Assembly (NCBI RefSeq): GCF_004363555.1
Contig: NZ_SNZJ01000007.1
Location: forward strand, 1-64,000
Length of the DNA stretch: 64,000 nucleotides
DNA from: Halomonas ventosae
GTDB taxonomy: Bacteria; Pseudomonadota; Gammaproteobacteria; Pseudomonadales; Halomonadaceae
Direction of reading: 5' to 3'
Shown here: positions 1 to 64,000 of the stretch, in pieces
How the letters are laid out: each line of letters starts with the position of its first letter
Position numbering within the stretch: the stretch's first letter is position 1
Made by a program: the position numbers and the translations under genes
The notes under the pieces: generated by a model
Told to the model about the DNA's origin: nothing
Database searches by the model: none
What the model saw: the letters and a program-made list of their open reading frames with translations, nothing else

Positions 1-83
1 GGCTCGAGGCCATTCGGTCCTACTCGGGATACACCCAGGCTGTGAGCGGTGGTAGCTAATCACCCCTCACTGGAGAGACACAA
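1..83. other. Window edge upstream of accA; possible tail of an upstream gene
   Basis: No gene can be identified here. On the plus strand one frame is open from base 3 to a TAA at 57-59 and would encode 18 residues ending in ...TQAVSGGS. That could be the C-terminus of a gene lying to the left, but it is too short to assign. In many gammaproteobacteria dnaE lies directly before accA, but this tail does not obviously resemble the DnaE end. The stretch then runs into a dispersed repeat. Confidence 0.2.
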
Positions 84-170
84 GGTCCTACGCCAGGGAT
101 GGCGTCGGTAGCGCCCAGGGAGGGGTTCACAGCGCCTCCTCGAAGGCCTTCCCCCGGATCAGCCCCGAGC
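84..170 (+). repeat. Dispersed intergenic repeat, copy A (left-truncated)
   Basis: This segment matches two other intergenic segments in the window, at 5792-5918 (opposite strand) and 23098-23205. The shared core reads GGTCCTAYGCCAGGGATGGC, then a conserved RTCGGTAGCGCCCA stretch, then GGTTCACAGCGCC and CTCG-AGGCC. The core holds a small hairpin, YGCCA-GGGA-TGGCR. Copy A lacks the left end GCGCCGGGGACAGG that the other two copies carry. No open frame is conserved between copies, so this looks like a non-coding repeat family rather than a gene. Confidence 0.85.
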
Positions 171-195
171 AGTTGCCAGCAGTCGATGTGCCGCC

Positions 196-223
196 TTGCG
201 TGGCGCGTTGAGGGTGCGATAAT
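196..223 (+). promoter_or_regulatory. Candidate sigma-70 promoter of accA
   Basis: TTGCGT (196-201) and GATAAT (218-223) are separated by 16 bp and lie about 80 bp before the accA start. The -10 element matches five of six consensus bases, while the -35 element matches only three. It is the best pair in the gap but is a visual match only. Confidence 0.4.
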
Positions 224-300
224 GCCAGCCACTTCACATTTTTCGCGCCGCGCCTGGCCTCGACGGGCAGGGCGGTGAAACACCACAAGGCCGCCCGCCA

Positions 301-1254
<954 letters not shown>

Positions 1255-1263
1255 GGGGAAACC

Positions 1264-2592
1264 ATGCCCCTGCAACGCCGTATCGATCGCGCCCTGGCGG
1301 CTACCCCGCCGGGGCGCTGCGTCTGGGTGGCCCTCTCCGGGGGGCTCGACTCCTCGCTGCTGCTGGCGCTCACCGCGGAGGCCTGTCGGCGCCATCCGCG
1401 CCCCCTGCGCGCCCTGCATGTCCACCATGGGCTGCAGCCCGCCGCCGATGGCTTCGAGCGACACTGCCGGCGGCTCTGTTCGCGCCTCGGTGTGCCGCTG
1501 TTCGTGGAAGGTGTCGCCGTCGACCGGGCCGCCGGACAGGGCCTGGAAGGGGCGGCCCGGGAGGCGCGCTATGTCGCCTTCGCCCGGCGCGTGACGCCCG
1601 GCGAGAGCCTCTGGCTGGCCCAGCATCGGGATGACCAGGCCGAGACCTTCCTGCTGGCCGCCCTGCGCGGCAGCGGGGTGCGCGGCCTGGCCGGGATGGC
1701 GGCGTGTCGCGACTGGCGGGACCGGCGGCTCGAGCGCCCGTTGCTCGGTGTCGCACGCTCGACCCTCGAGGCCGAGGCGGGGCGCCGGGGCCTGGCCTGG
1801 GTGGAGGACCCCTCCAACGACGACCAGAGCCTCGATCGCAACTTCCTGCGCCATGGCGTGCTGCCACTGCTGGCGTCCCGCTGGCCCCATGCCGGCGCGG
1901 CCCTCTCCCGCAGCGCGGCGCTGGCCGGCGAGGCCGACGCCCTGCTCGACGACCTCGCCGAACTCGATCTCGAGCGCCTGGGCGGCGAGGCGGCGTGCCT
2001 GCCGGTTCCGGGCCTGGCAGCGTTCTCCGGCCCTCGACGACGCCTGCTGGTGCGCCACTGCTGCGCGCGGCTTGGCCTGGCGCGGCCGCCGTCGAGGCGT
2101 CTCGAGACGCTGCTGGCCCAGCTGGGTGCCGGGGAGGATGCCGAGGTGCGGGTGGCCTGGTCCGGTGCCGAGGCCAGGGTCTGGCGAGGGCGGCTCCACC
2201 TGCTCGTGCCCCCTGACGTCCTGCCGGCCGACTGGCAGACGGAGTGGGATGGCCATTCGCCGCTGGTGACGCCGCTCGGCGAGGTGCGGGTCGCGCTGGG
2301 CCGGGCCGACGGTGCAGCGGCGCGCCTGCGGATGGTGCCGCGGCAGGGAGGCGAGCGACTGCGGCTGCCCGGCCGTGGCCGGCGCGACCTCAAGCGGCTG
2401 CTGCAGGAACTCGGCGTGCCGCCCTGGGTGCGCGAGCGGCTGCTGGTGGCCCGGGCGGGCGACGCGCCGGTGGCGGTACTCGATCCGGTGGAGCAGGCGT
2501 GGCTGGCGCTCGCCGAGGGCTGGATCAGCCGCGCAGCACCAGGGGGAAGTCCGCGGCCTGCTGGTAGGCCGCTTCCTGCTCCAGGTCGTTGA
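1264..2592 (+). CDS. tilS: tRNA(Ile)-lysidine synthetase
   Basis: TilS uses ATP and lysine to convert C34 of the CAU anticodon of a minor tRNA-Ile into lysidine, so that it reads AUA codons. The ATP-pyrophosphatase signature SGGLDS is at residues 25-30, followed by the HVHHGLQ and QHRDDQAETFLL segments of the N-terminal domain. The C-terminal region keeps the RLPGRGRRDLKRLLQE substrate-binding element. The length of 442 residues is typical. Its last 68 bp overlap the 3' end of the convergent ppx gene, and the final 20 or so residues are Pro/Arg-rich and probably not conserved. Confidence 0.95.
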   Translation: MPLQRRIDRALAATPPGRCVWVALSGGLDSSLLLALTAEACRRHPRPLRALHVHHGLQPAADGFERHCRRLCSRLGVPLFVEGVAVDRAAGQGLEGAAREARYVAFARRVTPGESLWLAQHRDDQAETFLLAALRGSGVRGLAGMAACRDWRDRRLERPLLGVARSTLEAEAGRRGLAWVEDPSNDDQSLDRNFLRHGVLPLLASRWPHAGAALSRSAALAGEADALLDDLAELDLERLGGEAACLPVPGLAAFSGPRRRLLVRHCCARLGLARPPSRRLETLLAQLGAGEDAEVRVAWSGAEARVWRGRLHLLVPPDVLPADWQTEWDGHSPLVTPLGEVRVALGRADGAAARLRMVPRQGGERLRLPGRGRRDLKRLLQELGVPPWVRERLLVARAGDAPVAVLDPVEQAWLALAEGWISRAAPGGSPRPAGRPLPAPGR

Positions 2593-4066
2593 GCAGCAGC
2601 GCCGGGGGCTCCTCGCCGGCCAGCGTCAGCGTCAGCGTCTCGCCCTCGGCCTCGAGCCGGGGCACGGCGGGGGGCTGCTCGGGCCGGGAGTGGTTGAGGA
2701 TCACCGCCAGCCGAAGCAGCCGCGCCAGGCGGGCGTGGGGACGGCGTTCCGACTCGGGCAGGGCCTGCCACTCCTTGACCGGGAACTTGCGGCGGTGGGC
2801 GCGTACCAGGAAGGCCAGCAGGCGCTGCTCGGGACGCGAGAAGCCGGCCAGGTCGGAGTACTCCAGCAGGTAGGCACCATGGCGGTGGAACTGGCTGTGC
2901 GAGATGGCCAGGCCGATCTCGTGCAGGCGGCTGCCCCAGTCGAGGAAGCGCGCCTGGTCGTCGTCGAGCCCCCAGGCCCCGCGGACCTGCTCGAGCAGGG
3001 CACCGGCGGTGGCCGCCACGTTGTCGGCCTGGCGGCCGTCCACCTGGTAGTTGCGGGCCAGGCCGTCCAGGGTCTTGAGGCGCGAGTCCTCGGGACTGTT
3101 GCGCCCCACCATGTCGTAGAGCACCCCCTCGCGCAGGGCGCCGTCGGCATAGCGCATCCGCTCCAGCTCGAAGGCCTCAAAGATCGCACCGAGGATCGCC
3201 ACCCCGGCCGGGAAGACCCGCGAGCGGTCGGCCTTGAGACCCTCCATGGCGACCTTGTCCAGCTTCTTGCACTTGATCAGGCGCTTGCGCAGGGCGGCCA
3301 GGCCGTCGCGGGTGATCACCCCCTCCGGGGCATCGCCGGCGGCCGCGATCACCGCGGCTGCCGCCTTGATGGTGCCGCTGGACCCGACTGGATCCGCCCA
3401 GCCCAGGCGCTGGTAGGGGCGCTGGATGTTGGCCAACTCCGAGAGGGCGGCGAGCTCCGCCTTGCGCATGCGCTTCTCGCTGATCTCGCCCCCCTCGAAG
3501 AAGCGACGGGTGAAGGTCACGCAGCCCATGCGCAGGCTCTCCAGCGCCAGGGGCTCGAAGCGCTCGCCGATGATGAACTCCGTGGAGCCGCCACCGATGT
3601 CGACGATCAGCCGGCGGCCGTCCTCGGCCAGGGCGTGGGCCGCGCCCAGGTAGATCAGGCGGGCCTCCTCGCGGCCGGCAATGATCTCGATGCGGTGGCC
3701 GAGCAGGGCCTCGGCGCGCTCGATCAGCACCTGGCTGTTGGTCGCGTCGCGCAGCGCGTTGGTGCCCACCACCCGCAGATGGCCCGGGGTGATGTCCTCG
3801 AGGAAGGGGGCGAAGCGGGCCAGGCAGTCCAGGGCGCGCTGCATGGCCGCCTCGCCGAGGTGGCCGTCGTCGTCGAGGCCGGCGGCCAGCTGGACCTTCT
3901 CGCCGAGGCGGGCCACCACCTGCAGGCGGTCGTCCTGGTAGTTGGCCACCAGCAGGTGGAAGCTGTTGGAGCCGAGGTCGATGGCGGCGAGCCGGGTGGG
4001 ATCGCCGGCCACGGCAGCCGGAAGTGGGGCGGCAGCGGAGGGCGCCGGGTCCTGTGGCGAGGTCAT
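2525..4066 (-). CDS. ppx: Exopolyphosphatase
   Basis: Ppx removes terminal phosphates processively from inorganic polyphosphate and belongs to the Ppx/GppA branch of the actin/Hsp70 ATPase fold. The phosphate-1 motif AAIDLGSNSFHLLV is near the N-terminus, IVDIGGGSTEFI follows, then SSGTIKAAA, and an HD-like C-terminal half contains SRLHEIGLAISHS. I chose the ATG at 4066, which has an AAGGAA Shine-Dalgarno sequence, over an in-frame ATG 57 bp upstream; this gives 513 residues. The 3' end overlaps tilS by 68 bp. Ppk, which makes the polymer, is encoded at 13.7-15.9 kb. Confidence 0.94.
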   Translation of the reverse strand: MTSPQDPAPSAAAPLPAAVAGDPTRLAAIDLGSNSFHLLVANYQDDRLQVVARLGEKVQLAAGLDDDGHLGEAAMQRALDCLARFAPFLEDITPGHLRVVGTNALRDATNSQVLIERAEALLGHRIEIIAGREEARLIYLGAAHALAEDGRRLIVDIGGGSTEFIIGERFEPLALESLRMGCVTFTRRFFEGGEISEKRMRKAELAALSELANIQRPYQRLGWADPVGSSGTIKAAAAVIAAAGDAPEGVITRDGLAALRKRLIKCKKLDKVAMEGLKADRSRVFPAGVAILGAIFEAFELERMRYADGALREGVLYDMVGRNSPEDSRLKTLDGLARNYQVDGRQADNVAATAGALLEQVRGAWGLDDDQARFLDWGSRLHEIGLAISHSQFHRHGAYLLEYSDLAGFSRPEQRLLAFLVRAHRRKFPVKEWQALPESERRPHARLARLLRLAVILNHSRPEQPPAVPRLEAEGETLTLTLAGEEPPALLLNDLEQEAAYQQAADFPLVLRG

Positions 4067-4524
4067 GGCAGTTCCTTCGGATCGGTCAGGGGCAAGGGTG
4101 CGCGGCGCTCCCGGTCGTGTCAATTGTCGCCGGTCCCGGGGCTTGCGTTCGCCCGCCGCCTTGACTAGTATCGGGTCGTTCGCCTGTTCCGAATGCTTCC
4201 CGACCGTCTCGCGGCGATCCCGTCACGGTCAGTTTCCAAGTCGTCAGACAGCCCACTGCTTCAGCCCGCGATCCCGGCCGCCTGGCCCGGACCCGCAGGT
4301 CAGGCGAAAACGAACCTGCTTCCTCGCTTCCGATATCGGCCCGGCAACCCCAGAGTGCGGTCGCTAGCCCATGGCCATTCGATGCAGCATGACGAGAGGT
4401 AGCCTGTCCGGGCTCTGAACGCATCCACAGGGCGTCATCGTCTCGCCTCCTGTCTTTCCTCACGGCGCACTGCCCTCACGGCGCACTGCCGCCCGGCTTC
4501 CACGAGCGAATTCTGAACACACCG
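4067..4524. other. ppx-rho intergenic region (rho leader)
   Basis: About 460 bp separate the divergent ppx and rho genes. In Escherichia coli and pseudomonads thioredoxin (trxA) lies next to rho, but no frame here contains a WCGPC active site, so trxA is not at this position. Long rho leaders are known to carry autoregulatory Rho-dependent termination, and this one may do the same. A perfect 16-bp tandem duplication lies at 4459-4490. I could not pick a convincing promoter. Confidence 0.6.
4459..4490 (+). repeat. Perfect 16-bp tandem duplication in the rho leader
   Basis: CTCACGGCGCACTGCC occurs twice head to tail (4459-4474 and 4475-4490), ending 34 bp before the rho start codon. It is C-rich and G-poor enough to be plausible as a Rho-binding stretch, but that role is an inference. 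Confidence 0.8.
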
Positions 4525-5784
4525 ATGAATCTTACCGAACTCAAGCAAAAGCCAGTGCCGGAGCTTCTGGAGACTGCCCGCGAGATGGGCATCGACAACC
4601 TGGCACGCTCCCGCAAGCAGGACATCATCTTCGCCATCCTCAAGAAGCACGCCAAGAGCGGCGAGCCGATCTTCGGCGATGGTGTGCTGGAGATCCTGCA
4701 GGATGGATTCGGCTTCCTGCGCAGCGCCGACAGCTCCTACCTGGCCGGCCCCGACGACATCTACGTCTCGCCCTCCCAGATCCGGCGCTTCAACCTGCGC
4801 AAGGGCGACTCCATCTCCGGCAAGATTCGCCCGCCGAAGGAAGGGGAGCGCTACTTCGCGCTGCTCAAGGTCAGCGAGATCAACTTCGACAAGCCGGAGA
4901 ACGCCAAGCACAAGATCCTCTTCGAGAACCTCACGCCGCTGTTCCCCCAGGAACGGCTGCGCATGGAGATCGGTAACGGCTCCACCGAGGACCTCACGGC
5001 GCGGATCATCGACCTGGTGGCGCCCATCGGCAAGGGCCAGCGCGGCCTGCTGGTCTCCCCGCCCAAGGCGGGCAAGACCCTGATGCTGCAGAACATCGCC
5101 ACCTCGATCACCCGCAACAATCCCGAGTGCCACCTGATCGTGCTGCTGATCGACGAGCGGCCGGAGGAGGTGACCGAGATGTCGCGTACGGTGCGCGGCG
5201 AGGTGGTGGCCTCGACCTTCGACGAGCCGCCGGCCCGCCACGTGCAGGTCGCCGAGATGGTGATCGAGAAGGCCAAGCGCCTGGTGGAGCACAAGAAGGA
5301 CGTGGTGATCCTGCTCGATTCCATCACCCGCCTGGCGCGGGCCTACAACACCGTGGTGCCGAGCTCCGGCAAGGTGCTGACCGGCGGCGTCGATGCCCAC
5401 GCCCTGGAGAAGCCCAAGCGCTTCTTCGGTGCGGCGCGCAACATCGAGGAGGGCGGCAGCCTGACCATCATCGCCACGGCGCTGGTCGACACCGGCTCCA
5501 AGATGGACGAGGTGATCTTCGAGGAGTTCAAGGGCACCGGCAACATGGAGGCGCACCTGGACCGCAAGCTGGCCGAGCGTCGCGTCTACCCGGCGATCAA
5601 CATCCGCCGCTCCGGCACCCGCCGCGAGGACCTGATCGCCTCCGAGGACGAGATGCAGCGCATGTGGATCCTGCGCAAGCTGCTCAACCCCATGGAGGAC
5701 ACCGCGGCCACCGAGTTCCTGATCGACCGCCTGAAGGATACCAAGACCAACCTCGAGTTCTTCGAGGCCATGAAGCGGCGCTGA
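4525..5784 (+). CDS. rho: Transcription termination factor Rho
   Basis: Rho is a hexameric RNA-dependent ATPase that ends untranslated transcripts. The 419-residue protein has the N-terminal helical domain ([18 protein letters not shown]), the cold-shock RNA-binding domain with GFGFLRS, the Walker A motif PPKAGKT near residue 180 and Walker [17 protein letters not shown]. Length equals that of E. coli Rho. The Shine-Dalgarno sequence before the ATG is weak, as may suit an autoregulated gene. No thioredoxin gene precedes it. Confidence 0.98.
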
Positions 5785-5791
5785 TCGCGAT

Positions 5792-5918
5792 CGCCGGGAA
5801 TGCCACACCGCGGCTTGCCCGGCGACAGGCCTGCGAGGGGGCGCTGTAAACCCGTCCCTGGGCGCTACCGATGCCATCCCTGGCATAGGACCCCCTCTTC
5901 GGCCTGTCCCCGGCGCCG
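5792..5918 (-). repeat. Dispersed intergenic repeat, copy B (longest copy)
   Basis: Read on the minus strand this is the fullest copy of the family also seen at 84-170 and 23098-23205. It begins GCGCCGGGGACAGGCC, passes through the ATGCCA-GGGA-TGGCAT hairpin and the GCGCCCAGGGACGGG stretch, and reaches GGCCTGTCGCCGGG. The sequence around GGACAGGCC near one end is the inverse of GGCCTGTCGCC near the other, so the element can fold end to end. It starts 8 bp after the rho stop and may act as or contain the rho terminator. Confidence 0.85.
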
Positions 5919-5998
5919 CTCACCATGGCGATCCAGCAGACGTATTCAAGGGGCATGCTATGCTGCCCCTTTCGTCATTCCGGAACCGGGAAATCCGA

Positions 5999-7486
5999 AT
6001 GAAGTACAAGGACCTGCGCGAGTTCATCGCGGTGCTCGAGGCCCAGGGCGAGCTCAAGCGCATCACCGCCGAGGTCGACCCCTACCTCGAGATCACCGAG
6101 ATCTGCGACCGGACCCTGCGCGCCGGGGGCCCGGCGCTGCTGTTCGAGAACGTCAAGGGCCACACCATGCCGCTGCTCGGCAACCTGTTCGGCACCCCGA
6201 AGCGGGTGGCCATGGGCATGGGCCAGGACTCGGTCGCCGCCCTGCGCGAGGTGGGGGAGCTGCTCGCCTTCCTCAAGGAGCCCGACCCCCCCAAGGGCTT
6301 TCGCGACGCCTGGAGCAAGCTGCCGATCTTCCGGCAGGTGATGAGCATGGGGCCGAAGACGGTGCGCTCGGCGCCGGTGCAGGCGCTGGCCTTTGATGGC
6401 GACGAGGTCGACCTCGACCGCCTGCCGATCCAGCACTGCTGGCCTGGCGACGCCGCGCCGCTGGTCACCTGGCCGCTGGTGATCACCAAGGGGCCCCACA
6501 AGACCCGCCAGAACCTCGGCATCTACCGCCAGCAGAAGCTCGGCCGCAACCGCCTGATCATGCGCTGGCTCTCCCATCGTGGCGGGGCACTCGACTTCCA
6601 GGAGTTCCAGCAGGCCCACCCCGGCGAGCCCTTCCCGGTGGCGGTGGCGCTGGGCGCCGACCCGGCCACCATCCTCGGCGCGGTGACGCCGGTGCCCGAC
6701 AGCCTCTCCGAGTACGCCTTCGCGGGGCTCTTGAGAGGCTCGCGCACCGAGCTGGTCAAGTGTGGTCATGCCGATCTGGAGGTACCTGCATCAGCAGAAA
6801 TCATTCTGGAAGGCTTTATCTATCCCGACGACATGGCGCCCGAGGGCCCCTACGGCGACCATACCGGCTACTACAACGAGGTCGAGCAGTTCCCGGTGTT
6901 CACGGTGACGCGCATGACCATGCGCGAGAACGCCATCTACCACTCCACCTACACCGGTCGCCCGCCCGACGAGCCGGCGATCCTGGGGCTGGCGCTGAAC
7001 GAGGTGTTCGTGCCCATCCTGCGCCGCCAGTTCCCCGAGATCGTCGACTTCTACCTGCCGCCTGAGGGCTGCTCCTACCGCATGGCGGTGGTGACCATGA
7101 AGAAGCAGTACCCGGGCCACGCCAAGCGGGTGATGATGGGGGTGTGGAGCTTCCTGCGCCAGTTCATGTACACCAAGTTCGTGGTGGTGCTCGACGACGA
7201 CGTCTGTGCCCGGGACTGGAAGGACGTGATCTGGGCCATCACCACGCGCATGGACCCCGCCCGGGATACCGTGATGGTGGAGAACACCCCCATCGACTAC
7301 CTGGACTTCGCCTCCCCCGTGGCGGGGCTCGGCTCCAAGATGGGCCTGGACGCCACCAGCAAGTGGCCCGGCGAGACCGACCGCGAGTGGGGCACGCCCA
7401 TCGTCATGGACGAGGCCGTCAAGGCCCGCGTCAGCGAGCGCTGGAACGAGCTGGGCATCGACTCCCCGGACAACACGACATTCTGA
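5999..7486 (+). CDS. ubiD: 4-hydroxy-3-polyprenylbenzoate decarboxylase
   Basis: UbiD decarboxylates the polyprenylated benzoate ring in ubiquinone synthesis and needs prenylated FMN made by UbiX. The protein starts [14 protein letters not shown], the standard family N-terminus; the ATG at 5999 is preferred over one 39 bp upstream. The 495-residue length is normal. Recognisable segments include the early ADE-like GELKRIT region, [18 protein letters not shown], and [21 protein letters not shown] with the catalytic acidic residues. A flavin reductase gene follows 18 bp downstream, an arrangement also found in other gammaproteobacteria. Confidence 0.96.
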
Positions 7487-7504
7487 CAACTTCATGAGGC
7501 TTTC

Positions 7505-8284
7505 ATGACGCCAAGGACCCTGACCTGCCTGGTCACCGAGGTCGAGGATCTCACCCCGGACGTCTTCCGCGTCCAGCTGGAGGGCCGGCCCGAGGCCGTG
7601 GCCCATGAGCCCGGCCAGTACCTGGAACTGAAGCTGGAGGAGGGCCTCTGGGTGCCGTTCTCCATCGCCAATGCCCACGGCGGCGATGGCGGGATCGAGC
7701 TGCACATCCAGCACTGGCCGGAGCGGGAGAACTCCGCCCGGCTGCGCGAGCTGATGCAGGTGGCCGAGCGGCTGACCCTGCGCCTGCCCGGCGGCGACTG
7801 CATCCTCGACCCGGACAGCACGCGCCCCCTGCTGCTGGTCGCGGCCGGCACCGGCTTTGCGCAGATGAAGGCGATCGTCGAGGCGGCGCTGCATGCCGAC
7901 CCGGCACGCGAGATCGACCTCTGGTGGGCGGCTCGCGAGCGTCGCGACCTCTACCTGGAGCGCCTGCCCCGGGAGTGGGCCGAGGGCCATCCCAATGTCC
8001 GCTTCCATGCCGTGACCGAGGTCGCGCCCGAGGAGGCCCTGACGGGAGAGCGCGTCATCGGCCACCGCGGCCGCATCGACCACGCCCTGGCGACGGCCCT
8101 CGATGACATCTCGGGGCATGACGTCTATGTCTCCGGCTCGCCGGGCATGGTCTACGCCTGCGTGGACGTGCTCGCCTCGCTGGGGCTTTCGCCCTCACGA
8201 GTCTTCTCGGATGTCTTCGCCTATGCGCCGCGGGACCCCATCGTGCCCACCGCGGGCAGCCTGCGCCGGGAGTCCGGCCCATGA
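7505..8284 (+). CDS. fre: NAD(P)H-flavin reductase of the Fre/LuxG type
   Basis: This 259-residue protein has the ferredoxin-reductase fold: an FAD/FMN-binding barrel with the VPFSIANAHG motif (family form RPYSIA) near residue 56, then a nucleotide-binding half with LLVAAGTGFAQMKAIVEAAL and the terminal VYVSGSPGMVYACVDVL. No iron-sulfur cysteines are visible, so it is a simple flavin reductase. Its place right after ubiD suggests a role in flavin supply or ubiquinone metabolism, but the physiological substrate cannot be read from sequence. Its stop overlaps the folM start (ATGA), indicating coupled translation. Confidence 0.8.
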   Translation: MTPRTLTCLVTEVEDLTPDVFRVQLEGRPEAVAHEPGQYLELKLEEGLWVPFSIANAHGGDGGIELHIQHWPERENSARLRELMQVAERLTLRLPGGDCILDPDSTRPLLLVAAGTGFAQMKAIVEAALHADPAREIDLWWAARERRDLYLERLPREWAEGHPNVRFHAVTEVAPEEALTGERVIGHRGRIDHALATALDDISGHDVYVSGSPGMVYACVDVLASLGLSPSRVFSDVFAYAPRDPIVPTAGSLRRESGP

Positions 8285-8994
8285 GCGCCTCGCCGATTCT
8301 GATCACCGGCGGCGCCCAGCGCCTGGGACGCCACTGTGCCGAGCGCCTGCGTGACGACGGCCATCCGGTGATCATCAGCTATCGCCGCGAGCGCCCCGAG
8401 CTGGACGCGCTGCGTGAGCGGGGCATCGTCACCCTGCCGGCCGACTTCGCGACGGAGGCGGGCATCCTCGATTTCCTCGCCCGGCTCAGGGCCGAGACGC
8501 CATCGCTGCGGGCCATCGTCCACAACGCCAGCGACTGGGCGCCCGACTCCAGCGGCCCCGAGGCGGGAGCCACCTTCGAGCGGCTGTTTCGCATCCACAT
8601 GCTGGCGCCCTACCTGATCAACCTGCACGCTCGGGCGCTGCTCGAGGCGTGCAGCGAGCCCCAGCGCGACATCGTGCACATGACCGACTACGTGGTGCAG
8701 AAGGGCTCGCGAAAGCACGCCGCCTACGCCGCCACCAAGGCGGGGCTGGACAACCTGACGCTCTCCTTCGCCGCCATGTACGCCCCTGAGATCCAGGTCA
8801 ATGCCATCGCCCCGGCGATGATCATGCTCAACGAGGGTGACGACGAGGCCTACGCCGAGAAGGCCCGCGCCAAGTCGGCGATGGAGATGATTCCCGGCCC
8901 CGGGGTGATCTATCAGAGCCTGCGCTACCTGCTCGACAATCGCTACGTCACCGGCGTCACCCTGCCGGTGGACGGCGGGCGCCACCTGCGCTGA
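8281..8994 (+). CDS. folM: Dihydromonapterin reductase
   Basis: FolM is a short-chain dehydrogenase that reduces dihydromonapterin with NADPH to give tetrahydromonapterin. The cofactor-binding motif ITGGAQRLGRHCAE is at the N-terminus, followed by the family-specific IVHNASDW, the catalytic YAATKAGLDNL (Y-x3-K), and the ending LPVDGGRHLR, which is nearly identical to the FolM C-terminus of enterobacteria. The length of 237 residues is typical. It overlaps fre by 4 bp. Tetrahydromonapterin serves phenylalanine hydroxylase in some gammaproteobacteria, but that gene is not in this window. Confidence 0.88.
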   Translation: MSASPILITGGAQRLGRHCAERLRDDGHPVIISYRRERPELDALRERGIVTLPADFATEAGILDFLARLRAETPSLRAIVHNASDWAPDSSGPEAGATFERLFRIHMLAPYLINLHARALLEACSEPQRDIVHMTDYVVQKGSRKHAAYAATKAGLDNLTLSFAAMYAPEIQVNAIAPAMIMLNEGDDEAYAEKARAKSAMEMIPGPGVIYQSLRYLLDNRYVTGVTLPVDGGRHLR

Positions 8995-9091
8995 GCCTGC
9001 GACCATCGGTGCCGTGCCGGAGGCGGCGATCTTCGCTAGAATGCAGCCCTAACCTGACAAGATAGCCTGACACGATAGTAAGGAGTGACAC

Positions 9092-9220
9092 ATGGCGGGA
9101 CACGACACGAACTTCAAGGACGACAGCGGCCTGCTCTCCGTGGTGCTCGGCCTGGTGGTACTGGTGGCCATGAGCTGCCTGCCGGCCACCATCGGCTGGT
9201 ACCAGCTGTTCGCCGGCTGA
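9092..9220 (+). CDS. Small single-span membrane protein, unknown function
   Basis: A 42-residue ORF begins at the ATG at 9092 with a strong AAGGAGTG Shine-Dalgarno sequence 4 bp upstream. After a charged, polar N-terminus (residues 1-12) comes a hydrophobic stretch of about 20 residues, SVVLGLVVLVAMSCLPATIG, which can span the inner membrane, and a short tail ending in WYQLFAG. A -10-like TAGAAT lies 54 bp upstream and a 7-bp palindromic hairpin follows the stop. I do not recognise the family; the good ribosome site, promoter-like element and hairpin together suggest a real one-gene unit. Confidence 0.6.
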   Translation: MAGHDTNFKDDSGLLSVVLGLVVLVAMSCLPATIGWYQLFAG

Positions 9221-9241
9221 GCGGGCGGCCCTTGCCAGCCA

Positions 9242-9256
9242 TGCCGCAATGCGGCA
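9242..9256 (+). terminator. Short hairpin after the small membrane protein gene
   Basis: TGCCGCA-A-TGCGGCA is a perfect 7-bp palindrome just after the 42-residue ORF and 28 bp before the aro leader ORF. With no T-tract it is a weak terminator at best and could instead be an operator. Confidence 0.35.
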
Positions 9257-9284
9257 GGATGTGACGAGACCTCAGGAGCGCCCC

Positions 9285-9410
9285 ATGACCATGCCCCGCC
9301 GTGCCCAGCCCACCTCTCGCGTTGCCTACCATGGCAAGGTGTCGTTCGCGGTGCGCGGCGACTGGCATGGCTATTGGTTTACCCCCGGGGTGCCCGTGGC
9401 CATGTCCTGA
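9285..9410 (+). CDS. Putative aromatic amino-acid leader peptide 1 of the DAHP synthase gene
   Basis: This 41-codon ORF has a CAGGAG ribosome site 7 bp before its ATG. It carries a cluster of aromatic codons late in the frame: W27, Y30, W31, F32 in the run DWHGYWFT. A strong GC hairpin that could serve as an attenuator begins 53 bp after the stop. The arrangement (short ORF, codons for the pathway's end products, terminator hairpin, biosynthetic gene) is that of ribosome-mediated attenuation as in trp and pheA operons. The 3-deoxy-arabino-heptulosonate 7-phosphate synthase gene starts about 300 bp downstream. The regulatory role is inferred. Confidence 0.6.
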   Translation: MTMPRRAQPTSRVAYHGKVSFAVRGDWHGYWFTPGVPVAMS

Positions 9411-9462
9411 GCGCAAGACGCGACATCGCCGGGAGGCACCCCCCCACCAGGGCCGCCTCCGC

Positions 9463-9499
9463 CAGAACCCCCGGACGGCCGCCCCGCCCGGGGGTTCTG
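9463..9499 (+). terminator. Attenuator-like hairpin upstream of the DAHP synthase gene
   Basis: CAGAACCCCCGG (9463-9474) and CCGGGGGTTCTG (9488-9499) form a perfect 12-bp stem around a 13-nt loop, followed by only a short TTT run. An upstream smaller hairpin, GGAGGC (9432-9437) with GCCTCC (9455-9460), and the C-tract at 9438-9445, which could pair with the GGGGGTT of the terminator stem, offer competing folds as expected of an attenuator. Confidence 0.65.
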
Positions 9500-9545
9500 C
9501 GTTTCGGGGAGCGTGAACCACCAGATGACATCAAGGAGAGAGACC

Positions 9546-9704
9546 ATGACTGCAGCCATCGCCATCCGCCAGACCCGGGGCTTCGCGGGCTATTACGGCT
9601 ACTGGCGATTTAGCGAGCTGCGGTCGGCCCACTCCGCCATGCCCGGCCGTAGCGAGATCGATGGCACCCGACCGACACGATGTATGACCGCTACCCGGAG
9701 CTGA
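9546..9704 (+). CDS. Putative aromatic amino-acid leader peptide 2
   Basis: This 52-codon ORF has an AAGGAGAG ribosome site and starts 46 bp after the attenuator-like hairpin. It carries a dense aromatic cluster, GYYGYWRF, at codons 15-22, which resembles GDWHGYWF of the first leader. The tail after the cluster looks unconstrained. The stop is 7 bp before the DAHP synthase ATG, so translation could also be coupled to it. It may be a second sensing ORF, a duplicated leader, or a small protein. The clustering is visible directly; the function is inferred. Confidence 0.5.
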   Translation: MTAAIAIRQTRGFAGYYGYWRFSELRSAHSAMPGRSEIDGTRPTRCMTATRS

Positions 9705-9711
9705 TGACGCC

Positions 9712-10776
9712 ATGAACGCTTCCCTTGCCGCCGCCCTCCCGACCGAGCCCCTGCACCGCGCCGCCGCCCCGGCCAGGCCGCTGCCCACCCCCGGCGAGCT
9801 GCGCCGCGAGCTGCCGCTCTCCCCGGCGCTGGCGGCCCGGATCGAGGCCCAGCGCCACGCCATCCACGAGATCCTTGCTGGCCGCGACGACCGACTGCTG
9901 GTGGTGGTCGGCCCCTGCTCCATCCACGATCCCGAGGCGGCCCTGGAGTATGCCCGCCGCCTGGCCGAGCTGGCCCCGTGCATCTCGGACCGGCTGCTGA
10001 CGGTGATGCGGGTCTACGTGGAGAAGCCGCGCACCACCGTGGGCTGGAAGGGGCTGGCCTACGATCCCGATCTCGACGGCTCAGGCGACATGGCCCGTGG
10101 CCTGGCGGTCTCGCGGCGGCTGATGCGCGAGGTGGCCGAGCTGGGGCTGCCGGTGGCCACCGAGCTGCTGCAGCCGATGCTCTCTCCCTACCTGGAGGAC
10201 CTGCTCTCCTGGGTGGCCATCGGGGCCCGCACCACCGAGTCGCAGCTGCACCGCGAGCTGGCCAGCGGCCTGGAGGCGGCGGTGGGCTTCAAGAACGCCA
10301 CCAGCGGCGACATCGGCGTGGCGCTGGATGCCATGCGTGCCGCAGCGCACCCCCACAGCCACTTCGCCATGGATCCCGAGGGCCGCCCGGCGATCCGCGA
10401 CACCGCGGGCAATCCCCATACTCAGCTGGTGCTGCGCGGCGGCCATGGCGAGCCCAACTACCAGGCCCCCCACGTCCATGCGGCGCGCCGCGCCCTGGAG
10501 GACGCCGGCCTGTCCCCGCGGCTGATGGTCGACTGCAGCCACGCCAATGCGCGCAAGGACCACCGCCGCCAGAGCGAGGTACTGCTCGACGTGCTGGCCC
10601 AGCGCCAGGCCGGCGAGACGGCGCTGGCGGGGCTGATGCTCGAGAGCCATCTCCACGAGGGAAAGCAGCCGCTGCAACCGGGCCGGCTGCGCCACGGGGT
10701 CTCGGTCACCGATGCCTGCCTTGGCTGGGAGACCACCGAGCACCTGCTGCTCACGGCCGCCGAGCGGCTGCGCTAG
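9712..10776 (+). CDS. aroG: 3-deoxy-7-phosphoheptulonate (DAHP) synthase, type I
   Basis: The enzyme condenses phosphoenolpyruvate and erythrose 4-phosphate, the first step of the shikimate pathway. The 354-residue protein has VVVGPCSIHDPEAALEYA, VYVEKPRTTVGWKG with metal and substrate residues, GFKNATSGD, LRGGHGEPNY, MVDCSHANARKDHRRQ and SVTDACLGWETTE, all typical of AroF/G/H isozymes. Which amino acid inhibits it cannot be decided by eye, so the symbol aroG is provisional. Two aromatic-rich leader ORFs and a hairpin lie upstream, suggesting attenuation control. aroK and aroB are at 41-42.7 kb. Confidence 0.93.
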   Translation: MNASLAAALPTEPLHRAAAPARPLPTPGELRRELPLSPALAARIEAQRHAIHEILAGRDDRLLVVVGPCSIHDPEAALEYARRLAELAPCISDRLLTVMRVYVEKPRTTVGWKGLAYDPDLDGSGDMARGLAVSRRLMREVAELGLPVATELLQPMLSPYLEDLLSWVAIGARTTESQLHRELASGLEAAVGFKNATSGDIGVALDAMRAAAHPHSHFAMDPEGRPAIRDTAGNPHTQLVLRGGHGEPNYQAPHVHAARRALEDAGLSPRLMVDCSHANARKDHRRQSEVLLDVLAQRQAGETALAGLMLESHLHEGKQPLQPGRLRHGVSVTDACLGWETTEHLLLTAAERLR

Positions 10777-10843
10777 CCCTGTACCGCGGGGGGCGATGTC
10801 GGGATAATGCCGTCGATTGCCGATTCGCTACCCGGAGCTCCCC

Positions 10844-11365
10844 ATGTCGTCCATGCCGTTCCAGTTCGAGGACCACGACCCCGAGACCTACCGCCGCAAG
10901 GGCCGTTTCATCAGCCTGGCCATGGCCGGCCAACTGGTCGTCTTCGGGCTGGTGTTCGTCCAGCTGCTGCAGGCCACCTTCAACGGCGGCTTCTGGCTCA
11001 ACGTGCTGGGCGTGCTGCTGGGGCTGGTCGCGACCAGCCTGGTGTTCGCGGTACTGCGCGAGCGCCCCTGGATGGCCGAGGTGCGCTATGTCTGGCAGCT
11101 CAAGCACCAGCTCTCCCGGGTCAGCGGCTACCTGCCGGCGCTGCGCCGCGGCATGGCAGAGGGCAACGACACCGCAATGGCGGTGCTCGCCTTCTACCAC
11201 CAGGGCATGGCCCAGCTCGCCGAGCTCAACGGCCGCACCCTGGATGACGATGCCGAGTTGCTCGCCGAGCGCGAGGTGGTGCGTGCCGCTCGTCGTGAGC
11301 GCGGCCTGCCCGAGCGCGTGGCCGGCCTCGACCCCCATGACCTCGATGCGTTCCGCAAGGGATAG
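10844..11365 (+). CDS. DUF3087 family inner-membrane protein
   Basis: This 173-residue protein starts at the ATG at 10844, preceded by GGAG; an upstream ATG would add nine residues without a ribosome site. Two membrane segments span roughly residues 25-45 (ISLAMAGQLVVFGLVFVQLL) and 55-75 (LNVLGVLLGLVATSLVFAVL). They are followed by RPWMAEVRYVWQLKHQLSRV and AVLAFYHQGMAQLAELN, segments I associate with DUF3087. The C-terminal half is cytoplasmic and charged. The function is unknown. It stands alone between aroG and phoX. Confidence 0.7.
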   Translation: MSSMPFQFEDHDPETYRRKGRFISLAMAGQLVVFGLVFVQLLQATFNGGFWLNVLGVLLGLVATSLVFAVLRERPWMAEVRYVWQLKHQLSRVSGYLPALRRGMAEGNDTAMAVLAFYHQGMAQLAELNGRTLDDDAELLAEREVVRAARRERGLPERVAGLDPHDLDAFRKG

Positions 11366-11433
11366 GGAGCGGCCCCCTGTCCCCGACGAGCCCTTTGGCC
11401 CCGATGGCGGGCTGATCCCGGTGCTTCATCGCA

Positions 11434-11451
11434 CTGTCACCTTCCTTGCCT
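11434..11451 (+). promoter_or_regulatory. Degenerate Pho-box candidate upstream of phoX
   Basis: CTGTCAC-CTTC-CTTGCCT resembles the PhoB site (two CTGTCAT half-sites with a 4-bp spacer). The first half matches six of seven bases and the second four. A further partial half, GCTTCAT, lies 11 bp upstream in phase. It is 60 bp before the phoX start. A phosphate-starvation role would suit PhoX, but the match is weak. Confidence 0.35.
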
Positions 11452-11511
11452 AGGCTTTCCTCGTTCCTGAAGGCGTCCCGCACGTCTCGCCCAGCCGACG
11501 AGGAAACCCGC

Positions 11512-13623
11512 ATGAGCAAGGAAATCGAGGATCACCGCGTCCTGAACCCCGGCACCAACGAGCCCTTCGCCTCCGTTCTCGAACGCCACGTCTCCCGGCG
11601 CAGCGTGATGCGCGGCGGCCTGGGGCTGGCGGCCGCCTCGATGCTGGGCTTCGGCGGCGCCGCCCAGGCGCTGGCCTCCGGGGCCATGCAGAAGACGCCG
11701 CTGAGCCTGGCCTTCGAGTCGGTCGCCGGGTCGCGCACCGACGCCGTGGTGGTGCCGTCGGGCTACACCGCCCAGGTGCTGGTGCCCTGGGGCACGCCGC
11801 TTTCGGGCGAGGCGCCAGCGTGGGGCGACGAGTTGGCCATGACCGCGGAACGCCAGGCAGCCAGCGTGGGCATGCATCACGACGGCATGCACGGCTTCCC
11901 TCTGGACGCGGAGAACGCCTCGCGGCGCTTCGTGCTGGCGCTGAACAACGAGTACATCGACCAGCAGGCGCTGTGGGCGCCCCAGGGTGGCCCCACCAAT
12001 GCCGAGGCGGGCGCCCGCCCCGCCGAGGAGTCGCGCACCGAGATCAACGCCCACGGCGTGACCCTGGTGGGGGTGAGAAAGGGCGACGATGGTCGCTGGG
12101 CCCATGTGCCGGGCTCGCCCTACAACCGTCGCTTCACCAGCGCCACCGAGATGGAGCTCGCCGGCCCGGTGGCCGGCAGCGGCTACGTGAGGACCCGATT
12201 CTCGCCGGAGGGACGGCTGGCCCGCGGTACCAACAACAACTGCGGCAACGGCCTCACCCCCTGGGGCACCTACCTGGCCTGCGAGGAGAACTGGCCCAAC
12301 ATCTTCGTCAACACCGGCGAGCGCTTCCCCGATGATGCCCGCATCGGCATTCCCACCGAGCGCGGCCGCTACGGCTGGGAGACCTCGGCGGGCGACCCCT
12401 CCGAGAAGAACGACGAGTTTGCCCGCTTCGATATCACGCCGCGCGGCGCCGATGCCGGCGAGGATTACCGCAACGAGGCGCGCACCTTCGGCTACCAGGT
12501 GGAGATCGATCCCTACGATGGCAGTCGCCGCGCCGTGAAGCGCACCGCCCTGGGCCGCTTCCGCCACGAGGGGTGCTGGCTGGGCAAGCTCGAGCCGGGC
12601 AAGCCAGTGGTCTTCTATTCGGGCCACGATGCCCGCAACGAGTACATCTACAAGTTCGTCTCCGCCGCCGCCTGGGATCCGGCCGATGCCAACCGTCCCG
12701 GTGCGGCCTATGACCGCCTGGAGATCGGTGCCAAGTACCTGGATCAAGGTGTGCTCTACGCCGCCCGCTTCGATGCCGATGGCAGCGGCGAGTGGCTGGC
12801 GCTGACGCCGGATGCGCGGACCCGAGATGGCCGTCGCCTCCACGCGGCCCTGGGCCTGGCCGCCGACGACCTGGCCGGCATCATCATCAATACCTGCGAC
12901 GCTGCCGACCTGATGGGGGCCACGCCCATGGACCGCCCCGAGTGGGCCAGCGTCGACCCCGCCTCCGGCGAGGTCTACATCACCCTGACCAACAACAGCC
13001 AGCGCACCGAAGCCGGCAGCGAGGCGACCTATACCAACGAGGGGAGCGCCATTGATGAACACGGAGTGGGCTTTGCCACCGCGCCGGTCAACGAAGCCAA
13101 CCCACGCTCCGACAATGGCGCCGGGCATATCATCCGCTGGCGTGAAGGCAGCAATGGAACTCGCTTCGCGTGGGAGGTGTTCGTGTTCGGCGCCGCCGCC
13201 GCGGACGGCGACAACCGCTCCGGGCTGACCGCGGCTAACCAGTTCGCGAGCCCCGATGGCCTGTGGTACGACGACCGTGGCGATGGCCAGGGCATCCTGT
13301 GGATCCAGACCGACAACGGCTATGAAGGCGTCGCCGAGCACACCAACGACCAGCTGCTGGCGGTGGTGCCGGGCGCCCTGGAGGGCGGGGTAGTCACGGC
13401 AGAGAACCAGCAGCACCTCAAGCGCTTCGCCGTGGGTCCCAATGGCTGCGAGGTCACCGGGATCTTCGCCACGCCGGACAGGACCGCGCTGTTCATCAAC
13501 ATCCAGCACCCGGGCAACTGGCCGGCCTCGGAGGATGCCACCGAGGTCACCCAGGGGGACGTGCGCCCGCGGGCGTCCACCGTGGTGATCCAGAAGGAGG
13601 ATGGCGGACAGGTCGGTGTCTGA
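11512..13623 (+). CDS. phoX: PhoX-type alkaline phosphatase (DUF839), Tat-exported
   Basis: PhoX enzymes release phosphate from phosphomonoesters in the periplasm using calcium and iron and are exported folded by Tat. The ATG at 11512 gives 703 residues. A twin-arginine signal is clear: SRRSVMRGG (about residues 28-36), a hydrophobic stretch GLAAASMLGFGGAA, and AQALA before the cleavage region. The mature part has the PhoX segments NNNCGNGLTPWGTYLACEENW, GRFRHEGCW and YSGHDARNEYIYKFV. Length suits the large PhoX subgroup. A degenerate Pho-box lies upstream. It is convergent with ppk, and tatABC is encoded 5 kb away. Confidence 0.9.
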   Translation: MSKEIEDHRVLNPGTNEPFASVLERHVSRRSVMRGGLGLAAASMLGFGGAAQALASGAMQKTPLSLAFESVAGSRTDAVVVPSGYTAQVLVPWGTPLSGEAPAWGDELAMTAERQAASVGMHHDGMHGFPLDAENASRRFVLALNNEYIDQQALWAPQGGPTNAEAGARPAEESRTEINAHGVTLVGVRKGDDGRWAHVPGSPYNRRFTSATEMELAGPVAGSGYVRTRFSPEGRLARGTNNNCGNGLTPWGTYLACEENWPNIFVNTGERFPDDARIGIPTERGRYGWETSAGDPSEKNDEFARFDITPRGADAGEDYRNEARTFGYQVEIDPYDGSRRAVKRTALGRFRHEGCWLGKLEPGKPVVFYSGHDARNEYIYKFVSAAAWDPADANRPGAAYDRLEIGAKYLDQGVLYAARFDADGSGEWLALTPDARTRDGRRLHAALGLAADDLAGIIINTCDAADLMGATPMDRPEWASVDPASGEVYITLTNNSQRTEAGSEATYTNEGSAIDEHGVGFATAPVNEANPRSDNGAGHIIRWREGSNGTRFAWEVFVFGAAAADGDNRSGLTAANQFASPDGLWYDDRGDGQGILWIQTDNGYEGVAEHTNDQLLAVVPGALEGGVVTAENQQHLKRFAVGPNGCEVTGIFATPDRTALFINIQHPGNWPASEDATEVTQGDVRPRASTVVIQKEDGGQVGV

Positions 13624-13638
13624 GCCCTTCTTTGTCGG

Positions 13639-13707
13639 CAGCGTCAAGCCACAAGCTTGACGCTGCAATAAACATCGCCTCCGCGGCAAGCGCCGCGGAG
13701 GCGATGT
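13639..13707. terminator. Double hairpin between convergent phoX and ppk
   Basis: Two perfect hairpins sit back to back: CAGCGTCAAGC/GCTTGACGCTG (11 bp, loop CACAA, 13639-13665) and ACATCGCCTCCGCGGC/GCCGCGGAGGCGATGT (16 bp, loop AAGC, 13672-13707). Reading leftward, the second is followed by TTTATT, suiting ppk. The pair probably terminates both genes. Confidence 0.8.
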
Positions 13708-13734
13708 CGTCAAGGCTTGGGCTTGCGTCGAACG

Positions 13735-15927
13735 TCAGGCCCTGGCGGCGTAGGCGAAGAGCAGGGTCTCCTGGGCGCTGATCGGTGCCGCGCCGCCGGG
13801 CTGCTGCTTGACATAGAGGCCGTCGCTGCGCAGCAGCCAGCTCTGGCAATTGTCCACCAGGTAGGTCTCGAGGTCCTTGCGGACCCGGGCGGCCAGCTTC
13901 CTGTCCAGCAGCGGGAAGCAGGTCTCCACCCGGTGGAACATGTTTCGCGCCATGAAGTCGGCGCTGGAGCCCCAGGTCTCCGGCTTGCCGTCGTTGTGGA
14001 AGTGGAACACCCGGGTGTGCTCCAGGAAGCGGCCGATGATCGAGCGCACCCGGATGTTCTCGGAGATGCCGGGAATTCCCGGCCGCAGGCAGCACATGCC
14101 GCGGATGATCAGGTCGCACTCCACCCCGGCCCGCGAAGCCCGGTAGAGGGCCTGGATCAGCTTCGGTTCCGTGAGCGAGTTGCACTTGATGATCAGGTGG
14201 GCGCGCTTGCCCTTGCGGGCATGCTCGGCCTCGCGGTCGATCCTGGCCACCATCTGCTCGTGCAGGGTGAAGGGGGCGTGGAGCAACTTCTCGATGTGCC
14301 GGGCCCGGCCCATGCCGGAGAGCTGCTGGAAGACCTTGTGCACGTCGGCGCAGAGTACCGGGTCGGCGGTCAGCAGGCTGTAGTCGGTGTAGAGCTTGGC
14401 GGTCCGCGAGTGGTAGTTGCCGGTGCCCAGGTGGGCATAGTGGCGCAGCTTGCCCCGTTCCCGGCGCACGATGTGCATCATCTTGGCGTGGGTCTTGTAG
14501 GCCATCACCCCGTAGATGACGATCGCCCCGGCCTCCTGCAGGCGCGAGGCCAGCGCCAGGTTATCGGCCTCGTCGAAGCGCGCCCTAAGCTCGATCACCA
14601 CCGTGACCTCCTTGCCGTTGCCGGCGGCCTCGACCAGGGCATTGACGATGGGCGAGTCGGCACCGGTGCGGTAGAGGGTCTGCTTGATGGCCAGCACATC
14701 CGGGTCCCGCGCGGCCTCGCCAAGCATCTCCTCCACCGGCGAGAAGGATTGGAAGGGGTGGTGGAGCAGGATGTCGCCATCGGCGATCGCTGCCAGCACG
14801 CTGTCGGCCTTGCGCAGTGACTTGGGCAGGCCAGGCGTGAAGGGGCGGTAGAGCAGCTCGGGACGCTCCACGTCGCCCAGTACCGACATCATGCGGGTCA
14901 GGTTCACCGGACCGTTGACCCGGAAGAGGTCCGCCTCCTCGAGCTGGAACTGCCGGAGCAGGAACTCGGCCAGCTCGTCCGGGCAGTTGTCGGCCACCTC
15001 CAGGCGGACCCCGCTGCCGTAGCGCCGCGACAGCAGCTCGCCGCGCAGCGCCGAGGCGAGGTCGGAGACCTCCTCGGGGTCCACGGAGAGGTCGGCGTTG
15101 CGGGTCAGCCGGAACTGGTAGCAGCCGAGCACCGTCATGCCGGGAAAGACCTCTTCGGCATGGGCATGGATCATCGAGGAGAGGAAGACGTACTCGCTGA
15201 AGCCCGCCTCGCAGAGCGCCTCGGGCAGGGCGATCACCCTCGGCAGCGAGCGGGGGGCCGGCAGGATGGCCAGGCCTCCCTCGCGGCCGAAGGCATCCTT
15301 GCCTTCCAGCTGGACGATGAAGTTGAGGCTCTTGTTGACCAGGCGCGGGAAGGGGTGGGACGGGTCCAGGCCGATGGGGCTGATCACCGGCATGATCTCG
15401 GTCTCGAAGTAGTCGCGCACCCAGGCACCCTGGGCCTCGGACCAGTCCCCGCGGCGGCGGAAGCGCAGCCGCTGGGCCTCCAGGGCAGGAATCAGGACCT
15501 CGTTGAGGATCTGGTACTGACGCGCCACCTGGGCATGGGCGATCTGGGCGATCTCGGCCAGCACCGAGCGGGGCGAGCGGCCGTCGGCGCCGGTAGCGTC
15601 ATCGCCGAGCAGGACCTGGTTCTTGAGGCCCGCCACGCGGATCTCGAAGAACTCGTCCATGTTGGACGAGAAGATCAGCAGGAACATCAGCCGGTTGAGC
15701 AGTGGATGGGCCTCGTCCAGGGCCTGTTCCAGCACCCGGACGTTGAACTGCAGGTGGGAGAGCTCGCGGTTGAAGTAGAGCCCGGGGTCGGCCAGGTCCG
15801 CCTCCGGGTCCGGCAGCGCCTTGGGCTTGATGCCGGTGCGGGTCTGGTTCAGCCGCGGGGCGGGAGGCTCGGGAGGCTCGCCGCCCTGGGGCGGGGAGGG
15901 CAGGTCGGGACCGCGTGTCTCTTCCAT
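13735..15927 (-). CDS. ppk: Polyphosphate kinase
   Basis: Ppk1 reversibly polymerises the gamma-phosphate of ATP into long-chain inorganic polyphosphate through a phosphohistidine intermediate. The 730-residue protein has a proline-rich, probably disordered N-terminal extension of about 45 residues, then LYFNRELSHLQFNVRVLEQA of the N domain, the head domain, and the catalytic HLGTGNYHSRTAKLYTDYSLLT segment, whose first histidine is the usual phosphorylation site, plus LIIRGMCCLRPGIPG. AGGGAA precedes the ATG. hemB lies 46 bp upstream on the same strand. Ppx at 2.5-4.1 kb is the degrading counterpart. Confidence 0.96.
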   Translation of the reverse strand: MEETRGPDLPSPPQGGEPPEPPAPRLNQTRTGIKPKALPDPEADLADPGLYFNRELSHLQFNVRVLEQALDEAHPLLNRLMFLLIFSSNMDEFFEIRVAGLKNQVLLGDDATGADGRSPRSVLAEIAQIAHAQVARQYQILNEVLIPALEAQRLRFRRRGDWSEAQGAWVRDYFETEIMPVISPIGLDPSHPFPRLVNKSLNFIVQLEGKDAFGREGGLAILPAPRSLPRVIALPEALCEAGFSEYVFLSSMIHAHAEEVFPGMTVLGCYQFRLTRNADLSVDPEEVSDLASALRGELLSRRYGSGVRLEVADNCPDELAEFLLRQFQLEEADLFRVNGPVNLTRMMSVLGDVERPELLYRPFTPGLPKSLRKADSVLAAIADGDILLHHPFQSFSPVEEMLGEAARDPDVLAIKQTLYRTGADSPIVNALVEAAGNGKEVTVVIELRARFDEADNLALASRLQEAGAIVIYGVMAYKTHAKMMHIVRRERGKLRHYAHLGTGNYHSRTAKLYTDYSLLTADPVLCADVHKVFQQLSGMGRARHIEKLLHAPFTLHEQMVARIDREAEHARKGKRAHLIIKCNSLTEPKLIQALYRASRAGVECDLIIRGMCCLRPGIPGISENIRVRSIIGRFLEHTRVFHFHNDGKPETWGSSADFMARNMFHRVETCFPLLDRKLAARVRKDLETYLVDNCQSWLLRSDGLYVKQQPGGAAPISAQETLLFAYAARA

Positions 15928-15973
15928 GGGAGTTCCCTGTCGTCGGGCGGAAGGGCGCTGTCCCTCCCGTCGT

Positions 15974-17023
<1,050 letters not shown>

Positions 17024-17201
17024 TCATTGTGGCGATGCAGGATGACGGATTGATGACAGCGGCAGTCGAATGCCTCGAGTATATCAGTGTCGCCCGGTGT
17101 CGAAAGCCGCGCCTTGTCGCACCCGGACCGACTCTCTAAAGTGAAGGCTTCCGGATTTCAGGGCCTGGCTTCGCCGGGCGCCTACCTTCAAGGAGAAAGG
17201 C

Positions 17202-17864
17202 ATGAGCAAACAGGTGGCGGTCATCCTCTCGGGATGTGGGGTGCAGGACGGTGCCGAGATCTACGAGACCACCCTGACCCTGCTGCGCCTCGACCAGCTG
17301 GGCCTGGGCTATCGCTGCTTTGCCCCCGATATCGAGCAGCACCACGTCGTCGACCATCGTCGCGGCGAGGTGGCCGAGGGTGAGCGTCGCAACGTGCTGA
17401 CGGAGTCGGCGCGCCTGGCCCGCGGCGAGATCTCGCCCCTCGACGAGCTCGAGGCGGACGACTTCGATGCGGTCATCCTCCCCGGCGGCTTCGGTGTCGC
17501 CAAGAACCTCTCTGACTTCGCCGAGGCGGGGGATGGCATGCAGGTGCTCGACGCGCTCAGCGAGGCGCTGTCCGGCTTCCACGAGGCGCGCAAGCCGATC
17601 GGCCTGATGTGCATCAGCCCGGTGCTGGTGCCGCGCCTGCTCGGCCCCGGCATTGCCGTGACCGTGGGGCATGACCCGGGCGTCGCCGGGGCGATCAGCG
17701 CCATGGGCGGCCTGCATCGCAGCTGCGGGGTCGAGGACATCGTGGTGGATTTCGAGAACCGCGTGGTGACCACCCCGGCCTACATGCTGGCCACGCGCAT
17801 CAGCGAGGCCGCCACCGGCATCTTCAAGCTGGTCGATCGCGTCGACGAGCTGATGGATCTGTAA
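17202..17864 (+). CDS. elbB: Glyoxalase/isoprenoid biosynthesis protein ElbB (DJ-1/PfpI superfamily)
   Basis: ElbB (GlyI in some annotations) belongs to the class I glutamine-amidotransferase-like DJ-1/PfpI superfamily; the E. coli homologue shows glyoxalase III-type activity and was linked to isoprenoid synthesis. The 220-residue protein begins KQVAVILSGCGVQDGAEIYE, has VILPGGFGVAKNLSDFA, the nucleophile-elbow region PIGLMCISPVLVPRLLG with its cysteine, and ends in a VEDIVVDFENRVVTTPAYML segment, all typical. AAGGAG lies before the ATG. It is followed by a strong intrinsic terminator. Confidence 0.9.
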   Translation: MSKQVAVILSGCGVQDGAEIYETTLTLLRLDQLGLGYRCFAPDIEQHHVVDHRRGEVAEGERRNVLTESARLARGEISPLDELEADDFDAVILPGGFGVAKNLSDFAEAGDGMQVLDALSEALSGFHEARKPIGLMCISPVLVPRLLGPGIAVTVGHDPGVAGAISAMGGLHRSCGVEDIVVDFENRVVTTPAYMLATRISEAATGIFKLVDRVDELMDL

Positions 17865-17888
17865 GCTACAAGCGCCGAGCTACAAGCA
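17864..17888 (+). repeat. Short GAGCYACAAGC-type direct repeats after elbB
   Basis: GCTACAAGC occurs twice around CGCCGA directly after the elbB stop. A near-identical arrangement, GAGCCACAAGCGCCGAGCC, follows the gltD stop at 49091-49109. Both loci then carry a hairpin and an octamer array. Confidence 0.6.
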
Positions 17889-17925
17889 AACCCCCGAAGG
17901 CCGAGACCTTCGGGGGTTTGCTTTT
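17886..17925 (+). terminator. Rho-independent terminator of elbB
   Basis: GCAAACCCCCGAAGG (17886-17900) pairs perfectly with CCTTCGGGGGTTTGC (17907-17921), loop CCGAGA, followed by TTTT. This is a textbook terminator on the plus strand. Confidence 0.93.
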
Positions 17926-17949
17926 GCTGGCTCGGGTCTTAATCCTGCT

Positions 17950-18020
17950 GGCCGCTTGGCCGCTTGGCCGCTTGGCCGCTTGGCCGCTTGGCCGCTTGGC
18001 CGCTTGGCCGCTTGGCCGCT
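17950..18020 (+). repeat. Octamer tandem array (GGCCGCTT), 8 full units plus a partial
   Basis: Eight perfect copies of GGCCGCTT run from 17950 to 18013, with a ninth cut to seven bases (18014-18020). The array ends 4 bp before the tatC stop codon on the other strand, so it lies in the convergent elbB-tatC gap. A second array with the same unit family is at 49203-49274. Such tracts change copy number by slippage and are candidates for strain typing. Confidence 0.97.
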
Positions 18021-18024
18021 GGCG

Positions 18025-18792
18025 CTATTGCTCCGCGTCCTCCTCGTCCTTCTCCCGCTTGCGGCGGACCAGGCGACCGAACAGCAGGCCGACCTCGTAG
18101 AGCAGGTACATCGGCACCGCCAGCAGGCTCTGGGAGACGACGTCGGGGGGGGTGAGCAGCATGCCGATCACGAAGCAGCCCAGCACCACGTAGGGACGCT
18201 TCCTCGACAGGCTCTCCACCGTGGTGGCGCCCGAGAGGATCAGCAGGAAGGTGGCGATGGGGATCTCGAAGGCGACCCCGAAGGCGAAGAACAGCTTGAG
18301 GACGAAGTTCAGGTACTGGTTGATGTCGGTCATCACCGCGACGTTCTCCGGCCCGGTCTGGGTGAAGAACTGGAACAGCAGCGGGAAGACCACGTAGTAG
18401 GCGAAGGCGGCGCCGCCGTAGAACAGCGCCACGCTGGAGGCCAGGATCGGCAGGGCCAGCGCCTTCTCGTTGTCGTAGAGCCCCGGGGCCACGAAGGCCC
18501 AGGCCTGGTGCAGCACATAGGGGATGGCGGCGAACACCGCCACCACCAGGGTCAGCTTGAAGGGCGCGAGGAAGGGCGAGGCCACCTCGGTGGCGATCAT
18601 CTGCGAGCCTTCGGGCAGCAGCGCCATCAGCGGCTGGGCGACGAAGGAGTAGATGTCGTTGGCAAAGGCATAGAGGCCCAGGAAGATCACCAGGATCGCG
18701 ATCACCGCACGCATCAGTCGCGAGCGCAGCTCGATCAGATGCTCGATCAGCGGGGCCTGGTTCTGCTCCTGGGGATCACCGGTCTTGCTCAT
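18025..18792 (-). CDS. tatC: Sec-independent protein translocase subunit TatC
   Basis: TatC is the six-span membrane receptor for twin-arginine signal peptides. The 255-residue protein has the family N-terminus with HLIELRSRLMRAVIAIL, six hydrophobic segments, the conserved first periplasmic loop FLAPFKLTLVVAVFAAIPYVLHQ, and a charged cytoplasmic C-terminus rich in Lys, Glu and Asp. It overlaps tatB by 4 bp, and the order is tatA-tatB-tatC. PhoX, encoded at 11.5 kb, is a clear substrate. Confidence 0.97.
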   Translation of the reverse strand: MSKTGDPQEQNQAPLIEHLIELRSRLMRAVIAILVIFLGLYAFANDIYSFVAQPLMALLPEGSQMIATEVASPFLAPFKLTLVVAVFAAIPYVLHQAWAFVAPGLYDNEKALALPILASSVALFYGGAAFAYYVVFPLLFQFFTQTGPENVAVMTDINQYLNFVLKLFFAFGVAFEIPIATFLLILSGATTVESLSRKRPYVVLGCFVIGMLLTPPDVVSQSLLAVPMYLLYEVGLLFGRLVRRKREKDEEDAEQ

Positions 18793-19220
18793 CGGGGGGC
18801 AGAATCCTTGTCGGCGGTAGAGGCATCGGCGGAGCCCTTGGAATCATCGCCCTCGCTGCCCGTGCGGGCCCTGGCGAGGGCGTCGTCGAGCCGCTTCTCG
18901 GGCGGGGCAGTGGGCGGGGCCTCGCCGGCGTCGTCACCCGCCGAGCGCTTGCCGCTCTCCTCCTCGGCGATGCTCTCCACGCCGCGCTTGACCTGCTGGA
19001 CGCCCTCGTCGAGCTTCTTCTGCTGCTCGTTGAGCTTCTGGCGCAGCTCCTCCGCCTCGAGCTGGGCACTGATCTCGCGCTGCATGCCCGAGACGGTGCG
19101 CTTGATCTTGCCGATCCACAGCCCCAGGGTGCGCGCGGCCTTGGGCAGGCGCTCGGGTCCCAGCACCAGCAGGCCCACCACGCCGATGAGCATCAGTTCG
19201 AGAAAGCCCATATCGAACAT
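18789..19220 (-). CDS. tatB: Sec-independent protein translocase subunit TatB
   Basis: TatB binds TatC to form the substrate receptor. It has the signature N-terminus MFDMGFLELMLIGVVGLLVLGPERLP, a single membrane span with the Gly-Pro hinge and the conserved glutamate, an amphipathic helix (KAARTLGLWIGKIKRTV), a long coiled region and an acidic disordered tail, for 143 residues in all. It begins 6 bp after the tatA stop. Confidence 0.95.
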   Translation of the reverse strand: MFDMGFLELMLIGVVGLLVLGPERLPKAARTLGLWIGKIKRTVSGMQREISAQLEAEELRQKLNEQQKKLDEGVQQVKRGVESIAEEESGKRSAGDDAGEAPPTAPPEKRLDDALARARTGSEGDDSKGSADASTADKDSAPR

Positions 19221-19226
19221 GGCGGG

Positions 19227-19505
19227 TTACTTGCGCTCTTCCTGGTGCTCTTCCTGGTCATGGGCCTTCTTCTCGGCCTTGACGTCGTAGGTGTTGACCT
19301 CCTCGTCATGGCTGACGCGGGCCTGGGGATCGTCCGCCTTCTCGCCCTCGTCCTTCTCCTTGTCTTCCTCGTGCATGGCCTTCTTGAAGCCCTTCACGGC
19401 GCCGCCCAGGTCGCCGCCGACGTTGCGCAGCTTCTTGGTGCCGAAGATCAGGATGATGATGCCGAGAACGATCAGCAGCTGCCAGATACTGATACCACCT
19501 AACAT
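19227..19505 (-). CDS. tatA: Sec-independent protein translocase subunit TatA
   Basis: TatA multimers form the protein-conducting pathway. The real start is the ATG at 19505 ([19 protein letters not shown]), giving 92 residues: a short span, the hinge [24 protein letters not shown], and a very charged tail rich in Glu and Lys. The frame stays open upstream but that part is not TatA-like. It is the first gene of tatABC, 52 bp downstream of hisE. Confidence 0.95.
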
Positions 19506-19557
19506 AGTTGCTTCCTCAGGTTGGGGCTCCGGGAGGTCCCGGAAGGGCCAGTTGACG

Positions 19558-19893
19558 CTAGGGTTGCCGTGCGGCCTTCTCGTCGTGTCCGGAGACACCG
19601 AAGCGGCGGGCCAGCTCATCCAGGACCAGGCGGTGGTCGAGGCCCAGGTGCGAGAGCATTACCAGGCTATGAAACCACAGGTCGGCCGTTTCGGCGATCA
19701 ACGCTTGACGTGACGACGCGTCGCCATGCTCGGCGTCCTTGGCGGCCAGCAGGGTCTCGGTGGCTTCCTCGCCGACCTTCTCGAGTATCTTGTTCAGTCC
19801 CTTGTGATGCAAGGCCGCCACATAGGAATCCTGTGGCGCCGCGTGGCGGCGTTCTTCGAGCACAACGTGAAGATGGTCGAGGATGTCGCTCAT
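19558..19893 (-). CDS. hisE: Phosphoribosyl-ATP diphosphatase
   Basis: HisE removes pyrophosphate from phosphoribosyl-ATP, the second step of histidine synthesis. The 111-residue single-domain protein (MazG-like all-alpha fold) carries [31 protein letters not shown], with the acidic metal-binding residues, and [19 protein letters not shown]. In pseudomonads hisI precedes hisE between ubiB and tatA. Here only 43 bp separate ubiB and hisE, so hisI must be elsewhere. Confidence 0.94.
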
Positions 19894-19936
19894 GGGTGAA
19901 GGTTCCGTTGCAGTGGGTGGAAGGACGGGGCGACCC

Positions 19937-21559
19937 TCAGTGCCAGGCCATCAGCAGCACGCCGAGGGCGGCGGCGGCGAGGGCCGGCCAGGGCTGGCCC
20001 GCGGCCCACTCGCTGAGCGGCTGCCAGGCGAGCGCGCCCGCCAGCAGCAGCAGGCCCAGGCGCAGGCGTCGCTGGCTCCTGCCCCGTTGGCTCAGCGCTC
20101 GGGAGATACCGCCCATGGCGTCGACCTGGCGGCGCCGCTGGCGGTGCTCCAGCTCGGTGCGGGTGAGGACCTGGTGGGCGAGCACCGGCAGCTCGGGTAG
20201 CTGGCGGGAGAGCTCCGGGGCCTGCCGCTTGAGCGACTCCCAGAGGCCGCTGGCGCCGGCGCGCTCCTTCATCCAGCGCTCCAGGTAGGGCTTGGCGGTG
20301 CTCCAAAGGTCCAGGTCGGGGTAGAGCTGGCGGCCCAGCCCTTCGATGTTGAGCAGCGTCTTCTGCAGCAGCACCAGCTGTGGCTGGACCTCCATGTTGA
20401 AGCGCCGCGCGGTCTGGAACAGGCCCAGCAGCACCTGGCCGAAGGAGATGTCCTTGAGCGGCTTCTCGAGGATCGGCTCGCACACGGTGCGGATCGCCGC
20501 GGCAAACTCGTTGGCGCGGGTCCCCTCACCCACCCAGCCGGACTCGATGTGCAGCGCGGCCACCTCATAGTAGTCCTGGTGGAAGAAGGCCAGCAGGTTG
20601 CGCGCCAGGTAGTCCTGGTCCTCGCGGGTCAGGCTGCCGACGATGCCGCAGTCGATAGCGATGTACTGCGGGTCCTGGGGATGCTCGAAGGAGACGAAGA
20701 TGTTGCCCGGGTGCATGTCGGCATGGAAGAAGTTGTCGCGGAACACCTGGGTGAAGAAGATCTCCACGCCGCGTTCGGCCAGCTTCTTGAGGTCGGTACC
20801 CTGGGCGAGCAGCGCCGCGGTGTCGGCCACCGGGACCCCGTAGATCCGCTCCTGCACCATCACCCGGCGGTGCGTCAGCCCCCAGTGGATGGCCGGGACG
20901 TAGAGCAGCGGCGAGCCCTTGAAGTTGCGCTTGAGCTGGGAGGTGTTGGCGGCCTCCTTGGTGAGGTCGAGCTCGTCGAACAGCGTGGCCTCGTAGTCGC
21001 GGACCACCTCCACCGGGCGCAGCCGGCGGGCCTCGGGAATCCGTGCCAGCACGCTGGCGAAGCGATACATCAGCGCCATGTCCTGGCGCATCACGCGCTC
21101 TATCCCCGGGCGGATGATCTTGACCACCACGGCCTCGCCCCCGTGCAGCCGGGCGGCATGCACCTGGGCGACGGAGGCCGAGGCCAGGGGCTCGGGCTCG
21201 AAGCCGGCGAAGGCCTCCTCCAGCGACATCGCCAGCTCTTCCTCGACCAGGGCCATGGCCTGGTGGCCGGGAAAGGGCGGCACCCGATCCTGGAGCCGCT
21301 GCAGCTCGTCGGCGATATCCTCGGGCAGCAGGTCGCGGCGGGTCGAGAGCATCTGGCCGAACTTGACGAAGATCGGCCCCAGTGACTCCAGCGCCAGGCG
21401 CAGGCGCTCGCCCCGGGAGCGTTCGCCGATGGGCACCAGGCGCAGCGGGGAGAGCGTGAACAGGCCGCGCAGCCACCAGGGCATCCGCTCCAGCGGCAGC
21501 AGGGTGTCGAGCCGGTAGCGGGTGATCACCCAGAAGATGCGCGTGAGCCGCAGGATCAT
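19937..21559 (-). CDS. ubiB: Ubiquinone biosynthesis accessory ATPase/kinase-like protein UbiB
   Basis: UbiB belongs to the ABC1/ADCK atypical kinase-like family and is needed for ubiquinone synthesis as an ATPase. The 540-residue protein has the N-terminal KxGQ motif in [16 protein letters not shown], the alanine-rich loop [13 protein letters not shown], the VKIIRPGI lysine, the [10 protein letters not shown] catalytic segment and the IDCGIVG metal motif, plus hydrophobic segments at the C-terminus ([10 protein letters not shown] and [13 protein letters not shown]). It overlaps ubiJ by 4 bp. Confidence 0.97.
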
Positions 21560-22215
21560 GGGGTCGTCTCCGGCGCCGCCAGGCGGCGTCGCAGCCGCGC
21601 CAGGCGCGCCTCGAGGCGGTCGGTGGCGATCTCCATCTCGGTCAGGTGGTCGCGCAGCGCCTCGAGCTGGTGGCGCCCCGGCAGCAGCCGCGCCTCCTCG
21701 AAGACGTACTCGCCCACGTCGGCGCAGAACTCCTGGCGAGTGCGCAGGCCCCAGCGGGAGAGGCTGCGCAGCCCCTCGGCCAGGCTATGGGCCGGGATGT
21801 CGCCGAGCCAGCGGGCGAGTTCCGCCTCCCAGTCCAGGTCGAGGTCGAGCAGCAGGTCGCGGGTCGCTTCCAGCAGGTGGGTGCGCCCCCGCACGGCGAG
21901 CTTGCCCTGGAACATCAGGCGCTCGACGGAGGCCCCGCCCAGCAGTTCGCCGAGGGTCTCGGCATCCAGCTCGACCACCGCGTCGAAGCCCTTCTCGGCG
22001 AAGGCTGTCTCATCGGTCAGGTCGGGGCGCAACAGGTCGAGGCCGGCCGGATGGAAGTGGATGGCCAGCGCCAGGGCGGGGCGCTCCAGGCGCAGCAGGA
22101 TGCGGTGACCGGCCAGCCGGGCCAGGCGCGACGGGGCCGCCGGGTCACGGGCGAGCAGGGCGTTCAGGGTGCGTTCCAGGCCGGCCAGCAGCAGGGTGGG
22201 AGACAGCGCCATCAT
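21556..22215 (-). CDS. ubiJ: Ubiquinone biosynthesis accessory factor UbiJ
   Basis: UbiJ is an SCP2-domain lipid-binding protein that with UbiK assists the cytosolic Ubi complex in late ubiquinone synthesis. This 219-residue protein has an N-terminal SCP2-like part ([27 protein letters not shown], then [16 protein letters not shown]) and a C-terminal coiled region ([24 protein letters not shown]). Sequence conservation in this family is low; the call rests on both features and on the ubiE-ubiJ-ubiB order. It starts 4 bp after the ubiE stop. Confidence 0.88.
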
Positions 22216-22219
22216 GCCC

Positions 22220-22975
22220 TCACAGCTTGATGCCGCGGTGCAGGGCGACGATGCCCCCGGTGAGGTTGGTGTACTCGACCCGCTCCAGCCCGGCGGCCTC
22301 CATCATCGCCTTGAGGGTCTCCTGGTCGGGGTGCATGCGGATCGACTCGGCCAGGTAGCGGTAGCTGTCGGCGTCGCTTGCCACCAGTTCGCCGATCTTC
22401 GGCAGCAGGCGGAAGGAGTACTCGTCGTAGGCCCTGGAGAACAGCGGGTTGCCCGGCTTGGAGAACTCCAGCACCAGCAGCCGGCCGCCGGGCTTGAGCA
22501 CCCGGGTCATGGAGCGCAGCGCGGCGTCCTTGTCGGTGACGTTGCGCAGCCCGAAGGCGATGGTGATGCAGTCGAAGGTGTTGTCGGGGAAGGGCAGGCA
22601 CTCGGCGTTGGCCTGGACGTACTCGACGTTGCCGCCGACGCCGCTGTCGAGCAGCTTGTCGCGGCCGACCCGCAGCATGGACTCGTTGATGTCGGCCAGC
22701 ACCACCCGTCCGCGAGGGCCCACCATGCGCGAGAACTTCCGCGTCAGGTCGCCGGTGCCCCCGGCGATGTCGAGCACGCTGTGGCCCGGGCGCACGCCGG
22801 AGCGCTCGATGGTCAGCCGCTTCCAAAGCCGGTGGATGCCCATCGACATCAGGTCGTTCATGACATCGTAGCGGGCCGCCACCGAGTGGAAGACATGGGC
22901 CACGCGTGAGGCCTTCTCCTCGACCGGGACTTCCTGGTAGCCGAAGTGGGTGGTGTGCTTGTCACTGGCGCTCAT
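22220..22975 (-). CDS. ubiE: Ubiquinone/menaquinone biosynthesis C-methyltransferase UbiE
   Basis: UbiE methylates the quinone ring at C2 using S-adenosylmethionine. The ATG at 22975 ([20 protein letters not shown] follows) is preceded by GGGAG and gives 251 residues, the family norm; an ATG 105 bp upstream would run into the intergenic region. Motif I is [15 protein letters not shown], and [14 protein letters not shown] and [14 protein letters not shown] follow. It leads the ubiE-ubiJ-ubiB block. Confidence 0.97.
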
Positions 22976-23097
22976 GCCGTGGGGCTCCCGAATCGCTGCA
23001 ATGGGGGGAGGCCTGGCGGCCTCGCGATGGGCGCCATTGTAGCCTTCCCCGACGGCGATTGTCTTGACGCAGGGAATCACATGAACTGACTCCCGAA

Positions 23098-23205
23098 GGC
23101 GCCGGGGACAGGTCGTAGAGGGGGTCCTATGCCAGGGATGGCATCGGTAGCGCCCAAGGAAGGGTTCACAGCGCCCCCTCGGAGGCCTGTCGCCGGATCA
23201 GCCGA
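23098..23205 (+). repeat. Dispersed intergenic repeat, copy C
   Basis: This is the third copy of the repeat also at 84-170 and 5792-5918. It has the left end GGCGCCGGGGACAGG, the ATGCCA-GGGA-TGGCAT hairpin and the right end GGCCTGTCGCCGG. It occupies the gap between ubiE and the DUF971 gene, the position where pseudomonads carry the polyhydroxyalkanoate (pha) cluster. Confidence 0.85.
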
Positions 23206-23225
23206 GGGGCAGGCTGGTTTTGCTT

Positions 23226-23609
23226 TCAGAGCTGTTTGATTTCGATGCCCAGTGGCTCCCGGGAGGCGCCGGCCTCTTCCAGGCGGCGCAGGTAGTCGGC
23301 CCAGTTGGCCTCGCGCCGCCGGATCAGATCAAAGAGGTAGTCCCAGCTGAAGAGCCCGCTGTCGTGGCCGTCGTCGAAGTGCAGCTTGAGGGCGTAGCGG
23401 CCGGTCTGGGTGATGTTCTTCAGGCCCACATGCTTCTTGCCCACCTGCAGGGTGGCGGTATCGGGACCATGGCCGCGCACCTCGGCGGAAGGTGAGAAGA
23501 CCCGCAGGTACTCCACCGGCAGCCGGTAGCTCTCGCCGCCCTCGTAGGTGAGCTCGAGCTCACGCTCCTTGCGGTGGTAGTGCACTCGGGTGGGAATCGG
23601 GGCTGTCAT
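23226..23609 (-). CDS. DUF971 domain protein (gamma-butyrobetaine hydroxylase N-terminal-like)
   Basis: This small protein of 127 residues starts at the ATG at 23609, which has GGAGGTG 4 bp upstream; a longer frame upstream is unlikely to be translated. It has the DUF971 pattern: VHYHRKERELELTYEGGESYRLPVEYLRVFSPSAEVRGHG, then VGLKNITQTGRYALKLHFDDGHDSGLFSWDYLFDL. The fold is the zinc-binding N-terminal domain of gamma-butyrobetaine hydroxylase, but stand-alone forms have no settled role; some are linked to iron-sulfur assembly. It follows hslU, as in Pseudomonas. Confidence 0.85.
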   Translation of the reverse strand: MTAPIPTRVHYHRKERELELTYEGGESYRLPVEYLRVFSPSAEVRGHGPDTATLQVGKKHVGLKNITQTGRYALKLHFDDGHDSGLFSWDYLFDLIRRREANWADYLRRLEEAGASREPLGIEIKQL

Positions 23610-23685
23610 AAGCACCTCCGGTGAGAGGTAAGTCGGAAGAGAGAAGAAGAAAGGCAAGCAGGCTGTGCTCATGCCTTCCCTCTTC

Positions 23686-23734
23686 AAGGCGCGAAGCGCC
23701 GCTCTTCCTCCTTGCAGCGGCGCAGCCGCGCCTT
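23686..23734 (-). terminator. Imperfect long inverted repeat after hslU
   Basis: AAGGCGCGAAGCGCCGCT (23686-23703) is nearly complementary to AGCGGCGCAGCCGCGCCTT (23716-23734) and abuts the hslU stop codon. It probably ends the hslVU transcript, although a T-tract is lacking. Confidence 0.6.
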
Positions 23735-25055
23735 ACAAGATATACCGCGACAGGTCCTCGTCCATCGCCAGCTCGCCGAGCTGGGAGTCGACGTAGGCGG
23801 CATCGATTGACAGCGGGCTGCCGAAGTCGCCGCCCAGGTAGGAGGCCTCCTCGAGCAGGCGCTCCATCACGGTATGCAGGCGCCGGGCGCCGATGTTCTC
23901 GGTGCCCTCGTTGACCTTCCAGGCGATCTCGGCGATGCGCGCGATGCCATCCTCGGTGAAGGCGACCTCGAGCCCCTCGGTGGCGAGCAGCGCCTGGTAC
24001 TGCTTGGTCAGCGCGGCGGAGGGCTCGGTGAGGATGCGCTTGAAGTCCTCCGGCGTCAGGGCATTGAGCTCGACGCGGATCGGCAACCGGCCCTGCAGCT
24101 CGGGGATCAGGTCCGACGGGCGCGACAGGTGGAAGGCACCGGAGGCGATGAACAGGATGTGGTCGGTGCGCACCATGCCGTACTTGGTGGAGACCGTGGA
24201 GCCCTCGATCAGCGGCAGCAGGTCGCGCTGGACGCCCTCGCGGGAGACCTCGCCGCCGCTGGACTGGCCGCTGCCCTTGCACACCTTGTCGATCTCGTCG
24301 AGGAAGACGATGCCGTTCTGCTCGACCGCCTCGACGGCTCGGCTCTTGATGTCGTCCTCGTTGACCAGCTTGCCGGCCTCCTCGTCGCGCAGCAGGCCGA
24401 AGGCATCCTTCACCGCCACCCGGCGGGTCTCGCTCTTCTGCTTGCCCATGCCGGCGAAGAGGTTCTGCAGCTGGCTGGTCATCTCCTCCATGCCCGGCGG
24501 GGTCATGATATCGACGCCGGAGCCCTGGGGGGTGACCTCGATGTCGATCTCCTTGTCGTCGAGCTGTCCCTCGCGCAGCTTCTTGCGGAAGATCTGGCGA
24601 GTCGAGCTGTCCTGGCGGGGCGCGTCCTCCTGGCCGCGGGGCGGCGGCAGCAGGGCGTCGAGGATGCGCTCCTCGGCGGCGTCCTCCGCGCGGTGGCCCA
24701 CCTCGGCCTTGGCCTGCTCGCGCACCAGCTTGATGGCGGCCTCGGTCAGGTCGCGGATGATCGACTCGACGTCGCGGCCCACATAGCCCACCTCGGTGAA
24801 CTTGGTGGCCTCGACCTTGATGAAGGGGGCGCCGGCGAGCTTGGCCAGGCGGCGTGCGATCTCGGTCTTGCCCACGCCGGTGGGGCCGATCATCAGGATG
24901 TTCTTGGGCGTCACCTCCTGGCGCAGCTCGCCGTCGAGCTGCATGCGACGCCAGCGGTTGCGCAGGGCGACGGCCACGGCGCGCTTGGCGTCCTGCTGGC
25001 CGACGATGTACTGGTCCAGGGCGTGGACGATCTCGCGGGGGGTCATCCGGGTCAT
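23733..25055 (-). CDS. hslU: ATP-dependent protease ATPase subunit HslU
   Basis: HslU is the AAA+ unfoldase hexamer that feeds substrates to the HslV peptidase. The 440-residue protein has [17 protein letters not shown] at the N-terminus, Walker A GPTGVGKT at residues 57-64, a GYVGRDVES pore motif, the extended I domain, Walker [11 protein letters not shown], and the C-terminal tail ending DEDLSRYIL that docks into HslV. It begins 2 bp after hslV. Confidence 0.98.
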
Positions 25056-25057
25056 GG

Positions 25058-25576
25058 TCAGAGCTCTTCCAGGGTGACGTTGTGGTTGGTGAACACGCAG
25101 ATGTCACCGGCGATGGACAGCGACTTCTCGGTGATATCGCGGGCACCGAGGTCGGTGTTCTCGAGTAGTGCTCGGGCGGCGGCCAGGGCGTAGTTGCCGC
25201 CGGAGCCGATGGCGATGATGCCGCCCTCGGGCTCCACCACGTCACCGTTGCCGGTGATGATCAGCGAGGCGTCCTTGTTGGCCACGGCGAGCAGCGCCTC
25301 GAGGCGGCGCAGGGCGCGGTCGGTGCGCCAGTCCTTGGCCAGCTCCACGGCGGCCTTGACCAGGTTGCCCTGGTACTTCTCCAGCTGCGCCTCGAAACGC
25401 TCGAAGAGGGTGAAGGCATCGGCGGTGCCGCCGGCGAAGCCGGCCAGGACCTGGCCGTGGTAGAGGCGGCGCACCTTGCTGGCGTTGCCCTTCATCACGG
25501 TGTTGCCCAGCGAGACCTGGCCGTCGCCGGCCAGCGCCACCTGGTCACCGCGGCGCACGGAAACGATCGTGGTCAT
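25058..25576 (-). CDS. hslV: ATP-dependent protease peptidase subunit HslV
   Basis: HslV forms the double-ring threonine peptidase of the HslUV protease. The ATG at 25576, with AAGGAG upstream, gives [20 protein letters not shown]; removal of Met exposes the catalytic Thr. Other family signatures are GKVR-like [23 protein letters not shown] and [18 protein letters not shown]. The mature size of about 171 residues is standard. It is the first gene of the hslVU pair; no clear heat-shock promoter was picked. Confidence 0.98.
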
Positions 25577-25726
25577 GGAGGGGACTCCTTGGGGGAGCAC
25601 AGGGCTCCCGATGACTGGCGGCGCCGCGGACAGGGCCGGGGCGCCGTGGATGAACTCAGCAAGTGAAGTGCGGGCGGGGGGCGAGGAATTCAACCTTGGT
25701 CGCGTCTACCTCGCCGGTCGGGCGGG

Positions 25727-26455
25727 TCAGTTCTGCAGCTGGATCAGCAGCGGCTCGATGCCCTGGGTGACCATCAGGTCCTGGGCGCGGGTGAGCTCGC
25801 GCCGGTCGCTGTAGGGGCCGACCTGGACCCGGTGCCAGGTGTCGCCGCCGCCGGCCTTCACCTCGCTGATCTTGGCGAGCAGGCCGAAGTCGCGCAGCCG
25901 GCCCGCCAGCCTGCTGGCATCCCCCGCCTCGCGGAAGGAGGCGGCCTGCAGCATGAAGCGGGCATCGGCCGGCGGCTCGTCCGTCGCCTGGGGGGGCGGG
26001 CGGTCCTCCTGCGCCGCTGCGTCGGTCTCCAGGTTGGCGGCGATCACCTGGGCGATGGGGTCGTCGTCGGTCGTTGCCGGCGGCGTCTCGGGACGCTCCG
26101 GCGGAGTGGCCGTGGAGGCCGGCACCTTGCCGCCCGGGGCGATCACCTCGGATTCCGGCAACAGGGTGTAGAACTCGAAGGTCGGCATCGGCGGCTCCTC
26201 GGGCGTGGCGGCCGGCTCGCCTTCCCGGGGCTCCTGAGGGGGAGCGGGCTTGGTCAGCACCGTGGCCAGCGGCGAGTCGCTGCCCTCCTGCCAGGGGGCG
26301 ATACCCTGCTGGTGCTGGGCCAGCAGGAAGCCCGCCACCATGCCGACCAGCCCCCACAGCCAGCCCGGGATGCCGCGGCGCGGGGGTGGCGCGGCGCGGC
26401 GCCGCGGGGTGCTGGTGGCGCCGCGCTTCTTCGCTGGCTGCTTGCGGGTGGCCAT
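25727..26455 (-). CDS. SPOR-domain membrane protein, FtsN-like
   Basis: This 242-residue protein has a basic cytoplasmic N-terminus ([20 protein letters not shown]), one membrane span (GWLWGLVGMVAGFLLAQ), a proline-rich periplasmic linker and a C-terminal SPOR domain (about residues 165-240: RFMLQAASFREAGDASRL, WHRVQVGPYSDRRELTRA). SPOR domains bind denuded peptidoglycan at the septum. The architecture and the argS-SPOR-hslV position match genes often annotated as ftsN in related bacteria, but an essential FtsN N-terminal motif cannot be confirmed by eye. It lies 3 bp after argS. Confidence 0.85.
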   Translation of the reverse strand: MATRKQPAKKRGATSTPRRRAAPPPRRGIPGWLWGLVGMVAGFLLAQHQQGIAPWQEGSDSPLATVLTKPAPPQEPREGEPAATPEEPPMPTFEFYTLLPESEVIAPGGKVPASTATPPERPETPPATTDDDPIAQVIAANLETDAAAQEDRPPPQATDEPPADARFMLQAASFREAGDASRLAGRLRDFGLLAKISEVKAGGGDTWHRVQVGPYSDRRELTRAQDLMVTQGIEPLLIQLQN

Positions 26456-26458
26456 GGC

Positions 26459-28144
26459 TTACATCTCCTCGGGCGCGCCGACACCCATCAGGTCGAGGCC
26501 GTTGCGCAGGACCTGGCGCGTGGCCAGCCCCAGCGCCAGCCGGGCGTTGCGCAGGGCGTCATCGTCGACCATCACCTTCACCGCGTTGTAGCAGGTGTGG
26601 AAGTCGGCGGCGAGGTCGAGCAGGTACTGGGCGATCTGCTGGGGCTCGTGGGCGGCGGCGGCGTGCTGGACCACCTCGGGATAGCGGGCCAGGCGGTTGA
26701 GCAGCGCCTTCTCCTGGTCGGCCTCCAGCAGGGCCAGGCTCTGCACGGCCAGGGCGTGGTCGAACGGCTTCTCCTCGGCCTCGGCCTTGCGCAGCATGCT
26801 GCACACCCGGGCGTGGGCGTACTGCACGTAGTAGACCGGGTTGTCGTTGGACTGGGAGCGCGCCAGGTCGATGTCGAAGGTGAGCTGGGAATCCGCCCGG
26901 CGCGCGGCCAGGAAGAAGCGGGTGGCGTCGTGGCCCACCTCGTCGATCAGGTCGCGCACCGTGACGTAGCTGCCGGCGCGCTTGGAGAGCTTCACCTCGA
27001 CCCCGGAGCGGGTGACCATCACCATCTGGTGCAATACGTAGTCGGGCCAGCCCTGGGGGATGCCGGCCTCGAGGGCCTGGAGCCCGGCGCGCACCCGGGT
27101 CACGGTGGAGTGGTGGTCGGCCCCCTGCTCGTTGATCACCGTCTCGAAGCCGCGCTGCCACTTGTCCAGGTGGTAGGCGACGTCGGGCAGGAAGTAGGTG
27201 TAGTGGCCATCGGACTTGCGCATCACCCGGTCCTTGTCGTCGCCGAAGTCGGTGGTGCGCAGCCACAGGGCGCCGTCCTGCTCGTAGGTATGGCCCTGCT
27301 TGATGAGACGCTGGACCGTGGCCTCGACCTTGCCCTGCTCGTAGAGCGAGGACTCCAGGAAGTAGACGTCGAAGGTCACGCCGAAGGCCTTGAGGTCGAG
27401 GTCCTGCTCGCGGCGCAGGTAGGCCACGGCGAAGTCGCGGATGGCGTCCAGGTCCTCCGGGTCGCCTGCCGCCGTGACGTGCCGGTCATCGGCATGCACC
27501 GTCTCCCCGGCCAGGTAGGCGTTGGCCACGTCGATGATGTAGCCGCCGCGGTAGCCGTCCTCTGGCCAGCCCGGGTCGCCGGGGTCGATGCCCTTGACCC
27601 GCGCCTGCACCGAGCGAGCCAGGTTGCTGATCTGGGCGCCGGCGTCGTTGTAGTAGAACTCGCGGGTCACCTCATGGCCGGTGGCCTCGAGCAGGCGGCT
27701 GATGCTGTCGCCGATCGCCGCGCCGCGGCCGTGGCCCACGTGCAGCGGCCCGGTGGGATTGGCGGAGACGAACTCCACCTGCACCTTCCGGCCCTGGCCG
27801 GTGAGGTTGCGGCCATAGGCGTCGCCGGCCTCGAGCACCTGGCGCACCACCTGGGCGGCGGCGTCGGTGGCGGCGAAGAAGTTGACGAAGCCAGGGCCGG
27901 CGATCTCCACCCTCTGCACGGCATCGCTTGCCGGCAGGGCCGCGACCAGCGCCTCGGCCAGCTCGCGAGGCTTCCTGCCGGCCGGCTTGGCCAGCATCAG
28001 CGCCAGGTTGGTGGCGTAGTCGCCGTGGGCCTTGTCGCGGGTCGGGTCGACCTTGATGGTTGGCGCGAGTTCGGCGGGCAGCACGCCCTGCTGCCGGAGG
28101 TTGTCCAGGGCGCCCTCGAGCAGCGCGATGATGGTCTCTTTCAT
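26459..28144 (-). CDS. argS: Arginyl-tRNA synthetase
   Basis: ArgS is a class I synthetase that charges tRNA-Arg. The HIGH-like signature is [14 protein letters not shown] near residue 133, and the KMSKS-like loop is [13 protein letters not shown] near residue 386. The N-terminal additional domain (residues 1-110) and the DALRF-type C-terminal anticodon-binding domain, ending [16 protein letters not shown], are complete. The 561 residues match the family length. Confidence 0.98.
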
Positions 28145-28245
28145 GGAAGTGTCCGGTGTCCTGTGGCGTGGGCGGTGCGAGCGACCGCCGGGCGAGTCTG
28201 GGGCGCCATTATCGGCAATCGGCGCCGGGCTTTAAAGGTGTGTGG

Positions 28246-30465
28246 TCAGGCCAGGGTCTGCGGGTCGATATCCAGCGACCAGCGTACCCGTCGCGCCTCG
28301 GGACGGCCCTCGAGCCAGGCGACCAGCCAGGCGCCGGCCTCGTGCAGCTGGCTGCGGCGGTCGGCGGCCAGCATCAGCTGCAGGTGGTAGCGGTTCTGGC
28401 GCCGTTCCATGGGGGCCGGGACCGGCCCCAGGCAGTCGACGGCGAGTCCACGCTCGCCGATCCGCTGACGCAGCGCCTCGGCGGCCAGGCCGCCCAGGGC
28501 GACCACGGCCGTCTCGTCGGGGGCCTCGAGGCGCAGCAGGGCGAGGAAGCGGAAGGGCGGCAGCCGGGCGGCCCGCCGCTCCTCCAGCAGCTGGCCGGCG
28601 AGGGCGTCGTAGCCCCGCTCGGCCAGCAGGCGCAGGTGCGGGTCGTCGGTGTGCAGGGTCTGCACCAGCACCCGGCCGGGATGGGCGGCGCGGCCGGCGC
28701 GGCCCGCCACCTGCTCGAGCAACTGGGCGCTGTGTTCCAGGGCCCGGAAGTCGCTGGCATAGAGCCCGGCATCGGCATTGACCACCACCACCAGGGTGAC
28801 ATGGGGCAGGTGGTGCCCCTTGGCCAGCATCTGGGTCCCCACCAGCAGGCAAGGATCGCCGCGGCGCACCTCGGCCAGCATCTGCTCGAGGGCGTCGCGG
28901 CGCCGGGTGCTGTCGCGGTCGATGCGGTGTACCGGCACCTCGGGGAACAGCGACGCCAGGGTCTCCTCGGTGCGCTCGGTGCCGCTGCCCAGCGGGCGCA
29001 GGTCGACGCTGCCGCACTCGGGGCAGGCGTCGGGGAGGGCGCGGCGCCGGTCGCAGTGGTGGCAGGCCAGCAGCGGCGGCTGCCGGTGCAGGGTCATGCG
29101 CGCATCGCAGTGGTCGCACTCGGCCATCCAGCCGCAGGCGTGGCAGGCCAGGGTGGGGGCGAAGCCGCGTCGGTTGATGAAGACCAGCACCTGGTGGCCG
29201 GCGGCCAGGGTCTCGCGCACCGTCTCGATCACTGGTGGGATCAGCCCGCCCTGTCGGCGCCGGCCGCGCAGGTCGACGAGCTCGAGGCGGGCCGGGGCAT
29301 GGCGGCTCGCCCGGCGGGTCAGTCGCAGGTGGCGGTAGTCGCCGTGCTGCGCTCGCTGCAGCGACTCCAGCGATGGCGTGGCGCTGCCCAGCAGCAGCGG
29401 GATGCGGTGGTGGTGGGCGCGGGCCACGGCCAGGTCGCGGGCATGGTAGCGCAGGCCATCCTGTTGCTTGTAGGAGCCGTCGTGCTCCTCGTCGACGATT
29501 ATCACGCCGGGGCGGGCCAGGGGGGTGAAGATGGCCGAGCGGGTGCCCAGCACGATGGGCGCCCGGCCGCTGGCGGCGGCCTCCCAGGCATCGAGGCGCT
29601 CGTGGTCGGTGAGCCCCGAGTGCAGCGCCACCACCGGTGCCCGGAAGCGGCGACGGAAGCGGGCGAGGGTCTGGGGCGTCAGGCCGATCTCGGGGACCAG
29701 CACCAGGGCCTGGCGATGGCGGGCGATGACCGCCTCGATCAGCTGCAGGTAGACCTCGGTCTTGCCGCTGCCGGTGACGCCATGCAGCAGGCAGGGGTGG
29801 AAGCCGTCGAGCCGCTCGTGCACGGCGGCCAGCGCCACGGCCTGCTCGCGATTGAGGGGCAGGGCGGGTTCGGCGAGCCCCGCGTCGCCCTCGGCCGCCG
29901 GCGAGGCCGCCAGGGGTTCCTCGTGACGCGCCACCAGGCCCTTGTCGGCTAGGGCGCGCAGCTGGTCGCGGCTGAACGACTGGGCGAGGATCGCCTGGCT
30001 GACCAGCCCGTGGGGATGCTGGCGCAGCATGCTCAGCAGCTCCGCCTGGCGGGGGGCCCGGGCCAGGCCCGGCGGGGCCTCCTGGCGGCCGGCGGCGGTG
30101 ACGCTCCAGCGCTCGCGGGTACGGGCCTCGAGCGCCCGGCCCTGGCGCAGCAGCCCCGGCATCGCCTGGTGCAGGGTGTCGCCGAGGGCATGCTGGTAGT
30201 AGCGGGCGGCGAAGCGGCACAGCCACAGCCAGTCGGCCGGCAGCGGGGCGTCGTCCAGGCAGCCCGCCACCGGCCTGAGGCGCGACAGCGGCAGCTCGCT
30301 CTCGTCCCGGCACTCCGCCACCACGCCGACCACCTCCCGGCGGCCGAAGGGCACCGTCACCCGCAGGCCAGGCTGCCAGCCCCCCGGGGGTGACTCGCGG
30401 CAGGGGCGGTAGTCGAACAGCCGGCGCAGCGGCGAGGGTACGGCAACGCCCAGTACGCGTGGCAC
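28246..30465 (-). CDS. priA: Primosomal protein N' (replication restart helicase PriA)
   Basis: PriA reloads the replisome at stalled forks. The helicase core has Walker [17 protein letters not shown], the DEEH box [11 protein letters not shown], and a zinc-binding insert with cysteine pairs ([13 protein letters not shown], then CHHC, CPEC). The only ATG far upstream (30579) would read through the rpmE promoter area. I chose the GTG at 30465 because [19 protein letters not shown] then aligns with the E. coli N-terminus, giving 739 residues. A TTG at 30489 with a GGAGG 4 bp upstream is an alternative. Confidence 0.92.
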
Positions 30466-30648
30466 GGGCGGGCAGGGGGAATCGGGCAATTGGCCTCCGG
30501 CGTCGGCTCTGCTAGAATGCTTCGCCGCTGCGGACACCCTGGCCCTGTACAAGGGAGCGTGGCGGCAACCGGTTCGCATCTACAGACAACCCGTATGCGG
30601 TGCCTGGCAGAAGATCAGGTGGCGGCATACAGCTTCATGAGGCTCAAG

Positions 30649-30861
30649 ATGAAACAAGGTATCCACCCGGATTACAAGACGGTCAACGCGACCTGTTCCT
30701 GCGGCGCCACCTTCGAGGTCGGCACCACCGCCGGTCACGACTTCTCCCTGGACGTCTGCTCACAGTGCCACCCCTTCTATACCGGCAAGCAGAAGCAGGC
30801 GACCACCGGTGGTCGCGTCGAACGCTTCAACAAGCGCTTCGGTGCCGCCATCAAGCGCTGA
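30649..30861 (+). CDS. rpmE: 50S ribosomal protein L31
   Basis: L31 is a small zinc-binding protein of the large ribosomal subunit. The ATG at 30649 ([20 protein letters not shown]) gives 70 residues, the standard size; the frame is open upstream but that part is not conserved. It is the C+ (zinc-binding) type: CSC near residues 16-18 and CSQC near 37-40. It diverges from priA and ends at a strong terminator. A TAGAAT -10-like element is at about 30515. Confidence 0.97.
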
Positions 30862-30886
30862 GCCGCCCGGCACGACGCACCATCGA

Positions 30887-30916
30887 GAAACCCGCCCATC
30901 GTGGCGGGTTTCTTTA
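30887..30916 (+). terminator. Rho-independent terminator of rpmE
   Basis: GAAACCCGCC (30887-30896) and GGCGGGTTTC (30903-30912) form a perfect 10-bp stem with loop CATCGT, followed by TTTAT. Confidence 0.92.
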
Positions 30917-30973
30917 TGCCCGCTCGTCGGAGTGCCACCCGTCCCGTTGCCGGCCGCGAGGATAAGCAAAGCG

Positions 30974-30998
30974 TTATGGCTGGCGGGGTCAGCCATAA
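30974..30998. promoter_or_regulatory. Perfect 9-bp inverted repeat in the maeB upstream region
   Basis: TTATGGCTG (30974-30982) and CAGCCATAA (30990-30998) flank a 7-bp spacer, about 126 bp before maeB. There is no T-tract, and it comes after a strong terminator, so it may be a protein-binding operator rather than a second terminator. The 208-bp gap holds no gene. Confidence 0.5.
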
Positions 30999-31124
30999 GT
31001 GTCGGCAAATGGCCGGCAACGTCTTCAAACGAGCGTACAACAGGGCGGATGTCTGGCGAGTTGAGCGCGACAGGCTTTTTGTATACGCTAGCCGACCTCC
31101 CACTGTTTACCGGATCCTCTCAGC

Positions 31125-32396
<1,272 letters not shown>

Positions 32397-32424
32397 GCCC
32401 CGAAGACCTCCTCTGCCCCGCGAC

Positions 32425-32448
32425 GACGCCGGCTCTCGAGCCGGCGTC
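32425..32448. terminator. Hairpin between convergent maeB and the DUF481 gene
   Basis: GACGCCGGCT (32425-32434) and AGCCGGCGTC (32439-32448) form a perfect 10-bp stem with tetraloop CTCG, extendable with one bulge. It probably serves both converging genes. Confidence 0.75.
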
Positions 32449-32476
32449 ATCGTCTGTGGCGAGGAGGGCTCGGGGC

Positions 32477-33241
32477 CTACCAGTCGTAGAGGAGGGAGGC
32501 GCTGGTGGTATGGTCGGTGCGGGCCTCGGCGCCCTGCGGAGGGCGGGAGTTGTCCCGGATCTCGTGGGAGAGCCGCAGGGCCAGGTGAGCGTTGAGCCGC
32601 GCGGTGAGCGAGGTCAGCGAGCGCGAGGTGGTGTTGTCGTCGGTCGCCTCCACCGAGAGTTCCTGTGCCAGGCTGGAGGTCTCCGAGAAGGCCCATTCGT
32701 AGGCCAGCGCCCCGTAGGCCACGCCCAGGGTGGCGTTCTCCTCCCCCTCGATGCGGTCATAGCGGTAGCCAGGTCCCGCCTCCAGCGAGAGCTTGTGCCT
32801 TTCGCCGTCGAGCAGGTCGCGGCCGTAGCCGCCGATGGTGGTGAACTGCTGGTCGTAGCCGCCGAAGCGGTCCTTCTCCCAGCGGGCAAAGCCGAACACG
32901 TAGTGGGGGCCGTCGAGCTCGTAGCGCTCTCGGCCGGCCACCAGGTACTGCTCGGCGCTGGTGTCGCCGTTGCGCGAGACGTTGCGTACCTCGCCGCGCA
33001 GGGTATGGGTCCAGTCGCCGACCACCCAGGTGAGCCGGCCCTTGCCGATCAGGGTCTGGCTGTCGGTGTTGCCCGAGAGGTGGGTGTAGCCCAGCTCGGC
33101 GCTGCCGCCGAAGCCCTGGTCATCCTCCTCGGGCGGCGGCGGGGCATAGAAGGGGCCGGCCTGGGTGCCGCCGGCGATCGTCAGCAGGCCGCAGAGGGCC
33201 GCCCATCGAGTCATCGAAGGGAGTGTCGCGGGATGCGGCAT
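32477..33241 (-). CDS. DUF481 (YdiY-like) outer-membrane beta-barrel protein
   Basis: This 254-residue protein has a signal peptide (MTRWAALCGLLTIAGGTQAG region) and a body of alternating strands ending in an aromatic residue (SASLLYDW), as outer-membrane barrels do. GSAELGYTHLSGNTDSQTL near residue 45 is the DUF481 hallmark (salt-stress-induced outer membrane protein/YdiY family). The ATG at 33241 has GGGGAGAA upstream. The family function is unsettled; some members are acid- or salt-induced. It stands alone between maeB and mrcA. Confidence 0.85.
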   Translation of the reverse strand: MPHPATLPSMTRWAALCGLLTIAGGTQAGPFYAPPPPEEDDQGFGGSAELGYTHLSGNTDSQTLIGKGRLTWVVGDWTHTLRGEVRNVSRNGDTSAEQYLVAGRERYELDGPHYVFGFARWEKDRFGGYDQQFTTIGGYGRDLLDGERHKLSLEAGPGYRYDRIEGEENATLGVAYGALAYEWAFSETSSLAQELSVEATDDNTTSRSLTSLTARLNAHLALRLSHEIRDNSRPPQGAEARTDHTTSASLLYDW

Positions 33242-33301
33242 GGTGGTTCTCCCCGGGTTGCCGGATGTCGATAGCTGCCCGAAGCGGCGTGCGAGGTTGC
33301 G

Positions 33302-33334
33302 CTGCCCGGGCGGCGTCCCTGCCGCCCGGTGCAG
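33302..33334 (-). terminator. Hairpin downstream of mrcA
   Basis: CCGGGCGGC (33306-33314) and GCCGCCCGG (33321-33329) pair perfectly, with flanking CTGC/GCAG extending the stem past one bulge. It lies just after the mrcA stop on the minus strand. No T-tract follows. Confidence 0.55.
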
Positions 33335-33349
33335 GAGTCGGGTGTCGGC

Positions 33350-35878
33350 CTAGAAGATGGCCTCGTAGGCGCCGGTGCCCTGGGAGCCGCTCTCGCGCTC
33401 GACCTCACGCTCGACGCGACGCGGCTGGAAGTCCGGCAGGTGGTCGGCCATGAACAGCTCCTCGATGCCGCCGCCCTGTCCCTCACGCAGCAGGCGGCCG
33501 GTGTCGGGGTCGACCCGCTCGGTGACCACCTGCTCCGGCCGCTCGGGCCAGCGCTCGGGCTGGCCCTCCAGGGCCTGGCCCATGAAGTCCATCCAGATCG
33601 GCAGGGCGGCCTGGGCGCCGTACTCGGCGGTGGAGGAGTTGTCGTCCTTGCCCACCCAGGCGGTGGTCACCAGGTCGCTGTTGAAGCCGGCGAACCAGGC
33701 ATCGCGCTGGTCGTTGGTGGTGCCGGTCTTGCCGACGATGTCGCTGCGGCCGAGCTCCAGGGCCTTGCGCGCGGTGCCGCGCTCGACCACGTCGCGCAGC
33801 ATGTCGCGCAGGATGTAGACGGCGGCGGGGTCGGCGACCCGGGGAGCGACCTCGAAGGTCTCGCCGTCGCGCTCGACGGTCTGCTGGCCATCGCGGCAGT
33901 CGCGACAGGCGACGCGCGGGCTGGCCTCCTCGACGACGGTAGTGTCATCGCCGCGGGTCACCCGCTCGATGAACCAGGGCGACACCTGGAAGCCGCCGTT
34001 GGCCAGCACCGCATAGGCGTTGGTCATCTCCAGCGGGGTGAGGCTCGCGCTGCCGAGGGCCAGGGAGAGGCCGCGCGGCAGCTGGTCGGCGGCGAAGCCG
34101 AAGCCCTGCAGGAACTCGATGGTGCGATCCAGCCCCAGGGACTGCAGCACGCGGATGGTGACCAGGTTGCGCGAGCGGGCCAGGGCATCGCGCAGCCGGA
34201 TCGGGCCGAGGAAGTCGCCGCTGGAGTTCGCCGGGCGCCACAGCTCGTCGCTACCGTCCTGCATCACCACCGGGGCATCGTTGACCACGCTGGCGGGGTT
34301 CATCTCGCCGCTGTCCAGCGCCGCCAGGTAGACGAAGGGCTTGAAGATCGAGCCGGACTGGCGACGGGCCTGGGTGGCGCGGTTGAACTTGCTGGCATCG
34401 AAGTCGAAGCCACCCTGCAGGGCCAGGATGGCCCCGGTGTCGGGGGCCATCGCCACCAGCGAGCCCTCGGCGTCGGGGCGCTGGGAGAGGCGCCAGCTGC
34501 CGTCCTCCCGCTGCAGGATGCGCACCAGGTCGCCGCTGCTGGCGATCTCGCTCGCCGAGCCCGGGGCGGCGCCCCGGCTCCTGGCGCTGCGATAGGGGCG
34601 CGCCCACTCCAGGCCGGCCCAGTCGAGGGAGTGCAGCTCGCCGCCGCGGGCCAGCACCCGCATCTCGCGGCCCTCGCTTTCCACCACGATGGCCGGCTTC
34701 AGGGGGCCGTAGGCCGGGGTGCGCTCGAGCACCTGCAGCCAGTTGCTGACGTCGCCCTCGATGCCCTCGACCTCGGTCTGGCTGCGCTCGGCGGCGCGCC
34801 GGGCGGTCTGCATGATCTCGGGCGACTCGGCGAGCTCCTCCTCCAGGCCCTCGCGTCCGGTCTGCTCCTGGGCCTCGGCCAGGCTGCGCGGGATGTCGGT
34901 CTGTTCGGGCCCGCGCCAGCCGTGCCGGGTGTCATAGGTGATCAGGCCGCCGGCCAGGGCCTGGCCCGCCAGCGGCTGGAGCTCGCTGTCCAGGGTGGTA
35001 TGGATGCGATATCCCCCGGTGTAGGCCTGGTCGCCGTAGCGCTCCACCGCGAACTGCCGGGCCATCTCGGCGACGTAATCGGCCTCCACTTCCAGCTGGG
35101 CGAGGTGGCGGCTTGCGGTGACCGGGGCCTGCACGGCTTCCTCGTAGGCCGCCTGGTCGATGATCTCCAGCTCCCGCATGCGGAACAGGATCCAGTTGCG
35201 GCGGATCAGCGCCCGTTCGGCGTTGGCCAGCGGATTGAAGGCGGAAGGCGCCTTGGGCAGGCCGGCGATCATGGCCGTCTCGGCCAGGGTCAGCTCGGCC
35301 AGCGGCCGGTCATAGTAGACCTCCGCGGCGGCGGCGATGCCGTAGGCGCGGTTGCCCAGGTAGATCTTGTTGACGTAGAGCTCGAGGATCTCCTCCTTGG
35401 AGAGGATCTGCTCCATCTGCAGCGCCAGCAGGATCTCGCGGATCTTGCGGGTGAAGGTCCGATCCAGGGTGAGCAGGTAGTTGCGCGCCACCTGCATGGT
35501 GATGGTCGAACCCCCGGACTGGATGTCGCCGCCGCTGGCCACCAGTTCCACGGCGGCACGCGCCAGGCCCTTGGGATCGACGCCGCGGTGGTCGAAGTAG
35601 GTGGCATCCTCGGCGGCCAGCAGGGCCCCGATGAGCGCCTGGGGGATCTCCTCATACTCCACCGGCGTGCGGCGCTCCTCGCCGAACTCGCCGATCAGCT
35701 TGCCGTCGCGGGTGAAGATGCGCAGCGGGGTCTGCAGCTCGAAGTCCTGCAACTGGCGCACATCGGGCAGGCCGGGGGCGAAGTAGAGCGCGGCACCCAC
35801 CACGCCCAGTACTCCGGCGGCGGAGAGCGAGACCAGCAGCCAGAGGACGGAGACAACCAGGGTTCTGAGTAACTTCAT
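33350..35878 (-). CDS. mrcA: Penicillin-binding protein 1A (bifunctional transglycosylase/transpeptidase)
   Basis: PBP1A polymerises and crosslinks peptidoglycan in the periplasm. The ATG at 35878 gives 842 residues: a short cytoplasmic tail and membrane span (MKLLRTLVVSVLWLLVSLSAAGVLGVVGAAL), the glycosyltransferase-51 domain (EDATYFDHRGVDPKGLARA with its catalytic Glu, QVARNYLL, NKIYLGNRAYGI), an OB-like insert, and the transpeptidase domain with SIFK near residue 510, SRN and KTG near residue 714. It is divergent from pilM, an arrangement conserved with Pseudomonas (ponA-pilM). Confidence 0.96.
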   Translation of the reverse strand: MKLLRTLVVSVLWLLVSLSAAGVLGVVGAALYFAPGLPDVRQLQDFELQTPLRIFTRDGKLIGEFGEERRTPVEYEEIPQALIGALLAAEDATYFDHRGVDPKGLARAAVELVASGGDIQSGGSTITMQVARNYLLTLDRTFTRKIREILLALQMEQILSKEEILELYVNKIYLGNRAYGIAAAAEVYYDRPLAELTLAETAMIAGLPKAPSAFNPLANAERALIRRNWILFRMRELEIIDQAAYEEAVQAPVTASRHLAQLEVEADYVAEMARQFAVERYGDQAYTGGYRIHTTLDSELQPLAGQALAGGLITYDTRHGWRGPEQTDIPRSLAEAQEQTGREGLEEELAESPEIMQTARRAAERSQTEVEGIEGDVSNWLQVLERTPAYGPLKPAIVVESEGREMRVLARGGELHSLDWAGLEWARPYRSARSRGAAPGSASEIASSGDLVRILQREDGSWRLSQRPDAEGSLVAMAPDTGAILALQGGFDFDASKFNRATQARRQSGSIFKPFVYLAALDSGEMNPASVVNDAPVVMQDGSDELWRPANSSGDFLGPIRLRDALARSRNLVTIRVLQSLGLDRTIEFLQGFGFAADQLPRGLSLALGSASLTPLEMTNAYAVLANGGFQVSPWFIERVTRGDDTTVVEEASPRVACRDCRDGQQTVERDGETFEVAPRVADPAAVYILRDMLRDVVERGTARKALELGRSDIVGKTGTTNDQRDAWFAGFNSDLVTTAWVGKDDNSSTAEYGAQAALPIWMDFMGQALEGQPERWPERPEQVVTERVDPDTGRLLREGQGGGIEELFMADHLPDFQPRRVEREVERESGSQGTGAYEAIF

Positions 35879-36143
35879 GAAAACGCGGTATCCATGCTGG
35901 GAACGGGGGCGGAGTGGTGGCGATGAGCGTGGCCTCCCCTTGCGGCGGCCATTATAGGAAGCCGAGGGGGTGGTCACCAGCGTTGACGCCTGGCGACACC
36001 GTCATTCGTGTGAGATCCGGAAATATCATGTAACCTTCGATTACGGATCGGGTATGATGAGTTTCATCTGTTCCGCCCCGGTTCGGAGTGGATAATCATA
36101 ATGAGCGGCACGCCGCATGGATCAGGCAGGGGCATGACTCAAG
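35879..36143. promoter_or_regulatory. Divergent mrcA-pilM promoter region
   Basis: About 265 bp, with an AT-richer block at 36010-36070. TATGAT at 36053-36058 is a good plus-strand -10 for pilM, about 86 bp before its start; no clear -35 is seen. The mrcA side shows no obvious promoter. No gene is present. Confidence 0.45.
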
Positions 36144-37205
36144 ATGCGACTGAGAGCATCCGGCAAGGGACTGGTCGGTGTCGACATCACCTCGGCAACC
36201 GTCAAGGTCATCGAACTCAAGCGCGCTGGTAGCCACTACCAGGTCGAAAGCTACGCCGTCCGGCCCCTGCGCGAGGGCGCCGTGATCGAGCGACGGATCC
36301 GCGACATGTCGGCCGTGGTGGACGCCCTGAAGCGTGCCGTGGACCATGCCCGGCCGGGCTCGCGCAACGCCGCGGTGGCCGTGCCGGCCAGCGCCGCCAT
36401 CACCAAGACCCTCACCCTGCCCGCCTCGCTCGATGACGACGAGATCGAGGCGCGCATCCAGCTCGAGTCAGACAAGCACATCCCGTTTCCGTTCAGCGAG
36501 GTCGCCTTCGACTTCCAGCGGCTGGGGCTCAACTCGCGCTACGGCGACCAGCAGGACGTGCTGCTGGTCGCCTGCCGCCAGCAGGACGTCAACCAGCTGA
36601 CCGAGGCCGTGCTGCAGGCCGGGCTGACCCCGGCGGCCGTGGACGTCGAGACCTTCGCCATGGAGCGCGCCTTCCAGGAGCTTCGCCACCAGCTGCCCGC
36701 GGACGAGGGCGAGCAGGAGTGCGTGGCCCTGGTGGATATCGGCGCCACCATGAACGCCTTCCATGTGCTGCGCGAGGGGCGCGTCACTTACAGCCGCGAC
36801 ACCGTGTTCGGTGGCCGCCAGCTGACCGACGAGATCCGCAACCGCTACGGGCTGAGCCTCGAGGAGGCGGGCCTGGCCAAGAAGCGCGGCGGCCTGCCCG
36901 ATGACTACCAGCGCAGCGTGCTCGACCCCTTCCTCGACACCCTGGTCCAGCAGGTGGGCCGCTCGCTGCAGCTCTACTATACCGCCGGGCGCAAGCAGGA
37001 GGTGCGGCGGATGATCCTGACCGGCGGCACCAGCGTGCTCCCGGGGCTGGCCGAGCGCCTGGCCGAGGAGAGCGGCATGGAGGTGGTGATCGCCAACCCC
37101 TTCCGGCGCATGAAGGTGAACCCCCGCATCGACGTCCCGACCCTGGCCGGTGATGCGCCGGCCATGCTCACGGCCTGCGGCCTGGCGATGAGGGTAGGCA
37201 AATGA
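36144..37205 (+). CDS. pilM: Type IV pilus inner-membrane assembly protein PilM
   Basis: PilM is a cytoplasmic actin-like ATP-binding protein that recruits PilN and couples the alignment complex to the motor. The 353-residue protein begins LVGVDITSATVKVIELKRAG (phosphate-1 motif), has ALVDIGATMNAFHVLREG in the middle and MILTGGTSVLPGLAERLAEE near the end. It is the first gene of pilMNOPQ, and its stop overlaps the pilN start (ATGA). Confidence 0.96.
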   Translation: MRLRASGKGLVGVDITSATVKVIELKRAGSHYQVESYAVRPLREGAVIERRIRDMSAVVDALKRAVDHARPGSRNAAVAVPASAAITKTLTLPASLDDDEIEARIQLESDKHIPFPFSEVAFDFQRLGLNSRYGDQQDVLLVACRQQDVNQLTEAVLQAGLTPAAVDVETFAMERAFQELRHQLPADEGEQECVALVDIGATMNAFHVLREGRVTYSRDTVFGGRQLTDEIRNRYGLSLEEAGLAKKRGGLPDDYQRSVLDPFLDTLVQQVGRSLQLYYTAGRKQEVRRMILTGGTSVLPGLAERLAEESGMEVVIANPFRRMKVNPRIDVPTLAGDAPAMLTACGLAMRVGK

Positions 37206-37762
37206 CCATCGAGATCAACCTGCTCCCCTGGCGGGAGGAAGTGCGTGCCCGGCGCAGCAAACGCTTCTACCTGGCGCTGGCGCTGATGGCAGTGATCGGC
37301 CTCGGCGGCGGCTACGGCATGACCTGGTACTACGAGCAGCGGCTGGCCGACCAGCAGCAGCGCCATCAGCTGATCAGTGCCCGCACCGCCGAGCTGGATC
37401 GCGATATCCGCGCGGTGAGCCAGTACGAGGAGCAGGTCGCCTCGCTGAAGCGCCAGATCGAGGTCTTCGAGCAGCTGCAGATGGGGCGTCCACAGACGGT
37501 CCATGTCCTCAATGCCCTGGCGGCGAGCCTGGAGGAGGGCGTCTACTACTCGGGGCTCAACCGCCAGGGCAGCCAGCTGCGGCTCGCCGGCCTGGCCGAG
37601 GACAATCGGCGGGTCTCAGACCAGCTGCGCCAGCTGGAGGCCTCTCCGGTCTTCGACGTGCCGGTGCTCTCGGAGGTGGAGTCCACCGACGGCGAGATGC
37701 GCCGCTTCAACCTCAGCGTGAACCAGCAGATGCCCGACGCGGAAGGCACGGAGGCGCCATGA
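37202..37762 (+). CDS. pilN: Type IV pilus alignment protein PilN
   Basis: PilN binds PilM through a conserved cytoplasmic tail, seen here as INLLPWREEVRARRSKRF at residues 4-21. One membrane span follows (YLALALMAVIGLGGGYGMTWYY), then a coiled coil and a small periplasmic domain that pairs with PilO. The length of 186 residues is usual. It overlaps pilM and pilO by 4 bp each. Confidence 0.95.
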   Translation: MTIEINLLPWREEVRARRSKRFYLALALMAVIGLGGGYGMTWYYEQRLADQQQRHQLISARTAELDRDIRAVSQYEEQVASLKRQIEVFEQLQMGRPQTVHVLNALAASLEEGVYYSGLNRQGSQLRLAGLAEDNRRVSDQLRQLEASPVFDVPVLSEVESTDGEMRRFNLSVNQQMPDAEGTEAP

Positions 37763-38391
37763 ATCTGTCCACGGAAGTTCGTCGACTGCGCGACATGGAC
37801 TGGGGGGAGCTGGACATCAAGGAGTCCGGCGGCTGGCCCTTCCTGCTGCAGCTGATCTGCTGCGTGCTGGTGCTGGGCCTGACCCTCGCCGGCATGTACT
37901 GGTACCTCGCCGCGCCCAAGGTCGAGGAGCTCGAGCAGGCCCAGCGCGAGGAGCAGCGCCTGCTGCGCGACTACCGCAGCAAGTCGGCCCAGGCGGCCAA
38001 CCTGCCGGCACTGCGGGAGCAGGTCGAGGAGCTCGACCAGCGCCTGTCGGCACTGGTGGCCATGCTCCCGGGCGGCCCCGAGATCCCGTCGCTGATCGAC
38101 GACATCAGCGAGACGGCGCTGGACAACCAGCTCTCCATCGACTTCATTCGCCTGCGCAGCCCGGCGCTGCAGGAATTCTACACCGAGCGTCCCTTCGATA
38201 TCCGGGTGAGGGGCGACTACCACCGCATCGGCTCCTTCATCGCCGGCGTCGCCGACCTGCCACGCATCGTCACCCAGCACGACTTCAGCCTGGAGCCGGT
38301 CGACGGCGGCAACCGCTTGCAGCTCTCGATGCTGGCCAAGACCTACAGCTATCGCCCGCCCCAGGTCACCGCCGAGGAGGGAACGCCATGA
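37759..38391 (+). CDS. pilO: Type IV pilus alignment protein PilO
   Basis: PilO dimerises with PilN in the periplasm. The 210-residue protein has a short cytoplasmic N-terminus containing DWGELDIKESGGWPFLLQ, one span (LLQLICCVLVLGLTLAGMYWYL), a coiled coil and a ferredoxin-like periplasmic domain with RPFDIRVRGDYHRIGSFIAGVADLPRIV, typical of PilO. It overlaps its neighbours by 4 bp on both sides. Confidence 0.95.
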   Translation: MNLSTEVRRLRDMDWGELDIKESGGWPFLLQLICCVLVLGLTLAGMYWYLAAPKVEELEQAQREEQRLLRDYRSKSAQAANLPALREQVEELDQRLSALVAMLPGGPEIPSLIDDISETALDNQLSIDFIRLRSPALQEFYTERPFDIRVRGDYHRIGSFIAGVADLPRIVTQHDFSLEPVDGGNRLQLSMLAKTYSYRPPQVTAEEGTP

Positions 38392-38918
38392 CGCACTGGC
38401 TGACCAGAGGCGCCCTGATGGCACTGCTGCTGACCCTGGGCGCCTGCCGCGACGCGGACTTGCCCGGCCTCGAGCGGGAACTGGAGGCGATGCGGGTCGA
38501 CCCCGGCCAGGTGGACCTGGAGCCGGTACCGCCCATGCCGACCTACACCTCGGTGGACTATGACTTCGCCGACGAGCGCAGTCCCTTCCAGGCCCGCCTG
38601 CCGGAACCCGAGGAGCTGCCCGGCGGCGGGGCCGACAGTGACCTGTCACCGGATGAGTCGCGCCCCAAGGAGCCGCTGGAGGCCTATGACCTGAGCCAGC
38701 TCGAGCTGGTGGGCACCCTCACGGTGGGCGGTCAGCCCTCGGCCCTGGTCCAAGCGCCGGACGGTCAGGTGCACCGCCTGCGCACCGGCAACCATCTGGG
38801 GTCCGACTTCGGGCGCATCGTCAGTATCACCGGGGCCTCGGTCCAGCTGGTGGAGATCGTGCCCACCGGACGGGGCGGCTGGACCGAGCGCAGCACCCGG
38901 CTGACACTCGACGACTAG
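38388..38918 (+). CDS. pilP: Type IV pilus lipoprotein PilP
   Basis: PilP is a periplasmic lipoprotein linking the PilNO dimer to the secretin PilQ. A lipobox LGAC ends at Cys20. The middle is disordered and acidic, and the C-terminal beta domain has PLEAYDLSQLELVGTLTVGGQPSALVQAPDGQVHRLRTGNHLG, the PilP fold. The length of 176 residues is typical. pilQ starts 61 bp later. Confidence 0.95.
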   Translation: MTHWLTRGALMALLLTLGACRDADLPGLERELEAMRVDPGQVDLEPVPPMPTYTSVDYDFADERSPFQARLPEPEELPGGGADSDLSPDESRPKEPLEAYDLSQLELVGTLTVGGQPSALVQAPDGQVHRLRTGNHLGSDFGRIVSITGASVQLVEIVPTGRGGWTERSTRLTLDD

Positions 38919-38979
38919 ACAACATGACGCCATGCCGCCGGGCTGTAGGCGGCAGAGGCCAGCAGGGGGAAAGGGAACA

Positions 38980-41064
38980 ATGCAACCGATGATTCGTGGT
39001 CTCGCAATCGTGGCACTGCTGGCGGTCTCCGCGGCCGCCACGGCGGCCTCCACTCTCACCGACCTGGCGTTCCGCCAGGGCAGTGACGGGGCGCTGGAAG
39101 TCGATCTCGACTTCCGGGGCCCGGTACCCGAGGTGCGCGGCTATCGCCTCGACGACCCGGCCCGGCTGACCATCGACCTGATGGAGACCGACAGCGCCCT
39201 GGAGCGCCGCCGCGAGGAGCTCGGCATCGGCGGGGTCGAGCGGGTCACGGCCCTGGAGGCCGGTTCGCGCACGCGCCTGGTCTTCGAGCTCGAGGGCCCC
39301 CTGCCCTACGATACCCGTCAGCAGGGCGACCGCCTGCGTCTCTCCATCGGCGGCGGGGCTGGCCAGCCGCCGGCGGCCATGACCGCCTCGACCACGGCCT
39401 CCTCTGCTACCGCCGCCCCGGCGAGCCCGAGCCGCGACACCGCTTCGGCCTACGATGAGCCGAGCATCCAGGACATCGACTTCCGCCGCGGCGACGGCGG
39501 GGCCGGGCGACTGGTGGTGACCTTCGACCGCACCGGGGTGGATGCCCGGGTGCGCGAGAGCGGACGCAACCGCATCGTCGCCGAGCTGCGCGGGGTCGAG
39601 CTGCCGGCCTCCCTGGACCAGGTCTACGACGTCAGCGACTTTGGCACGCCGCTCGACCGTGTCACGCCGAGGGTGGGGCGCGATGGCGTCACCCTGGACA
39701 TCGAGGGCAGCGGCGACTTCGCCATGGTCTCCACCCAGAGCGGCCGCCAGCTGACCATCGAGGCCCAGCCGGTCACCCGGGAGGAGCGCGAGGAGCGCGT
39801 CCGCGAGCAGTTCCCCTACACCGGCGAGCGCATCACGCTGAACTTCCAGGATATCGAGGTGCGCTCGGTGCTGGCGATCATCGCCGACTTCACCGGCCTC
39901 AACCTGGTGGCCAGCGACAGCGTGACCGGCCGCGTCACCCTCAACCTGCAGGACGTGCCCTGGGACCAGGCCCTTGACCTGGTGCTCAAGAGCCACGGCC
40001 TGGCGAGCCGCCAGCAGGGCAACGTCATCGTGGTGGCCCCGGCCAGCGAACTGGCCAATCTGGAGCGCCAGGAGCTGGAATCCCGCGAGCAGCTCGAGAC
40101 GCTGGCCCCGCTGGAGACCGAATACATCCAGGTGAAGTATGCCAAGGCCGATGACATGGCCCGCCTGCTGCGTGGCGAGAGCGGCTTCGGCCTGCTGACC
40201 GAGCGCGGCCGGGTGGCCGTCGACCCCCGCACCAATACCCTGCTGGTGCAGGATACCGCCGACCAGATCGATGCCATCCTGGCCACCCTGGAGCGCCTGG
40301 ATATCGCCGTGCGCCAGGTGCAGATCGAGGCGCGCATCGTCATCGCCCGGGACAGCGCCACCCGCGAACTCGGGGTGAACTGGGGGCTTTCCAATAATGA
40401 AATTGGCTTGCCTGGTGGCGGCGGGACGCCCAATGGCCTCAATGCTCAGGGGGCGTCCGACGGCATTGCAGAAAACGGCGGCCTGGCGGTGGATATGGGC
40501 AGCTCCGATGTGGTGAACACCGCCTTCAGCTTCGGCTATCTCTCCGGCGATATCCTGCTCGACCTGGAGCTGCGTGCCCTGGAGAGCGAGGGCAAGAGCC
40601 AGACCATCTCCCAGCCGCGGGTGATTACCGCCAACCAGCGCACCGCGGTGATCAAGCAGGGTACCCAGATCCCCTACCAGGAGGGGACCTCCAGTGGTGC
40701 CACCAACGTCGAGTTCGAGGAGGCGGTGCTGGCGCTGGAGGTCACGCCGCAGATCACCCCGGACAACCGCATCATCATGGACCTGGTGATCAACAACGAC
40801 ACGGTAGGGGAGCTCTTCAACGGCGTGCCCTCCATCGACACTAACGAGATCGAGACCCAGGTGCTGGTGGACAACGGCGAGACCGTGGTGCTGGGCGGGA
40901 TCCTCACCACCGAGGAGGTGCGCAGCCTGTTCAAGACTCCCTTCCTGGGCGACGTGCCGGTGCTGGGGAACCTCTTCCGCTATACCGAGGACACCAATGA
41001 TAAGGTAGAGTTGCTGGTATTCATCACGCCCCGAATACTGGACGACAACCTGGCCATTCGCTGA
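38980..41064 (+). CDS. pilQ: Type IV pilus secretin PilQ
   Basis: PilQ forms the outer-membrane channel for pili. The ATG at 38980 with AAGGGAAC upstream gives 694 residues; an ATG 48 bp upstream lacks a ribosome site. A signal peptide ([17 protein letters not shown]) is followed by two AMIN domains (residues about 22-110 and 165-245), an STN/N-domain ([24 protein letters not shown]), and the secretin barrel with [20 protein letters not shown] and [10 protein letters not shown]. The first bases of aroK overlap its stop codon (TGATG). Confidence 0.96.
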
Positions 41065-41606
41065 TGCAGGCACTTCCCAACCTGATACTGATCGGCCCCA
41101 TGGGGGCCGGCAAGAGCACCATCGGCCGCCTACTGGCGGCCGAACTGTCACGCGAGTTCTACGACAGCGACCACGAGATCCAGGCGCGCTGTGGCGCGGA
41201 CATCCCGTGGATCTTCGACGTCGAGGGCGAGTCGGGCTTCCGCGACCGCGAGACCCAGATGATCCGCGAGCTGACCCGCCACGAGGGCGTGGTCATCGCC
41301 ACCGGTGGCGGTGCCGTGCTGCGCGAGGAGAACCGCCGGGTGCTGCGCGAGAGCGGTACCGTCATCTACCTGCTCACCACCGTGGAGCAGCAGCTCAGGC
41401 GCACCGCCAAGGACCGCAACCGCCCGCTGCTGCAGCGCGGCGACCGCGAGCAGCTGCTGCGCGAGATGTTCGCGCTGCGTGACCCCCTCTACCGTGCCAC
41501 CGCCGATGTGGTGGTACGCACCGACCGGCGCGGCCCGCGTGCCGTGGTCAACGAGATCGTGCGGCGCGTCACGCGCCTGGTCGATCCCCTGCAATGCAAG
41601 GCCTGA
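41064..41606 (+). CDS. aroK: Shikimate kinase
   Basis: AroK phosphorylates shikimate. The 180-residue P-loop kinase has GPMGAGKST at residues 11-19, the shikimate-binding [13 protein letters not shown] and GFRDRE segments, GGGAVL and the lid region RNRPLLQ. It is translationally coupled to pilQ by a 1-bp overlap, and aroB follows 4 bp after the stop. The coupling of pilus and shikimate genes in one transcript is common in this lineage. Confidence 0.97.
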
Positions 41607-41610
41607 CGCC

Positions 41611-42717
41611 ATGAGCGATTCCCGCAATGCCCCCAGCACCCTCGAGGTGGCGCTGGGCAGCCGCAGCTATCCCATCCACATCGGTCCCGGGCTGCTGGGC
41701 GATCCCCGCTGGTTGGCCCCCCACCTGGCGGGGCGTCAGGTCATGGTGGTGACCAACGAGACGGTGGCGCCGCTCTATCTGGAACGCCTCCGGCAGGGGC
41801 TTGGCGATGACCTCGACGTGCGCGAGCTGGTCCTGTCGGACGGCGAGGCCACCAAGACGCTGGCCAGCGTCGAGCGGATCTGGGATGCCCTATTGGCGGC
41901 CGGCTTCAATCGTCGCTGCACCCTCATCGCCCTGGGCGGCGGGGTGATCGGCGACATGGTCGGCTTCGCCGCGGCCTGCTACCAGCGCGGCGTGGCCTTC
42001 GTGCAGGTGCCGACCACGCTGCTCGCCCAGGTCGACTCCTCGGTGGGCGGCAAGACGGGGGTCAACCACCCGCGGGGCAAGAACATGATCGGCGCCTTCT
42101 GGCAGCCGCGGGCGGTGCTGGTGGATACCGACACCCTGGCGACGCTGCCGCCGCGGGAGCTCTCCGCGGGGCTCGCCGAGGTGATCAAGTACGGCCTGAT
42201 CCGCGATGCCGACTTCCTGGCCTGGCTGGAAGCGGAGATGGAGGCGCTGCGCGGCCTCGACGCCGCCGCCCTGACCCGGGCCATCGAGCGCAGCTGTGCG
42301 CTCAAGGCCGAGATCGTTGCCGAGGACGAGACCGAGCAGGGGGTGAGGGCGCTGCTCAACCTGGGGCATACCTTCGGTCATGCCATCGAGGCCCACCAGG
42401 GCTACGGCAACTGGCTGCATGGCGAGGCCGTGGGCACCGGCATGCTGATGGCGGCCGAGCTCTCCCGACAACTGGGCTGGCTGAGCGACGCGGAGGTGGC
42501 GCGTACCCGGGCGATCATCGAGGCCGCGGGCCTGCCCCTGGCCGCCCCGGCCAGCATGGGCGTGGAGGACTTCCTCGCCATCATGCGCCTCGACAAGAAG
42601 AACCTCGACAGCCGCCTTCGCCTGATCCTGCTGCGCACCCTGGGCGAGGCCTGCATCCATGACGCGACGCCCCCCGAGACCCTGGCCGACCTGCTCGAGG
42701 CGTTTCCTCGTCGCTGA
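41611..42717 (+). CDS. aroB: 3-dehydroquinate synthase
   Basis: AroB converts DAHP to 3-dehydroquinate using NAD and a divalent metal. The ATG at 41611 gives 368 residues. Signatures include [34 protein letters not shown] (NAD and substrate binding), [21 protein letters not shown], and the metal ligands in [13 protein letters not shown] and HGEAVGTGM. It is the last gene of the pil-aro run before a hairpin. Confidence 0.97.
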
Positions 42718-42749
42718 CGCCTTCCTGCGTCGCCCTTCCTTCGTGCCGC

Positions 42750-42774
42750 CGACGCCCGCCCCGTGCGGGCGTCG
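42750..42774 (+). terminator. Hairpin after aroB
   Basis: CGACGCCCGC (42750-42759) and GCGGGCGTCG (42765-42774) form a perfect 10-bp stem with loop CCCGT, 33 bp after the aroB stop. Only a short TC-rich stretch follows. It probably ends the pilM-aroB transcript. Confidence 0.75.
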
Positions 42775-43164
42775 TCATGTCTGGAGGAGGGAGGAGAGGG
42801 TGGTCGGCGGCCTCATCCTCAAGCATCTGCATGGCGTATGCCGCATCGGCATGGGGGAGTGGCGGCAATATAGACCAAAGTCTAGTGCGTTATCCGGCGC
42901 GTTGAAGCAGCGTGGTTGGTCCTTGCAAGCCCTTGAGTTAGCGGGTTTTTTCGGAATGTTGTTGGTGCAAGTCGCGGATTTGTCGATGGTTTTCCGGGGC
43001 GTGCCCGGGGCGGAATATTGCGCAGTGGGGGTGGCTCTGGCTATGCTGGTCGGCCTTTTGCCGAGCAGTCGTGCGCCCGATTCGGGGGCGGCATGAAAAA
43101 AACAAAACCGATTAAAATAGCATGTAATGACTGCCAAAGAAACCCTTCAACCCGAGGCACGCCC
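42775..43164. other. aroB-gltB gap with lower GC than its surroundings
   Basis: About 390 bp with more A and T than the flanking genes and several T-runs. TAGAC-CAAA-GTCTA at 42871-42884 is a small perfect inverted repeat. A plus-strand frame from 42851 to 43096 could encode 81 residues with hydrophobic stretches ([32 protein letters not shown]), but no ribosome site precedes it. Pseudomonads carry a damX-like gene here; no SPOR domain is visible. The last 70 bp, with A-rich tracts, probably hold the gltB promoter. Confidence 0.5.
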
Positions 43165-49085
<5,921 letters not shown>

Positions 49086-49090
49086 GCGCC

Positions 49091-49114
49091 GAGCCACAAG
49101 CGCCGAGCCGCCAA
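49091..49114 (+). repeat. Short GAGCC-type direct repeats after gltD
   Basis: CGCCGAGCC occurs twice (just after the stop and again near 49102), separated by ACAAG, matching the arrangement at 17864-17888 after elbB. Confidence 0.5.
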
Positions 49115-49143
49115 GGGGCGTGGCCAGCAGCCAGTAAAAGTGG

Positions 49144-49199
49144 CAAGTCAAAAGTAGCAAGAGGCGATGTGGCTCTAGCTACTTTCCACTTTTGACTTG
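49144..49199. repeat. Inverted repeat between gltD and pyrG
   Basis: CAAGTCAAAAGT (49144-49155) and ACTTTTGACTTG (49188-49199) are perfect complements; inside them AGTAGC and GCTACT extend the stem past a bulge of a few bases. The loop contains AAGAGGCGATGTGGCTCT. It is AT-richer than the surroundings and could terminate gltBD. Confidence 0.65.
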
Positions 49200-49200
49200 A

Positions 49201-51917
<2,717 letters not shown>

Positions 51918-51988
51918 CCCGGTAAACCGAGCAGCGCTGGCAAGCCGAGAGAGCACGGCAGTTTCCCCATCGACTCAATCAACGCTGA

Positions 51989-53302
<1,314 letters not shown>

Positions 53303-53330
53303 GCGAACAGCGTTGCCTTTTGCGTGACCT

Positions 53331-53352
53331 GCTGTAGGAGATCGCCTACAGC
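53331..53352 (+). terminator. Hairpin after eno
   Basis: GCTGTAGG (53331-53338) and CCTACAGC (53345-53352) form a perfect 8-bp stem with loop AGATCG. No T-tract follows. It may be a weak terminator or an RNA-processing site ahead of the stronger terminator at 53386. Confidence 0.5.
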
Positions 53353-53385
53353 GTGGCGAGGAGATCCGCCATTCCTGCGTCGGAC

Positions 53386-53416
53386 AGGCCCGACCCCTCA
53401 GGGGGCCGGGCCTTTT
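53386..53416 (+). terminator. Rho-independent terminator of eno
   Basis: AGGCCCGACCCC and GGGGGCCGGGCCT pair around a TCA loop with one mismatch, followed by TTTTCATTTCATT. This closes the pyrG-kdsA-eno run. Confidence 0.85.
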
Positions 53417-53529
53417 CATTTCATTGATTTTCAAGGGAGTTTGCTTTCCAGGCGGCAAGCGGGCTAGCCGGGATGGGCGTCGCCGGCGCGCGCCGGGCGG
53501 GGTTGTGCTGCACCGCGGCTATGCCACAC

Positions 53530-53709
53530 TGCACTCGGGATGTGGGAGAGCGGGGATGCTCTTCCGGCAGGATGCAACGGGATGCGACAAGTGATGCGCT
53601 CGGTGCGGCAGGAGGCCGTTCCCGGGCAGGGAAGGCATCACGGGAGTCGGGCGGAGGGAGCCGCCCGAGGACTGGCTGGGAGCGGGCGGCCTGCGGGCCG
53701 CCTTTTTTG
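53530..53709 (+). ncRNA. Putative CsrA/RsmA-sequestering small RNA (CsrB/RsmZ type)
   Basis: About 180 nt with roughly twelve GGA motifs (GGGATG, GGGAG, GGGGATG, AGGATG, AGGAG, AGGGAAGG and more), ending in a 7-bp GC stem (53685-53691 with 53696-53702) and T6. Several GGA motifs fall in hairpin loops: GGGAGAGC/GCTCTTCC with loop GGGGAT (53544-53565), CGGC/GCCG with loop AGGAG (near 53606-53618), and CGGGCGG/CCGCCCG with loop AGGGAG (53648-53667). This is the hallmark of RNAs that titrate CsrA. In Pseudomonas rsmZ also lies next to fdxA. The 5' end is a guess from a TATGCC -10-like element at 53520; no clear GacA site is visible. Confidence 0.8.
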
Positions 53710-53741
53710 CCGAGTGTTCTCCTTCTTCGCTCAGGGCAGAG

Positions 53742-53781
53742 ACGACGACGCCGGATGTCTTGCGACATCCGGCGTCGTCGT
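53742..53781 (-). terminator. Perfect 18-bp hairpin after fdxA
   Basis: ACGACGACGCCGGATGTC (53742-53759) and its exact complement (53764-53781) flank a TTGC tetraloop. It lies 20 bp past the fdxA stop on the minus strand and 32 bp past the small-RNA terminator on the plus strand, so it separates the two converging transcripts. Confidence 0.85.
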
Positions 53782-53801
53782 GTCCTGGCCGCGTCAGCGG
53801 C

Positions 53802-54125
53802 TCAGCGCTCGAGCAGCTCCAGCTTGCCCGGCTTGCCGTCCCACTCCTCGGCATCCTCCGGCGGGTCCTTCTTCTCGCTGATGTTGGGCCACACCTCGGC
53901 CAGCTCGGCGTTGATCTCGATGAACGCCTCCTGGCCATCCGGCAGCTCATCCTCCGAGAAGATCGCCTCGGCGGGACACTCCGGCTCGCACAGGGCGCAG
54001 TCGATGCACTCGTCGGGGTGGATCACCAGGAAGTTGGGGCCTTCGTAGAAGCAGTCCACCGGGCAGACCTCGACACAGTCGGTGTACTTGCACTTGATGC
54101 AGTTCTCGGTGACGACGAATGTCAT
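53802..54125 (-). CDS. fdxA: 7Fe ferredoxin FdxA
   Basis: FdxA carries one 3Fe-4S and one 4Fe-4S cluster and shuttles electrons in the cytoplasm. The ATG at 54125 ([24 protein letters not shown]) gives 107 residues. The first motif reads C-x2-C-x4-C-x3-CPVDCF and the second [16 protein letters not shown], as in 7Fe ferredoxins. The C-terminal extension ([13 protein letters not shown]...) is characteristic. In pseudomonads it also lies next to mutS and the rsmZ RNA. An AT-rich palindrome sits about 60 bp upstream. Confidence 0.96.
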
Positions 54126-54186
54126 GCCAGTCTCCCATTCTCTGGCCGTGGCAGGGCGCGGCCGGTAGTCGATGATGCTAGATGAG

Positions 54187-54210
54187 TTATAAGAAATAGA
54201 ATTCTTATAA
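54187..54210. promoter_or_regulatory. AT-rich palindrome upstream of fdxA
   Basis: TTATAAGAA (54187-54195) and TTCTTATAA (54202-54210) flank a 6-bp spacer, in a 45-bp block that is strikingly AT-rich for this genome. It lies 62-85 bp before fdxA on the minus strand and 79 bp past mutS. It supplies -10-like elements on both strands and may be an operator for a regulator of fdxA; the regulator is unknown. Confidence 0.6.
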
Positions 54211-54288
54211 TTTAAGGAATTTGATCGAGCCATTCTAGTCGCGGCGAGGGCCATCTCGCAAGCCGGGCTCGGCGCTATTGTCGGCCAT

Positions 54289-56877
54289 TCACAGGGCCTC
54301 CTTCCAGCGGTAGAGCAACTCCAGGGCCTGGCGGGGCGACAGTGCGTCGGGATCCAGGCGGTCCAGCTGATCGACCAGCGGGTGGGGCGTGCTGGCAAAG
54401 AGGTCGGCCTGGCGGGGCGCCGCCGGCTGCTCTCCCTCGCGCGTCGCGGCGGCCGGCAGCCGGCTGCCCTGGTCGATCTCCTGCTGCTCCAGGCTGGCGA
54501 GCTTCTCCCGGGCGCGGGCGATCACCCCTTGGGGGACGCCGGCGAGCTGGGCCACCTGCAGGCCGTAGCTCTGGCTGGCCGGGCCGTCCTCCACGCGGTG
54601 CATGAAGACGATCCCGTCGCGGTGCTCCGCGGCCGTCAGGTGCACGTTGGCCACCCCCTCGGCCTGCTCGGCCAGCGCCGTCATCTCGAAGTAGTGGGTG
54701 GCGAACAGCGTGAAGGCGCGGGTGCGGGTCAGGTGCTCGGCGCTGGCCCAGGCCAGCGAGAGGCCGTCGAAGGTGCTGGTGCCGCGGCCGATCTCGTCCA
54801 TCAGCACCAGGCTGTGGTCGGTGGCGTTGTGCAGGATGCTGGCGGTCTCGGTCATTTCCACCATGAAGGTGGAGCGCCCGCCGGCCAGGTCGTCCGAGGA
54901 GCCGATGCGGGTGAAGATGCGATCCACCGGGCCGATGGCGGCCGCATCCGCCGGCACGAAGCTGCCGGTGTGGGCGAGCAGGGTGATCAGCGCGGCCTGG
55001 CGCATGTAGGTGGACTTGCCGCCCATGTTGGGGCCGGTGATGACCAGCATGCGGCGCGCGTCGTCCAGCACCAGGTCGTTGGGCACGAAGGGCGTCTCGG
55101 TGACCTGTTCGACCACCGGGTGGCGGCCGCCGCGGATGTCGATGCCCGGCGACTCGGGCAGTGACGGGCGCACGAACTCCAGGGCCCGGGCGCGCTCGGC
55201 GAAGGCGCACAGCACGTCGAGGGCCGCCAGTGCCCGCCCGGTGCCCTGCAGCGCGGCGAGCTCGGCGTTCAAGGTGTCGAGCAGGCCGTCGTAGAGCAGC
55301 TTCTCGCGGGCCAGGGCGCGGGACTTCGCCGAGAGCGCCTTGTCCTCGAACTCCTTGAGCTCGGGGATGATGAAGCGCTCGGCGTTCTTCAGGGTCTGGC
55401 GGCGCACGTAGTCCACCGGGGCGTCCCGGGCCTGGGCGCGAGGAATCTCGATGTAGTAGCCGTGGACCCGGTTGTAGCCCACCTTGAGGCCGGGCAGGCC
55501 GGTGCGCTCGCGCTCCCGGGTCTCCAGGCGGATCAGGTAGTCGCCGGCATGCTCGGCGAGGCCTCGGTGCTCGTCGAGCTCGGCGTCGAAGCCCTCGGCG
55601 ATCACGCCGCCGTCGCGGATCACCACCGGTGGGTTCTCCACCAGGGCGCGGGTCAGGGTGTCGGCCAGCGCCGGGAAGGGATGGATATGGTGGCGAAGCT
55701 CGTCCAGCGTGCTGCCCTCGCCGTAGGCCTCGAGGGCGGCCTGGAGGTCGGGCAGGGCGACCAGGGCGTCGCGTAGCCGCGCCAGGTCGCGCGGTCGTGC
55801 GCTATAGAGGGCCACGCGGGCCAGGATCCGCTCCACGTCGCCGATCGCCTTGAGCGACTCGCGCAGCGCCAAGAAGCCCTCGTCGTCGAGGAGCAGCGCC
55901 ACCGCCGCCTGGCGGCCGCCGACCTGGGCGCGGTCGCGCAGCGGGCGGTTGAGCCAGCGCTTGAGCAGCCGCGAGCCCATGGCCGTGGCGGTGGTGTCGA
56001 GCACGCTGGCCAGGGTGTTATCGGCGCTGCCGCCGAGGTTCACGTCGATCTCCAGGTTGCGACGGCTGGCCGCATCGATCACCACGGCGTCGTCGCGGCT
56101 CTCCACGCCGATGGCGGTGACATGGGGCAGGGCCGTGCGCTGGGTGTCCCGGGCATAGTCGACCAGCACCCCGGCGGCGGTGATCGCGGCCTCCAGATGG
56201 GCGCAGCCGAAGCCGCGCAGGTCCTGGACCTGGAACTGGTCGCAGAGGGTGCGGGTCGCGCTCTCGAGGTCGAACAGCCAGTCGCTCTGGCGACGCAGGC
56301 CGCGACGCCCATCCAGCGCGGCCGGAAGTGCCAGGCTTTCGGCGACCAGCAGTTCGGCGGGGTCGAGGCGCTGGAGTTCGGCGAGCATCTCGCCCTCGCC
56401 CTCGACCTCCAGCACGTTGAAGCGGCCGCTGGAGAGCTCCAGCCAGGCCAGCCCCCAGCGCTCGCCGAGCGGGGCCACGGCGACCAGCAGGTTGTCGCGG
56501 CGGGCATCGAGCAGCGCCTCGTCGTAGAGGGTGCCCGGGGTGACGATGCGCACCACGCGGCGCTCTACCGGTCCCTTGCTGGTGGCCGGGTCGCCGATCT
56601 GCTCGCAGATCGCCACCGACTCCCCGGCAGCCACCAGGCGGGCCAGGTACCCCTCGGCGCTGTGGTAGGGCACCCCGGCCATGGGAATCGGCTGGCCCGC
56701 GGACTGGCCGCGCTGGGTCAGGGTGATGTCGAGCAGGGCGGCGGCACGCCGGGCATCGTCGAAGAACAGTTCATAGAAGTCGCCCATGCGATAGAAGAGC
56801 AGCACGTCGGGGTGCTCGCGCTTGATCTTCAGGTACTGGCTCATCATGGGGGTATGCTGGGCACTGGCCTGTGACAT
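54289..56877 (-). CDS. mutS: DNA mismatch repair protein MutS
   Basis: MutS recognises mismatches. The 862-residue protein has the N-terminal mismatch-binding domain with [12 protein letters not shown] (the Phe-x-Glu motif), the connector and lever domains, then the ABC-type ATPase with Walker [10 protein letters not shown] near residue 615, [34 protein letters not shown] and a helix-turn-helix. The C-terminal end after residue 800 contains the tetramerisation segment. It is divergent from pncC. Confidence 0.97.
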
Positions 56878-57021
56878 CGGGTTCCTGCTCTGGCTGTTGA
56901 CGGATGGCTGGCGTCGAATGCGCCATGCATGTCGCTGGCAAAGCCGTTATTGTACGGAAAAGTCATCGCCCACGCGCGGCCGACGTCGCCTCGGCCGGTG
57001 CGAATGCCCAGGAGTCATGCC

Positions 57022-57534
57022 ATGTCCCCCCGCGCCTCCCGCCTGGCCGAGCTCGACCTCGTGGCCCTCGCCGAGCGCCTTGGCGAACGGTGCCGCGAGA
57101 AGGGCATCACGGTCACCGCGGCCGAGTCCTGCACCGGCGGCGGGGTGGCCAGCGCCATCACCGCCGTGGCCGGCAGTTCGGACTGGTTCGAGACCGGCTA
57201 CGTGACCTATGCCAATGGCGCCAAGAGCCGGCTGCTGGGCGTGCCGGCGGCGCTGTTGACCGAGCATGGGGCGGTGAGCCGTGCCGTGGTCGAGGCGATG
57301 GTGGCAGGCGCCTGCCGCGACAGCGGTGCGGCGCTCGGCGTGGCGATCAGCGGGGTGGCCGGCCCCGGCGGGGGCAGTCCCGACAAGCCGGTGGGCACCG
57401 TCTGGCTGGCCTGGGGCGATGCCGAACGGGCCGAGGCGGCGTGCCACCATTTCGCCGGCGACCGGGCGGCCGTGCGTGAGCAGGCCGTGCGCGAGGCGTT
57501 GATCGGCCTGGTGCGGCGCCTGGAGCAGCCTTGA
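57022..57534 (+). CDS. pncC: Nicotinamide-nucleotide amidohydrolase (CinA C-terminal domain)
   Basis: PncC deamidates nicotinamide mononucleotide in NAD recycling. The ATG at 57022, with AGGAG 7 bp upstream, gives 170 residues, so only the CinA C-terminal domain is present. VTAAESCTGGGVASAITAVAGSS contains the catalytic Ser, and TYANGAKSRLLGV and GVAISGVAGPGGGSPDKPVGTVWLA are conserved. It precedes recA, as cinA does in many bacteria, but a separate promoter with a LexA site lies between them. Confidence 0.93.
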   Translation: MSPRASRLAELDLVALAERLGERCREKGITVTAAESCTGGGVASAITAVAGSSDWFETGYVTYANGAKSRLLGVPAALLTEHGAVSRAVVEAMVAGACRDSGAALGVAISGVAGPGGGSPDKPVGTVWLAWGDAERAEAACHHFAGDRAAVREQAVREALIGLVRRLEQP

Positions 57535-57660
57535 GCGCCTGTAGACACCAAGGGGCGTCGGGTCAGCCCCGAGCCGCGCAGGCTATCTGTAATCGTCCTG
57601 CGACAATAGCCCTTCCAGCAGCGAATCGGCACTGGCCGCGCAGGCGATTTTTCGCCATAC

Positions 57661-57680
57661 TACTGTGCAGTCATACAGTA
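57661..57680. promoter_or_regulatory. LexA (SOS) box of recA
   Basis: TACTGTGCAGTCATACAGTA matches the consensus TACTGT-N8-ACAGTA perfectly at all twelve fixed positions. It lies 32-51 bp before the recA start; TTCGCC at 57651 and TACAGT at 57674 could be the -35 and -10 elements, so LexA would block polymerase. This predicts SOS induction of recA and recX. Confidence 0.95.
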
Positions 57681-57711
57681 TTTCAGAGACCCCAGATTCA
57701 GGAGGCCCGTG

Positions 57712-58779
<1,068 letters not shown>

Positions 58780-58782
58780 GCC

Positions 58783-59271
58783 ATGCTGGGGCAGCCCTCC
58801 GGCGGCGAGTCGTCGCCCCGTGACGATGCCATCCGCCTGCTGGCCCGGCGGGAGCACTCGCGCCGGGAACTGGCCGAGCGCCTGGCGGCCAAGGGGCATG
58901 CGCCCGAAGCAATCGCCGAGTGCCTCGACGACCTGGCCGAGCAGGGCCTGCAGTCTGACGAGCGCTTCGCCGAGAGCTTCCTGCGCTCACGCATCCTGCG
59001 GGGCCAGGGGCCGCTGAAGATCCGTGCCGAGCTCGAGCGACGCGGCCTCGGCCGGGAGACGATCCAGCATGCCTTCGCCGAGAGCGAGCAGGCCGGCGAG
59101 GGCGACTGGTTCGCCCTGGCCGGCGAGGCCCTCGCGAGGCGCTTCACGGGCCCTGGCGAGTCGCCTCGCGAGCGCGCCCGCCGTGAGCGGTTCCTGGCCC
59201 AACGCGGCTTCGACTTCGACCAGGTGCGCCACGCCCTGGAGCACGCCTGGGATTCGGCACCGGATCAGTAG
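58783..59271 (+). CDS. recX: Regulatory protein RecX
   Basis: RecX caps RecA filaments and restrains recombination. The 162-residue protein has three helical repeats with RDDAIRLLARREHSRRELAERLAAKG, LDDLAEQGLQSDERFAESFLRSRILRGQGPLKIRAELERRGLG and a weaker C-terminal repeat ending with RFLAQRGFDFDQVRHAL, as expected. Its place right after recA supports the call. Confidence 0.95.
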   Translation: MLGQPSGGESSPRDDAIRLLARREHSRRELAERLAAKGHAPEAIAECLDDLAEQGLQSDERFAESFLRSRILRGQGPLKIRAELERRGLGRETIQHAFAESEQAGEGDWFALAGEALARRFTGPGESPRERARRERFLAQRGFDFDQVRHALEHAWDSAPDQ

Positions 59272-59481
59272 TCGTCCAGGCCTGCCCCCGCATCACCCCT
59301 GAGTGGTGCCGGCGCCGAGGCCCCTTCAGTCCCTTGACAACTGCGCTATAATGTCTCCCTTTGCGAACGCCCCGGGTGGCATCCCGCGGCACTGCGATGC
59401 GCCTGGAGATGGCGCCTCGTGGTGCCCGTCTCGAGCCAGCGTCGCCCGCCGGGTCACCCCGTTCATCGCCACGGATACCCC

Positions 59482-62091
<2,610 letters not shown>

Positions 62092-62099
62092 GGGCTTGC

Positions 62100-62128
62100 A
62101 GGGCCGGCGGCAGCGATGCCCCGGCCCT
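62100..62128 (+). terminator. Hairpin between alaS and lysC
   Basis: AGGGCCGG (62100-62107) and CCGGCCCT (62121-62128) form a perfect 8-bp stem around a 13-nt loop, 8 bp after the alaS stop. A TC-rich stretch follows rather than a pure T-tract. Confidence 0.6.
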
Positions 62129-62196
62129 CGTCATCTTCACTCACCTTTCACTCATCCGAGCGCGATTCGCACTCGACGCACGAGGGAAATCGGCAT

Positions 62197-63447
62197 ATGG
62201 CACTATACGTACAGAAATTCGGCGGCACCTCGGTGGGCTCCGTGGAGCGCATCAAGGCCGTGGCCGAGAAGGTCAAGGGCTTTCGCGACAACGGCCACCA
62301 GGTCGTCGTCGTGGTCTCCGCCATGAGCGGTGAGACCAATCGCCTGATCGGCATGGCCAACGAGATCAACGACGAGCCGACGCCGCGCGAGATGGACATG
62401 CTGGTCTCCACCGGCGAGCAGGTGACCATCTCGCTGCTGGCCATGGCCCTCCACAAGATCGGCGTGCCGGCCACCTCCTACACCGGCTCCCAGGTGGGCA
62501 TCCAGACCGACAGTGCCCATACCAAGGCGCGCATCCAGCGCATCGAGACCGATGAGCTGCAGGCCGACCTGGACGACGGTCAGGTGGTGGTGGTCGCCGG
62601 TTTCCAGGGCGTCGACGAGGAGGGCAACATCACCACCCTCGGCCGCGGCGGCTCCGATACCACCGGCGTGGCGCTGGCGGCGGCGCTGAAGGCCGACGAG
62701 TGCCAGATCTATACCGACGTCGACGGCGTCTACACCACCGACCCGCGGGTCTGCTCCAGGGCCCAGCGCCTCGACACCATCACCGTCGAGGAGATGCTGG
62801 AGCTGGCGAGCCTGGGCTCCAAGGTGCTGCAGATTCGCGCCGTCGAATTCGCCGGCAAGTACAATGTTCCGCTGCGCGTGCTGTCCAGCTTCGAGGATGG
62901 CCCCGGCACCCTGATCGTTGCTGACTCCGACCAAGACGAGGATTCCATGGAAGAACCGCTGATCTCAGGCATCGCCTTCACCGCCAACGAAGCCAAGCTG
63001 ACCCTGCTCAACACCCCCGATGTGCCGGGTGTCGCCTCGCGGATCCTGGGGCCGATCGCTGATGCCAACATCGAGGTCGACATGATCGTCCAGAACGTGG
63101 CGCCGGCTGGTGACTACACCGACTTCACCTTCACGGTGGCCAAGGGCGACTACAAGCAGACCATGAAGATCCTCCAGGAGCAGGTCATTCCCGACCTGGG
63201 CGGCGGCGAACTGCGCGGGGACGACAATATCGCGAAGGTCTCGCTGGTCGGGGTGGGCATGCGCTCCCATGCCGGGGTGGCGTCGAAGTTCTTCCGCGTG
63301 CTGGCCGACGAGAACATCAACATCCGCATGGTCTCGACCTCCGAGATCAAGATCTCCGTGGTGATCGACGAGAAGCACATGGAGCTGGCGGTCAAGGCGC
63401 TGCACAAGGCCTTCGGCCTCGACAAGAGCGATATCGAGGCCGAATAG
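62197..63447 (+). CDS. lysC: Aspartate kinase
   Basis: LysC phosphorylates aspartate, the first step to lysine, threonine and methionine. The ATG at 62197 ([15 protein letters not shown]) gives 416 residues. The kinase domain has [32 protein letters not shown] and [16 protein letters not shown], followed by two ACT regulatory domains (from about residue 265 and 345; [19 protein letters not shown]). An internal in-frame start at 62947 may yield a separate beta subunit. No lysine riboswitch was seen in the 105-bp upstream gap. Confidence 0.96.
62947..63447 (+). other. Possible internal start: aspartate kinase beta subunit
   Basis: Within lysC, the ATG at 62947 is preceded by GAGGA (62938-62942) and begins [20 protein letters not shown], exactly at the border of the catalytic domain and the ACT domains. 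It would give a 166-residue regulatory subunit. Overlapping alpha and beta products are established for aspartate kinases of Bacillus and Corynebacterium. The 4-nt spacing is short, so use of this start is an inference. Confidence 0.45.
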
Positions 63448-63560
63448 GGCTCCCTTCGGGCGACGACACCTTCTACGCTTGTAGGGAAGGCCACGACACC
63501 CGTGCCACAGGGCTTCCTTTCAACGTGGTACGGGCGTCTCATGGGTCGGCGCCATTGGTC

Positions 63561-63601
63561 AGGGACGACGACTTGTCGCACAATGTAACTTCGTCGTCCC
63601 T
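63561..63601. promoter_or_regulatory. Perfect 11-bp inverted repeat in the csrA upstream region
   Basis: AGGGACGACGA (63561-63571) and TCGTCGTCCCT (63591-63601) enclose a 19-nt loop, 45 bp before csrA. It may be the lysC terminator (no T-tract) or a structure in the csrA leader. The left arm contains a GGGAC and so a GGA core. The 199-bp lysC-csrA gap holds no gene. Confidence 0.6.
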
Positions 63602-63646
63602 GCCGGCGAGCATCCCGTAGCCAGAAGTCTGAGAAGGAGATCAGTC

Positions 63647-63841
63647 ATGCTCATCCTGACCCGCCGCGTCGGCGAAACCCTGATGATCGGTGACGACATC
63701 ACCGTGACCGTCCTTGGCGTCAAGGGCAATCAGGTTCGCATCGGCGTCAACGCCCCCAAGGATGTCGCCGTGCATCGCGAGGAGATCTACCAGCGCATCC
63801 AGCGCGAGAAGGCCGATTCCGGCCTCGAGAGCGATGACTAG
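63647..63841 (+). CDS. csrA: Carbon storage regulator CsrA/RsmA
   Basis: CsrA is a dimeric RNA-binding protein that binds GGA motifs near ribosome sites and changes translation or mRNA stability. The 64-residue protein, [18 protein letters not shown] then [20 protein letters not shown] and [10 protein letters not shown], is full length. GAAGGAGA precedes the ATG; its AAGGA core could itself be a CsrA target, as in known autoregulation. The alaS-lysC-csrA-tRNA-Ser order is conserved in gammaproteobacteria. A probable antagonist RNA is encoded at 53530-53709. Confidence 0.98.
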
Positions 63842-63953
63842 CACCCGGCCGGTGCTCGAGGCGGGAGCGCCATCGCGGGGTCATGGTGAAAAATCGCCCG
63901 GGTCGCTGGACAATGGCCTTCTAAAACGGTAGGATACGCACCGTGCCGATGAG

Positions 63954-64000
63954 GGAGAGGTGGCCGAGTGGCTGAAGGCGCTCCCCTGCTAAGGGAGTAA
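63954..64000 (+). tRNA. tRNA-Ser (GCU), 5' part, cut by the window edge
   Basis: The segment starting GGAGAGGTGGCCGAGTGGC matches the 5' acceptor stem and D arm of serine tRNAs, and CTCCC-CTGCTAA-GGGAG forms the anticodon arm with anticodon GCU (63988-63990). The variable arm begins with TAA at the edge; the T arm and 3' end lie outside the window. The position after csrA matches the serV gene of E. coli. Confidence 0.93.

Follow-up and report, generated by a model that had tools for sequence, protein, structure and literature searches.

The gap between eno and fdxA in Halomonas ventosae probably encodes a small RNA that titrates CsrA. We analyzed a 64,000-nt stretch of this genome (hereafter, the window), in which an earlier reading, made from the sequence only, had singled out positions 53530–53709 as a probable RNA of the CsrB/RsmZ type. 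Our analysis supports that assignment through conserved GGA motifs in loops and a conserved GacA site. It leads us to propose, with a probability of roughly 0.9, that this locus specifies a stand-alone, GacA-activated RNA of ~172 nt that sequesters CsrA and corresponds in position to Pseudomonas rsmZ, with eno standing in for rpoS. At the level of sequence, we found the expected motifs, a covarying structure, promoter and terminator signals, a GacA box, genes for CsrA, GacA, and GacS, and an association between the box and gacA across genomes; from these we infer transcription, binding by GacA and CsrA, and effects on targets. In the pathway we envision, a signal sensed by GacS would result in phosphorylation of GacA, which would then bind the box at 53333–53350 and turn on a sigma-70-type promoter at 53503–53530. 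The resulting transcript would fold into hairpins displaying GGA and bind several CsrA dimers, and retention of CsrA on the RNA would free the mRNAs that it represses.

RNAs that titrate CsrA or RsmA bear repeated GGA motifs in loops. About twelve such motifs had been claimed for the 180 nt of 53530–53709, and an exact count returned 12. When we counted GGA in all 127,642 segments of 180 nt on both strands of the window, the mean was 2.7 and the maximum 12, a value reached in one cluster only (53502–53717, plus strand), making this the densest on either strand. Part of this density is explained by the G-richness of the region (81 of 180 nt, or 45%); dinucleotide shuffles contained 7.3 GGA on average, and 16 of 2000 reached 12. 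The minimum-energy fold places the motifs at 53554, 53611, and 53657 in hairpin loops, in line with the earlier statement that at least three are displayed this way. Mean unpaired probability was at least 0.65 for 9 of the 12 GGA, with those at 53545, 53653, and 53679 mostly paired. The folding z-score of the region was -2.75, and one of 200 shuffles folded equally well.

We place the RNA at 53537–53708 on the plus strand, an extent based on the predicted promoter at its 5′ end, a match to our covariance model (R1), and covariation. The putative start, ~53537, thus falls 7 nt inside the 53530 given previously. The promoter we predict consists of a -35 element, TTGTGC (53503–53508, plus strand), inferred from sequence, followed after a 16-nt spacer by the -10 portion of an extended element, TGC-CACACT (53522–53530, plus strand), for which we drew on a 58-locus alignment and on printed upstream sequences. 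Most relatives carry CA[CG]AAT as the -10, and, judged by eye, TTGnGn occupies the -35 place in most of the printed loci. The predicted transcript begins with hairpin 1 (53544–53565, plus strand), which presents the GGA at 53554 in its loop, and continues with the small predicted hairpin 2 (GCA-GGA-UGC, 53567–53575, plus strand) and then single-stranded CGGGAUGC. Hairpin 3 (53591–53641, plus strand) is a long arm with an AGGAG apical loop (53610–53614) and GGGA in an internal loop (53629–53632), and hairpin 4 (GGGCGG-AGGGAG-CCGCCC, 53649–53666, plus strand) holds an ANGGA motif in its loop. The GC stem and T6 that had been noted at the end of the RNA correspond to an intrinsic terminator with an 8-bp stem (53684–53708, plus strand), of which 98% of cells are paired in 37 relatives.

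Conservation of this structure was evaluated using loci from the genus. Alignment A1 contains 58 of 59 loci (L055, which is partly masked and near L053, was left out), and A2 contains 37 non-redundant rows, obtained by dropping the divergent loci L018, L023, L053, L056, and L059 together with rows more than 93% identical to one that was kept. We named the structure by hand and then counted it on A2. Both-sided changes occur in 24 of 40 base pairs, and 94.4% of cells are paired, compared with 33–49% when the structure is slid along the alignment; none of 500 shuffles was as good. These changes are distributed among hairpin 1 (7 of 8 pairs, 81.7% of cells paired), hairpin 3, which comprises helices 3 and 4 (11 of 15 pairs), and hairpin 4 (4 of 6 pairs, 99.5% of cells paired, loop GGA in 37/37 rows). 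RNAalifold run on A1 missed hairpin 1 because MAFFT leaves its stem unaligned. The paired bases of hairpin 2 are nearly invariant across the aligned rows, and GGA is found in this region at 53570 in all 37 rows and at 53580 in 35. More generally, GGA is the best-conserved trinucleotide of the RNA (84% versus 53% for other triplets), and for 10 of its 12 positions, 29 or more of the 37 rows carry the motif in the same columns. The exceptions are the motif at 53545, found in 16 rows, and that in the loop of hairpin 1 at 53554, found in the same columns in three rows and within 3 nt in 22. The expectation that loop GGA would be retained in relatives thus holds for most loops but not for that of hairpin 1. 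Aligned rows vary from 162 to 188 nt, with indels that keep no reading frame, which agrees with the initial judgment that the region has no supportable coding potential; signals for its own promoter and intrinsic terminator are present in both the sequence and the alignment.

The genes surrounding the RNA are positioned as previously described, with fdxA and mutS kept and eno in the place of rpoS. The gene for enolase, identified by translation, lies upstream (eno, 52010–53302, plus strand), and on the other side are an open reading frame for a convergent ferredoxin gene (fdxA, 53802–54125, minus strand) and mutS, also identified by translation (54289–56877, minus strand). The csrA gene, which encodes the presumed target, was said to be 10 kb away and is found as an open reading frame 9.9 kb downstream (63647–63841, plus strand); its product is the single match to the CsrA Pfam model in the genome (94.6 bits). 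The H. ventosae genome further encodes a GacA that is 51% identical to UvrY of E. coli, with its gene adjoining uvrC-pgsA as it does in that organism, and a BarA/GacS-like kinase that is 36% identical to BarA.

A DNA search for the RNA returned matches in 59 of 97 genomes, that of H. ventosae included, all of them within its genus and none in 36 other families. Within the genus, 59 of the 61 genomes searched matched, the misses being G001 and G046; R1 subsequently located the RNA of G001 at 73 bits. In H. ventosae, whose sequence is part of the model, R1 has one match (53536–53703, 157.7 bits). Across the family it matches 113 of 151 genomes, representing 17 of 24 genera. Applied to the order, it matches 11 of 12 genomes of the family and yields one weak hit among 281 others (G217, 24.4 bits). 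The genomic setting is equally stable: eno is upstream on the same strand in 101/101 RNA loci examined, fdxA is downstream on the opposite strand in each of 40 loci with more than 600 nt of flank, and mutS is found close to fdxA in 29 of the 30 genomes inspected. An R1 match is absent from 34 of the 131 family genomes that have GacA. Two genomes of genus g40 with GacA present (G189 and G443; loci L121 and L122) have eno-fdxA gaps of 228 and 155 nt without a GGA-rich RNA, and the sole R1 match of G443 is weak and located elsewhere.

Control by GacA is suggested by a palindrome upstream of the RNA. The sequence TGTAGGAGATCGCCTACA at 53333–53350, with arms TGTAGG and CCTACA around AGATCG and no strand assigned, fits the GacA box consensus TGTAAGN6CTTACA, as given in an earlier study (PMC8523701). 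It lies 31 nt beyond the stop codon of eno and ends 187 nt before the predicted RNA start, and a terminator-like hairpin of eno (53387–53417, plus strand) separates it from the promoter. All 59 loci of the genus have a match of at least 9 of the 12 bases, that of L059 being poor, and in 55 of them the box is located 176–194 nt upstream of the -10. It forms an island of conservation amid unconserved flanks. The GacA site that the sequence-only reading had named as something to look for is present, and it is conserved in loci of the genus and the family alike. We also observed a second conserved motif, CGxxGA..T...C, at 53357–53369 and in relatives; it begins and ends 24–36 nt past the start of the box and is separate from it.

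The box tracks the presence of gacA across the family. We scored 101 of the 113 R1-positive genomes, leaving aside eight of the H. ventosae genus, two of genus g121, and the weakest two (G443 and G463). Where the genome has GacA, a box matching at least 10 of 12 bases precedes the RNA at 81 of 85 loci, versus 1 of 16 where GacA is lacking; a reversed-pattern control gave 3/85 and 0/16. Requiring at least 11 bases, the numbers are 78 of 85 versus 1 of 16, with the control at 0 and 0. The counts for genomes with GacA take in G453, in which gacA is interrupted by two in-frame stops. All four loci that lack a box in range despite GacA belong to genus g121, whose RNA region is much longer; in G354, a box is seen further upstream. 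The only genome without GacA that has a box, G471, possesses GacS and has no uvrC match, so its gacA-uvrC region probably falls in an assembly gap.

Could the palindrome instead be an element of the eno 3′ end or a genomic repeat, leaving the RNA a CsrA sponge without GacA control? Its location just past the eno stop codon and upstream of the eno terminator-like hairpin would suit the former, and the occurrence of the same 18 letters at two other places in the genome would suit the latter. However, the box is missing from 15 of 16 RNA loci in genomes without GacA though eno is in place throughout, its spacing from the RNA is kept in the genus, and three of the six further boxes in the genome precede c-di-GMP enzyme genes, unlike a random repeat. 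We consider this explanation quite unlikely and favor a GacA box that activates the RNA.

The H. ventosae genome contains seven GacA-box places in all, one with arms that read like chance. We considered the other six as potential further Rsm RNAs; the 100–450 nt downstream of them hold 3–12 GGA per strand, versus 15 for the RNA at 53537, and none is an obvious second sponge, although another RNA with a different shape is conceivable. Three are situated ~70–190 nt before genes for GGDEF-domain proteins: C11:45426–45443 (L063), C20:3383–3400 (L064), and C20:19215–19232 (L065), followed by one GGDEF, one PAS-GGDEF-EAL, and one PAS-GGDEF gene. This arrangement hints that GacA may also feed into c-di-GMP signaling directly, in parallel with its action through the RNA.

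Next to known Csr and Rsm RNAs, the H. ventosae RNA is supported as a member of the CsrB/RsmZ type, yet it belongs recognizably to none of the Rfam sequence families. The sequence-only reading had pointed to the RsmY, RsmZ, and CsrB models as a check; none of these matched the RNA, even with the threshold relaxed to E 10, and none scored above cut-off in the window. Rfam matches at E 10 nearby fall on the neighboring inverted repeat, and we attribute them to chance. RF00166 (PrrB_RsmZ; gathering cut-off, 44 bits) has no match in the H. ventosae genome, exceeds its cut-off at L067 only among 10 loci, and does so in 12 of 293 genomes of the order, all in family f21; weaker matches to this model were set aside because control genomes matched at the same level.

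A close parallel is RsmZ of Pseudomonas, which lies on the same side of fdxA with mutS near, converges with fdxA, and features an upstream GacA box, many GGA motifs, and a terminator, but which has rpoS where eno stands in H. ventosae. The GacA-box upstream activating sequence of rsmZ is given as TGTAAGCATTCGCTTACT (PMC4353343). GGA counts differ, at 12 in ~172 nt here versus 10 in the best 180-nt segment of one RsmZ locus (L067). The mutS-fdxA-rsmZ-rpoS arrangement invoked for Pseudomonas stood at two of four RsmZ loci that we examined in Pseudomonas-family genomes, where fdxA, mutS, and rpoS are all within 1.5 kb; a third has rpoS only and the fourth none of the three. With filters off, R1 overlaps RsmZ on its strand in 12/12 loci and is the best match of the locus in 10 of them, at 7.0–19.7 bits. 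Position and type appear to agree between the two RNAs, and homology in sequence is suggestive only. CsrB and CsrC of E. coli share the presumed mechanism, namely GGA in loops, activation by BarA/UvrY, and sequestration of CsrA. CsrB differs in its length of 369 nt and its location between syd and yqcC, with no synteny in common; the best R1 match in 17 kb of K-12 lies within csrB and is not significant (10.4 bits, E 0.087). CsrB and CsrC of Marinomonas mediterranea are likewise described as having a GacA box and ANGGA motifs, but they occupy other loci and measure 456 and 655 bp (PMC8523701). Their levels drop in mutants of a BarA/UvrY-like pair, according to the same article (PMC8523701), and we predict a corresponding drop for the H. 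ventosae RNA in Gac mutants.

CsrR2 of Alcanivorax dieselolei is a CsrA-related RNA beside a ferredoxin gene; it has its own promoter, was found by RNA sequencing, and is likened by its authors to fdxA-rsmZ (PMC9788540). By description, it differs from our RNA in being antisense to its fdx gene and in adjoining hpt rather than eno (PMC9788540). Its authors propose a dual role with the antisense fdx gene (PMC9788540), and since the H. ventosae RNA also converges on fdxA, one might suppose that it base pairs with the mRNA of fdxA or with others, its GGA motifs resembling anti-Shine-Dalgarno sequences instead of serving as CsrA sites. Arguing against this, 93 nt separate the end of its terminator from the fdxA stop codon, another inverted repeat lies in this interval, the GGA motifs reside in loops of covarying stems, and loss of the box follows loss of GacA. 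We judge base pairing very unlikely as the primary function and possible as a second role of a CsrA-sponge RNA. The intervening repeat, at 53741–53781, is strong and is probably a terminator for fdxA. Finally, the G content, which yields 7 GGA from dinucleotides alone, and a 113-codon ATG frame starting inside 53530–53709 might suggest that this intergenic region is G-rich by chance and happens to hold a terminator, or that it is a short gene for a protein, but these negligible candidates are already contradicted by the covariation, family-wide conservation, and frame-breaking indels seen in our alignments.

The putative CsrA-titrating RNA seems to outlive its usual activator in several lineages, where gacA and the box are lost and the RNA, its stems, and, where tested, csrA are kept. 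GacA is missing from 15 RNA-positive genomes in addition to G471; ten of the 15 belong to g38, two each to g122 and g129, and one to g124. Three Kushneria records match the exact g38 pattern, with eno and fdxA flanking the RNA, and we saw no GacA box in them (best, 7–8 of 12 bases). The position before uvrC lacks gacA in 8/8 uvrC-containing genomes checked (G001, G097, G235, G357, G360, G362, G364, and G376), and it is from this neighborhood that we judged gacA absent in G001. A search at E 1e-90 did not find a GacS-like kinase in these lineages (Kushneria, g122, g124, g129, and G001), at a threshold that can miss divergent kinases, as two g40 genomes with GacA also returned no GacS. CsrA was present in 14/14 genomes tested, which include G001 and the RNA-positive, GacA-lacking G097, G376, G357, G362, and G471. 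Among 22 distinct rows from genomes without gacA, G001 included (alignment A3), 29 of 40 pairs have changed on both sides, a count that leans towards structure because these rows were aligned to the model. In each of two g122 genomes, devoid of GacA and box, the RNA is present as four tandem copies in the gap on the fdxA side (L129 of G376, 1997–2711; L190 of G388, 61–773; both minus strand). On a tree built from MutS and FdxA pieces, the distribution of GacA needs 5 changes (3–6 in bootstraps); the branches are weak and a single origin is compatible with them. We lean towards the view that in lineages without gacA the RNA is an orphan sponge answering to some other input, or else buffers CsrA constitutively. 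If so, these lineages offer a natural experiment in which the RNA is uncoupled from the Gac switch, and retention of the RNA after loss of gacA and the box makes sponge function without the Gac system testable.

In Halomonas anticariensis, GacS/GacA controls quorum sensing, exopolysaccharide, and biofilm, as summarized in a 2020 review whose table gives the RNA acting between GacA and CsrA as 'Unknown' (PMC7366521). The RNA beside fdxA, which Rfam does not detect, is an obvious candidate to fill this gap in the family. The titles and passages of open-licence literature that we searched contained no description of an eno-fdxA RNA in Halomonas or its relatives. A genome-wide prediction of CsrA-regulating RNAs from 2006 reportedly exists and may list relatives.

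We also noted several unusual GGA-rich regions beside fdxA. In a genome of genus g120 of the family (G353, locus L150), the fdxA side features two tandem GGA-rich stretches that R1 does not match; both have a GacA box of their own and a terminator-like end. The eno-fdxA gap of G354 (genus g121, locus L136) extends over 1172 nt and contains 39 GGA, with a box at a considerable distance upstream, and the R1 match is confined to a part near the fdxA end. In a genome from another family of the order (G088, locus L130), the region beside fdxA (300–1500) is rich in GGA over a very long span, with 45 GGA in 1201 nt. It includes near-identical CAAGGAAGCTAGAG repeats in succession, together with a sequence resembling the GacA box, and it is perhaps a giant sponge RNA.
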